This document shows, piece after piece, positions 1-64,000 of a DNA stretch of 64,000 nucleotides. This stretch comes from Beroe forskalii. Taxonomy: Eukaryota; Ctenophora; Nuda; Beroida; Beroidae. Positions within the stretch are counted from its first letter, which is position 1; the number at the start of each line of letters is the position of its first letter. Both the position numbers and the translations under genes were made by a program. The DNA lies in NCBI GenBank assembly GCA_011033025.1, contig WFMF01000376.1, forward strand, positions 62,001-126,000, given 5' to 3'. The notes under the pieces were generated by a model. The model worked only from the letters and a program-made list of their open reading frames with translations, was not told the origin of the DNA and searched no databases.

Positions 1-3000
1 CTTGAAAAATCTGTCCTTCTTACGTATGAAATTATCCCCATCATTTGATAACCAGATCTGCTCGAGCTGTGAAGAGATCGGAGCCAGTGTGGGTTGCTTC
101 AAGGAGGGATGCTCGGCACGCTACCACTTTCACTGTGCGGTAGCTCAGAAGTGCAAACTCATCAAAACAACCTTTACTGTCCTGTGCCCTAATCACTCGG
201 TATGTTTTTTTTTCGGAAAAAAACAGTTTTTCAAAAATTTTGTTTTAGAAAAACATGATTTCCTTAAAATAGTTCTTTGAAAGCAGTTTGCTTAAAAAGT
301 ACTCTTTACCAAACATGGAGTAAATAGAACACCATACATATCGTTTGGTCTCTATATTATGTGTATTTATACTGAACAGCTTTCATGAACGACGATTGGG
401 TTGGTGATATTGAAAATGAATGAACAAATAGTGTATCATTATCAGCGATGCTGATTCATATAACGGCTATTATAACTTTGTTTCAGCATGGCGTGGTTAA
501 CAACTGTCTTACCGAAAAACCGTTCGTGAAAGTTAGGAACTGTGAGTAATTTGAAAAGAATATTTTTTATTTGGAGTTGGTGAAAAAAATATTGGTGATT
601 TTTGTTACTCAGTTTTCAATTCCCCTTGTCATATTATTTATGCATGCAGATCAGAATAATGGTGGCCAGTTGGATTAATAGTCTGGGTGGTGATCGAAAG
701 ATCCCCGGTTCGATTCTGTGCCATTCCCACTGTGCTAAGGGTAAGAGTATTATCTAAGCAGCCACACGGTTCACTCAGGAAACTGTGCAGGAATTAAATG
801 AGTAGCTGCCAATTGGAACGAAGTCTCGGGCGGATAAAATAGGATTTCTCTCCCTTAACTGGCATCTTGAATACTTCGATTCCTATCACCGGCCGTGCGG
901 CTGTTGGAATAGAAGTGAAACCTTGTAGATTAAAAAAGAAAAAAACAACTATCATAAATCCCTGCCTCTTTATATTATTTTTCCCTCTCCAATCGCCATT
1001 TTGTTTTACAAAAAGGCAAATGAGAAGATTAGAAATGGACGTGGTTTGGAGGATTGTGAGAGAATTTGTGTATACTACCTTAATATCCGAAAAGTGCCCG
1101 GGTGGGGGAGAAAATGGAGAAATATCCAAAATTTCCACAGAAGTTTCAACAAACTGGGAAGAAATCATTCACCGGCTCCTTCAGTGTCACTCAATGTTTC
1201 GCTTGCGTGAATGTACGCGTTAAATCAAGCTCATAGAGGGAAATTAAGCGCCTGCACACGGGAACAACGGAAAAGAAATGCGCCGGCAGACGCAATTCTT
1301 GTTATCTAAGTACTACATGTCGGTAATCGTTTTTTTCAGTTTTATCTCCTGAAGAGATCATGGAATCGGAGAATCTAATGGTTGGTAATGACAACATGGA
1401 AGATCGAGAAAAAGCTGTAAAAATCACCAAAACTAGAATCATCCGATCGAGGCACACCAACAAGGGTACACCTGCTGGTAAAAGAAGATCCAGTAAAAAG
1501 AAATCGGAAATAGTGGTTAAAAAGAAATTGAAAGTGCCTCACTCTATTATAAAGGAACCACTCACCACTCATATTGAAACAGAGCAATCGATGGAATGCT
1601 CTGAATCAGAGTTAGTCGCTGATGATTCTTCCACTCGTGAGTATTTTTATTCATTAATCAATGATAATTGAGACTATATAATAATTGATTGACTATTTTT
1701 TCCGCATGAAAAAATTCCGATCAAATCAAAAGTTACAGAGCAACGAGATCAAAACAGCATGAAACAGAAATCAATGCGCGCGCTATTAATCTGCACGTGC
1801 AATTTTCCCATTGCGTGCGCGTTGCCGTGGGGCGTGACGCACAAAAAACATGCACAATATGCGACTTTATAAGTTGAAGGCTCGTTGGGCCTGCACATAC
1901 CCAGCTCTTTAAGCACTTCAACTCATATTGATTGAATACTTTATCGCATCAAGAAATTCTAATCCGATCAAATTTTATGAGCAACAAAATCAAAAAGGCA
2001 TGAACAGAAATGAACGCGCGCACAATTCATCTGCACTTCCACACGTCACCACGGGGCGTGACGTACAATGTACATAGCAACACAATAATTGCGGTTTTAT
2101 ATGAGAGATAATTCGAACTGAACCAGCTTCGGCGTGCTACTATAATTCGCGAGGGGAATTTGTTTTAGGAAGTTATCTTGGGGTCATAGATCCTTAGCTG
2201 ATCTGCGATTTATTCATTCTAGCAAGGGGCCATCCATAAAGGAAGTCTGCAAATTTTCGGCCATTCTAGATCCCTTCCTTCCCTTGTCCGCAACCGTCCG
2301 CATTTCAGAAACCCCTCCCTCCCCCGGACGTTCCCATTTTCTTTAAAATATGGGTAATCACTTTTTGGGCCCGAAATTTCACGAATTTTTAGTGAAATTG
2401 CCGTGAAATCGACCGAAATTCTCATAAACTGCGGACGTCTGCATTGTGTCAAAAACCCGGGCTCCCCCTATGTCTGCAAACATCCATATTGACCAGGAGC
2501 CCCCATCCCCCTCATTGCAGACGTCTTTTATGGATGGGCGGATGGCCCCCAAGTTAAAAAGTTAGCGCTTAAGTGTTAGAAAACTTTATATCATATCAGT
2601 TATTTTTTGGATTCATATCAACGACACTACAGGTGATCTTGAAGTTGACCATCAGAAATGCCCACATTGTGATATGATCTTCAAACGGCATTTGGTTGTT
2701 GGACTAAGCTTCCTGGAACATCTCAGAAAAAGGCACTGTTCCCGGAAGTGTTTCATGAACCAAGGGCCGTGTTCAGAGTGCCGGATTACGATCGATAGAA
2801 CGGTGCCATCATTCTGCACATCGCAGCAGATGGCTTGTTTCGCCTGTGCCAGGGTGATTAAGCACCGTGCAATCCAAGCTCGGCATTTTGCTAAGTACCC
2901 TGACCATCGGGAACAACATTTATCAGTATTAGACAAAGCACACAACTTCCCTTCCGAATGCTGGCCCTGCTTTGGGTGTGGGGGATTCATATATGGCTCA

Positions 3001-6000
3001 GAACTTCGACTCCGACAGCATTTCACTTCAACTCAAGGATGTTTGGAACGACATAGGCGACTTCTTGACGAGCGAGCTGATCATATGAAATGCTTGTCAT
3101 GCAACGTACTTTTCACAAGGTTGTGTGAGCTGCGTCGCCATTTGTTCAATCACCCCATTTGCAAAGAGGAGCACACTCGGAAGCTTCTTGATAAACCAGG
3201 CGAGGCTCTCTGCTTCTGGTGTGGGCTGACTATTGAAGCAGAAAGATTTGCCAAACACTTCGAGAAATGCAGTGTTTCTGATACTCTTGAAGACTCAACT
3301 AAAAATACTCAGAGAGATAAGAAACTTGAGAGTATCATATCGTGTGACCAACAGGTAAGTGATGATCAAAAGCAGATTTCTACCCCAACTGAAGAGACAA
3401 AAGGACTTGCTACCCCAACTGAAGAGAAAGGAGGAATTGAAGTGTCTTCGGTTCACTGTGATGGAGGTGAGAAAGGGGAAGGTAGAATAGAAGAAGATGA
3501 AGATGAAGCAAAATTGACATGTGAAGAACAGTCCAGTAATGTGGTACTGGCTGCGGATAGTTATGGCACAACAGTTGACGCCCCAACTGACGATAAAGTT
3601 ATGGTTGTGATGCCACAAAACATGGATTGTACAAGCACTGTTGTCAAAACTGAAACAGGTAATTTCGATTGTATATTTTGTCTCAAAATGTCGGTATCCA
3701 TTCTGAATTTGTCAGTTACTCCAATAGTAAGCGTGATACTACCAAGAAACGATTCTGATACTTGTACTGGTTGACCAGAGTCACATATGCCCACAGTACC
3801 CTATGACCATTGACCACCAGTCCTCTATGACCACAGTAACTGATCATGGTCATAGAGTACCAAATCTTACCTATTGCTCACAGTCGCCGTTGACCACTAT
3901 AATAAGCTTGTAACATAAACCATTTCACCATTGAATAAACATCACAAGCCACGGTTCTGACTAAGAGAGTGTTAATTTGACCTATTCATTAATTCGTAGG
4001 TACATGGGTCATGGAAATACTAAGAGTGAATACTTGAATCAGTTTTGAAAATTCACAAAATAATTGGTGCCCCAGGGTGGGAGTTGGTCAAATTCAAGGG
4101 CGAGTAACCCAAAATGGGGGATAGGAGATTTTAAAAGGGCGGTTTGAGGGGGATTGGGCCCACGATGAAGCTATGGGCATCGATATTCTTTGACAAGTTC
4201 ACATCTTCAGATGAAGACAAAGTCAGTACATCTTACGATACGCCATCTTCGAGCCTCAAATCTTCGAATGATGCTGGCTCTGCACCAGCCGATGAACTAC
4301 CATTTATTACCCCTAAGATTGAGCAAATACCTACCTATGATTCAGAGTCTGACGATGTTCCCAATGTTCCGAAAACCGTATTGAATCAGAGTCGTGAGCC
4401 GAAGAACAGAGTAAAGTTTCCACATCCTCGTGTAAACGAGAAAGAGATGCATTGCACAAAGTGTGATGTGTCGTGGGAAACTAAGAAAGCCGCCCGATCA
4501 GATGTCATCAGTCACGTGATATCAGAGCACTGCACCAAAACAGCTGTGTGCACAGAGAGTGACCCTTGTACGGGGTGTTATGATAGTGTCAATGATATTT
4601 GGAGTGGTAACTCCCTCATCAAATGCACTCTGTGTGAGTGTACATGGTATAGTACCGCCAAGTTCATCTGCAAGAAAGGTCACCTGTTCCTTCATTTCCG
4701 ATCAGAACATTGCCGTACACCAGAACCTGGATGCACTAACCGGAAGCCGTGCCAGGAGTGCAGGATGAATGTCAGGCAGGTAATGAAAAGTGGGCAATGG
4801 CAGAGGCAACCATGTTACGGGTGCGGTAAAACCTACACCAAGGCAACGAAGCAAACTGCCCACCTGGAAAAGAAAATGCATCTACGAACTCATCTCCAAC
4901 AAGTGGACAACATGTCAGAAAAGGACTTCCCACCGGGCATTGAGCTGTGCTTCGGGTGTGGGAGTCTGCAGACAATGCGAGGCATAGGCCGACACCTCAG
5001 CAAATCCCCGGGTTGTACAGCTCGCATGAAGATGGTGAGTGAGGAACGTGCTAAAACTGCTTTCAAGTGCTTGGCGTGTGAGGAGACACTCAGCTCCAAA
5101 GTGGCCCTGATGCGACACCTCACTGAGAATGACGGGAAGTGTACAGAGAAGCACGCCCAGAGACTGCTCCGACTCCCCCCTGACCAGATGAGACTGTGTT
5201 TCGAGTGTGGACGGATCTACGAGTCCGCAGACTTCCCACGACATCTTCAGGAGTGCTTGTCTGGGTCGTCAGACATCGAGACTACCGAGCAAGGTAGCAC
5301 AAATTAGTGTACAAAGTAAAGTTTGATAACTTTGACTTTGTTTAGATTTTCTTGGTGATATTTTGGGATATCATAGGAAAGGAAATCATGCCGTTATGCG
5401 CTTTTTCGAGATAGTGGAGGCTAAGGTCCCCCTAGATTTTTTTCTAGGGGGGAGGGGGGCTTAATTTTCATTAGCGAATTGTCACTTTTCAAAGCCCTAA
5501 TTTTGCATAGAAATACAACTAAAATCAAGTTTTCTGCTTGCTATGATTCTGTAAAGATGGACTTCAAGGAAACCCATTTAAACTCCGCCCTTATACTGAT
5601 TTTTTCTGGGGGTGTATTTCGAAAACTAACGGTGTAGTCCCATGGAGGAAATATGAAATTTTTGGGGCAAAAACTTATAATCCATACCTATGACATCCCA
5701 AAATTTTTCCAAGAAACTTCAAAACTTCAAGAAAATTTTTGGGCCAACCAGATCCTATTATGGATTTGACGGAGCTTGTTTGTTTCATGAAAAATCATGT
5801 CTCATCGTTAAGGTTGACTGTCATCTACCTCCTCAAAATAATAAACATTCCATATTGAGTTTGACATGGTTTCATCCGCAACTTACCCTTTGTTTATCAT
5901 TCAGACAATTTGGAATGTTTTGGATGTAACACCACGTTTCCCAACCTGGGCGCCCTCAACAACCATGTTCGGCACACATGTAAGGGCGCGCACATCGACC

Positions 6001-6939
6001 ACATCCTTGCCAATGGGTGCCGGTTGGAAGAGTGTACTGTGTGCTACGGGTGCGGCGGCTACTTCAGAACTCACGAAATGGGCGATCATCTGAGTGCAGA
6101 AATATCCTGCATACCAGTTCACTTTAACGTGTTGAGGGAGAGAGTTGGCGCCCTGCCAGATGAAATTCAGTGTTTGCTGGAGGAGTATGATATTGTGAGA
6201 TGTCACGGGCTTGTTTTTGATGGTGAGTAGTCTTATAATGAAATGTTTACAATGCACTAATGATATCGGTCATTTCTACAGCAATTGATTTGTGGCAGTT
6301 TTAACACAATTCTCCGCCCTCGATTAACTCATGTTGAATTGATCCAATTTCATTGATCAAATCCGGATTGATTGTCAAGCCCACCAATACAACTTCAAAT
6401 TATTTAATTACCCTAATTTCTCTACAGATCCAGAGGAGATATGCTGTCTCTGCTGTGCCAGGGTGTTTCCTACGCTTGAAAGACTCCGAAACCACTTGAA
6501 AGACAACCATTGTCGGGCAAAACACGTGTCCCGAGCGAGCAAGAGATGGTTGAAACTCCCGGTAGGTACTGAGGGTTGCATGGGGTGTGGAGCAGCGGGG
6601 AGAAGAGGCTTCCTCAGCAGACACTTCGCTTCCATCCCAGACTGCTTGCTGAGACATGAGTGGATGAGAGAGCAGGGAGTCGAGGATCATCCAGATGAAG
6701 ATGAAGAAGAAGTTGAGGAAGAGGAAGAAAAGGAAGAAGAAGAAGCAGATGAAGATAATGGAAGAAAAGAAGACGAAGAAACTGGTTTGAAGGTGCAGAG
6801 AGCAGAAATAATTAAAGATGTCGATAATAGAATAAAAGAAGAAGTGACAGGTTTGGAAGTGGAGAGAGCAGAAATAATTGAAGATGATGTTAGCGATGAT
6901 ATGGACATGCCTGAAATCATTTTTGAAACGGACGAATAA
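1..6939 (+). CDS. ePHD and multi-zinc-finger protein, 5' end outside window
   Basis: Seven exons join in one frame: <2-199, 487-541, 1340-1636, 2633-3658, 4211-5293, 5905-6222 and 6428-6939 (1162 residues, N-terminus missing). The first exon carries the distal half of an extended PHD finger: CSSC, GCFKEGC, YHFHCA and a final CPNH, as in PHF6, PHF7 or KMT2-type proteins. A basic, NLS-like exon follows (KRRSSKKKSE). The rest is a tandem series of roughly 60-residue modules. Each pairs a C-x2-C...H-x4-C finger with a second finger beginning CFxCG, for example CFWCGLTIEAERFAKHFEKC, CFGCGSLQTMRGIGRHL and CYGCGGYFRTHEMGDHL. The tail is strongly acidic (Glu runs near 6700-6780). All five introns downstream of 541 are phase 1. 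An in-frame stop at 5305-5307 would end a shorter form if the 5294 donor were not used. It is probably a nuclear chromatin or DNA-binding protein. I do not recognise the whole architecture. Confidence 0.8.
655..790 (+). repeat. tRNA-like SINE head in zinc-finger gene intron
   Basis: The segment reads like a tRNA 5' part: a box-A-like TGGCCAGTTGGA is followed about 40 bases later by a box-B-like GGTTCGATTCT. It is intronic and has no clean cloverleaf 3' half, so a tRNA-derived SINE fits better than a working tRNA gene. Confidence 0.4.
955..1130 (+). repeat. Dispersed repeat, copy 1
   Basis: This intronic stretch contains TTTTTCCCTCTCCAA, then a GGACGTGGTTT...GAGAATTTGTGTATA block. The same order of words recurs at 60585-60770 and 63345-63535, downstream of each GPCR gene. 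It is a dispersed non-coding repeat of unknown class; short ORFs crossing it are not conserved in frame. Confidence 0.6.
2226..2549. mobile_element. MITE family A, copy 1
   Basis: Terminal inverted repeats start GGGGCCATCCATAAAGG and return near 2530-2549 as TATGGATGG...GGCCCC. The interior holds repeated GCGGACGT-type words in both orientations. A second copy lies at 55592-55912 with its interior in the opposite orientation. It has no coding capacity and sits in an intron of the zinc-finger gene. Confidence 0.7.
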
Positions 6940-7111
6940 ATTTTGTAAGGCTAGAAGGTTCTCAAGAACCAGCAGATGTAAAGAGTCATGCATTGAAGTT
7001 GACAGGAGAGGACCTGAAATCGGCAAGGTTACCGCCGACGATTCAGTATAGTCTCTTTCTCAATAATATATCTTATAAATTTGACATCGAAGATCAATTG
7101 CGGTATTTATA

Positions 7112-7673
7112 CAGGGTGGGTAAAAAGTCTGGACCCCCCCTCTCCAGCCAAAACAGTAAAAGATACGGACTTGTCCTTTTGAACATAATTAGTACTATCA
7201 ATTGTGAGTAGAAAAAAGTCATTTTGGATTTTCCAAATTATTTTTGTCGGATTTTATGAAGGAGCATTAAGACGACACTTTTGTGAGCTAAATTATCATG
7301 TAAATATACAAAATTTTACAATTGATCAATGATATCTAATATTTTGTGGCTCCACCATTATTCTCTACCACTGCTTATTATTGATCGTTGACAAAAGTGG
7401 CAAAATTGATTCAAAATGAGTATACAAACAGAATTAAGTTGGTTCAAGACAAGTTTGCTGAGTTTAACAGTGACTTGGGAGAAAATAAGCGACTGAGAGG
7501 CCCAAAAATGCAAGTTTTGTAAAATTGCTCCTTCATAACTTTTTTGATTATTTTTTCTTTGACAACTTTTTTTCTACTCAAAATTGATGATACTAAATAT
7601 GTTCAAAAGGACAAGTCCGTATCTTTTACCGTTTTGGCTGGAGAGGGGGGGTCCAGACTTTTTACCCACCCTG
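7112..7673. mobile_element. Mariner-like MITE, 562 bp
   Basis: The element begins CAGGGTGGGTAAAAAGTC and ends with its reverse complement. The inverted repeats run about 80-95 bases with few mismatches and are flanked by TA on both sides (7110-7111, 7674-7675). A TA target duplication and a CAGGGTG terminus are typical of Tc1/mariner non-autonomous elements. No transposase ORF is present. Confidence 0.85.
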
Positions 7674-8028
7674 TACATTAATGTTATGTTTGTCAATGCC
7701 ATACATTACACATTCCTTCATTATCAATCAATGATTGTTGGTAAATTTTTCCATTTTCTATGAAGGTTATGTTTTGATAAACAAAGCATGGTTAATTTCT
7801 TAATGACTGTCATACAAGTATACAAATTTGAACTTTTTCAAGCTTGAACAGTTGGACGTTAATATAAAACGCTTTGTTTAACACTTTATTTAATTAATGC
7901 TTTACTTTAAAGTTTAAATCTTGTGACCCAATTTTATTGCTACATTTAAACCTCAATCAACAATAATGTGCAGAAATAAGTTAGTAAATTAAATTCTTCC
8001 TTTGATGTCAATTTTCTTTGATGGCTAA

Positions 8029-8158
8029 GGTGACAGTTCCAACTTCAGTTTTGTGTGCATCGCGTTAGTTTGCACGGCGTAAAGACATAGCATGTCTGTA
8101 CGGCACGCAAACTTACGCCACGCACACAAAACTGCAGTTCAAAAGGCCACTGTTACTC
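8029..8158. repeat. Short inverted-repeat element
   Basis: Two arms of about 50 bases containing CAGTTTTGTGTGC and its complement flank a short loop with a GCATGTC core. It is a MITE-like hairpin; family unknown. Confidence 0.55.
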
Positions 8159-8385
8159 CGACCGTCCGTCTCAGAAAGTTAGGACCTAAATTTTTGCAGG
8201 AATTTATTAACTACTTTTCAAGAAAGCATATCGATCCTCACCCTTCTGTCCATTGAGCTAGCTGCATGTCTTGAAGTTCTACAGAAAGAGTTCTACAGAA
8301 CTGTGTCCTGCCTTATAACTTTCTACCGATGGAGTTCTTCATCTCAGCACGACGCAGTATCACAGGTTAAGGAGGTTGACAACCT

Positions 8386-8422
8386 GGTTGCTAAGCAACC
8401 GTATCACGTGAGAAGTCACGTG
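8386..8422 (+). promoter_or_regulatory. RFX X-box and twin CACGTG E-boxes
   Basis: GGTTGCTAAGCAACC at 8386-8400 is a perfect palindromic X-box, the RFX-factor site typical of ciliary gene promoters. Two CACGTG E-boxes follow at 8405-8410 and 8417-8422. The proposed start ATG at 8425 comes 25 bases after the X-box, so transcription would start very close by or the leader is extremely short. Confidence 0.65.
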
Positions 8423-8424
8423 AG

Positions 8425-11400
8425 ATGGCATCAGAGAACCGCGGTGGGAGGAGTAGGAAGCACAAACTGTCCTGTTACCGGGGGGACAGCCAGGATATAA
8501 CCTCTGATGGAGCCTGTTCTAACCGAGGTTTGATGTGGGGGATTAATAAAGCTGCTGCGATTCACTCAACAATTCTCCTGGTGAATTTCAAGAAATGATA
8601 TTTCAAGAAATGAAAACTTGAATTATTTTTCTCTGTGGTATCTTGCTGTTCTCAGTGTCAAAGCTTACTAAAATTTCAATGCTCCACACAAAAACGTCAA
8701 TTTATTGCAGCGTATAACTCCTGGGAAGACTCTGATGATATCAATTCTTACTTCTGCCAACAACTCTCAACTCTATCCATACCAAGTAAATATTATGCTG
8801 ATACTCCATATATTTTCAGTCTTTCTGATTATTCCGGCTCTCCAGATTCTCACTTCAAACATTTAGGATACTGAATAATCTCTGCTTCTCGTTGAATCTG
8901 AATGGAAAAATATTACTATTAAGTTTTCTAATTTCAACCGCAATGTTATTTTGAAATTGCTATAAACTGTACATTGTGTTCCCACTGACACCAACAGTCC
9001 CTCTCAGAAGGGTATCCCTTTGACCTCCCCATCCCCACAGAAGGGCGTCCCTTTGACCACCCTCCCCTCAGAAGGGCATCCCTTTGACCACCCTCCCCTC
9101 AGAAGGGCATCCCTTTGACCACCCTCCCACACAAGGGCATCCCTTTGACCACCCTCCCCTCAGAAGGGCATCCCTTTGACCACCCTCCCCTCAGAAGGGC
9201 ATCCCTTTGACCACCCTCCCCTCAGAAGGGCATCCCTTTGACCACCCTCCCCTCAGAAGGGCATCCCTTTGACCACCCTCCCCTCAGAAGGGCATCCCTT
9301 TGACCACCCTCCCTCAGAAGGGCATCCCTTTGACCACCCTCCCTCAGAAGGGCATCCCTTGACCACCCCCCCTCAGAAGGGCATCCCTTTGACCACCCTC
9401 CCCTCAGAAGGGCATCCCTTTGACCACCCTCCCCTCAGAAGGGCATCCCTTTGACCACCCTCCCCACAGAAGGGCATCCCTTTGACCACCACAGAAGGGC
9501 ATCCCTTTGACCACCCTCCCCTCAGAAGGGCATCCCTTTGACCACCCTCCCCACAGAAGGGCATCCCTTTGACCACCCTCTCCTCAGAAGGGCATCCCTT
9601 TGACCACCCTCTTCTCAGAAGGGCATCCCTTTGACCACCCTCCTCGTAAGAAGCTGAAAAGGAGGAAGAACAGAAAGGTTAAGAGGAGCAGGGTTGCAAG
9701 ACCTGCTCCCAATATGTCAGAGAGCTCCGATGTGACTCCTGCTAGCCCTGCCAGCTCTCACATGGTGGGTAACCCTTATCAGAGTTTTGAGTTCGGGAAT
9801 AGGGATCGTTCACATTATTATGTAACCACTTTTCGGCCACTCTTAACACGAGGGCTGCCTCTTCCGTCATCAGCCGTAACCAGGCCTCAAAATCTCAAAC
9901 CCCCTCCTGAGAAATCAAGAATTGAGCTCGTTTTCTCTAACTTTTCCTTCCCCCGTTTAATTGTAATTATTAGTTACCAATTCATGAAATTCATGAATCA
10001 ATAAAGTCTGTCGGTGATCATTATATTTCAGCACTGAAGATGATGTTGAACATCGAATTTTAATTGAAGACCATTAACCTTTCGTTTCCCTTGTACGTCG
10101 CAATTAGAGGAAAATTAGAATTTACTTCAATCATCAGTGATCATTATACATACTTTTTGGTGAAATTTTGGCTTTTTGGCCAAGCTATCGGCGTTTTAAG
10201 CAGCAAAACATGAAAATTTCGATGAAAAAGGAAATTAATTATATTTGCGCTCATTTGAACAGAACAATTGAATATAAGAAAAAGCCTCTTTAAATCTTGA
10301 AGAGTCCTAGAGTACTTGGTACTGTAACTTAATTGAGTATTCAGTATCATCTTCTTGGATTAGTTTTATTGAATTCTTGTTTTGTTTTGTTTTTTACACT
10401 TGATTTTCATCCCTGATATTATGTCTCAGTTTATATATTTTCACCGTGTTCAATCTCAGAAAAGCGTTGCTAGTGACGACACGATACAAGAGGCTATGTC
10501 GGTGGGGAGCCACAGTAGTGATAGCTCACTCAGCCTCGGACACATCACTGACTTAGGTGAGTGAGTACTGAGTGTACACTTGGGCAGAGTGTACCTAATG
10601 TAATGTTATTTTCATAAAAATTATTTCAATCAGCATGATCCCATAAAACACTCCATATTGAATTGAAATAAAACAGCTGTTAAGGTTTTAAAATTCATTC
10701 TTCATCATCAATTAAATCAGCAGTGATTTAATTGACATTCGTCAATAGTAGCAGCAACTACAGACAAATCCTGAGGCACCAATTGAAGCGTTTTTTTTAC
10801 AGTCGAGACATAACTATCATATCAACTATGGAGCCCATTCATGCCAGAAAAAATGTTGAGTACCTCAGCAGTGCCGAAGGTAAATAGAGAGCCATGTCAG
10901 GTTGGAGAGCAGCCCGTATCCCAAAGCCATACGAGACTCTAGAGACAATTCAGTTGACTCACTATGACTCTCTTAGATCCTTTTGCCGGCTTGAGAACGT
11001 AATTCTTGACAAAGTTATAGCTATTAAGTGGTTTTGTAGAAATTTAATCTCATACATTTCGTCTGAGAAAACAATCTACTCATAGGTGTTCTCATTCTAA
11101 GAAGCCCTAAAATTTCCATGACTTATATCCAGACCCGAAAATGTTTCTTAATTTCATGCTTTCTTATTTTTCTGTCGATTAATTCATGAAAACTAAATTT
11201 GTTACAATGAGGCACCCCTACTTTTGGAGTTTTGGGCTGCATCCCCTGAGTCGTGGCGCGACACACGTCATCAGTGTTTTTCAACCACTGCCTTTGAGCC
11301 TTTGAGCCAGTAATCTTGTCTCAAACAAGACAAAAGTTTCATTTCAAACGTTACGCTGAAACAGATTATTCCAGAAAGTGTCAATGAAAGCAGCACGTAC

Positions 11401-14400
11401 ATAGAAATGTAAGGAGTCAATGCCATTACCACGGCATTGGATATGTTCCAAAATACCTCAACAATCGTGAAAATTGTATCTGGCTCGAAATCTTTCATCG
11501 TGTTAGGGTCCCTGGATATTTTCCCAGCTGCTACAGTCATGTTAAGTCCTGCTACAGTAAATGAAATGCCACCTAACACCCCAATAAGGTAGACCACCCA
11601 GTCCCCCGAAGGGAGGATTGAGTCATTCCCCTCTGTTGCGTGATGTAGAGAGTTGTTAGGGAAGACTAGCCCAACAACCACCATCCACCCCACTCCTGTG
11701 ACTGCCTGCACCAAGTTGAGAGCCCTGTAGCCGAGCAAGGCAGCCGCTGTGTCGTAGAGGCCGGTGCCGAAGAGTCGGCACACGCCCACCACCCCACCCA
11801 GCACGGGGATGAGGTGCCGGTCTGCGTAGGTGGAGCTGATGCACATCGGCAGCACCGTGAGCAGAGACCACGCGGCGCCGTGGTAGATGTGGCTGACGAG
11901 GAGGCATCGCACGCGGGGCTCACAGAGCAGGGTCACCATGCGGTGGAGGGTGACACAGCTGTCAGACTCTCGAGTGGGGGGAAGTGAGTCCGGGGGATCT
12001 GGGGAGGAAGCACATTATACTGGTGTACTGAACAAGTGCACAGAAGTAAAGCATATCCCGTTTGGAAGTTTACAGTTTCCTGCCAAGTTTCATCATTGAG
12101 TTTTACCTGCCAACTAATATACTACATCTGCTAACATAAACGAACCAGGTAGTAAAAGGTATACTCTTTAAATCTCCCAATATCTCAATACAGTTACCTG
12201 ATATGAATACGTCATCGTCTGACGCCTCATCTCCTAGGAGTAGGGCGCTGTCTTGGGGCAACTGAGACGTCTTCTCCCTGAAATAGTTGAAAATAGTCGA
12301 TGATTTGAGAAAAATACCGTCTCTCATAGTAGTTATTGTACAAAATCTTACACCTTCGGCGCTATGATTTGCCAATCCACCAATAAATACGCTAATGGAA
12401 TATTTGAATATGCATTCTAATGGAATGAGGAAGAGTTTTCAAGTTTCCATACTTTTTGGCGCCTGGTTCGTGTGCTTTACCGCCCTCGTTCTTGGAAGGC
12501 CTCACTGCCACCGCTGCAAACACGCCAGATGCCACGGTGAACACAATACATAACCCAAAGTATAGGGTACGTGTTGATTTGGTGATCCTGGTAGAGTCAT
12601 CCAGGCACAGGTAGTTCATCAAATTTCCTGGGCGGATTCCGTGGGAATTAGAATGATGTGAAAACATGATATTTCTTCATACTGCGTCGCATCCCGTGAA
12701 CCCACAAGACATATTCATTTGGGCGAAAGGCTTGTTTAAAAACTGAGAAAACATCTGAGTATATCTTGAGGTTTATTTAAAACCTGTGATGCCGTTGAAG
12801 TTGTAGATAAAGAGATGGTAACTGAGGTTCCGTTCGATGTGCTCGTGTTTAGAAAGACTTGTCACAAAGTTTGGTGTTACAACCCAAATCATTCCCGTTC
12901 CTACACCTGAAAGTGGAGGCAGCAATAAGCTTTAGTTACGATTCATAGAGTAGAGGCTAGGTTTCTGAGGTATTGATTGAAGTCTTACATTTCATTTTAT
13001 CTATACTCATTACTCTCGTCTACTTTGCTAGCGTGGAACCACACTAGCAAATCGGTTGTGGACCGTTCCGCTACTGGTTCGCAAGCGGTTCGCTAGCGTG
13101 GAACCACGCTAGACCAACTCGTCAGGGTGACCTGTTCACAGACAATTCTCCATTTAACACTTGGACTTGTGTCTGATATAAGTCAAGTTAGGTACTGAAA
13201 AGTTTGGCATCAATCTTTAACTGTCACATCAATACAGGGTGTTTCGAGTCTCGTGTCTAAAAAGTGATTCTTTATTGCTTAGTTCATAGAGGAGCAAATG
13301 TTTGACTCAAAACACCCTGTACATTACAAATGTTCATTGCTCACCAACCTGTGAGCACAGATCCGAATACTATCATGAACTTGTTGAGTGTAACCATGCC
13401 AGCATAGAGCCCTGTGTGCAGTAAACAGGATGCTGCTATCAGAGCCCTGTAACCCACCCAGGGGCGAAGTGGTGGAGAGATCAGGGCACCAACTATAGCC
13501 ATCACTGCTATAATACCTGTAAGATTGGGGTTAGGGTACCAACTATAGCCATCACTGCTATAATACCTGCAAGATTGGGGTTAGGGCACCAACTATAGCC
13601 ATCACTGCTATAATACCTGTAAGATTGGGGTTAGGGCACCAACTATAGCCATCACTGCTATAATACCTGCAAGATTGGGGTAAGGGCACCAACTATGGCC
13701 ATCACTGCTATAATACCTGCAAGATTGGGGTAAGGGCACCAACTATAGCCATCACTGCTATAATACCTGCAAGATTGGGGTTAGGGTACCAACTATAGCC
13801 ATCACCGCTATAATACCTGCAAGATTGGGGTAAGGGCACCAACAATAGCCATCACTGCTATAATACCTGTAAGATTGGGGTTAGGGTACCAACTATAGCC
13901 ATCACTGCTATAATACCTGCAAGATTGGGGTTAGGGCACCAACTATAGCCATCACTGCTATAATACCTGTAAGATTGGTGTAAGGGCACCAACTATGGCC
14001 ATCACTGCTATAATACCTGCAAGATTGGGGTTAGGGCACGAACTATAGCCATCACTGCTATAATACCTGCAAGATTGGGGTTAGGGCACCAACTATAGCC
14101 ATCACTGCTATAATACCTGCAAGATTGGGGTTAGGGCACCAACTATAGCCATCACTGCTATAATACCTGTAAGATTAGGGTTAGGGCACCAACTATAGCC
14201 ATCACTGCTATAATACCTGCAAGATTGGGGTTATGGCACCAACTATGGCCATCACTGCTATAATACCTGCAAGATTGGGGTTAGGGCACCAACTATAGCC
14301 ATCACTCTGACTAAAGCATCCTAGTTTTGAGGCTACATACTCTGACTGAAGTATCCTAGTTTTGAGGCTACATACTCTGACTGAAGTATCCTAGTTTTGA

Positions 14401-17400
14401 GGCTACCTACTCTGACTGAAGTATCCTAGTTTTGAGGATACCTACTCTGACTGAAGTATCCTAGTTTTGAGGCTACATACTCTGACTGAAGTATCCTAGT
14501 TTTGAGGATACCTACTCTGACTGAAGTATCCTAGTTTTGAGGATACATACTTTGACTGAAGTATCCTAGTTTTGAGGATACATACTCTGACTGAAGTATC
14601 CTAGTTTTGAGGCTACATACTTTGACTGAAGCATCCTAATTTGAGGCTACATACTCTGACTGAAGTATCCTAGTATTGAGGCTACATACTTTGACTGAAG
14701 TATCCTAGTTTTAAGGCTACATACGTTGACTGAAGTATCCTAGTTTTGAGGCTACCTACTCTGACTGAAGTATCCTAGTTTTGAGGATACCTACTCTGAC
14801 TGAAGTATCCTAGTTTTGAGGATACCTACTCTGACTGAAGTATCCTAGTTTTGAGGATACCTACTCTGACTGAAGTATCCTAGTTTTGAGGCTACCTACT
14901 CTGACTGAAGTATCCTAGTTTTGAGGATACCTACTCTGACTGAAGTATCTAGTTTTGACTGATCCTAGTTTTGAGGATACCTACTCTGACTGAAGTATCC
15001 TAGTTTTGAGGATACATACTCTGACTGAAGTATCCTAGTTTTGAGGATACCTACTCTGACTGAAGTATCCTAGTTTTGAGGCTACATACTCTGACTGAAG
15101 TATCCTAGTTTTGACGAAACCTACTCTGACTGAAGTATCCTAGTTTTGAGGCTACATACTCTGACTGAAGTATCCAAGTTTTGACGCTACATACTTTGAC
15201 TGAAGTATCCTAGTTTTGAGCTACATACTTTGACTGAAGTATCCTAGTTTTGAGGCTACCTACTCTGACTGAAGTATCCAAGTTTTGAGGCTACATACTC
15301 TGACTGAAGTATCCTAGTTTTGAGGCTACATACTCTGACTGAAGTATCCTAGTTTTGAGGCTACCTACTTTGACTGAAGTATCCTAGTTTTGAGGCTACA
15401 TACTCTGACTGAAGTATCCTAGTTTTGAAGATACGTCCTCGCCACTGTCTTCTAGGGCTGTGTTCATGAGACTGGTTGACGTGTTGAACGCTGCATTGAC
15501 CACCATCAGCACCAGACTCACTGCGATGATGTTCCATATCTCCACATGTCCCATCCTTGGAATGATTAAATGTGAATTGGAGGCTTGAGGGCAGGAATGT
15601 TCAATCCAAATATTCTCATCTAGTACATATCCTGACTACACAATTTTCAATAAGAATTGGAGAAGGAAAAATTTCTAACTTAGACTTGAGTTACGAGTTA
15701 CCTAGTTCATAAAATCAAAAAGTAAAGGAGGAAATTTTCAGTCATCTTGACTCTTGTGCAGGGATTAATTAATGCGGAAATAATCAAACTAGAAATAAAA
15801 ATTAAGAATAAAAAGCCGCGCTTCAAAATTAAAAGCTAATTAAGAAATTTTTATTAAACCATATCTCTACAAAAAGAATTTCACCGGGCTGATTGCTGTA
15901 ATCCTTTATTAGCATCATGATGCCATGCTTGATTCTGTGAGGATCCCTCATAGATGAAGCTTTGTTCTTGACGTTGGACTGGTTTTCAACAGTTCAGGGG
16001 CACTGCAGCTTAATATTAAACAATGTAACACATTCCTGTGATGCCGCCCTGGCCAGGGCGATAACCCCGTGGAAAAAGAGAGTCGTGACTATCTGAACGA
16101 TTTATCGAAAAATCTTGGAAGCGTGAAATGCTGACCCTAAGCCCTCCTGCAATAATAAAAGGGAATTTGTTATTTGATAAACTTAATGATACAGATGCAT
16201 TTCACTGCGGGTAAGGGGAGCAGTAGAGCACAGCAGTAGAGCACAGCCACACTTATAATGTGCCACAAGCTTAGAATGTAAAAACCACTGAGTTGGATAT
16301 CAAACAAAACAAAGAGCAAAGACAATATGTGGAGTACAGTACCGTGCCAATGAAACGAAGAGCTTCACGTTATTGATCACATTCGACATGATGCTGAACG
16401 TGGACATTTCATTTAATCTGTGCATTGTACAATGTACATGTGCTTATTTTGAGCTCTTCAAGAGCTATCAACTACTTCGAACATGAAGTTATTAAATCGT
16501 ACAATAAACCTGGCATATAGGCTGAGCAGGACAGGGGGACATAGACACAGGATAGAGAAATAGAAATAGAAATAGAAACAAAGCCAAGTCAGAGAGCAGT
16601 AACGTCAGACTTAAAAACATGGGGTACACAAACGCGCAGTGGTAGCTGTCCTTGTATTACTGGTAGTGCGTTATCGCACTTTTATAGCGTTCTACACTTG
16701 TATAGCGTTACAAAAATCGTAAAGCGTTATCAAACGTTTTTTATCTACTTTTTTTTTAAAAATTTTCTTATTTTTTTATTTTTCTTTATTTTCGAAATTC
16801 ATTATCAATTCTAGGAGCACTCAAAGATTACGGTGTGAGCGGCAAAAATTTCAAAAACTTGGTACGAATGATCAGTAAAAAGCTCGGTTGAAATGTATTT
16901 TTCTTCAAGGCGAAAATTACCTTTTAAATTTTCGAAAAACAGCACTCAGAAATTACGGGTTTACCGTCACAAATTTTAGAAAAAGGAACAAATTTTTGAT
17001 AATAGTGTGTTTCGTTCACTGCAGACTTCATTCAATACACTATAATTGATTAGATACACTATAATTTATTAGTTTTAATACAAATCTGTAATGGATTGCT
17101 TCATGGATACAATCATATCATACGGTGAGTAACCGTCTATGAATTTTATCATGACAAAAATCGTGATTCGTGAAATGATTTTTGTTTTGTTTTCTATTTA
17201 TTTTTATAATTTAACTAGAATATTTTTGTTGAAAAAAGCAAAAAAATGTGTTGGACTCCCCCCTTCGTCACTATCAAATGGGCCCGCAAGTTAAGCTAAT
17301 TAACGCTGAGTCAAAAACTCAATGCTGTGATTCTCAGGAAACGAATGGAAATCTCACTTTAGCTAACTTTAGCACACACTCAACCAATGCTTTGTGGTTT

Positions 17401-20400
17401 GTGTACTGGAAAGATTTCCTAGAAACAGCTCACAATGAAACACAGCTCTGGGGATATCGGCAAGGCAATGCAGGAGGAGCCGCATAGAAGTACAATGTAC
17501 CATGGTAGAGCGCTCACTCACAGCAAATTGAACATCATGGTACATATATTACTCGGTTGTACTTTAGCCTCTGCATGGAATAATTCGTGGTGAAGGTGAC
17601 GTCATTTTCATAGCTTTAAATGGTGCATGTTGATGCCTTGCCCGGCTTATTGATTCATGTGGGTGAGCAATAATACCGGACTTCAGTAACCTTGAGTGTT
17701 GATAAATTAAGCAGGAACAAGATAAATCAAGCTGAAACAACCCGAAGAAACCCAAAAATTCCAAAACCTCTCCCAATCAAGCTTAAAGGAATCGAAACTA
17801 AGCCAAAACAAGTCAATTTAACCCGAAGCAAGCACAATGTACAGTTCCTATTTGCGATTCCCATTTATCCCAGCCTGTTTTTTGAACTTGCTATCTCTTT
17901 TTCAAACATAATATTCTCGCCATTTTATCAGCTCTGTTGTATGATCCCATGTACTCCAGGTGGCACTGATGCAGACGATGAGTTATCCTGCTGGGAAGGA
18001 CCGCACTGTAACCTAGTCTCAGACACAGAAGACATGGACTTGACTGAGTCCTCAGGTTTATTATCCCTCCATTTTCGTATGGGTGTTGAATCAAATGTGT
18101 AAAACTTGCAAAATTACTACTAAAACTTATTGTTTTTTAGACAATTTCATGATTTTCCAATAGATTTTCAATAGATTTTCCCTTGAATCCCGATGCAATA
18201 ATCTCGGAATAACCTCCCCTCGGGATGACGAATATCCGTTTCAGATCCGTTAGACAAGAGGAAGATGGTGCGGATTGACACCGCTCTCACCACTACTGGC
18301 ACCCTGCCAGAAGTCAGAGTCCCTCCAGCGTCCCTAGCCAAGAGAGGTGGATATTATTCTATGTGTATTTGTGTATATTTTATGTATATTTACAGGGTGC
18401 GATGTTTCAAGCAGTGCGATGTTTCAAGCAGTGCGATGTTTCAAGCAGTGCGATGTTTCAAGCAGTGCGGTTCATTGATTGCATTGCAGTCCCCAGTAAA
18501 CAGTCAATTTCTGCTCGAAATGTTTTAAGAAAAATGCTGCAAAACTGATCATCATTTCTCGAAAATATGAGGTTATGACCGAAGTAAAAGTATTGAAATG
18601 CACGATCGAAAACTGGTTCTGCTGCGAGAATGAGATTTTGTTGCCGGAGTAGAAAGTTTTGAAATACACGAACAAATGATTTTGCGATTGACGTCATGGT
18701 GCCATTGTGGAGGGTTGCTGTATTTTCAAGAAAATTGTCTGTGTCATTATACCTTGACAGTCATGAGCATAGACCTTTGTATTTAGAGGGTATGTAACCA
18801 GAGGGCGGGTTTTTGCTGTGTATTACTCACTACTTACTTAGTACAACATTATATTATCAATTTTCTGATCTTTAATTTAGCATTTATATATTATTGCCAT
18901 TAATTGTTTTAAATTGTTGTGGGTTCGAGCCCCTATCACCTATGGCCCTCTCACTTTCAGTGCATCCGAGTTTATACTTAAAGTCACGAATTGATTAATT
19001 AATTATGTGTTCGGCTGCGAGCAGGTGAATTACAGATAGAACCAAGCATTGACATGTTTTAATAAATAGCGAGGTGTTAAATTGCGAGGCTAATAAATTG
19101 CGAGGTATCAACTATCAAATGTAGATAAGTGTTTTACACTCGACATACAGGTATATTTGGTATGCCCGAGAAAGGTGTTTACCTACCAATGTGTCATATT
19201 TTTCAGCATAAACCGAACTACTTTAGTAAAATATAATGTAAATTTGCGTCATTTCAGAAAAGCTGAAAACACGACACCGAAGCGCAACGAAAGAGCCATC
19301 TCAGGAGGGAAGCTCAACTTCAAGTGAGTTAAATAATTGTCAGCGATCTGTACACATGTAAGCGTAGGCATGAAAACGACAGAGGGTTCTATATTTCTGA
19401 AAATCCTCTAAGATTTCTAGCGGGTTTATGATACGTAAACACTTGCCTGATAGGGCCAGGGTACACATTGGTTTAGACCCTCGTCCTACGGGTTCGGGCC
19501 GAAACCGGATACATCCCTAAGGAAGTTTCCCAAAATGGGCCCCATAGGATCGTGTTTATGTATAATTTTGAGTATCACACAATAGTCCGGACACATCTAT
19601 AGCACAAACACAGTACACACGGCGGTATCATTGTATGTTTATAAGTGAATCCTCGAATTCGTCTCGAGATTACACAATGCACATAAAATACAGTAATAAA
19701 CCCTCATGTGCTGCGTACACTAGCATTATTCTATCTATGCGGGTTCTATCTCAAACAGATCACTTTGTACGCCGTGTATATTATGTATCTTTTTAGAGTA
19801 TGAGGGAGCAAAAATTAAACGTATTGAGCCGTCATTGGATTCACATGGAATGATAATTTCTTCGGAAATAAAAAGGTTGACCTAAAATTCAAAGAAAAAC
19901 GATGAATAGAATTAATCTTACTATATATAATGCGTGTTGTTAATATATATATATTTATTTATTTATTTATTTATTTATGGCGATTCGTTTCAAGTAGGCA
20001 ACGAAATTCTTTTTCATCGTGTTGCAAAAACTTTATAATAAATCAGAAAAATAATACGAGATTTTTCGGCCACCCTGAGGGCGTGGTGGGCCACGCCCTT
20101 TTTTCGCAAAATTAAAGTTTCGAATTTCCCAAAATTCTTTCGCCATCGAGTTGCTTATGATGAATAAAAATTTTGAGAATTTTGTCCGAATTATTGGGTC
20201 ACCCTGAGGGGCGTGGGGGGCCACGCCCTTTTTCATAAAATTAAACTTTCGAATTTTGAAAATTCCTTCGCCATTGAGTTGCTTATGATGAATAAAAATT
20301 TTGAGAATTTTGTCCGAATTATTGGGTCACCCTAAGGGGCGTGGGAGGCCACGCCCTTTTTTCGAAAAAAAAGATTTTCGAATTTTTTCAAAATTCCTTC

Positions 20401-21101
20401 GCTATGGAGTTGCTTATGATGAGTAAAGGTTTTGAGAATATTGTCGGCAATATTGGGTTACCGTTGGGGGCGTGGGAAGCTTTTTTTCGTAGAAATTTAA
20501 GTTTTGAATTTCCCCTCCAAACTCGCTCGGTCAAATAACTGTCAAAGGGACATGTGGCCGTTAGCTCATGCGGCTGCCATCAATCGCCGTCCGTAGGACG
20601 GGAACCGACTAGTACTGTATTAATAGTAAAAGTGTCCTTGCAATGTAATCAGAAAAATCTCAAAATTTGAGGTAAAGTGCGGTGCAGTTGCGGAAAGTTA
20701 TGAGAAATAAGAATGACAGTCATGACTCATGGCTAAGGTTTTTTCCTTCGTGGTGTAATCAGGCTATCAATGTCACCGAAGTGCGTTGCCTTATACTAAT
20801 ACCACTCTGCTTCATCCCTGGAATGTGTAACCTATCAGACTCGCTACGACCCTATAGGGTCGTTGCGAGTCTGATAGGAGGGCGGTGGAAAACCAGACAG
20901 CTATAGCTGTCTGGTTTTCCACCCCCCCCCTTTTTTATCATCCCTTTTCCTTCCACCACCCCGGAAATAAGCCTGCCTTTTTGTGTTTCAGGTCCCTCCA
21001 TGACTGGTATAGACAGTGTTATCAAGAGGCGGTACATCATACCAGAGTGCATTCCAGATAACACTAGTGGCAATGCCAACGATATGCTCACTGGGGACTG
21101 A
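8425..21101 (+). CDS. X-box gene, unrecognised 266-residue protein
   Basis: Eight exons (8425-8527, 9619-9764, 10460-10560, 10803-10879, 17960-18055, 18245-18346, 19258-19323, 20992-21101) total 801 bases with every phase matching. The protein starts MASENRGGRSRKHK, has a very basic block (KKLKRRKNRKVKRSR), Ser- and Asp-rich stretches, and a C-terminal part containing VIKRRYIIPECIPDN. No domain, signal peptide or membrane segment is visible, so it is probably largely disordered. The X-box just upstream makes a ciliary or flagellar role plausible, but this is inference. Intron 1 carries a 31-bp array of its own acceptor; intron 4 (7.1 kb) houses the antisense UNC93-like gene. Two donors are weak (GTTTGA after 8527, GTTTAT after 18055). 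The third donor was placed at 10561 because only that site restores frame. Confidence 0.7.
8528..8995. other. Intron 1 upstream part, nothing recognised
   Basis: This AT-rich unique sequence lies between the first donor and the 31-bp array. A 79-codon open frame (8635-8874) has no supporting splice signals or similarity and is not called. Confidence 0.4.
8996..9618 (+). repeat. 31-bp minisatellite of a 3' splice site
   Basis: About 21 tandem units of 31 bases (a few shortened). Each reads pyrimidine tract, CAG, then AAGGGCATCCCTTTGACC. The last CAG, at 9616-9618, is the acceptor of exon 2, whose first bases are that same AAGGGCATCCCTTTGACC. The array therefore multiplies the exon-2 acceptor and exon start. 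Confidence 0.85.
11271..15554 (-). CDS. UNC93-like multipass transporter family protein
   Basis: Six exons on the minus strand (15554-15404, 13516-13349, 12906-12784, 12627-12453, 12277-12198, 11998-11271) total 1425 bases, giving 474 residues with all phases matching. This is close to the about 457 residues of UNC93A. The order of membrane segments fits the UNC93 branch of the major facilitator superfamily: a first helix (IIAVSLVLMVVNAAFN) followed by TSTSLMN, the LGYFSQ to VGALISPP stretch, a GVGTGMIWVVTPNF loop, an acidic cytoplasmic loop (GDEASDDD), then a second bundle of hydrophobic helices ending in a basic tail. Family members act at the plasma membrane or endosomes; the substrate cannot be read. 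The gene is nested antisense within intron 4 of the X-box gene. Its first intron consists only of two splice-junction arrays, and intron 2 holds an 85-bp mini-MITE. Confidence 0.85.
13235..13319. mobile_element. 85-bp mariner-like mini-MITE
   Basis: CAGGGTGTTTCGAGTC and its near-perfect complement (one mismatch in 16) bound an 85-base element flanked by TA on both sides. It lies in the second UNC93 intron, about 30 bases past the donor of exon 2. Confidence 0.7.
13486..14305 (-). repeat. 50-bp minisatellite of UNC93 intron-1 acceptor
   Basis: About 17 units of 50 bases. On the gene strand each reads CTAACCCCAATCTTGCAG, then the first 32 bases of exon 2 (starting GTATTATAGCAGTGATGG). The unit at 13486-13516 is the real exon start. 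Each copy has a CTAAC branch-point-like word and a CAG acceptor. Confidence 0.9.
14306..15428 (-). repeat. 35-bp minisatellite of UNC93 intron-1 donor
   Basis: About 32 units of 35 bases. On the gene strand each is 25 bases of the exon-1 end (CTAGGATACTTCAGTCAGA) plus a donor, GTATGT or GTAGGT, and four more bases. The outermost unit (15404-15428) is the real end of exon 1. Nearly all copies keep a consensus donor. The array abuts the acceptor array at about 14305 with no unique DNA between. Confidence 0.9.
15555..17959. other. Rest of X-box gene intron 4, nothing recognised
   Basis: AT-rich sequence upstream of the nested UNC93-like gene should contain its promoter. I see no clear motif, RNA gene or transposon end. 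Open frames at 17248-17487 and 17692-18102 are not supported, except that the latter overlaps the real exon at 17960-18055. Confidence 0.4.
18397..18470. repeat. 17-bp minisatellite
   Basis: Four to five tandem copies of GTGCGATGTTTCAAGCA lie in intron 6 of the X-box gene, about 50 bases past the donor at 18347. Confidence 0.8.
19430..19545. repeat. Dispersed repeat shared with 30088-30250
   Basis: The run CACTTGCCTGATAGGGCC, followed by ATTGGTTTAGACCCTCG and a GAAACCGGATACATCC-like block, recurs in the same order in the ATPAF1 intron at 30088-30250. It is a low-copy interspersed repeat of unknown class. Confidence 0.6.
20000..20520. repeat. About 128-bp tandem repeat, four copies
   Basis: The landmark CACCCTGAGGGGCGTGGGGGGC recurs at about 20070, 20199, 20326 and 20457, each followed by a poly-T/poly-A stretch and CCATTGAGTTGCTTATGATG. 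It lies in intron 7 of the X-box gene. Confidence 0.75.
20831..20923. repeat. Two adjacent long palindromes
   Basis: A 48-bp palindrome with one mismatch (20831-20878, centre CCTATAGG) is followed five bases later by a perfect 40-bp palindrome (20884-20923, centre GCTATAGC). Both lie about 70 bases upstream of the last acceptor of the X-box gene and would form strong RNA hairpins. Confidence 0.85.
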
Positions 21102-24100
21102 GTGCCTGGTATTCATGGTATGTAAACTTCTGAGTGTTGTGTTCCAGTGTCAATTCCCATCGCCTCTATTTTATAGTCTCTAAGTAGTCTTCCCAGCTAA
21201 CAGTCCGAAAATATACCAGCTGACGTAGCTGTCATCAATCTACATGAACTGTCAACTGAAACATCATGACGAACTGACACGACGAACTGGCAGACTTATC
21301 ATATAAAAAGCTGCGCAGATGAAGGCTGATGAATGATTAGTCATTTTCGAGCTGGTTACACGATCTGGTATTTCATTATGATAATGATCGATATTGGGGT
21401 GATAATGGATTGATTATGATGAATATAAGTGACTATTACTCATCAATAAACCATTAGAGCAATCATCGGTGTGTACTATGTTCAAATATGTGGATAATGA
21501 CTTTACTTGTACAATGCATTAACTTTCTTATCATTTTAGCAAGCCCTTGATATCCCTTGATATCCCTGGATATCCCTGGATATCCCTGGATATCCCTGTA
21601 CTAATTGATGAGTCGCGATCTTATCTTCAAGCGTTCCTGAAGGCTAAATGTTAGGCCAAACCATCAGAAGTATCAAAAGCTCTCAAGAAGGAACGTGACT
21701 CAAGAGACTGAGGCAGTATAAGTCGTAGAGAGGAGCAACACAGCAGATTGACGATGGTGCAGCTTAAGATGTTTTGTGTAACTCTGTGAACGTGAACTGT
21801 TGAGTAAAATATATAGCAGGTACAAGCTAATGTGTTTTTGTACCAATTTAAACACTCGCGAGCTAAGGAGTTATAGTGTTATACTCATTAAGTCAATCTT
21901 GAGCGGAATATTGAGGTGTGATACCATGTTCACTGTTCAGTAAAAGGTGTCAAAGTCAGCTGTATACCAATTATTTAGACGAATTGAGCTCATATAGCTG
22001 TAAGATTCTCTTAAAAATACCGGCACTAGAGAAAATCTCCTCAATCTGCCTTTGTTTAACCGGTCCTTATTAAGGACCAAATACATTTTTAAACTTTGGT
22101 CCAGTGAGCCAGTAAAAGTGGGGCCGCGGATATTTTTATCTACAAAGTACAAACCACACTACAGAAGTGCTGCATCCTGATCAATCTCCATAGTTAGTAG
22201 GCAAAAATGTATTGATGTTATAGGACATAGGTCAGTAGGTCGACAAATGCTGAAGGAATGGTTTTAAAATTAAGAGGCTCTGCAAGATTTTACTTACTGA
22301 CTACTGCGGGCATCAGAAACGCAATATGAGAATATGTATGCCAAGAAAAGCATTATTTCAACGAACAGACGTTGCTAAGCAAGTTATGCAAGGTCTTGAA
22401 GGGTCTGCGAGCTAATGAAATTGCCATGACTTGCCATGAATAAAACACTCGCATATGTTATAGTATTATCTTGACGGCGATGAGATTGAACCGTGCACAG
22501 CATCGGATAAGCATTTCACACCAGAAATACTTCCCATTAGGTTAAGGTAAAGGGTTAAACGCTCATTCTGTACCATGCTCATTTTAACCGAATTTCTGTG
22601 ATTTATAAACTCTCTAGTTCAAATAAGGGAATGCAGGAGCGATTTAGAATTTAATTTGGTTTCCACTTTATGTGCGTGATTATAACTCCGGTTATTTCCG
22701 TTCTATGCAGATAAGATTATAATACCAGCCACGTGCTTTGTTCACCAAATTCAAATCAGTCATTGATTGGAACGTGAGTCGTGCCGTGACTGTGCAATGT
22801 GAATTAAGTAAACCTTGACCCTGCTTGCCATGATAATTCTTTAATCTGAGCTGAGATCGAAAGTAAACCGTCTCGAAATGACTCACAAAGTACATGGTTT
22901 ACACATGTGGTTTTAAAAAGCTTATTCAGTGGGGTCACGCCGCTATAAGGTTGCATGTCTGAAGTGTTTTGAAACTGTTTGTGGGGTTATGTGGCATTGA
23001 CTAAATGACACTCCATTACAATGCTAACAAATTATAAGGACACGCTGTGATAGTTTGTAAAAACCAAACACTTCCTTCTTTAGTTAAGATTTAATTTTGA
23101 AAAATTCTAAAAAATGCTATAAAATTTATCCATGCAAATTTTGGAGTTGTTTCGGTGTTAACAAATGGTTTGAACAGCGAATTGGTCGGAAACTGCGCGC
23201 AGTGCTTTCGGTCTTAAACTGATTTATGTTTTACTTGTAGGCAGTTAAGCCTCAGGGTGTTTTTGTAACGTGGCTGAAATATTGGGGAAGTGCGAGGACC
23301 TGGATGAACTGGTCAAATTTACATGACGTTATCACTTATCATTGTGAAAAAGTAAAAAACTTTTAAAAGAAACTTGAAAAATGTTTCAAATTTCATTCAA
23401 ACAAAGTTTAAAGTCCGAAATTCGCTTCTCATTCCAAGAATTTTTGCAGATAAAAACTTATTAATGAAATATGCATCTTGTTGATGTTCAGAAAGGTCCT
23501 CCCCTTTCAATAAGTTGAATGTGGATCTGGATAATACCTGTTTACTTCGTAGCTTTTTAGTCATTGACTCGCTTAAATTTATTGCAATTTTTAGAACTCG
23601 TAGTTATCCATTCATTAATTTTGCGGATACCTTTAAGTGCACTCCAATTATAACGTGTGGCACAAATTTATCTTTAAAGAAAGAGAAAATAGAGTGATTT
23701 AAATAGCGGAATTTCAAGAGCGTTCTTATGATATATTTTAAATTTGATCCGTGAAAGGATATTCGAGCAATTTTTTCAGATACTATGCAAGGTAAATTAT
23801 TAATTCTAATTTCACCCTTCAAGACAAGATACCTGCATATTTATTTCATAGTAATTTTAGACAGTGTTCATACTTCAAAAAATGTACAGTGAGCACCTAT
23901 AAAAACTATTAATCAATAAAGATATTATAATGTGTAATTCATGTTTAGAACTTTAAATTCCATCAAATCCAAAGTATTTTTCCAGATTTCTCTATTAAAT
24001 GGATTCTATCATTTCAGCATGGTACAAGGATCATGATAGATTGAAGGCTTTCGTTGTTGTGTCTCTTAAACAGACACTTTATTTCGCCTACGAAAAGGAT

Positions 24101-24224
24101 ATTATCAATTGTATTCCAATTTGCATTAAACAGGAAATATCAAGGCTGATTGGCGATTAAATATCGTGAAACCAACACTCTGGACAGCAAATCCCTTACA
24201 TTTTCTCCCTATTCGGCTGAAACC
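21102..24224. other. 3.1 kb intergenic, nothing coding
   Basis: Apart from an 11-bp microsatellite at 21544-21598 (GATATCCCTGG units) and a possible AATAAA near 21445 for the upstream gene, I see only AT-rich unique sequence. The membralin promoter should be at its right end. Confidence 0.5.
21544..21598. repeat. 11-bp microsatellite
   Basis: About five tandem GATATCCCTTG/GATATCCCTGG units. Confidence 0.8.
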
Positions 24225-25919
24225 ATGGACATTCTCCACGCAAACGACTACATGATGGCTCAAACCCACATCCGGCTCTTCCACCGCCTCTTCTACAAAG
24301 TATCCCTGTTCTACGTGGCCAACGTGCCTCGCTCCGCCCGGCGCATCCTCAACAAGATCATGTTGGTTCAGGCTGTGTGTTGTCTCTTCCTCCTCTTCTA
24401 CGTACACCGGACTTTCCTCAGCAGTCCTGGGACTTGTTTAGATTCCTTGGCAGATACCTTCCCTATTGACGGCATTGTGAGGGTTCAGATCAACACCAGC
24501 AAGTCTTTCTACTCCCTGCCCCTGGATAGGGAGATCCTGTATGAAGATGAGGAATACATCATGGAATACTCGGTACACCATGCCTTCCTGAGGATGGGAG
24601 AGAGTCTGAGAAGCAGCCTCAACATCCCCATCACTAACTATACCATCCAAAAGGTAGATCCGTGTTTTGGGAACATTTTCAGCCGTTTTCTCCTCGATAA
24701 TCTCTTTGGTTACGACGATGTGTTGATGGGGAGTTTCCGGAAGGTAGCCTCGTCTTCCGCCAACAAGGGCTTTCTCAGGAATGTCATTACAGGGGAGCAC
24801 TACAGATTCGTGGACATGTGGATTAACAAACTCAACTACGTGTTTTCCTTCCTGTTAATGATCATCCTGACGTCAGTTACTGCCATGCTGATGAGGTTGT
24901 GTCATCACCAACTCTTCAAGTTCTTCTGCAAACTCCTCTTTGCGCTGCAGCAGAACCAGGTTTTATACCCCGTGTGGATGCCCTTCCCCATTGCTTCGCT
25001 CCTGACCATGTTCCTAGGACTATGGGGTCTGGAAACCATCATGACGGAACTGCTTGACGACCCTATGGTGAGTTTCCACCTGATAGCCTTCGTGTGGATG
25101 GCAGACAACTACTACACGATCTGTTGTCACAGCTACCTCTCCCGGAAATACTTCCCCCTCTTCTTCTACCTGTCCAGTTACCTCTTCTACGCCTTCCACA
25201 ACCAGTTTAACGGCCAGTTCTCAGGACTAGCTCTGGTCACCACCTTCACCACCACTCAGCTGTGCATGGTGTACTGTTTCCACCAGTATGAGCTGCCAAT
25301 CATTGAGCTGTTCGTCTCAAGGAGCAGGAGAGAGGGGGCTCCCCACTCTAATCCCCTCACAGTGGAGGCCATGGTGACCAGCCTGGTGCAGCTCCAACAG
25401 AATGGCTACGGCTCTCTAGAGCCCTACATCATCCCTAATTTGGAGCGAGGGGAGTTTGATCTGTCCTGGGTGGCGTATTACCAGAATGTGTTGCGGATGA
25501 GGTGGGGCGTGCTCTATAGGAACCTCCTGAGGTATAGACCTGTTAACAGGTACCTCCAGCTATTCGGCGTCAGAACCAGGGCTAATTACTTCGACGCTGT
25601 TGACGGTGCCTCCCCGCCCCTTGTCCTTGATGAAGATGAAGTAACGCCAGAGGAGCCCTCCTTCGACCCCTCCCCTTCCTCCACCCCAGAAGTCGTGGAG
25701 CAGTCTGCAGACCCCTTTCCAGGGGGAGTATTGCCATCAGGTAGAGGGGAGGGGAGCAGACCTAATGCTTACCTGGCTGCCAGGTTCCATCTCAGCGAGG
25801 CGTTGCGGAGAAGGGGCGTGTCTAGAAGCCCTACACTCCAGCGTTTCGTGGCTGAGCAGAACCAACCAGTTGAGGAGGGAGAGGTGGAGGAGGAGGCTCT
25901 TCCGCATAGCATTGACTGA
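24225..25919 (+). CDS. TMEM259: Membralin (TMEM259 family), intronless
   Basis: A single exon encodes 564 residues. Membralin is a multipass ER membrane protein tied to ER-associated degradation. Family landmarks are present in order: the N-terminal RLFHRLFYKVSLFY segment, a first membrane helix near residue 45, a luminal domain with EDEEYIMEYSVHHAFLRM and GYDDVLMGS, the signature NKGFLRNVITGEHYRFV, then a membrane block with ADNYYTICCH, FNGQFSGLAL and FHQYELP. The C-terminal third is Pro/Ser/Glu-rich and cytosolic. I chose ATG 24225 (context AACCATGG). The frame is open back to 24150 only through a TTG, with no upstream ATG. Lack of introns contrasts with intron-rich neighbours and suggests an old retrocopy or intron loss; no poly(A) tract or target duplication is obvious. 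Confidence 0.93.
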   Translation: MDILHANDYMMAQTHIRLFHRLFYKVSLFYVANVPRSARRILNKIMLVQAVCCLFLLFYVHRTFLSSPGTCLDSLADTFPIDGIVRVQINTSKSFYSLPLDREILYEDEEYIMEYSVHHAFLRMGESLRSSLNIPITNYTIQKVDPCFGNIFSRFLLDNLFGYDDVLMGSFRKVASSSANKGFLRNVITGEHYRFVDMWINKLNYVFSFLLMIILTSVTAMLMRLCHHQLFKFFCKLLFALQQNQVLYPVWMPFPIASLLTMFLGLWGLETIMTELLDDPMVSFHLIAFVWMADNYYTICCHSYLSRKYFPLFFYLSSYLFYAFHNQFNGQFSGLALVTTFTTTQLCMVYCFHQYELPIIELFVSRSRREGAPHSNPLTVEAMVTSLVQLQQNGYGSLEPYIIPNLERGEFDLSWVAYYQNVLRMRWGVLYRNLLRYRPVNRYLQLFGVRTRANYFDAVDGASPPLVLDEDEVTPEEPSFDPSPSSTPEVVEQSADPFPGGVLPSGRGEGSRPNAYLAARFHLSEALRRRGVSRSPTLQRFVAEQNQPVEEGEVEEEALPHSID

Positions 25920-27187
25920 ACTCTTTGGTGGGGAGGAATGTTGTATGTTTGCCATGTTGCCATGGTGATTTATTTTCATTTCATATGATCTGATTGATAA
26001 AATTGAATGATAGTGCCAGATAATGTTATCATATTTTTCAGAAAACTCTTTGTTGAATAATCATTACGTTTTATGAGCCATGCTAAACGAAAATCTTCAT
26101 TATCCTAAATTATTGTCATCTGTGGAATTATTGTCATCTGTGGAATTGTCATCTCTGTTTTCTTTTAAATAATCCCGATATAATTAGTCACCGATGACAT
26201 TCTGCCTCTGGTAATCTATTTACGAAAATCTTTAACTTATGTCGAAAAAGTTGTTATTGTTAATTCTTATTAATCGTCAATTGTCTGTCAATTTTTGAAT
26301 TTTAGTCTCAAATTCATCAAGGCTTTGAAATACACCGTTAGAATATGATCTTTCCCTTTAGCTGTATATTAGTAAATTCTTGGTAATAAAATATTTATGC
26401 TATTAAAAATGCGTATCTAAAACGAACATGTTTGTAAAAGCTGTTAATGCTGTTAAGCTATCTAATGTTTCACAAGTAGAATTACTGAAAAACTTGAAGT
26501 TTAATGTGTTATTTGTTTAGCAAATGATGATTTTCATTTAATCAGTATTTCTTGATTATCATGAAAATTCAATAACGTCTACGTTTCGGTTTATTGCACG
26601 CAAGAAAATATGAAATTCGATATTCATGAACATATTGTAAAAAACTGCTGAATGGACCAAAAAATATCATACTATTGCATCTGATTTTTAGTATAAATTT
26701 CTTTTAATACTGTAGTACTAGTTGGCTCATCGGAAAGTAGTCGGCTTGACCCAAAATTTTAAACTTCCCTGGTGCACTGAAGCATTTATCAAATATCAAC
26801 TCACCATCTTGCTTTACACTTTGGTATCAAAAGTTGACACTGCAGCGTGTACAGACAACAGAAATTTGTAAGTCAATTGGTGTTCTCTCTCGTCACCTGC
26901 TGATGGAAAACCTCATCGCAGTTGACAAGGGAGGACCTTGCATCTGTAGGGTAACCGCTGATGATTCGCAGTTTAGTCTCTTCCCTCTCCATTCCGATCT
27001 TTGGATTAGAAAAGTGATATTCAGAATTTATTTATATCTGTCATATACCCATACACCTTTATACTTTTATAGATAAGACTTTGGATTACAGTCAATATAC
27101 CAGGTTATTTAAAATGTTTGGTCACGTGACAGAGCCGGCCAATTTCCAATTGAACTGAAAATAATGAATAAACTCACCCAAGATTAA
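25920..27187. other. 1.3 kb intergenic, nothing recognised
   Basis: AT-rich spacer. A short duplicated ATTGTCATCTGTGGAATT lies near 26110-26150. A CACGTGAC E-box at about 27123 is 65 bases before the cyclophilin ATG. The 80-codon frame at 26834-27076 has no support. Confidence 0.4.
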
Positions 27188-28626
27188 ATGTCACTGGGAA
27201 GTGGTGCTCATGTGTACTTCCAGTTGGTGGTCAAGAGAATCATCAACTCCACCTTAGCTCATAAACCTCCTAGCAGAACGAAGTACATCCTCGATCTCTC
27301 CTTTATAAAGATAAGACTCTTCGATAAGGTTTGTTATTTTAGAGGATGCTGTACATTCTGCTGACCAAATAATTAGGTACATATTGATATTACTGCGTAT
27401 ATTAATATGTACTGTAATATGTACTGTATATTAATATTACTGCGTATATTAAAATTACTGCGTATAGTTTATGTGGAGTCATATAATTTGATTTTGAGCT
27501 AACTGTTAAGTGGGTTCTCTGCAATGCTGCTAAATTCTTAAATGAGAAAGAGCAGTTTTCAGCATATTTATGATTATTTTGGGTCATTTATGGTTCAAAG
27601 AGTCAATTATGCCCAGATATTGGTGTTTTTGAGAGGCTATATAATAATTACACCCTCGCCCCCTCAGGTTGCGCCCCGGACGTGTCACAACTTCACTCAG
27701 CTCTGTACCCACGGTGAGGGGTTTGGATATACGGGCTCCTCCTTCGATCACGTGGTCAGAGGCTTCGGTCTGTACGGAGGTTTGTGTTTCAGTGTGTGTG
27801 TGTGGTTTTAATGTTTACATTGATCTAATCACGCATGGCTCTATTTTAACGCATGCACACGGTAGAAAATTTAATTGTCTGTACGTACTTATGTCCTACT
27901 CCTATACCCCTCACAAACCCATGCAAATATCCCATGCCAATATCCCAGGAGACATTGTACAACGTTCCTATACCCCTCACAAACCCATGCAAATATCCCA
28001 TGCCAATATCCCAGGAGACATTGTACAGCGTACCTATACCCCTCACAAACCCATGCAAATATCCCATTATCCCAGGAGACATTGTACAGCGTACCTACCC
28101 CGAGCAACCCCACGATGAACCCCACATCGGTCTCTCCTGGTCGGGTAAGGTTGAGAGCTTCAAGAAGCCCCGCTACCTGGCGATGCCTCACGCCCGTCTC
28201 GGCTCCTGCGGCAGATCAGTGTACGGAACCGCCATGTCAGAACGTGTGTACGAGGACGAGACCTACTTTGAGGACGAGACATTCGACATCCCGCACGATC
28301 GGCCGGGTATCCTGACTATGATAGGTGCCGGATCTCCGCACACCAACTCCTCCAGGTTCCTGGTGCTGACTGCGCCTGCACCTCACTTGGATGGGAAACA
28401 CGTAGCGTTCGGGGAGGTGGTGGAAGGGCTGGACACAGTCCAGGAAATAGACAGGATGTGTGGCTCTCAGAGCGGACATCCCACGCATTTAGTGGAGATA
28501 GTGCAGTCAGGCGCACTACAGGAGATGGCGGATAAACTGCCTCCTCCCAGGACTTTAGAGGAGCTGAACTTCGTGCCAGAGCACGATCCGAAGCAATATC
28601 AGAAGGCCCCTGTATATCTGGAATAG
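27188..28626 (+). CDS. Divergent cyclophilin, PPIL6-like
   Basis: Three exons (27188-27328, 27668-27779, 28076-28626) total 804 bases, giving 267 residues in phase. Cyclophilin landmarks are in order: KIRLFDKVAPRTCHNF, LCTHGEGFGYTGSSFDHVV, GLYGGDIV, then SVYG, FEDETFDIPHDRPGILTM, HTNSSRFLVLT and HLDGKHVAFGEVVEGLD. GGDIV and the DIPHxRPG region resemble human PPIL6. An insertion of about 45 residues separates GGDIV from SVYG. Key peptidyl-prolyl isomerase positions look lost: the active-site Arg (HRV becomes DHV), the Gln of SQFF (SRFL) and the Trp before LDGKH (His here). A binding or structural role is likelier than catalysis. PPIL6 is linked to ciliated cells in vertebrates (known family context), but orthology is uncertain. 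Intron 2 ends in repeats of its own acceptor. Confidence 0.75.
27893..28090 (+). repeat. 66-bp repeat of cyclophilin exon-3 acceptor
   Basis: Three units, spaced 66 and then 61 bases. Each has CCTCACAAACCCATGCAAAT, then TATCCCAG and GAGACATTGTACARCGT. The third CCCAG ends at 28075 and is the functional acceptor. The two upstream CCCAG sites (ending 27948 and 28014) are copies. Confidence 0.85.
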
Positions 28627-29200
28627 GGGGAAAGGGGTGGTTTGGAAAGCTAGAATATTCATTAGTCCATGGCTTCTGTCAATATCATGATGGCTCTGAG
28701 GAATCTGCATCACTCAGTCATTATTTTAATTTTCCGTTTCGGTATTCCTGATTTAGCTGTCAGAGTCAAATAACGCTCTGAGCTTCAGCTACTCATATGA
28801 AATATGGCTTCTGCACAATATCTCTTTCAACCAATAACTGGTTCTGTACCTGTTGTTTATTTCGGATTAAGGAATTTAATTTATTAGAATGTTTTTATTA
28901 CTTTTGATAGTGATTTCTGTGATTTTGTCTTTTTATTATATGCTGTTCATTATTCCCGCCCTGGCCAGGGCAGGACGTCCAAAGTTTTTGGAGAGCCTAT
29001 GTTGTTTAAACTTTTGGTAAAATTTCAATAGTTTGTCCACAATAATCGATTAAATCGCAAAGAAGACTAGCGATTATTATTTCTATTTCTGTGATATTCT
29101 ATTTTCTTACTTGTTTCCCATTTCATAGCAAAGATCGCAGAGTTGGTTGGTGGTTGCTTAGGAATAGGATTGACACGAAATCTTTAATGTCAGAAGGAAA
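28627..29200. other. Intergenic, nothing recognised
   Basis: AT-rich spacer with one perfect CCCTGGCCAGGG palindrome near 28960; the same word occurs near 16050. Confidence 0.4.
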
Positions 29201-32200
29201 ATGCTTTCACATCTAATCAAAAACATAGGGATCCGGAGCCGCGTGGGATCCATATCATTTTACAGGTTTGTTTGGGATTTGGGAACGATTCCATATTTGA
29301 TTTTTTAAACCTGATCGGACCCTTTCCTCGTAAAATCATTTGTTTCAGATTTAGCAATGGAATTATCATCTCGTGATCCACAACCCCTCTTACCGAGGTG
29401 TTCCGACCTAGTTTACACCACGTGACGGTATATTGTATTTCTCCTGCGGCTCTAACTTTTGATTCAATCGTCATTGTCAAACCATTTGAATAATTAACTC
29501 TCAGGAACTTTGCCGCTCAAGTTGGGATTGGAGCTGACATCCCGGGTCACACACTAGACGATATCATGAAGACAGAACTGCTGAAGGATGCTACACCAGA
29601 AGATATAAGCACATTCTTCAAGTCTAACTTTGGTGTTTCAACCATCTCATTTGAAGTGGTTGGCTGGTTGCGACACCAAGGTTAAATACTTTCTGACGGT
29701 TTTGAATTAATTAAGAACGGGTGCATGGATCAGGATGCAAATTGAGGCATGTAGTAACTACCGGATTCTCGGGTCGTGTTGCAAAGTATACTTTGTATTC
29801 TTCCATCTTGAATAATAAGGTCTGATTTTAACCCCTCGCCTCCCTCGTGCTGATTACGTGAAATAACACTTCCTCCTTCAGATATCCCGAGTTTGGACTG
29901 AGTACCACCAAAACAAGGAAGGCTTTGTTTGCGGGGTCATACCTTCCCTTCACTACGCCGAGATAGAAGCTAAAGGAAAGATATGTCCTCGAGTAAGCTA
30001 GGGTGAATATTAAATGTGTTTCAGGGTGGGATGCTACTAATTAATTATAGAACCATCTGAAGTTTTCGAGAGGGTCTTTAATATATAGGCACTCGCCTGA
30101 TCGGGTCCATATATATTGGACATTGGTTGAGACCCTCGCCATACGGGGCCAAAACCCGATGCATCCCCGGGCTTACGACCGATAGGCGCGTGTCTATCAG
30201 GGCGCTGAAAAGCCCCCTCGGCGGTTTGCGAACCCGAGGGCAAGCATTGCACGGTGACTCTAACGGTAGAAATTTCATATATTTCCCTATATTTCACGCA
30301 GGAATTTGGGGCATTACCCGTGGTTTGATTTACACCAAAATCGATACTTCGCATGTTTGAGGGTCAAAGGCGCAACTGTCAAAATTTCATATCGATTGCA
30401 TAAAAAATGACCAAGTTATGACAACTTATTCACACCGTAATCGTACACGCGATGCGTACGCATCGGCCATCGAGCTGTTTGCCTGCGCGCTTGCGAGCTT
30501 AGTCCTGGCCGTTGCCAAGCAACGCGCGATCCTTTGAATTGAATTTCGGCACGTGCGCGCTCATTTTCGTTTACAATTCATTGAATACGCTTGCATTTAG
30601 CAACTCATCTACTTATTTTCTTCAAATTTTGATCATCAAATCTGAAGATGACCACACAAGGAGTAAATATACCTGCTGGTTTTCCAGACCTGCTGAATGA
30701 CTTCGTTATCCACGTCATGAGAACTAAACCAGCCAGCCAGGTGGACTGCGCCGTCGAGTATTTTCTGGAGCTTCAAAGACAGATCCGGGAAAACGAACCT
30801 AAGTCCATAAAGGTGGGAGAAAGCAACGTCATGTCCTATCTGGATGTCTCCAACGAAGCACAGGTAATTTTATCTTCCAGTGAACGATCCTCCAATTTTG
30901 AATATTGTGAAGTTAGGATCATGCGATGTCCAGTTTTTTAAAGTTTTTTTTTAAGTTTTTTTAAAGGTTTTTTGTTTTTTTGATTTAAATTTTCTCATTA
31001 TATGTTCTACACTTCTACTGATAGTGAAATGGAAAGTAACATCCACTGCTCACAGGTTAATCAAAACCAGTGCACGGCATCGAACCAGAATGAGAACGCT
31101 GGTGCCGATCAGACCAATGCTATCGAGATATCAGGTACATCGAATTACTAGATTTTAATCCTTTATCAGATTTCGCCATACCGATTTGTCATCCTTCATG
31201 CTTGTGCTTGTTTTCTACTTGACTTTTCGAGCGGTTAATATTTCCCTCTCCGTCGTCTTTGGGAGTTGAAAAACTTTGTGGAGGGCGGAGGCGCGGCGCG
31301 TAGAGTTAACTAAATTTAGGTTTCACGTGTGACCATCAGTTCATGAACGCCGCGCATGATTTGTAATTTCGTTGTAATTTTCGCGCAACGTTTTCATTTC
31401 TCATAAGAATTGTGTTACGTTTGCGTTATGTCGACTTTTGCGTAGGTTACAGTTCCTACATGTTATGTATCTGTTGCTTGTTAGAAACTGAATAATGATT
31501 GTTCTTACCTACTCCCAGTTATTCATACTTTTGATTGGAACAGAAACAACTTATTCCATCGAACAAAACTAGAATGTTGTTGTTCGAACTTCAGTATATA
31601 ATACCTTACCGTACATAATTGTGACGAAATTTAGTTTCACGAACCTAAAATTTCAGATACAAAAGATAATGAAATCATACAATCATCTGAAAAGAACACT
31701 GAGAAAGGTCAACCCAAGGAACTCCAATGCAATGCAAATCAAGGTTAATTCCAAATCAGTTTTCCACTCTTGCCAGCTGAAATAGAAATTCCAAATGCAG
31801 GAATTCGAACTCGGTTACATTTTATCTTCATCATCAGTCAATAGAAGGCACGATAATTATTGATTTGAAACATCCTAATAGTAATTGGAGATGTTGCTCC
31901 CACATCCTCAAGCCCATTGTGTAGACGCCCTCCCAAGCCCTCCTACCGCTTTCTCAACCCATCCTATCCCTCTTTCAACCCTTGATACACCTTTCTCAAC
32001 CCTTACTACCCCTCCTTCAACCCATCTACCCCTCTTTTTACCCTTCCTATTACCAATTTCACCTTTTCTACCCTTATTTTAAACTCTCCTACGCCTCTCT
32101 CAGCCCTTCCTACCCCTCTCTCTACCGTTCGTACCCCTCTTTTACCCCTCTCTCATTCTTTAATCTCCGTGAAAAATGTGAGGGGGTGCACCCCCCTTCA

Positions 32201-35200
32201 AACTTTTCAATGATGGATATGAAATAGCTGAGTTTCAACGTATAGAATAAAGTTACCACCTATTCTAAACATAACCTTTCAGAGGTGAATGAAGTTATGG
32301 ATCCTGCTGAGAAGACAGAAGCAGCTCTAGCCACGGAAACGATTTCAATTGCACAAGGTAAAGCAGCGTGTGTCTCAATTATGATACTTATAATGTCAGA
32401 CCTGCTGATATTATGCACCATCATCTGGCCTACAAAGCAAAAGGATTATGAAATTGAAACAAATTGATGACTAGTATTCTAGTCATCATCAAGTAAATTC
32501 TTATCTGGTAAAATGACCGTTTCAATTTCAGAAGATAAAGAGAGTGATGCAGAGATTGGGAAGATCGCTGTAGAACAAACCTCTAATAAGAACATTCCAG
32601 CATTTGCTGATGAATCTGTGACGCGCCCTGTCACTTCGGTCCATTCTCTTCGTAGCCGAAGGACCCGCTTCTTAGCTTCAGTGAAAGAAATCACCGAAGA
32701 AGAAGAAGAATTTGAAGAAGAGGTCTTGGTGACGTCTCCCAGTTTGTCCTCTGCAGGAAGCACAGCATCGTTGAAAAGCTCAGCATCTGCCAAAACTGAC
32801 GCATCCAGAAAAAGTTATAGTTCTGCCAAAAGTTCTTCCTTGAAAAGCTCTGCATCTGTAAAAAGTTCCTCATCCAAGAAAACTGTTCCTTCAATAAAGA
32901 GCTCTGTCAAGAACTCTGCTTCTGAGAAATCCTCTGCTTCTCAGAAAACAACTTCCAGGAAGAAAAGCAGCAATACAGTCCAACGTAGCCAGGAAACGCA
33001 AATTGAATCAGCAGAACACGTTGAAAGCTCTGATAGTGAGCTGACAGCAGTTCCGTCGACAACTTCGACGATCAGAGCTTTTGAAGAGGAATTGGAGGCG
33101 CTGGGAGATATCGCCCTTATGGGGTCCCTGGCTGACGATAAATCAGCTGCGTCTCAAGTTGGAGTTTCACGAGAGCCATCCAGTACATCCGTGAAATCTT
33201 CAAAGTCAGTGAAATCAGACATCGGAATTCCCAGGGAATCATCTAGGACATCCAACAAGTCCGCTAAATCTGTGAAATCTCAAGTTGGAATTTCACGAGA
33301 GCCATCGAGTACATCCGTGAAATCTTCAAAGTCAGTGAAATCAGACATCGGAATTCCCAAGGAATCATCTGGGACATCCAACAAGTCCGCTAAATCTGTG
33401 AAATCTCAAGTTGGAATTTCACGAGAGCCATCCAGTACATCCGTGAAATCTTCAAAGTCAGTGAAATCAGACATCGGAATTCCCAAGGAATCATCTAGGA
33501 CATCCATCAAGTCCTCTAAATCTGTGAAATCTCAAGTTGGAATTTCACGAGAGCCATCGAGTACATCCGTGAAATCTTCAAAGTCAGTGAAATCAGACAT
33601 CGGAATTCCCAAGGAGTCATCTAGGACCTCCATCAAGTCCTCTAAATCTGTGAAATCTCAAGTTGGAATTTCACGAGAGCCATCGAGTACATCCGTGAAA
33701 TCTTCAAAGTCAGTGAACTCAGACATCGGAATTCCCAAGGAATCATCTAGGACCTCCATCAAGTCCTCTAAATCTGTGAAATCTCAAGTTGGAATTTCAC
33801 GAGAGCCATCGAGTACATCCGTGAAATCTTCAAAGTCAGTGAAATCAGACATCGGAATTCCCAAGGAATCATCTAGGACCTCCATCAAGTCCTCTAAATC
33901 TGTGAAATCTCAAGTTGGAATTTCACGAGAGCCATCGAGTACATCCGTGAAATCTTCAAAGTCAGTGAAATCAGACATCGGAATTCCCAAGGAATCATCT
34001 AGGACCTCCATCAAGTCCTCTAAATCTGTGAAATCTCAAGTTGGAATTTCACGAGAGCCATCGAGTACATCCGTGAAATCTTCAAAGTCAGAGAAATCAG
34101 ACATCGGAATTCCAAAGGAATCATCTAGGACTTCCATCAAGTCCTCTAAATCTGTGAAATCTCAAGTTGGAATTTCACGAGAGCCATCGAGTACATCCGT
34201 GAAATCTTCAAAGTCAGTGAAATCAGACATCGGAATTCCCAAGGAGTTATCTAGGACCTCCATCAAGTCCTCTAAATCTGTGAAATCTCAAGTTGGAATT
34301 TCACGAGAGCCATCGAGTACATCCGTGAAATCTTCAAAATCAGTGAAATCAGACATTGGAATTCCCAAGGAATCATCTAGGACCTCCATCAAGTCCTCTA
34401 AATCTGTGAAATCTCAAGTTGGAATTTCACGAGAGCCATCGAGTACATCCGTGAAATCTTCAAAGTCAGTGAAATCAGACATCGGAATTCCCAAGGAATC
34501 ATCTAGGACTTCCATCAAGTCCTCTAAATCTGTGAAATCTCAAGTTGGAATTTCAAGAGAGCCATCGAGTACATCCGTGAAATCTTCAAAGTCAGTGAAA
34601 TCAGGCATCGGAATTCCCAAGGAATCATCTAGGACATCCACCAAGTCCGCTAAATCTGTGAAATCTGAGGTTGGATTTTCACGAGAGCCATCCAGTACAT
34701 CCGTGAAATCTTCAAAGTCAGTGAAATCAGACATCGGAATTCCCAAGGAATCATCTAGGACATCCAACAAGTCCTCTAAATCTGCTAAATCCCGATGATC
34801 AAAAACAGATAATACAGAAAATCAGAAAGCATAAAAAAATGAAACAGTGCTCTGACAAAAAACTTTAAAAGTACAAAAACACAAAAAAATACATTAAAAC
34901 ATTGTACTGATACGCGTTACAATGTTGCATGACAATGTTGCATTACACTAATGCATAACAATGATGCATACCAATGATCCATGATAATTATGCATTATTT
35001 TGTAATTTGTTGTATTGTAATTGTATTTTGATTATTCTGTATATTTTGTTTTGTATATAAAATAAGAACAATAAAAATTGTTTTATTGAGTCTCATCAAC
35101 AATATAATTTCACAAAAAAATGATATTGAATCATCGAATGTAGATTTCACAAGTGTCGCGAAAAATGAGAATTTTTCTGGAATTTCTGAGTCGCGCGGTG

Positions 35201-37268
35201 ACATGATGATGAACTTGTCTGACGTTGACAGACCCTCTCGAGAATCAGTGGGTCATACATCGTACGACACGGACAAACATGAACGTACGTGCGAAATTTC
35301 TGTCAGATTCTAAAACACTTCGGTAACTCTTGAAACTTAAATAAATGAATGTCAAACCTCGCTTATCAACATGCACAGTAAAACACCAAAATTAATACGC
35401 GCACAGAGAAAAAATCATGCCCCTCTTTTTTACCTTGGTTACTACGGTCCCAAATTTGACAATACGATTGTAAGCTCCCCCTCCTTCTTAATCTTCTCAT
35501 CAATGAGGAGTTTGTGAGCTGCTCGCTCCTCCAATGTCCTATCTGGTCGGATGAAAACCGAGTTGAACTCTCCAATGCCGTAACCTCTTACTCTTAGCTC
35601 GCGGAAGTACATGTCTCGCAGTGCTAGCGCACGAAAACGTCACCTTAACAATAACCGGTCGAGGTCTCTTCTTGCTCCCAGTCCCAGTCTTCCCCACGCG
35701 ACACACATCAGTTGCAGGTTTCATCCCGAGCTCGCCGAACACTTCCTGTACCTTGTCTGACAAGTCCTCACTTCCCTCCTCCAACATACCAAACACCATT
35801 TAGTTCTTGTTCCGGTCTTCTTCTTGGACAGCTGACTTGACAGCGCTTTTCAACTTCTCTGTGCTGAACTGAGCAACTGATTCACTCGACCTCACAGCAT
35901 CACTGTACGTCTTGATTTCCGCTTTAACTGTCTCTGAAACGGACTCTGTCACAGTGCTCTGCACTGAAGCTAAAAGTTTGTCCTTGTGCATGATCAGGTC
36001 GTGTTGCTGAGCAATAATCGCCTTTTGCGACTTCACTATTTGATTTCACGTTACTCAGCTCCGTCCTCAGTAGTCTCAGGCTTTCATTTTGCAGCTGAAC
36101 AAAGGCGAACGCCGACAAAAACATGGGTGCTATGGTCTCCTGGCTCAAACTCCGGCATTTCGCTGACGTCACGTTGGTTGGAGCGTCGCAGATCACTGCT
36201 CGCCTTCCCCATCCATACATAACACTTGCTTTATTCATCACATCTTCTATCACATCTTCAACGGGGAGGGGGAGGGGGGCTGTTGTGCGCTACGACTGGA
36301 ACTATTGAGTTAAGCATTACCAGCAAACGTGATCGCTGAAAATCACGAAGTAGGAAATCCCCCTATCATTATCTTGACACGTATCCCCTCAGTACGTACA
36401 CCACCAGTTTTAAAGTACACTTGTTCTCCTTTTCAGTTCGTGTATGCTATCCCCAAGGACAGCGGAGGTTTTGAAATGATGTACTCCGAAATACACCAGC
36501 ACAGAGTCTCATTCACCAGCCTGGAAGCTTTCAAGGTTCCTTTAGTTTGAGTTAATGAATTATTATATAAATAAGTTATTGCTTAAATGATGCTCATTGC
36601 ATTGATTTGATACCAATACCACGCTGTATATACGCGCTGTGTATACGCGCTGTATTTCCTCTCCTTATGCTTCAGGCGTTGCAGTCTTCAGCCCCGCCTC
36701 TGCTGGAACTCTTCCACTACGTAGACTTCCAGCAAACAAAGGATCTGGTTCTTATGAGAGGATCGTACAAAAGCCCCCTAACTTCTAACGAAGGTTGTTT
36801 GAATACTAGTTATAGAACTAGAGTTTAATAAGGCTGAATTAGTACTTCCTTTGAGAGGAATAAACTGAATATGAATTTGTAAAGTTTTAATTTTAAACTT
36901 TACAACACTACTTTATACAATCAAATTTGAGGTTTTCTCTAGTGCCTAGATCATGGCGTTTCATTGACTCCTATCATAACTCAGTGCTTAAATCAGTAAC
37001 TCGGTATTTTACATAGACCTTTAGAAGACCTAGTAAATATAACAAGATTGGTCAATTTTATTTGGCGATGATAATCCTCCTTACTTCTAACGAAGCAGTT
37101 TTTCTGGTCAATCAGCTCCAGATGTACTACAGAATCGACCCAGAACGATACAAGCTCGTCCACACATTCAACCACAATCCAATGTTTTTCGACTTCAACA
37201 CACTTCTGCAAAACTTAGACTCGCCTGATCTTTTGACCCCTAGTCACACTCAAACGAAGGAATCCTAG
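29201..37268 (+). CDS. ATPAF1: ATP synthase F1 assembly factor 1 (ATP11 family)
   Basis: Exons 29201-29265, 29505-29604, 29882-29992, 36437-36535, 36676-36793 and 37096-37268 give about 221 residues. ATPAF1/Atp11 is a mitochondrial chaperone that binds the F1 beta subunit. Exon 1 is a basic, Ser-rich presequence (MLSHLIKNIGIRSRVGS). Family blocks follow: LDDIMKTELLKDATPED, ISRVWTEYHQNKEGFVCGVI, FVYAIPKDSGGFEMMYSE, RVSFTSLEAF, LFHYVDFQQTKDLVLMRG and FLVNQLQMYY. The exon-2 to exon-3 junction is odd: the only join that keeps family alignment and frame uses ATAAGC at 29605 instead of GT, so this boundary is uncertain. Intron 3 (6.4 kb) contains the RIIa-domain gene and a LINE relic. Intron 5 is flanked by a 15-base direct repeat (see findings). 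Confidence 0.85.
30511..30523 (+). promoter_or_regulatory. RFX X-box upstream of RIIa gene
   Basis: GTTGCCAAGCAAC is a perfect X-box 125 bases before the ATG at 30648. RFX sites this close to a start are typical of ciliary and flagellar genes, which fits the encoded RIIa domain. Confidence 0.7.
30648..34798 (+). CDS. RIIa-domain protein with Ser/Lys repeat tail
   Basis: Five exons (30648-30863, 31056-31134, 31657-31743, 32283-32357, 32532-34798) total 2724 bases, giving 907 residues, all phases matching. Residues about 7-45 form an RIIa dimerisation/docking domain (IPAGFPDLLNDFVIHVMRT, then VEYFLELQRQIREN). Such domains occur in PKA regulatory subunits and in flagellar proteins such as ROPN1, SPA17 and CABYR, and bind AKAP helices. 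No cyclic-nucleotide domain follows. Instead there are acidic linkers, then a Ser/Lys-rich region and about 13 tandem 42-residue repeats, each two 21-residue halves carrying SREPSSTSVKSSKSVKS and PKESSRTSIKSSKSVKS. The tail is basic and rich in potential phosphorylation sites. The gene lies wholly inside ATPAF1 intron 3 on the same strand, with its own X-box and an AATAAA at 35070. A sperm-flagellum or ciliary structural role is my inference. Confidence 0.82.
31900..32160 (+). repeat. Polypyrimidine repeat tract
   Basis: About 260 bases of almost pure C/T on the plus strand, built from variants of CTCAACCCTTCCTACCCCT, in the intron upstream of exon 4 of the RIIa gene. It could form triplex DNA, but no function is shown. 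Confidence 0.7.
33155..34798 (+). repeat. 126-bp coding tandem repeat
   Basis: About 13 nearly identical 126-bp units within the last RIIa exon. Almost no frame-breaking change is seen, and the nucleotide repeats are very uniform, which suggests recent homogenisation by unequal exchange. The period is a multiple of three, so copy number can vary without frameshift. Confidence 0.9.
35070..35075 (+). terminator. Poly(A) signal of RIIa gene
   Basis: AATAAA lies 272 bases after the stop codon at 34798, after an AT-rich 3' region with repeated AATGTTGCAT/AATGATGCAT words. Confidence 0.45.
35445..36255 (-). pseudogene. LINE ORF1 relic
   Basis: On the minus strand a coiled-coil-like piece (SVSETVKAEIKTYSDAVRS) is followed by MVFGMLEEGSEDLSDKVQEV, CRVGKTGTG, RPVIVKVTF, and then VFIRPDRTLEERAAHKLL. 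This order matches the ORF1-type protein of non-LTR retrotransposons, in which a PDRTxxER-like motif ends the RNA-binding region. The frame is broken into at least three pieces and no reverse transcriptase is present. It is a 5'-derived or truncated dead copy inside ATPAF1 intron 3. Confidence 0.65.
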
Positions 37269-37877
37269 CAAGAAAAAGTGTAACTATCTCTCTTGTCACT
37301 AGCACGAATATCTGCTTATTTTTTCAGTCTACAGTGAGTCACTTGAATTTCATTCAGCATTCCTAGAAGTTTACTGAAGCAGATTTAGAGCGAATCTTTA
37401 TCTAGAGGATAGTACTGTATTTTGTTTTGTGACGTCGTCAGGCAACGCCCGTCAAGTATTTTGTATAGAGTCGTATACCACTACCATATGCGTTTTATAA
37501 CAAGCTTATACACAGCCCTATGTATTGCGTGTATATTATGTGATATGATTTTTTACTTATTTAAATACAAAACTATGCACTTCTTGGATTTGGATTTATG
37601 CGATATCTCTGAGTTATTTTCGAGCAAACTTTATAAATTTTTCAGGGTATCTGAATTCTGAAGCTTGATAGGGCAGTTTTAAACTTTACGGCAATACTTC
37701 ATACAATCAAATTTGACATTGTATCAATGGTTTAATTGGCGGTTTCCTAGGGGCACAAAGTGCTCAAAACGTTTCCCGGCTTCACCATTGATGTCCTGTC
37801 AGCTTAGATATAAAGCTCTGCGTTTCTCTTTGTTTATACAACTACAAGTTATAAAACCGGAACGCTCAGGTGGTTTC
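37269..37877. other. Downstream of ATPAF1, nothing coding
   Basis: AT-rich spacer. A TTTTAAACTTTAC...CTTTATACAATCAAATTTGA block, also present at 36887-36930 in ATPAF1 intron 5, recurs near 37675-37720. It is a small dispersed repeat. Confidence 0.45.
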
Positions 37878-38022
37878 ATCGTTCCGCGTCGATCAAATGG
37901 ATTGATCAAATGAAAAACGCACACAATACACTTTTATGAAGACATCCGCGCAAAAAAGCAAGCGCGCGCGATTTTGTGCCATTTTCATTTGATCAGTTCA
38001 TTTGATCGACGCGTAACGATGC
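37878..38022. mobile_element. 145-bp inverted-repeat MITE
   Basis: Arms of about 40 bases (CATCGTTCCGCGTCGATCAA and its near-complement) with three mismatches enclose a GC-rich loop. There is no coding content; family unknown. Confidence 0.65.
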
Positions 38023-38218
38023 AGGTGCCTCATACTTTATGATATTTAATTTCCGATTTAATAACGAAATGTAAAGCGAGTGATTCTATCCAAAATAAAA
38101 CACTAAAAGGGAGTGTAATAAATTACATCTGCGATCTGCACAATAACGGTGAAATTCGATCAAAAAATGGAAAAAGTGAACATCAATACATCATGTATCG
38201 CTATCATTTGAAGAGCGC

Positions 38219-39355
38219 ACATGTATATGTATGCGCACACATGTATCACGTGTGTGCGCACGTGTGAGCACACATGTATCACGTGTGAGCGCACATGTAT
38301 CACGTGTGCGCGCACATGTATCACATGTGCGCGCACATGTATCACGTGTGCGCACATGTATCACATGTGCGCGCACATGTATCACGTGTGCGCGCACATG
38401 TATCACGTGTGCGCGCACGTGTATCACGTGTGCGCGCACGTGTATCACGTGTGCGCGCACATGTATCACGTGTGCGCACACGTCTAAGCGCACATGTATC
38501 ACGTGTGCGCACACGTCTAAGCGCACATGTATCACGTGTGCGCGCACATGTATCACGTGTGCGCGCACATGTATCACGTGTGCGCGCACATGTATCACAT
38601 GTGAGCGCACATGTATCACGTGTGAGTACACATGTATCACGTGTGAGCGCATGACATGTATCACGTGTACGCGCACATGTATCATGTGTGCGCCCACATG
38701 CATCACGTGTGTGCGCACATGCATCACGTGTGTGCGCACATGTATTCCGTGTGCGCGCACATGCATCAGGTGTGCGCGCACATGCATCCCGTGTGCGCGC
38801 GCACATGTATAACGTGTGTGCGCGCACATGTATAACGTGTGTGCGCGCACATGTATTACGTGCGCGCGCACATGTATTACGTGCGCGCACATGTATTACG
38901 TGCAAGCGCACATGTATTACGTGCGCGCACATGTATTACGTGCAAGCGCACATGTATTACGTGCAAGCGCACATGTATTACGTGCAAGCGCACATGTATT
39001 ACGTGCGCGCGCACATGTATTACGTGCAAGTGCACATGTATTACGTGCGCGCGTACATGTATTACGTGCAAGCGCACATGTATTACGTGCGCGCACATGT
39101 ATTACGTGCGCGCACATGTATTACGTGCGCGCACATGTATTACGTGCGCGCACATGTATTACGTGCGCGCGCACATGTATTACGTGCGCGCACATGTATT
39201 ACGTTCGCGCGGACATGTATTACGTGCGCGCGCACATGTATTACGCTTGCGCCCACATGTATCACGTGTGCGCGGAAATGTATCAATGTATCACGTGTGC
39301 GCGCAAATTTATCACGTGTGCGCGCAAATGTATCACATGTGTGCGCATTGCTAAA
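38219..39355. repeat. Alternating purine-pyrimidine satellite
   Basis: About 1.1 kb of 19-21-bp units. Units before about 38815 read CACGTGTGCGCGCACATGTAT; later ones read TTACGTGCGCGCACATGTA. Almost every base pair continues a purine-pyrimidine alternation, each unit is self-complementary, and many contain CACGTG. All six frames stay open only because the repeat lacks stop codons, so the long ORFs here are not genes. Confidence 0.92.
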
Positions 39356-40829
39356 CACGTATATCCCTACGTGGCTCGCGCGGCGCGCTTCCCCAGCACG
39401 GTTTCCCGCGCCGTATTCCCCTAACCAGGGGTGTCGGGCACGGGTTTAGCGCTTGCCGCGCCGCGCACTCCGTGCGCGTAACCAGGGCCCTGGTTAGGGC
39501 AACGCGCCGTACTAGGGAAGCGCGCGGCGCGTACACACACCTAAGCGGGCTAAGGAAGTGTGCGCACATATTTGACGCACATATTTGACGCACATATATG
39601 TCATATTTCACGGACGTACTTGCCCCGTCTATTTCTTCTGACTGGATGGCTATCAAGCAGGGCGAGGTTGCAAATTGACGTCCAAATGTGGAACGTTGCG
39701 CCGCGCGCGAGGGTAAGGTTACATCCTACGAATCTTTCAAATTTTAAAAATATTGAAAAACGAAGTTTCAGAATCAGTTGGGTTCTGGTGGTTTTAGGTT
39801 AGTTTTTCCTAAGCCCACATATGATTTCCTTCATATGAACCAATCAGCTGACATTGAAAATATCATATACTTCCTAAGTATATGATATTGAATTTTGGCA
39901 GGTTTTGGTTGTTTAAACATCAAAAAGTTTTTGCTTGTTTCAAGGTGGTTTCGCATTCTGGAAGTTTTCATCTTTTAAATTTGAAAATATTGAAAAACGA
40001 AGTTTCAGAATCGCCTAAGCCTGCATAGGTGTGTGTGCACTTCCAAACAGGGATATACGTGTTTAGCAAATCATATACAACCATTAGGTTGGTCCATTTG
40101 GTAATTATTGCAACAGTATCACTTAACGATATACTGTCAGATCATTGTATAATATCATTGTGTATCAATACAGATTATCATGTATTGCGTAGAAAGTTTA
40201 TTCAATTTAATACTTACATCGATCTTGCAGATCGATGTGTTTTAAAGGATTTATTCTTTAATTGTTGTTATATATTTGACCCTGTTTTCAGGATTATCAT
40301 CTCTCAAGATGGTGTATGGGAGCATGATGTATCTCATCATGTATGTTGATGCATGCCACTTCTCATTTTAAATGCAGCAAGATAAAGGATTACAAAGCCC
40401 CAGGATCCATCAACTGGGCCTTTACTTCTCTTCACCAAGTGTGCTACTTAATTTCTTGATGTTTGTGTTAAAGACCTCTTATCAGTTTCAATCAGGCAGG
40501 TGGTCACTGCACTTGACGGTGCTTTACCCTGGTACCAGGGGGTGACTGCTGGGGGGCCTACCTCATAAAAAGCTCTCGCAATTTAAACACCCTGAAAGCT
40601 GAGGTAGGTATTGGACTGAAGATGCCTGCACACCAATCATCTAGGTGTGACTCATTTGGATTTGGCTGTTCTTACATAGGTATATTCCTCAAGGAATCGT
40701 GTCAAAGTTCAAGTCCAAAGTTGGAGAAAAGTCTTGCAGATTGATGTGTTTTAAAGGATTTATTCTTTAATTGTTGTTATAATAATTACATCATATTTCT
40801 AACCTTTCTCTTTTCTCTGCAGACAAGGC
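39356..40829. other. GC-rich then AT-rich spacer before HORMAD gene
   Basis: 39360-39540 is strongly CG-rich (GCGCGCCGC words). Two copies of ATTGAAAAACGAAGTTTCAG lie near 39750 and 39990. A block ending GATGTGTTTTAAAGGATTTATTC is duplicated at about 40222-40276 and 40733-40785. A palindrome, ATCATATACTTcctAAGTATATGAT, lies near 39862. No exon was found upstream of 40830. Confidence 0.5.
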
Positions 40830-43800
40830 ATGGCAACTGCAGTTTGCCAAAGACAAGAAGTGGGGTCATGGCAATCCATTTTCCCTGCAGACCAGCTGAC
40901 TGAGCAGAAATCTGCCTTTTTTGTGAAGAAACTCCTCGCTGTCTCAGTTTCATATTTGACATATCTCAGGAATATCTTTCCAGGTTAGCCTGCTTCTTTT
41001 TTCAAATTTTCATGCTGTATAATGTTACTGGTAGCTAGGATGCCCTTCTATCGTTTCCAGCCAAAAAATTTTGTGCCATCACCACCCCTTAAGTCACAAG
41101 AGACATCACTACTAATTTCTCTTTACCATCTTTTATCCTATGATTGAAGTATTATTAAGAAACAGATGTTTTGAGGTTTTGGGCAACATTCCCAATACTT
41201 TTCAGAGAATGCTTATGGTAACAGGAATTTAGAAGACCTGGAATTGAAGATTCTACAAGACAGCAGCTCTTGTCCTGGCGCTAATAAAGTCTGTCAGTGG
41301 GTCCGTAGCTGCTTTGAGGCACTAGACAAGAAGTTCCTGAACTCCCTTTTACTTGGGTTGTATATTGATTCTGCAGATCCAAACACTCTCTTAGAGTCCT
41401 ACAGGTAGTCAACATTGCCATTTTCTCTTGCTTACTCAGTACCTTAGGAGGTCTATTTATGTGGGTTGAAATTGCGGTGTTTGAAATTTTGGTAGGTTGA
41501 AAATATGGGGATTTTTTTCAAAAATCTCCATATTTCACCCACCAAATAAAATTGGGTGATTTTCTAACTTTTGCTGACAAATGAAAGATTTTTGCAGAAA
41601 CAATGGAAAAATAGATTAATTCTAATATTAAAAATTGAATTCTTGATCGTCTTCCTGAGCCTCTGCTTCATTAATTACTGTTCTAAATTTTTGAATTTCA
41701 ATTGTTTTAACCATTTGACTTTGACTAAATGATCTGTAACTATCTGAAAAATCATCTCTGATACGAAATTGTACTGTTTTAGTGCAGATAGTTCAAGAAA
41801 TTTCGAAAGCGGGTTGAATTAAATCGGGGAGTAAAATTGTGGTGGGCAAAATTTTGGTAGGTTGAAAATATGGGGATTTTTTCGAAAAATCCCCAAATTA
41901 CAACCTTTATAAATAGACCTCCTAAGGTACTTAGAAACAAAATGATTCCCAATGATTAAATCATTTTATTGGTTACAAACTGATATTATCAATCAGCAGA
42001 ATCATAATTGTTACTTTCAATGAAAGACAGCAGTTTTATTAAAGCAGAATTTCTCATTATAATATTAATTTGAACCGTACTATATAACAATATCTAACAG
42101 TTTCAAGTTCAACTATGAGGAAGGGATGGATATCTATCACAATGATAAGAAGATTCTGACTAGTGACACTGTCAACACTAAGAAAACGACAACCACTCTG
42201 CTAAGGACCATTCTTGTGCTGACTCAGGTAGACTGATATATTAGCCTGCATGAAAAATATAATATGAGTGATTCCCTTAAAATTGAAAAAATTCCAAAGC
42301 CAAAGTTTGTTATAATGTCTAGAAATAAGGGCAATTACACCAACAATACCACTGTTAGATTAGTGTAAATAATTCTATGATCGCATTTTTAGGAATCCCA
42401 TTGAACTATAACTGTTTATTATGGACTTGTTAAAAAAAGTTCAACACACGGGTATAGCCAAGCTTTAAAACCACCCTGAAATATCCCATCAGGGTCTGAA
42501 ACCTCTACCCGATGACGTTATGCTGACAATGAAGCTGTATTTCAATGATGACGTCACACCGCCAGACTACCACCCTCCGGGGTTTGTAGAGGGAGGAGCT
42601 GATGATTTCGTTTATGAAGATGAAACTGTAAATATCAAGGTATGTGATCCTTGCCGTTTTGGTTAAGTTGCTCATAAAAGATTTTTTAATTTGAAAATAT
42701 GCATCTTGCACGCACGTAACTATGATTGCTTTGTAGTTGCACGTGCATGAATGGTCGTGCCGGCGATCATTGATAATTATGTTGTTTTGAATCCGTTACC
42801 CAAAACTGTCCATGATTGATATTTTTCGATGCAATTATTAGCAAGAATTGGAAAGTTTGAAACCAACGGAGGTATGGCGGTACTCAGTGACCAAGAAGGA
42901 CCAACCGGCTTTCTAAACTCGGCGGATTTAAGATGTTCACATTCAAATCTGTCGAGTATTATAGTATTTTAGTATTTCCTTTTTCATCAGGTGGGTGAAG
43001 TTAGTACAAAGTACCACTCTGTTAAGATGAGGATAAGAACCAAATGTCACAACTTTGATCTGAGCCCGGATGCCAAAGAGATAGTAGCCGAGTTGACCGA
43101 CGGCAGTCAGGAAGAACAGGAGACTGAAGGTGTGAAGGAGAAATCTTCTCCTGCAGAAACTGTCATCACAACTGCTACAACTCCCAAAACCGAAGGAGGA
43201 AGCTATGATGTAAGTGTTGCAAAAATTTTCAAAACCAAAAAGGATTTGGTTGTGATGGTCCGCGACTGTTTTGAGGCGTATTTACTGAAAAAACCCCGGA
43301 ACGCGACGGTTAAAACTGCTTCAACGCTACTTCAAAATATACTACATTTACATAAGTTATTCTACAATAAGTTATTCTACAATCGACAAAAGGGACGTTG
43401 CGGCAGTTTTAACCGTCGTTTTCTTTCTGTTTGCTTTTGACAATCACTTGTCATATTTTCAACCACTGTCGAAACACTCAGAAAATTAACTATTAAAGAA
43501 ACTCCTTTGATAGTTATAGATTGTTCTCTGCAACATCGGTTTCCCTCCAGGTGAAGTGTGTTTGTGGGAGTTCTATAGAGGATGGGATGTTGGTCATGTG
43601 TGTGACCTGTGAGAAGTGGTCTCATGCTCTCTGCTACAGGATAATAAAGTCTGAGGCTGTTCCAGACTCTCACATTTGTGTTTCCTGTCCAGGTTTGTAG
43701 TGCGGAATCAAGTGAAATTTAGATCTGCAAGTTATCGTACAGTTCCAACCTCAAAGTCATGTCTACATTGATGTACACTGTACAGATTGATCAAAATTGA

Positions 43801-46800
43801 TCATAATTTGATTGGAATAAATCAAAACTCCCAGTCACAAATCTGTGATTTCCTCAGCCGCAGAGTTTTAATACCAAACTTAATTCAACAGCAGAGTTTT
43901 GATACCCAACTAAATTTCCAGTGGTCGACCGGGGGCGGGATCTCGGCCGGGGCCGGGGCCGGGGAAGACTTGAGAAATTTGACCGGGGCCGGGGCCGGGG
44001 AACCATCAATTTAGCCGGGGCGGGGGCCGGGGATTGCTGACCTGGTATTTAAGCCTTGGATAAAGAAAATTACGGCCGGAGTACTTTTCAGACAAGAGAT
44101 GGAATGCAAAATATGCGCATGAAAAAACTGACAGGTTAGGTACTCAATACACATTTAGGCAAAATCACTGAAATTCAATGATATGGAGGGGTCAGGAGGC
44201 GGCATATATTTCTCGTATTTTTCAACGAATCTGGCCATAGCTAAACAAGACTGTCCCTGGAATTAAATGATATGCAGGGGTCTGGGGGCGAAAGCCCCCA
44301 GATAACAGACGACCAGAGCAAATAGAATATTCGACTTTTTAGTATTTTTCAACTCAATTTCTCATATTTTTCAAACAAATCTGGTCGAAGCAAAATCAAG
44401 ACCGTCACTGAAATTCAATGATATGCAGGGGTCTGGGGGCGGCAGTCCCAAGAAGCCAGACGACCTGAGCAATTAAAATATTCGCCTCTTTTATTAAGTA
44501 ATTCAACTCAATTTCTCGTATTTTTCAAACGAATCCTGGTCGAAGCACAATGAAGACCGTCACTGAAATTCAATGATATGCAGTGGTCTGGGGGCGGCAG
44601 CCCCCAGAAGCCAGATGACCTGAGCAAATAGAATACTCGCCTCTTTAGTATTTCAATTCGATTCTCGTATTTTTCAAACGAATTTGGTTGAAGAAAAATC
44701 AGGACCGTCACTGAAATTCAATGATATGCAGTGGTCTGGGGTCGGCAGCCCCCAGAAGCCAGATGCCCTGTGCAAATAGAACAGTCGCCTTTATAGCATT
44801 AATGCTCTATTTACGTATTTTTTTTCAACGTGTATGGTCCTGAAGAAAGATCAAGAGTGTTGTGGAACGTAAATTTGTCGAGTGCCCTGGGGGCGACAAC
44901 CTCCAGAAACAAAACGTTTAATTTAAGGCCGATAAAATAGATGCATCAATAGTATTTAGCCTTTTTAACAACAGTACTTTCATCTATTTTCAACGTGTTT
45001 ACATGTCTCGTCGAAGCAAAAATAATTCGAAAGATAAACTTCGATGATAGATGCTGGTCTTGGGTACGGTGGTGGTTAGAGGCCGATAGATAGCAACACC
45101 GGCTCAATAAAAATTTTCCCTACAATTTCAAGTAATTAAAATGTACGTGAGTACGCGTCTTGAGCGACCTACCTTACGAGACATATTTAAAAGGTACGAA
45201 ATTTGGGGATTTTACGAAAAAATCCCCATATTTTCGTTCCCCCAAAATTTCGATCCCCAAAATTATTTTCCCCAAATTAGTTAATTGCGGGTTTGACTAA
45301 CAGTGCATAAAATATGGAACTCCCAGACAAATTTCAATAAGTATATCGAACCTCCTACACTCGACTCGATAAAGGGATCTTGTACTGGAAACTCTACTAC
45401 TTCGATCACCTCAGTAATATTGGCCTTTCTGAAGTTCTGATTTATTCCAAAAGTTACCTTATTTTTTCGAATTTGAAAAAGGCGAAAATCGCCTGATTTA
45501 ATTTGGGGTACGAAATTTGGGGATTTTTGAAAAAAATCCCCATATTTTCGAACCCCCAAAATTTCGATCCCCGGAATTATTGTCCCATGTTATTTTGTCT
45601 TGTAAGGTATTCAGAAGTTAGATGTCGTAAGCAGTTGCAATATCATTGAATGGAAAAATATATCGTCCCGTTTCATGGAAAACTTGGAAATTAATATGGA
45701 ATTCACGAATTTCCATCTGAAAAGGTAAGTGTTAAATCCCCGGCCGATTCCCCGGTAAAATCACGATTTTAGGCCGGGGCCGGGGTTAAAAATTCGGCCG
45801 GGACCGGGGCCGGGGCCCCGGTCTCTTCCCCAATTTTGGCCGGGGCCGGGAAGAGCCGGGGGCACTGATTTTGGCCGGGGCCGGGGCCCCGGTCGACCAC
45901 TGTAAATTTCACAGGTAAATGTACCGATCCCACGCTCAAGAAGCTAGATAAGATAACAGCACAAGCTACTGCTCTCTGGAGACGAGCACTGTTCACTTTA
46001 ACCGAGGTTTGTTGTCCTGTTATCTTATTATTTTGTTATCCGTTATCTTGCCCATTATCTGGGGAGATAAGACATAAATTGAATCAATTTTCACGAAGTA
46101 ACTTACCTTTTACAAATGTATTTATGGAGTATCAAATAAACAAATAAGGCATATTTTGACAAAATCTGCCATTTCAAGGTTTGTCCGCTAAAATGTTAGC
46201 GACACTTTTGCAGGAACAAAAATAGCAGTATATTATTTTTAAACCCAAGCCTTCCCAGGTAAAGCGAGTCAAAGAACCAGAGCTGGGTCAGAGACTGGAC
46301 ATTGATATTGACGTGGCGAAAGGTCTGATTAACAGACTTCTAGCTGAACGGTAATTGGCTTTTGTCTTTTGGGTTCTCAAAACAACATGCTAGTAATAAA
46401 CTTATTTTCTTCCTCGATTTTATACTCCTGACGATAAGTTGTAATTAAAATTTGGGAATTTGATTTAAGATTCCGTTAACCTGAAAATAACATTGTAATT
46501 TAACTGACGTTGGTTTTAAAATAATACTGACATCACTTCTCCAGGTTCATCAAGACCCCAGCAAAGAGCACCTCTAAGTTCGGCTACATCGTCAACAAAA
46601 CAGAAATCACAAACCGGGGCTTCCGTCAGTACTTCAGTCAGCCTGGCGAAAACTCGCAAAGTCTGCCCGATAACTCACAAAGTCTTAGTTGTTTCAACTC
46701 GCAAAGTCTAGCAAGTCACAGTATGGATAGCCTACCGGCTGGTTTGTACAGCAGTCAAGATATGGTCATGGATACCGCTAGCCTCAAGATTGGAGGTGGC

Positions 46801-46929
46801 GGGGAGAAGCGGAAGAGAGTGGAAGATGACAACGGGGAATCTTTCGAGTTGTCAAGCAGTCAGAGTTGGACGAGGTCTGGCAAGAAGAAGTTAAGATCTT
46901 CTGAGATAAGGACGCCTGTAAAATTGTGA
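40830..46929 (+). CDS. HORMAD/Hop1-type meiotic axis protein with PHD and winged helix
   Basis: Nine exons (40830-40983, 41206-41404, 42101-42227, 42493-42639, 42991-43209, 43551-43692, 45915-46006, 46259-46350, 46545-46929) total 1557 bases, giving 518 residues, all phases matching. Residues about 18-235 are a HORMA domain (QKSAFFVKKLLAVSVSYLTY, LLLGLYIDS, FKFNYEEG, YHSVKMRIRTKCH). A PHD finger follows (CVCG, CVTCEKWSHALCY, CVSC), then a winged-helix-like region (TALWRRALFTLTEVKRV to FGYIVNKTEITNRG). The tail has six SQ sites in about 100 residues, like the SQ/TQ cluster of yeast Hop1, and a basic end (KKKLRSSEIRTPVKL) that could be a closure motif. The protein should bind meiotic chromosome axes and recruit recombination and checkpoint factors. 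Introns 2 and 6 carry transposons. Confidence 0.9.
41438..41931. mobile_element. About 0.5 kb inverted-repeat element in HORMAD intron 2
   Basis: The ends AGTACCTTAGGAGGTCTATT and its complement bound the element. Inside, two blocks contain GGTAGGTTGAAAATATGGGG followed by short hairpins (GGGGATTTTT...AAAATCCCC). Related GGGGATTTT hairpins occur in the nested element at 45170-45612. Non-coding. Confidence 0.65.
43919..45902. mobile_element. Non-autonomous hAT element, 1984 bp
   Basis: The termini CAGTGGTCGACCGGGG and their complement are flanked by an 8-bp target duplication TAAATTTC (43911-43918 and 45903-45910), the hAT signature. Both ends are GGGGCC-rich. The interior has four to five tandem 153-bp units with GATATGCAGGGGTCTGGGGGC, and a younger-looking nested inverted-repeat element. 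There is no transposase. It lies in HORMAD intron 6 with its right end 12 bases before exon 7. Confidence 0.88.
45170..45612. mobile_element. Inverted-repeat element nested in the hAT copy
   Basis: Ends resembling ACCTTACGAGACATA and TGTCTTGTAAGGT enclose two copies of a GGTACGAAATTTGGGGATTTT block, each followed by CCCCATATTTTCG. Boundaries are approximate. Confidence 0.5.
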
Positions 46930-47097
46930 TCTGATACTCCTCTCTGTACTGAAACTGATAAGACCATGATGATGAGATTTGAAATCCGTGGTTTTTAACT
47001 TTCTCTCTGATATTTAAAAAGCAAATTAAGATTATTTGTATTGAAATTTGAGATAAGATATGCATTTAAATATAATTTGTATCTCATGAACTTTGTA

Positions 47098-47103
47098 AAT
47101 AAA
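47098..47103 (+). terminator. Poly(A) signal of HORMAD gene
   Basis: AATAAA lies 169 bases after the HORMAD stop codon. Confidence 0.5.
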
Positions 47104-47697
47104 GTGGTTCATGAGGTTTGATTGAATCGTATTGTATATTTTAATTTCAAAATGATTAATGTTGATAACTAGAACTGTTGATAACTGCTAGAATTATTAT
47201 GATGCGCTGTTGATAACTAGAACTTGAACTATGATGTGCTATGTTTGTATGTTTGATTTATTAAAAGTTTTTCAAATTTATCGTTGTAATTGTTCAGTTT
47301 AATAATTTATTATCAAGTTTTGTAATGATATCTTTAGCTTTACTTATTTCATATTTCCACAAAATTGCACATTTAGACGTAGAAATTAAGGGGATGGGGG
47401 GGGGTCTGAGGTCGAATTTGAAGTTTTGATTAGCTCATTAAAACCAAATCAATACTCCCACATGGAAGTTCAATGATTTAGATTAGGTAATATTTACAGG
47501 ATAAAATTGATCTTGAGGCGCCCATCTGGAACGTTAAAATTGCTCATTTTTTCTCAGTAAATACTAAATCGCACAATCAAAGTGAGCTTAAATGTTTAAA
47601 TTTAGTGTCACATTATAGAAGTGAGGTACTAAAATTTTCATGTAGTAAGATCGTATTCTACAAAATATCTCTATTCACACCACAATATCCACCCATA

Positions 47698-48907
47698 TCA
47701 CACAATATCTACATTTATCTGTCCACTCTCTGTCACCCCAAAGTTCATTCCCTCAAAGACCGCCTTCTTTTTGCGTTCTGTCTGAAAGCAGCAAACCTTC
47801 TCCGTCACTACGTCACGAGCAATGAAGGGGTGTGTCAGGAATGTACTCTCACCGTGCGTTTGACCCGGGTTCAATGCCCTGTCTAACTATTACCTCGCCT
47901 GTAAAGATGAAGGTACTGATCAGTGATCACAGGGGGTCGCAATAGGGGTGTTCAAAATATCATGGAAACAGGGGAGGGTCAGTAGGGGTGGCCTGAATTT
48001 CTGCAGAAGGTTCAGTGAAGGGGTTACACCAGGGGTTCAGCAGGGGTCAGTAGGGGTCACCAGGTGGTCAGTAGGGGTTCACCAGGGGGTCATTTGGGGT
48101 TCACCAGGGGATCAGTAGGGGTTCACCAGGGGTCTGCTTCCAAACGAGGTTTTATAGTTTCGGGGGGGGCAACCCCCATAAACCAGTGGATTCGAAAAAG
48201 CGAATGGGGTTTTGGGGGTTTAGGGGTTTATGGGGGCTTGATTTTGTTCAAGATTTTTGGCATTCTACGGAATGGGGTACCATTTTTTGTTGATGAATTT
48301 CGGCCCTTTTCTGAAATGGTACCATTTTCAGCGATTTTCAAGCCTTTTTGAAATGGTACCATTTTCTGTTGCGCATTTTCGAACCTTTCCTAAAATGGTA
48401 CCATTTTCGGCCATTTTGAAATGGTACCATTTTGTGTTGACAATCTTAGACCCTTTTTGAAATGGTACTATTTTTTGTTGCCGATTTTCAAGCCTTTCTG
48501 AAATGGTACCATTTTTGTTGACGATTTTGGCCCTATTTTGAAATGGTACCAATTTTCATTGCCGACTTTTTCTGGAAAATTAAACCCCCATAAACCCCCA
48601 AGTGGATATCGAAAAGGCAAATGGGGGTTAAATTTTAGGGGTTTATGGGGTTGCCCCCCAGTTTCGTCAGCTACCGTTAAAATTTTAAAAACAAACTAAA
48701 AGAATATTATTCTGTAAAAGCTCTTATCCTTTGCATCATACCTCCCTCGTAGTTCTTCCAAATTAAATCGATATCCTCGCCGTGCTTGTTCGTGAAAAAC
48801 ACCGTGTACTTGATCTGGGCTCTACTTGATTTGGCTCTGCTAGCTTTTATCTCGTTAGCTGTAGCGGAAAAGTGAGAATCAAGCGCAAACCGGCAACAAA
48901 GACTCAT
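47698..48907 (-). CDS. VHL beta-domain protein
   Basis: Two minus-strand exons (48907-48742, 47882-47698) total 351 bases, giving 116 residues in phase. The sequence follows the beta domain of von Hippel-Lindau proteins: KYTVFFTNKHGEDIDLIWKN (strand ending in the conserved Trp), then LNPGQTHGESTFLTHPFIAR, matching the family pattern LxPGxxxxxxTFxxHPW, then ARDVVTEKVCCF and a short GQINV end. The Elongin-binding alpha domain is absent. Of the HIF-hydroxyproline pocket, the Trp and the His of HPF are kept; the pocket Tyr is not seen and the last Trp is Phe. Only GTATGA...TTAG gives a canonical join, but it shortens the loop between YEG and LNPG. A GATAAG donor 13 bases further would fit the family better. 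The intron contains a foldback element. Confidence 0.72.
47940..48135. repeat. GGGGTCAGTAGGGGTTCACCA minisatellite
   Basis: Imperfect units of about 21 bases (GTCAGTAGGGGTTCACCAGG) in the VHL-like gene's intron. Confidence 0.65.
48150..48670. mobile_element. Inverted-repeat element with KpnI-like internal repeats
   Basis: The left arm (GGGGCAACCCCCATAAACC...GGGGTTTATGGGG) and the right arm are complementary. Between them about six units of 50-60 bases each hold GAAATGGTACCATTTT, itself a palindrome. It lies in the VHL-like intron and is non-coding. Confidence 0.6.
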
Positions 48908-49081
48908 CCTTTTAATCTACAATGACGATTATTGAAAATCTATAATTATCGATTAATTGATATTGCACCTACATGAGTACATGGGAGAATTCTACTTAAG
49001 TACTTAGGGGTGAATATTGCACCTAGGCTTATAGGCATGATTTAAAATGATGAAAATGTTATTCAAATAGCTTGCTATTCT

Positions 49082-52000
49082 TCATTTTTTTAAAATTTTA
49101 TTCAAGAGATACATCGTTTCTTGTGGGTGATGTGGTTTCGCCGCTACGGGCGTACTCAGTCCAATTTCCCATCGTACATTCATGTGTTGATTGTACCCAC
49201 CTTTCTGTTCTTGAGTAAGTTGTTCGGCTGCTGCATCATCAGCTGCTGCTGCTGCTTGCACCTTTGATGTACCTCCCATTCTAGGAAACGTTTTGACTAT
49301 GTCCAGCATTTCTTGTACCTGAAATTAAGAATTTGATGTCAAATGATGTATTATCGTATTATTAAAATAACTGAATATTTATAGATGAAGAAAACTTGAA
49401 ACTTTCGGTCACATGCTTCATTTATTCTTGCAGATCAAATAGTTTGATGGAAAATCTAGCCACTACACTCCATGTTGGTCAGTTATCTGTATTTGCCTTG
49501 GTGTTTAAGTAGACGGGGTCATTGACGTTCCCGGTCAGGTTGACATACAACTTGTTACCCAGCTGCAGCCCCACCACCCCCTTCCAATCCTGGGTGTTCG
49601 TCATGCTGCTGTCCATCACCACAGCCAGAATGTTCTCATTGTTCAGGACCCTCACTGAAACACATGGGGTGGGGTTCTTATTGGTCAAGTGAGTTTGAAT
49701 ACTTGGGGCAGGCTGCTTATTGGTCAAGTGAGTTGGAACACTTGGGGCAGGCTACTTATTGGTCAAGTGAGACACACGGGGCAGGCTGCTTAGTGCTTAT
49801 TTTTCAAGTGACTTGGAACACATGGGGTGGGCTGCTTATTGGTCAAGTGAGTTGAAACACTTGGGGCAGGCTACTTATTGGTCAAGTGAGACACATGGGG
49901 CAGGCTGCTTATTGGTCAAGTGAGTTGGAACACATGGGGTGGGCTGCTTATTGGTCAAGTGAGTTGGAATACATGGGGCAGGCTGCTTATTGGTCAAGTG
50001 AGTTGAAATACTTGGGGCAGGCTGCTTATTGGTCAAGTGAGTTGGAATACTTGGGGCAGGCGAGTTTTTCAGTGAAGTTATGTTTTGACAGTTTCTATCT
50101 ATTTTGTTATTATTGATCTGCAGTCTTGGTAATATCCGTATTTCATATGCTTTGAAACGACATATTACATAAAGATGAACTCCTTAAATACGTAAATCAG
50201 TGCTTTATGAGTTTATGTTTTTGTTGGATTGTTAAACTTGTATTGTGTAATATTGATATAATATTGCGGCACATTGCCAGCCCCACCGTGGGTTTCACAA
50301 CAACAACAACTTATTGGTCAAGTGAGTTGGAATACTTGGGGCAGGCTACTTATTGGTCAAGTGAGTTGGAATACTTCGCGAGGGAAGGACATTGGTCACT
50401 GAAAATTAAGGGGGGGTTCAAGGCAAATTTTTGGGAAAACACGTTTCTGAGATAACGGTTGACCCAAAGGTATGTGGGCCAACTTTTTAGCCAGGTTTGG
50501 TACTCCCAGACCCACTGGCGCCGCTGCGTGGCACCATTGCCCAAATATGGGCACAAAATGGGCATATTTTTCAAAAAGCAATTTGGCCGGTATCTGAGGT
50601 GTGCAATCGATAGATAATGGTCCCTGAGTTACCATAAAAATTTGAAGTCGATATCTCAAAAATGACCGAGTTATGGCCGAAAAACGCATGCCCATATGGG
50701 CATACGCGTCGCGCAAGACAATTTTGGCCCATAACTTGCAAATATCAATATTTTGAATGAAACCAACTTTATTCGATAAGTAGCGTTAAATTATGTATTG
50801 TCTGCAGTTTGAGCGATTGCTGCTAAAATGGCGATTTGAGGTCCAAAAACCTCTAAAAAACCACAAAATCGCCATTTTTCAGTTCAAATTTTTTCAAAGT
50901 GCACTTCACTCAAACGCTTATAACTTCGGCTACGATTGATATTTTGCATAATTCTTTTTTTACGTGAAACTAGACTAAATTCCTCAGATACAAATCAGAC
51001 CCGGATTTTTGAGTTAGGGCTTCAAAAATTTTGGCGCCAAAAGCGCCAAATTTTTTGCCAAAATCCTTTTGGCGCCAAAAAATTTTGAAGGCCTAACTCA
51101 AAAAATCCGAGTCCATTTGTATCTGAGGAATTTAGTCTAGTTCCACGTAAAAAGAATTATGCAAAATATCAATCGTAGCCAAAGTTATAAGCGTTTGAGT
51201 AAAGTGCACTTTGGAAAAACGCGAACTGAGAAGATGGCGATTTTGTGGTTTTTAGAGGTTTTTGACCTCAAATCGCCATTTTAGCAGCAATCAAGCCCAA
51301 ACTTGCAGAGAATACAATTTAACGCTATTCATCGAATTAAGTTGGTTTCATTCAAAATATTGATATTTACCAGTTATGGGCCAGAATTGGTTTGCGTAAC
51401 GCGCGTATGCCCATATATGGGCATACGTTTTTCGGCCATAACTCAGCCATTTTTTGAGATATCGACTTCAAATTTTTTATGGTAACTCAAGAGACCATTA
51501 TCTATCGATTGCACACCTCAGATCCCGCCCAAGTTGCTTTTGAAAAAATATGCCCATTTTGTGCCCATTTTTGGGCATGGCGCCACGGCGGCGCCAGTGA
51601 GTCTGGGGGTACCAAACCCACAAAAAGTTGGCCCACGGGGTATACCTTTTGGGTCAACCGTTATCTCAGAAACGTGTTTTCCCAAAAATTTGGCTTGAAC
51701 CCCCCCCCCCCTTAAATGTTTCATTGTGGTATATTACCTATTGCTATAGGTACCTAATAAGCCTAGTAAGGTGGCTACTAAGGTATTCCTTTGACATAGA
51801 AAAGTAAAAGGATAGAACGTGGCCCGATTTAATAGCTATGATTTGTGATGCACCGTTCGGCGTTCCATTCTTACCTGCGTGATTAAATTCAAGCTTGCAA
51901 TTGTCGCTTGAGTTGTCACCCGTGACCTTGTTGCCATAATTCCTCGTTATAAAAGCGAGTAGGACCTGTGGTGATTGCAAGAGGCACAATTTCATACTTT

Positions 52001-52330
52001 CATAATACTTTTAAATCGTCAATCATGTAGTAGTTACAAAGTTACAATACTTACAAAAGTTGCAAGTACCTACCCTAAAAATGTGAGGATGAAAACGAAG
52101 TTCAATTACGCAGAACAGATATCTTAGAAACTACCGAAATTCAAGAATACCTTAGTCCCCTCTATGCCCTGTGACATCTGATCGAAAATGTCCCCGGTCA
52201 GCTGTTCTTCATCGTACCACGTGGAGAAGCCGAGTTTTTTCAAGGCCTCGTTCACTTTGCCCACCCTCTCGTGGGTGTCTCGCCCCACTTCATCTGTGCC
52301 CCAATCGTGGGAGAGGAAGAAGTCTGTCAT
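49082..52330 (-). CDS. Small TIR-domain protein
   Basis: Exons on the minus strand: 52330-52151, 51965-51875, 49654-49497, 49318-49082 (221 residues) if a GC-AG intron (AAG then GCAAAT) is used. Otherwise exon 3 runs to a stop at 49479, giving 148 residues. The TIR fold is clear: FFLSHDWGTDE, LGFSTWYDEEQLTGDIFDQM (BB-loop region), LLAFITRNY, DNCKLEFNHA, then NILAVVMDSSM and GVVGLQLGNKLYVNLTGNV. The Glu in CKLEF sits where NAD-cleaving TIRs keep the catalytic Glu (family knowledge), so NADase activity is possible but unproven. No signal peptide, membrane helix, LRR or death domain is attached. The last exon adds an Ala-rich linker and KPHHPQETMYLLNKILKK. Intron 2 contains a foldback element and a 39-bp array beside the acceptor. 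Confidence 0.8.
49657..50060 (-). repeat. 39-bp array beside TIR exon-3 acceptor
   Basis: About ten units of GCTTATTGGTCAAGTGAG plus TTGGAATACTTGGGGCAG start immediately upstream (gene sense) of exon 3. A detached pair of units lies at 50305-50375. On the gene strand the unit resembles the acceptor's CCCCATGTGTTTCAG tract but lacks the AG. Confidence 0.8.
50405..51717. mobile_element. 1.3 kb foldback element
   Basis: Two arms of about 600 bases are reverse complements with modest divergence: AGGGGGGGTTCAAGGCAAAT at the left, and its counterpart ending in a C-run at the right. They meet at a centre near 51030 made of GGCGCCAAAA words. Two short hairpins with ATGGGCATA words lie within the arms. 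There is no ORF of note. It is inside TIR-gene intron 2. Confidence 0.8.
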
Positions 52331-52507
52331 GATGGCTCACGGTACTTTTAATTCACTTGTTCTGAGCTTCTGCTACGAGATATCAGGCAAGATGAATCGA
52401 ACAATAAAATCGAAGCACAAATCGATTGGTGGTTTTTGGGAACGGACAATTCACCTCAAGTTTTTTCACCTCCGACACTTAGCCTCATGATATTTCGACT
52501 ACATATA

Positions 52508-52590
52508 GACAAAGGTTAGGGTCTGGGTTAGGGTATGGTTTAAAGGGTTAGTGCTAGAGTCAAGGGTTAGGGTAAGGTTAGGGTTATGGT
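52508..52590 (+). repeat. Degenerate telomere-like TTAGGG tract
   Basis: Several GGTTAGGGT words separated by variants (GGTTAGTG, GGTATGG) over about 80 bases. This is an interstitial telomere-type sequence. Confidence 0.55.
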
Positions 52591-53289
52591 CAGAGGAGAG
52601 AGATAAAGTGCCGTGAGGTGAAATGTCTGAGTTTATAAGTCAGGCTCCCGTGGTTTTTACAAATAAAGAAATAACTGAATAAGATTCAAAATGATCACAC
52701 ATCCCAATTGATGAGTAGGTACCTAGATACCTTGATTGAACAATTTCAAGTCACAACGGATAGGCATAGAGTGAAATGAGACTATGAAAATCAATATCAG
52801 CAGCTACAAATTAGTACAAAAGAACTTGCTAAATACGTATGTTAAAGAAATGACGTTTCATGTTACTGCTTGTATATACCATTGTCCATTACCTCTCCTC
52901 TGCTGTATGGTGTACATTGTACAATATAATTGCTTAATTGTAGTGAGTGTGTATTCAATGCTTGCTTACCATTTCAAAGTGTGGAAGAGTAGAATGTTAG
53001 AACAGTATGTGGAGCTTCTAATTGCTCTTCCACACTTCATTATATAAAAGTATAAAGTAACGATGTTTGATTATCATCACCTTGGAAACCACCGTGTGAA
53101 TTTTCTTCCGTTTTTCAGGAGTGTCACGGATACAAGGATGCTGCAGTCTCATTTGTGACGGCTTCATCAGTACCATGTAAAAGAAAGAAAGAGTTAGTGC
53201 CGTTAACATTCTAAAAACTTATGGCATCAATGATGATCAATATCTCAGTTAGCCGAGGCATGTCTTGTTAAAGTGCAAGGGTTGAGAAT

Positions 53290-53347
53290 ATTACTGTACC
53301 TAAATTACTGTACCTAAATTACTGTACCTAAATTACTGTACCTAAAT
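53290..53347. repeat. 16-bp microsatellite
   Basis: Nearly four tandem copies of TTACTGTACCTAAA plus two bases. Confidence 0.8.
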
Positions 53348-54568
53348 AAGTAAGGACGCAATTCCTCTTCGACAGTTACTGCCTTATCTTTTTATCAGCA
53401 ATTGTCGATGATACGAAATGAGTATCATGGACATAATTTTCGCGGACATTAATATTCACGCTGAGGTGCTCAGCGTGAATGAAATGTCCGTGATAAGGTA
53501 CCTATAACCAACCAACAGAGCGAGGGACGGCTGGTCGAGTTGATTTTCTACTTTGGAACATGCCACTGGCCACATGGCTCAAGCTGGCTTCAGTCACGCC
53601 ACTTTCTTTTCATGGATTTAACTATAAAGAATATAAACACATTAATCATGAAGAAGAATATTACCCGTCACACAGAGCGAGGATAACTTCTTCTTCTTCC
53701 TCGTGTTATAACAGAATAAAAGTGCTCGAAGTAGTTCTTTCTTACCATTACACTGGCACTGGCTGTAGAGCCAGCAATAAGACGCGTTAATTATAAATAA
53801 TTTTATTCTCCCACGGCTCTCGTAGTTCAGTAACCACTTTCTACCTTAACCAAATTTTGGTGGAAATTGGAAACTTCTCAGCAGAAGTGTTTCCTCATTT
53901 AGTATTATTCATAAATCATACATAAATCAAGAATTTCATTAATTCTTATCAGTTATAAAATATATAATACAATTTATTTTTAATATTTTAGCCGTAAAGC
54001 TGTACCCAGCCCTGTTAAAATAAGAAACTGCGACGCCAAGATAATTCTTCTCAAGAAATTATGGTTCAATTTAATTAATGCCTTATCAGTAGGTTTGCTG
54101 TCGTGTTGTCCTTACAAACAAACGAATTAAAATCGCATTATGTTTCCCTTTAGTGTTGTCCTAATTAAACATTTGAGCACGTTAAGAATCTGCTTTCATA
54201 AGTATGCTAAGTACTTAGTATTGATTATATCAATAGAATCTCTAACAGAGCACATTGCCCATTGATTGCCTTGTTTTTCTTTTCAACGATACCTTATTGG
54301 CCCTTATTTAGCCGGCCCTTAAGGCCAAAAACAACTTTGAGATTCTTCCAAAGGTCAGTTGATTGAGGTCAGATGAAACTTTTATTACTTGGCTTATGTA
54401 CTGTTAAATTCATTTGACCGTCATTATATTATAAGTAACTCAGATAATGACCTAAATCATGATATTAGACCAGGATTTGAGTTTTTTGATGTAATTTATT
54501 TAGTTTAAGTTGGTTTTTCTTGAGCAGAAATTTCTTGGTTTGGCAACTGCTAGAAAAAATATTCCAAG

Positions 54569-55465
54569 TAGGGTTTCCAACCGATAATATCGCCGATAAA
54601 ATTATCGGCGATAATTGGACTAAAATCAGTTATCGGTTATCGGCGATAATTTTGTGCCGATAAACCGATAAAATTTAATATTTTTGAAACCATAGTATTT
54701 AACTCAAATAAATTAAAAACCAGTTAATTTCACGGTTTTTACTACTGTAGTTCAAAAGCAACGGGCCAGTTTGAATAACAATTTTTAGCATTTTCACGGC
54801 CATGTGAAAATGCACCCAAGCTTAGTTTAATTTCTAGATTTTTCTGAACTCTTTTAAGCGTTTGACCTTCGACTCACGTTCAACTCCGAGTCTCCGTTGA
54901 TTGATACTTCAATTTGTATTTAACATGTCAAGCCAAAGCATATTATGACAGTTCTTTACAAAAGAGGGGGAGGAAATGGTCTGCAAGCAGTGTACGAATT
55001 CTTAATCTGACGCAACTTCGAAGAGCAGTTATTCTAGTTTGTGGAATTATCTCAAAGCATAGCACAGTATTGATCGTCCACAGGCCGAGATGACAGAGTC
55101 TAAAGCAAAGCGGCCAAAAGTTAATTGTATCATGATATGCTGAAAAAATGCCAAGAAGAAATGTATGCTGCCCTTGCAGCTGTTGACGAATTATCTTTCA
55201 ACCAGATAGCAACGATCAGTTTCATAATTCATTAATAAGGATGCTATGAGGGAAAACAAGTTCCTAGCGCACAGCTCGCCGACCACCATACGTAGCAAAG
55301 TGGCTGAATTAATGTTTGCGAATTCATTAATTGAGAAAAATTGAAATAAATGGACGTCTAAAACTGAAGTAAATTTATCGCCGATAATTATCGGTATCGC
55401 CGATAATTCACAAAAAGTTATCGATTATCGCCGTTAAAAAATTGCTACCGATAATGGAATCCCTA
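54569..55465. mobile_element. hAT element relic with BED-finger remnant
   Basis: The ends TAGGGTTTCC and GGAATCCCTA are flanked by an 8-bp duplication ATTCCAAG (54561-54568, 55466-55473). Subterminal regions are dense in CGATAATTATCGG palindromes. The middle (about 54950-55130) reads like a decayed BED zinc finger (GEEMVCKQC, SLWNYL, KAKRPKV). The coding region is broken and too short for a transposase. Confidence 0.8.
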
Positions 55466-55591
55466 ATTCCAAGGTTCAGATGATTCGATTTTTTGTCCGA
55501 AGGGTTGGTTAAAAAAAGGCCGGTAAAATAAAGGCCAATAAGGTACTCGAGTCTTATTGTTGCAATCTGAACCTCATGTGTGCTTCTGTTT

Positions 55592-55912
55592 GGGGCCATC
55601 CATAAAGGACGTCCGCAGTGAGGGGGGAGTCTGGCCAATGCGGACGTTTGGGGACATAGGGGGGAGGGGGTGTTTGGCCAAATGCGGACGTCCGCAGTTT
55701 ATGGTAATTTTGGTCGATTTGACGGTTATTTCACTAAAAAATCGTGAAATTTCGGGCCGAGAATGAAGACTCAAAAGATTTTAACGAAAAATGCGGACGT
55801 CCTGGGGAGAGGGAGGGGTTTCTGAAATGCGGACGTTTGCGGACAAGGGGGGGGGGGGGGGAAGGGGTCTAAAATGGCCGAAATTTTGCGAACGTCCTTT
55901 ATGGATGGCACC
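55592..55912. mobile_element. MITE family A, copy 2
   Basis: GGGGCCATCCATAAAGGACG and its complement near 55890-55912 bound this element. The interior matches the copy at 2226-2549 in opposite orientation and includes a long G-run. It ends about 85 bases before the ATG of the secreted Cys-rich gene, so it may lie in that gene's promoter. Confidence 0.75.
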
Positions 55913-55996
55913 TTTCCTGTCTCACGTTGTCTCATAGCAATAGCAGCGTTTTATCTCACAGTACTTAACTACCACTGCTACCCATAGAGTTTCGTG

Positions 55997-56500
55997 ATGA
56001 CAAGGATACAGCTGATAGTGCTAGTGATACTCGCTATTGCCCTCCCGACATGTCAGGGCCTGGGAAGTGATGTGTATGATGAGGGGTGTCAATGGGGAGC
56101 CCTGCAGATCCTCCCCTTCGGGTATGAGTTCCAGGATGGGTGCGCAGATTGCAGGTGTCAGGACAATGGGACTGTCACCTGTTCTCAGCAGGAGTGTTGC
56201 TTGTATTCGGTGGGCAAAGGAAAGACTGTCCGGGCCCTTGTTGGAGAGAACTTCTTTGACGGGTGCAACTACTGCGGATGTGGGGCCCATGACTCCCCCC
56301 ATTGCACGAGGAAAGGGTGTCCTGGGCTGTGCTTCTACAAGAACTGGGAAGGGAACTACGGCTACGCAGAACCAGGCATGGTTAATGCGTGGGATGACAA
56401 ACAGGAGTGCCCGACAGAGTGCAGGTGCAAGGCATGGAGGAAGAACAAGCAAGTCATTGGAATGAAGTTGGTGTGCAATAGGCCGTGTATTTATTTCTAA
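55997..56500 (+). CDS. Secreted Cys-rich protein with VWC/pacifastin-like repeats
   Basis: A single exon encodes 167 residues. A signal peptide is clear (IQLIVLVILAIALPTCQG). The mature part has two to three Cys-rich units: FQDGCADCRCQDNGTVTC with SQQEC, then FFDGCNYCGCGAHDSPHC with TRKGC, then CPTECRCKAW with a last CNRPC. The C-x2-C-x-C...C-x4-C spacing matches pacifastin-type protease inhibitor units and small VWC domains. Which is right cannot be decided by eye. The start is ATG 55997; a GTG directly before it is ignored. A role as extracellular inhibitor or matrix/ligand-binding protein is inference. Confidence 0.75.
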   Translation: MTRIQLIVLVILAIALPTCQGLGSDVYDEGCQWGALQILPFGYEFQDGCADCRCQDNGTVTCSQQECCLYSVGKGKTVRALVGENFFDGCNYCGCGAHDSPHCTRKGCPGLCFYKNWEGNYGYAEPGMVNAWDDKQECPTECRCKAWRKNKQVIGMKLVCNRPCIYF

Positions 56501-57311
56501 AATCAGTCGTAGGACTAGGAAAGTAGGAATTGGACGATTAATCTTTTTATATTTGAATTCGGAAAATTTGAAAAATAAATAATACGAAAAATTATCTATC
56601 ATGTTTTAGCTTCTTAGCCCGTTGAAATATTTGATTATCTATTATATGAAATTTTAATTCACGACGTTTCAATTCTTATTATCTTATTATCATAGAATTA
56701 TTGATCAAATTCATCTCAATGCATAGATCGAATGAATTATTAAATTCTAAACATGTATGTATGTATAAGTGCTTGAACATGAGCGGATTCGAAGGAAAAG
56801 CATTTTAAATAATATGTTGTCAAGTGTTTTCACAAGATTACACAGAACAGATCCTGCATGACCATTTTTGCATGTTTATGAATTTTATAGATCGACAGAC
56901 ACCAAAGTGATATCTGTGAACTCTCTGAAACCACTCGGTACCCGATCAAGCACGAAAGTATCGGAATGTCCATGCCTGGTAAATTATCAATGTTTCATGC
57001 ACGTCCGAATAGAAGCACCTTACTGCTTCTTTGAATCTTTGGACTATTTTTGTTTATTTCTGCCAGTGACTTTTGGAACCCTTTGAAAGTATGCTGCATC
57101 TCGACTCAAACAGATAGAGGAGTGAACACTGATCAAGGAACTGGCAAGCCCCAACCCCGATCTGACAAAAAATCTTCGCTTTTATGACAATTCCTTGTGT
57201 TTGAACTCCTTAAGGACTCAAACACTAAACGAATTCATGAACTTATGATGAAATACCACAGCAAGATATGGTAAAACACACATAAAATTTCACAGGAGCC
57301 GAGTGAATTTC
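56501..57311. other. Intergenic, nothing recognised
   Basis: AT-rich spacer with an AATAAA near 56574 that could end the Cys-rich gene's transcript. No exon signals. Confidence 0.45.
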
Positions 57312-57710
57312 GACGACACACCTGCGACAAACTTGCGATACACCTGCGACACAACTGCGACACACTTGCGACACACCTGCGACATACTTGCGATACACCT
57401 GCGACACAACTGCGACAAACTTGCAACACAACTGCGACATACTTGCGACACACCTGCGACAAACTTGCGACACACCTGCGAAACACTTGCAACACACCTG
57501 CGACATACTTGCGACAAACCCGCGACACGCCTGCGACACACCCGCGACACACCTGCGATACACCTGCGACACAACACAAACATAAACAGGTGTGTCGTAG
57601 TTGTGCCGTAGGTGTATCACAATAACAATAGAACTAACGTTTGAGTTGTGTCGAAGGTGTGTCGTAGATGTGTCGTAGGTGTGTCGTGTGTTGCAGGTGT
57701 GTCATCGCAA
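57312..57710. repeat. CGACACACCTG minisatellite with inverted part
   Basis: 57312-57575 holds many imperfect 11-12-bp units (TGCGACACACC, TGCGACAAACT). 57590-57710 holds the complementary form (GGTGTGTCGTAG), so the transcript would fold back. A much shorter version precedes the second GPCR at 61140-61215. Open frames in the array are repeat artefacts. Confidence 0.85.
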
Positions 57711-58172
57711 TTCCCTCGCAAGAGTCCAAAATTTGCTGACGTAACAAAACTTACGTACATAAAATGAAATAAAAGTCGAAAATTTGCTGACGTAACAAAA
57801 CTTACTACATTAATGAAATAAAAGCTTTGCCCGAAATCTCAAATTACAGCGAACCTACGAACTGATCATCACACGTGAACCTACGTGTATACGGTGGAAG
57901 GAACTTTAATGAGTTGTTATTGATCTTCGTGATTTCTAATTTTCCTATATCATATGGGGTTGGTAAATTAGGCGCATCCATGCAGGAACAGTGGACAACG
58001 AGAATTGTGCGGCAGGTGCAATTCTTGTTTTGCCTTTTTGCAAGCAAAATCTTAACATTGTAAATCTAGGATGCCGAGATAGTGAAATACTGTGGTATTG
58101 TTGTATCCTTTTCCCAGTATTAGCTATCCTGGTCAGTTCTAGTTGCTACTCAGTGAAGTCTTTGGATGATTA

Positions 58173-58335
58173 GGGATCGTTCACATATTACATAATCACC
58201 TAGAGGGGGGAGGGGGTTTCCGAATGATTACGTTACATGTTATTGTAACAAATACAACTACTGTAAACTTGATTACGAGGGGGAGGGGGGGTTGAAATCG
58301 GCCAAAAATTTATTACGTAATATGTGAACGATCCC
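58173..58335. mobile_element. PIF/Harbinger-like MITE, 163 bp
   Basis: GGGATCGTTCACATATTAC and its complement form the ends, flanked by TTA on both sides. A 3-bp TTA duplication fits PIF/Harbinger. The duplicated segment has an uninterrupted site near 61668-61690. A short similar word, AGGGATCGTTCACATTATTATG, lies at about 9803-9828 in the X-box gene and may be a relic. Confidence 0.75.
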
Positions 58336-58652
58336 TTAATTTATTATTGATGAATCATTTCTCAAATTACGTGCTAAGGCTGCAGATGAAGCAATAATAG
58401 AAATTGTCCTAGCAGGGCTTGAAATTGGTGCTTGAGAACAGACTCAGCTCTTTCACGTGATGCAGCGTCATCATCCAGAACTCCTGAATCACATTTCTTT
58501 CGCCATACTAGTTGCAGCACTAGTTGGGTTCGTTGATGCGCCTCTTTTATTTCCAACCCTCTTAAGTTCTTAGTTAGCTTCATCATTTCGTAGTACCTAT
58601 TACTCTACTAGCCGGAATCTGGATACCCCTGAAAACCTGATAAACAGGCCTA

Positions 58653-59708
58653 ATGAACGTCTCCTTCACCAACTACACTGAGTATGGCATCCACAACCAG
58701 GCCGCCCGCTACTGCTGGATCTCATACACGATCTTTACCATCCTGTCCTCCTTCCTGGGGGACTCCATAATCCTTGTGGCATCCATCAGGTACGATGCCT
58801 TCAAGCTACACAAAGCCATTGTCACCATCATGCAGCACATGGCAGTGTGCGATATCGTCAACTCATTCAACACTGTCCTCTTCCTTGTTAATCTCATTTC
58901 AGAACGGAATAATCTGGGGTCCTTCCTATGCAGAGTTAGGGGCTATTTACCCTACTACTCCTACCCGGCTAGCTTCTACTTTACAGCTGCCCTAACCACC
59001 ATCAAGCTCCTCATAGTCCAGTACCCGATGCATGCTCATCTCTGGACTAAATCCAAAGCTCATATCGTCTGTGGAATCAGCTGGATCTGTTTCCTAGCAG
59101 CTCCTATTCTCTTTCTTGTTATTGATAAAGATGACGTGCAATTCAATAACTCACTATACAGCTGTGTCTATGGCTTTTCAGCGGGAGCTTGGACAATCTG
59201 GAGACCCGTTTTAAGCAGCTTAGCGTCAGTGGTACCAAACATCGTTGTAATAGTAACCACTGCATGGCTCATAGTGATTGCCGCCAGAGTAGCGAATCGA
59301 GGGGTTGATAAGATAAAATGGCAAGGTCTGATGACAGTCATTGCAACAGCTGTGGTGTACTGTCTGTCTGTGCTGCCAGTAGGGCTTTTCTACATATTGG
59401 GGCCGTTCATCCAGGACCCTATGCTCTACGTTCACTTCCGTAGAGCAACCCATGCCATCCTTAATATCAACGTCATGACTAATTTCTTCATCTACAGCCT
59501 CACAGTGCATAGTTTCAGGGAGTTCCTGAGGCAAAGAACAGCACTTATTTGGAGAGCAATCTGTGGGGAAAAAGGAGGAGAGGCTAAGATATCTGGTGTG
59601 AGAGGAGAGAAAACAACTTTTACAGCAGAGAAGAAAGCAAAATCCGCTACTGCGGGGGAGAAGGCTGGGTCAACTGCCGGAAAACAGAGATCTGAAACTC
59701 AAGTTTAA
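58653..59708 (+). CDS. Rhodopsin-like GPCR, copy 1
   Basis: An intronless 351-residue seven-helix receptor. The N-terminus has two glycosylation sites (NVS, NYT). Helix 1 has GDSIILVASIRY; helix 2 has AVCD (conserved Asp). A Cys opens helix 3 (FLCRVRGYLPYY), which ends IVQYP where DRY is usual. The extracellular loop-2 Cys is in LYSCVYGF. Helix 7 ends NVMTNFFIYS, a variant of NPxxY. The C-tail is Lys/Thr/Ala-rich and ends KQRSETQV, a PDZ-ligand-like tail (T-x-V). The ligand is unknown; I cannot assign a subfamily. A paralogue with 29 residue differences (counted by eye, about 92% identity) lies at 61984-63039. Confidence 0.85.
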   Translation: MNVSFTNYTEYGIHNQAARYCWISYTIFTILSSFLGDSIILVASIRYDAFKLHKAIVTIMQHMAVCDIVNSFNTVLFLVNLISERNNLGSFLCRVRGYLPYYSYPASFYFTAALTTIKLLIVQYPMHAHLWTKSKAHIVCGISWICFLAAPILFLVIDKDDVQFNNSLYSCVYGFSAGAWTIWRPVLSSLASVVPNIVVIVTTAWLIVIAARVANRGVDKIKWQGLMTVIATAVVYCLSVLPVGLFYILGPFIQDPMLYVHFRRATHAILNINVMTNFFIYSLTVHSFREFLRQRTALIWRAICGEKGGEAKISGVRGEKTTFTAEKKAKSATAGEKAGSTAGKQRSETQV

Positions 59709-59954
59709 AGACTGAAGTCTTTCCAAACGCAGTTCTGCGTTTTGTTGACCAAACAACATTACAATATAGTTTGATTGGATCTTCTTTGTGCTCTTATAGA
59801 ACTTAATTTTTTCTGGGGACATTTGTTTTGATAATTTTAGAAAAAGATATCGATGGATCATGAAGCACCTTTAACTCTTTAGAATCAAAAAATATAAGAA
59901 AGTTGCTTTAAATTTTAAAAATCTAAAAAAATAAAAAGATAGGTTATAACTCTA

Positions 59955-60374
59955 TGATAATAAAACAAGTTTTTAAGTAACCAAAAGTCCCAATGCTGAA
60001 CACACAATCACACTATCTGTCTAGCTGCCTCGGCTTTTTACAGCCATTTAAGACGTAGTATACCTGGTAGAACGTATTCGAAACCTAATATCACAAAAAG
60101 TTATATTCTGGCTAAATATCGTATATTAATTTAGAAAATAATCAAAATAATTTCTCTAACTTTTAAAGTATTTTGATTATTTTCTAAATTGATATACGAT
60201 ATTTAGCCAGAATATAACTTTTTGTGATATTAGGTTTCGAATACGTAACTACTGTTCTACCAGGTATACTACGTCTTAAATGGCTGTAAAAAGCCGAGGC
60301 AGCCAGACAGATAGTGTGATTGTGTGTACAGCATTGGGACCTCCGGTTACTCAAAACCTTGTTTTATTATCATA
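59955..60374. repeat. 420-bp long hairpin
   Basis: Arms of about 200 bases (from TATGATAATAAAACAAG inwards) are near-perfect inverted copies around a centre near 60162 (TCTAACTTTTAAAG). It interrupts the 3' flank of GPCR copy 1 and is absent from the matching place after copy 2. It is probably a foldback MITE; a transcript would be a long dsRNA. Confidence 0.85.
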
Positions 60375-60584
60375 CTCTGTATTTTATGACGACAAAAGAC
60401 CTTGTAAGGGCTGCTACACCCAAAATCACTTGCTGGGGTTCTGAAAGCCATCGGATATCAAACTTGTTTGTTGCCCTTTTGATCAGGTTAAAACTGTGAA
60501 ACTAACGATAACTGTTTCTTCAGTTTTCTTAAGTGTGTTTTACGAGGAAATATTTTCTACTTTTCTAGAAATCATTGGTTGTGC

Positions 60585-60770
60585 ATTTCTCAAGTATCAT
60601 TTTTTCCCTCTCCAAATTGCCTTTTTCACATAAAGGCAAATCAGAGGGTTAGTGATGGACGTGGTTTTGAGGATTATGAGAGAATTTGTGTATATTACCT
60701 TTATCTGCACTGTTAAATCTGAAATGTGCCTGGAATTTGAAGTGGGAGAAATTTGTCATAATGTGGGGGA
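60585..60770 (+). repeat. Dispersed repeat, copy 2
   Basis: Matches 955-1130 and 63345-63535 (TTTTTCCCTCTCCAAAT, then GGACGTGGTTTTGAGGATTATG and GAGAATTTGTGTATATTACC). Confidence 0.6.
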
Positions 60771-61139
60771 TTTTTTTTGAAAACGAAAAATAAATTTACA
60801 CGATGTATTTACATGGTCACATGTTCACATAAAAATGGCTTCGTCAAATAATTACTAAATGTAAGCTTCGTTTCACTCAATGCCACAATCACTACCTAAA
60901 ATGATATTATCTCTTTTTCTGAGGCTCCTGGAACCCCTAATATAAAATAGTAAAACCATTTGATAAACTAAAAACGAAAGTTTACAATATCTAAATAATT
61001 ATTATACAAAATCACTAGGTATATTGCTCTTTAGTTTTATGACTTATTTTATTACATCAATATTTACAAAATGTTTCAGCTAACTTACCCATTCCGCCCG
61101 TCACAAAAGCACTAATGAACCGTGTTCTACTATGCGTTC
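60771..61139. other. Spacer between duplicated segments
   Basis: AT-rich sequence without genes or clear repeats. Confidence 0.4.
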
Positions 61140-63300
61140 CGACGACACACCTGCGACATAACAGCAATAGAACTTACGTTTGATTTGTGTCGCAGGTGTG
61201 TCGTAGGTGTTTCATCGAAATTCCCTCACAAGAGTCAAAAATTTGCTGACGAAACAAAACTTACTACATAAAATGAAATAAAAGCTTTGCCCGAAATCTA
61301 AAACTCTAAAAAATTACAGCGAACCTACGAAACATGCGCGGCGTTCGTGAACTGATCATCACACGTGAACCAACCGGTATACGGTGGAAGGAACTTTTAA
61401 ATGAGTTGTTATTGATCTTCGTGATTTCTTATTTTCCTACCTATATCATATGGGGGATGGGAAATTAAGCGCATCTATGCAGGAACAGTGGACAACGAGA
61501 ATTGTGTCGGCAGGTGCAATTCTTGTTTTGCTTTTTTGCAAGCAAAATCTTAACATTTGTAAATCTAGGATGCTGAGATAATAAAATACTGTGGTATTGT
61601 TGTATCCTTTTCCCAGTATTGGCTATCGTGGTCAGTTCTAGTTGCTACTCAGTGAAGTTTTGGGCGTGATTAATTCATTAATGATGAATCATTTCTCAAA
61701 TTACGTGCTAAGGCTGCAGATGGAACAAAAGTAGAAATTGTCCTAGAAATTTTCCTGAAATTGGTGCTTGAGAACAGACTCAGCTCTTTCACGTGATGCA
61801 GCGTCATCATCCAGAATTCCTGAATCACATTTCTTTCGCCATACTATAGTTCCAGAACTTATAGTTGGTTTGATGCGCTTTTTTTTATCTCCAACCTTCT
61901 GAGTTAGCTTCATCATTTTGTGCCACCTAATATTCTATTAGCCCGGAATCCGGATACCTCTGAAAACCTGATAAACAGGCCTAATGAACGTCTCCTTCAC
62001 CAACTACACTGAGTATGGCATCCACAACCAGGCTGCCCGCTACTGCTGGATCTCATACACGATCTTTACTATCCTTTCCTCCTTCCTAGGGGATTCCATT
62101 ATCCTTGTGGCATCCATCAGGTACGATGCCTTCAAGCTTCACAAAGCCATTGTCACCATCATGCAGCACATGGCAGTGTGCGATCTCATTAACGCATTCA
62201 GCAGTTGTCTCTATCTTGTTAATCTCATCTCAGAACGGAATAATCTGGGATCTTTCCTATGCAGAGTCAGGGGCTATTTACCCTACTACTCCTACCCGGC
62301 TAGCTTCTACTTTACAGCTGCCCTAACCACCATCAAGCTCCTCATAGTCCAGTACCCGATGCATGCTCATCTCTGGACTAAATCCAAAGCTCATATCATC
62401 TGTGGAATCATCTGGATCTGTTCCCTAGCAACTCCTATTCTCGTCCTTGTTATTGATAAAGATGACGTGCAATTCAATAAATCACTATACAGCTGTGTCT
62501 ATGGCTTTTCAGCGGGAGCTTGGACAATCTGGAGACCAGTTCTAAGCAGCTTAGCGTCAGTGGTACCAAACATCGTTGTAATAGTAACCACTGCATGGCT
62601 CATAGTGATTGCCGCCAGAGTAACGAATCGAGCGGGTGATAAGATAAAATGGCAAGGTCTGATGACAGTCATTGCAACAGCTGTGGTGTACTGTCTGTCT
62701 GTGCTGCCAGTAGGGCTGTTCCACATATTGGGGCCGTTCATCCAGGACCCTATGCTCTACGTTCACTTCCGTAGAGCAACCCATGCCATCCTTAACATCA
62801 ATGTCATGACTAATTTCTTCATCTACAGCCTCACAGTGCAGAGTTTCAGGGAGTTCCTGAGGCAAAGAGCAGCACTTATTGGGGGAGCAATCTGTGGGAA
62901 AAGAGGAGGAGAGGCTAGGATATCTGTTGTGAGGGGAGAGAAAATAACTTCTACCGCAGAGAAGAAAGCAACATCCGCTACTGCGGGGGAGAATGCTGGG
63001 TCTACTGCCGGAAAACAGAGATCTGAAACTCAAGTTTAAAGACTGAAGTCTTTCCAAACGCAGTTCTACGTTTTGTTGACAAAGAACATTACAATATAGC
63101 TTTATTTGATCATGTTTACTACTGTTTATCTGTTCTGGGGAAATTTGTTTTGATAATTTTAGAAAAAGATATCAGTAGCATTTTCGATGGATCATGAAGC
63201 AAAATCAAAAAATATAAGAAAGCTGCGTTAAATTTTAAAAATCTAAAAGATTTTTAAAAGGTATTTAAAAACTGTGACACTAAAGATAACTCCACCCGTT
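61140..63300 (+). repeat. Segmental duplication, copy 2
   Basis: Corresponds to 57590-59950 but lacks the Harbinger-like MITE and the 420-bp hairpin, and has only a remnant of the CGACACACCTG array. Confidence 0.85.
61984..63039 (+). CDS. Rhodopsin-like GPCR, copy 2
   Basis: An intronless 351-residue paralogue of the receptor at 58653-59708, with the same start, length and PDZ-like ETQV end. Differences cluster in helix 2 (CDLINAFSSCLYL against CDIVNSFNTVLFL), helix 4 (IICGIIWICSLATPILVLV) and the C-tail. The N-terminus, helices 1, 3 and 6 and the VQYP and NFFIY motifs are identical. Both copies look intact. The clustered pattern fits diversification after duplication, or gene conversion sparing only some blocks. 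Confidence 0.85.
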   Translation: MNVSFTNYTEYGIHNQAARYCWISYTIFTILSSFLGDSIILVASIRYDAFKLHKAIVTIMQHMAVCDLINAFSSCLYLVNLISERNNLGSFLCRVRGYLPYYSYPASFYFTAALTTIKLLIVQYPMHAHLWTKSKAHIICGIIWICSLATPILVLVIDKDDVQFNKSLYSCVYGFSAGAWTIWRPVLSSLASVVPNIVVIVTTAWLIVIAARVTNRAGDKIKWQGLMTVIATAVVYCLSVLPVGLFHILGPFIQDPMLYVHFRRATHAILNINVMTNFFIYSLTVQSFREFLRQRAALIGGAICGKRGGEARISVVRGEKITSTAEKKATSATAGENAGSTAGKQRSETQV

Positions 63301-63344
63301 TCTTCAGTTTTCTTAAGTGTGTTTTACGAGTGAAATATTTTCTA

Positions 63345-63535
63345 GAAATCATTGGTTGTGCATTTCTCCAGTATCATTTTTTCCCTCTCCAAATCGCCTT
63401 TTTGTTTCACATAAAGGGTTTGGACGTGGTTTGGAGGATTATGAGAGAATTCGTGTATATTACCTTTATCTGTACAGTTAAATTTGCAATGTGCCCGGAA
63501 TTGGAAGTGGGAGAAATTCGTCATAATGTGTGTGA
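63345..63535 (+). repeat. Dispersed repeat, copy 3
   Basis: Third copy of the element at 955-1130 and 60585-60770. The 108-codon frame across it is not conserved in the other copies. Confidence 0.6.
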
Positions 63536-63656
63536 TTTTTTTTCTATCCGTTTCACCTATCTGTTCAAAAATGACCAAAAAAGTGCTGACGTATTATGTG
63601 ACAGCTCCCATAAAGTAATGTCTCGGGTTCGATATCAGCTGGCTGTGGGTGCTTAA

Positions 63657-64000
63657 CTTTCAGGGATTTCATCGTGTCGTCAGACATTGGTTAAACTCGC
63701 CCATCTTCACACTTACGTAGCATCTGAAGGTGATGCGACTTTGAACCCCCCCCCCCCCCGACTTTTTATCCCCCGACTTTTTACCACCTAGGGTACAGGT
63801 GCGACCTTTTATCCCCGTTCCAGCTTTGATGGGGATAAACAGTCGTACCCAACCGTAGAACTGCGACTTTTTACCCCCCCCCGATGACATTTCGAGGAGG
63901 AACTCACGTGATGCTATCTCGTTCGAGCAATGGTGAAAGGTACCAAGGATCGGATCATGATACGCATATAACGTTGAATCATGGTACTCATATACCTTTG
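63657..64000. other. C-run repeats, nothing coding
   Basis: GCGACTTTTTATCCCC-type words repeat around 63735-63885 beside C-runs. No gene seen up to the window end. Confidence 0.45.

Follow-up and report, generated by a model that had tools for sequence, protein, structure and literature searches.

How can an intron be removed accurately when it consists of copies of its own splice junctions? Intron 1 of a gene on the minus strand of the window, the 64,000-nucleotide stretch of DNA analysed here, raises this question. Our preferred answer, to which we give a probability of about 0.7, is that an ancient spliceosomal intron has had each of its ends seed a minisatellite, forming a double 'mirage', and that the outer pair of splice sites is the one used.

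The gene and the anatomy of intron 1

The gene belongs to the UNC-93 family, in agreement with the earlier note. Its product matches PF05978 (UNC-93 family, MFS; Pfam) with 94.6 bits (cut-off 22.9, E 9.3e-27), and the gene model comprises six exons encoding 474 amino acids in an open frame, each of its five introns having GT-AG sites:

15404..15554, minus strand: exon 1, coding from its ATG (151 coding nt); gene model, alignment with homolog P0001 starting at residue 4
13349..13516, minus strand: exon 2 (168 nt); gene model
12784..12906, minus strand: exon 3; gene model
12453..12627, minus strand: exon 4; gene model
12198..12277, minus strand: exon 5, predicted from the open frame and GT-AG sites; homolog poorly aligned here
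11271..11998, minus strand: exon 6 with the stop codon; gene model, PF05978 match

The borders of intron 1 that had been proposed (13517-15403) hold, the homolog P0001 aligning without a gap across the exon 1-exon 2 junction. On the minus strand the intron runs for 1887 nt from 15403 to 13517, with its 5' half at the higher coordinates. It was said to contain no unique sequence, and this was confirmed: two abutting minisatellites make up the whole intron, with nothing else between them.

14306..15403, minus strand: donor array, filling the intron's 5' part; the 35-nt unit recurs 31 times beyond exon 1's own copy
14304..14306, minus strand: fusion point of the arrays, AGT common to both units; junction sequence
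13517..14305, minus strand: acceptor array, filling the intron's 3' part; 15 decoy acceptors and the real acceptor (16 in total), with a further partial copy

The donor unit consists of the 25 nt at the end of exon 1 followed by 10 intron nt, GTATGTAGCC or GTAGGTATCC, while the 50-nt acceptor unit consists of 18 non-exonic nt, CTAACCCCAATCTTGCAG, which are an intron end with a branch-point-like motif, followed by the 32 nt at the start of exon 2. Counting exon 1's own, there are 32 donor copies, the number that the note had estimated. Their spacing is mostly 35 nt, departing from it three times (34, 50 and 34 nt), and the donors read GTATGT in 17 copies, GTAGGT in 14 and GTGATG in the one farthest inside the intron, which is fused to the acceptor array. 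Acceptors are spaced at exactly 50 nt throughout and number 16 rather than about 17, the seventeenth being the partial copy, which has no acceptor. Compared with the 35-nt consensus built from 30 intron copies, the copy in exon 1 shows 0 differences, and the copy in exon 2 differs at 1 of 50 positions.

Copied exon edge accounts for 1275 of the 1887 nt (67.6%), close to the two thirds that had been estimated, and splice sites, thought to be kept in nearly every copy, are kept in all of them (GT in 32/32 donors, AG in 16/16 acceptors). Tandem Repeats Finder rows jointly span 13483-15428, and their scores, which reach 1501 and 1100, exclude a chance origin of the arrays. Each array was found at one genomic locus, in a search of one assembly that leaves out very common words.

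Splice pairs and the choice of the outer sites

The donors and acceptors can be combined in 32 x 16 = 512 ways, instead of the 32 x 17 first counted, and only the exon-proximal pair reads to the real stop and gives the full protein, as the note had claimed. The 511 non-productive pairs all lead to early stops, 496 of them at codon 53 and the other 15 at codon 70. Each decoy copy used would add to an exon, about 35 nt in the case of exon 1 and 50 nt in that of exon 2. Transcripts using a decoy donor would meet a stop two codons past the junction codon and those using a decoy acceptor would do so within about one unit, and such transcripts would be expected to enter nonsense-mediated decay.

The note further held that the cell must choose one of about 544 site pairs. 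The single productive pair stands, but the difficulty was overstated, because a splice between inner sites keeps the outer donor and acceptor so that the outer splice can follow, and because sites next to the exons are favoured under exon definition. When splice choice is treated in a toy model as blind and repeated, 18.6% of the paths still end correctly. Nested splicing that removes the inner shells first cannot alone give the right product, since it would leave 16 donors without any acceptor.

The outer pair is probably found by exon definition, the rule of which favours whichever sites lie nearest across the exon. By published rules, the choice would fall on the exon-proximal pair because its donor and acceptor adjoin real exons, of 151 coding nt and 168 nt.

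Other observations count against an outer-pair model. The innermost donor and acceptor are separated by 74 nt, and this pair would be favoured by an intron-definition rule. In a human study of 3' splice sites, the upstream (here decoy-side) site was preferred over all events, a preference that was reduced under exon definition. The real donor is also no stronger than the decoys, scoring 0.24 where the common decoy types score 0.24, 0.65 and 2.44, on a human donor matrix that is a poor guide here because it gives the donor of intron 3 a score of -4.11.

The minimum-energy fold of the intron, from which we draw nothing for or against the model, pairs 146 of the 660 paired donor-array bases with the acceptor array.

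Age and origin of the arrays

Intron 1 splits the codon of serine 51. This residue is aligned to a serine, with no adjacent gap, in six of nine paralog alignments (L010-L014 plus the initial piece of L015); for L022-L024, which make up the remaining three, the site is gap-free and the residue is not conserved. In the paralogs L029 and L032 an intron, about 560 nt long in the former and 130 nt in the latter, sits at the same position and in the same phase, phase 1, and no array of at least five copies was found within these two introns. Judged from these alignments, intron 1 is an old intron in which amplification affected the ends alone, because distant paralogs have an ordinary intron there.

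New copies would then have piled up on the intron side, escaping negative selection while splicing kept to the exon-proximal copy, and the two arrays would have been joined through a deletion at 3-nt microhomology. Most likely the arrays arose by neutral expansion, which is tolerated on the non-coding side, because the genome is rich in minisatellites and because a WD40 gene (L066) has an exon-edge array over its last coding bases and stop codon. Minisatellites occupy 17,999 of the 276,106 bases examined outside the intron 1 array (6.5%). Across five regions (L066-L070), 1 of 17 WD40 matches touches an array, and arrays of period 9 or more touch 8 of 41 open reading frames at 11 UNC-93 loci and 30 kinase loci. 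Three of these eight were looked at closely (L020/L031, L055 and L063), and there the arrays abut the 5' edge of an exon and do not include the exon edge. The window holds another array at 8998-9643.

Tandem dual-specific splice sites would offer a different way out, which we consider unlikely: CAG/GTATTA at each acceptor copy would serve as acceptor or donor, and the spliceosome would cut out 50-nt units or their multiples between copies, erasing decoys stepwise before exon 1 joins. AGGT, expected once per unit in a dual-specific array, is present in 16/16 acceptor copies, the acceptors read as donors score 0.19 against 0.24 for the real donor on the human donor matrix, and the human polyubiquitin gene UBC provides a precedent, such introns being in excess in human tandem-repeat genes. 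However, GTATTA lacks a G at +5, and AGGT may just mirror the old phase-1 border, which is also CAG/GT in L029. After exon 1 has joined, the sequence at the junction makes a very poor donor (-5.48 on that matrix), and recursion after joining is therefore unlikely. From their sequence, the AGGT acceptors might double as donors and collapse the array. The wider proposal, that the acceptor array is a self-erasing ladder descending in 50-nt steps to the exon-proximal acceptor and that double mirages are tolerated, with possibly recurrent rebuilding of introns, in an animal that is not a cephalochordate, strikes us as quite unlikely.

It is very improbable that the arrays are a selected regulatory device in which decoys divert transcripts to nonsense-mediated decay and array length sets expression. 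Such a device would agree with the early stops in all 511 non-productive pairs and with GT and AG unchanged (0 changes) in 30 donor and 16 acceptor copies, but only 15/35 and 10/50 unit positions vary, so that intact decoy sites are unsurprising; copy variation is too low to give a signal of selection on them either way. Moreover, minisatellites are common in this genome, and the edge array of the WD40 gene lies at a stop codon, where splicing choice is absent. A newly gained intron, arising by tandem duplication of exonic AGGT sequence, deserves very little credence. Duplication-born introns are documented, at least six paralogs match in one uninterrupted piece (L010-L014, L022) and are thus intronless, and the part of exon 1 immediately upstream of the donor array bears a weak resemblance to the unit (its score is reached by 27 of 1157 overlapping windows in the same gene). 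A gain by duplication predicts absence at this position in ancestral relatives, whereas L029 and L032 share it in position and phase, and the 18 non-exonic nt of the acceptor unit belong to an intron end. Hardly credible is an assembly artefact or a dead gene. Assemblies do fail at repeats, and one amphioxus mirage was misassembled in a draft genome (PMC3087553), but here the copies differ among themselves and the arrays lie between intact exons on a single contig; the open six-exon frame with all its GT-AG sites speaks against a dead gene.

Comparison with mirages and other repeats at splice sites

Choice among near-identical splice sites is usually studied with engineered minigenes. Intron 1 is a natural case, in which 32 donors and 16 acceptors are nearly equal in local sequence and one pair is productive. 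Exon definition, intron definition (the 74-nt inner pair) and dual-specific collapse predict different junctions that can be counted.

A cephalochordate host is where mirages were reported and is not part of their mechanism. Mitochondrial COX1 (contig C1134) has five in-frame TGA codons at tryptophan positions and seven AGR codons, five of which fall on arginine in an aligned solved COX1 chain, which fits translation table 4. Amphioxus mitochondria use table 5. As read from COX1, the code argues against a cephalochordate host. Searches for GFP and globin gave no match, and the GFP search, which had no match in control genomes either, says little. In titles and abstract openings among the literature matches listed, with subscription journals mostly outside, no intron with both ends amplified was mentioned. 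Our results suggest that mirage repeats also occur outside amphioxus and are able to take over an intron entirely.

Mirages are minisatellite-like repeats whose unit lies across an exon-intron boundary, described in amphioxus Adh3 and the globins BflGb6 and BflGb9; 5' or 3' borders are affected, many copies retain AG or GT, and RT-PCR suggests that regular splicing is undisturbed (PMC3087553). Both arrays of intron 1 share the boundary-spanning unit and keep their splice signals (GT 32/32, AG 16/16). Mirage units in Adh3 measure 10-72 bp, whereas a globin gene has up to six repeats, each 150-160 bp long, at a single border (PMC3087553). Mirages are also marked by length instability between haplotypes or tissues. 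Unlike the globin mirages as described there, intron 1 has both borders arrayed, with 31 + 15 decoys, and unlike the mirages in that description it retains no further intron sequence. The arrays are thus an extreme case of a known repeat type and not without precedent.

Other systems share single features. In the available account of human IFI6 (6-16), a minisatellite likewise provides several donors, and use of downstream repeat units as donors yields three mRNA species; in intron 1 every decoy pairing leads to a stop, and amplification extends to the acceptor side. Minisatellites have also been reported near alternative splicing in an intron of C. elegans (PMC4039745) and within earthworm metallothionein introns (PMC12783039). 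Intron gain by tandem duplication, described for potato RdRp and for cases in Drosophila, likewise involves tandem duplication, the duplicated stretch either spanning an intron-exon border or being coding sequence that contains a proto-splice site, whereas intron 1, compared with those descriptions, is older than its duplication. Human UBC resembles intron 1 in having tandem AGGT sites, one per unit; its 228-nt coding units are spliced in or out in frame, whereas the 50-nt unit of intron 1 causes a frameshift that ends in a stop.

Exon structure and anatomy of intron 1

The window gene contains six exons on the minus strand, which when joined give an open reading frame of 474 amino acids, with GT-AG borders in all five introns (5/5). 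The predicted product is an UNC-93-family protein: it scores 94.6 bits with PF05978, for which the cut-off is 22.9. A homolog search, in which 7999 candidates were scored, returned P0001 as the sole homolog at E <= 0.001 (33% identity). Exon 5 was placed using frame and splice sites alone because P0001 aligns poorly there.

Exons of the window gene, placed by reading frame, splice sites and UNC-93 pattern unless stated
15554-15404, minus strand: exon 1
13516-13349, minus strand: exon 2
12906-12784, minus strand: exon 3
12627-12453, minus strand: exon 4
12277-12198, minus strand: exon 5 (frame and splice sites alone)
11998-11271, minus strand: exon 6

Two abutting arrays account for the whole of intron 1 (15403-13517, minus strand, 1887 nt), which confirms the suggestion of the earlier note that it has no unique sequence. 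The donor array consists of a 35-nt unit, TCAAAACTAGGATACTTCAGTCAGA/GTATGTAGCC or TCAAAACTAGGATACTTCAGTCAGA/GTAGGTATCC, in 32 copies with a donor, exon 1's own included. The acceptor array consists of a 50-nt unit, CTAACCCCAATCTTGCAG/GTATTATAGCAGTGATGGCTATAGTTGGTGCC, in 16 copies including the exon-proximal one, plus one partial copy; thus the earlier count of about 32 donor copies stands, while that of about 17 acceptor copies needs this adjustment. The arrays meet at 14304-14306, where AGT is common to both. Copied exon edge makes up 1275 of the 1887 bases, as expected from the proposed two thirds. A branch-like motif is kept at all 16 acceptors (CTAAC in 11, CTTAC in 4 and ATAAC in 1). The exon-1 copy is identical to the donor-unit consensus and the exon-2 copy is one base off the acceptor-unit consensus; real and decoy splice sites are locally the same. 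A genome search that skips very common words found no second locus for either array.

Choice of splice sites

All 512 pairs (32 x 16) of a unit donor with a unit acceptor were joined in silico. Only the exon-proximal pair (1/512) reached the real stop, as had been claimed for full-length protein; the others stopped at codon 53 (496 pairs) or codon 70 (15 pairs). A human donor matrix puts the real donor at 0.24 and the common decoys at 0.24, 0.65 or 2.44, but its value for the intron 3 donor of the same gene is -4.11, which makes it an unreliable measure for this gene. Given that the decoys match the real sites locally, selection must come from context. A human study reports that exon definition favours the sites nearest across the exon and intron definition those nearest across the intron, and that the upstream preference of 3' sites is reduced under exon definition (PMC9225289). 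These rules conflict at intron 1: the exons beside the outer pair measure 151 coding nt and 168 nt, and the sites of the inner pair are separated by 74 nt.

Our analysis favours the outer pair as the one used, because RT-PCR on the amphioxus mirages (minisatellites at exon-intron boundaries) suggests regular splicing (PMC3087553). A toy model in which sites are chosen blindly, round after round, arrived at the outer pair in 18.6% of paths; inner-shell-first splicing never reached it. It is possible that the acceptor array is shrunk by copy-to-copy removal at AGGT, a sequence present at 16/16 acceptors, which score 0.19 as donors on the human matrix before joining; after joining to exon 1, however, an acceptor copy scores -5.48, and such removal would therefore occur mainly before exon 1 joins. 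Splicing at the outer pair remains the favoured reading.

Age of the intron and minisatellites elsewhere

The earlier proposal that the exon edges align with the UNC93 family is supported by P0001 and nine paralog alignments, all without a gap at the exon 1-2 junction. The residue split by intron 1 is a serine also in paralog loci L010-L014 and in L015 (its first piece); the alignments of L022-L024 have no gap there, but no serine. Paralogs L010-L014 and L022 each match as a single uninterrupted piece (with one in-frame stop in L013), which, set against the window gene with its old introns, suggests that they are retrocopies. L029 and L032 have an intron at the position and phase of intron 1 (about 560 nt and 130 nt, counted by hand), with no array of at least five copies inside. 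Intron 1 is therefore most likely ancestral, amplification having hit only its ends. The second exon of L029 looks degenerate, and that of L032 reads on. L029 and L030 (G000:C173), both UNC-93 paralogs, lie about 30 kb from each other in opposite orientations and give matches that closely resemble one another.

Arrays (period at least 15, copies at least 3) cover 17,999 of 276,106 bases (6.5%) of DNA chosen by homology rather than at random, the intron-1 array excluded. At L066:5490-5761 (G000:C492), the last codons and TAG stop of a WD40 gene (DKVLKLWRA*), which we take to be Notchless, are repeated in nine 30-bp copies that extend into its 3' flank, another exon-edge minisatellite and a chance find; this gene was the only one of 17 WD40 matches in L066-L070 in contact with an array. 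In L031, L055 and L063, arrays reach the acceptor but take in no exon. The UNC-93 paralog intron at L031 ~3282-3465 (= L020:2473-2656, G000:C2) is mostly an 11-bp array, ATTCCTGTTTA, extending right to the acceptor ...TTCCTGTTTACAG, and short arrays of CTAAC- or TAACC-like units lie near or at likely kinase-exon acceptors (L055:1428-1498, L063:2520-2566). Minisatellites are therefore common here, and on the non-coding side of coding edges some of them persist. In this genome, arrays may be a source of pyrimidine as well as branch-point signals.

Within the window, a 31-bp x 21 array at 8998-9643, whose plus-strand unit has an acceptor-like CCCTCCCCTCAG and then an open frame, may be another acceptor array, and a 126-bp x 13 array at 33152-34791 (97% matches, unit a multiple of 3) possibly encodes a 42-aa repeat. 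A 147-bp x 24 array (L034:1507-5077, G000:C443:54000-63500) lies just ahead of the window. Separately, contig G000:C1134 (L071) carries a very divergent COX1 with five TGA codons read as Trp and AGR codons on Arg of the aligned solved chain in 5/7 cases, in keeping with mitochondrial table 4. The host is thus probably not amphioxus; a COX1 of such divergence with this code would point to a non-bilaterian, with a ctenophore as one guess.

Relation to known systems

One related precedent is human: novel introns may arise from tandem repeats situated at exon-intron boundaries (PMC2812944). IFI6 and UBC (PMC10809524) are others. All testable sequence features that the available amphioxus text gives for mirages (Adh3; globins) were found in the intron-1 arrays, known here from sequence. 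Unlike the mirages described there, however, intron 1 is amplified at both ends, its copy numbers are high and its other intron sequence is gone.
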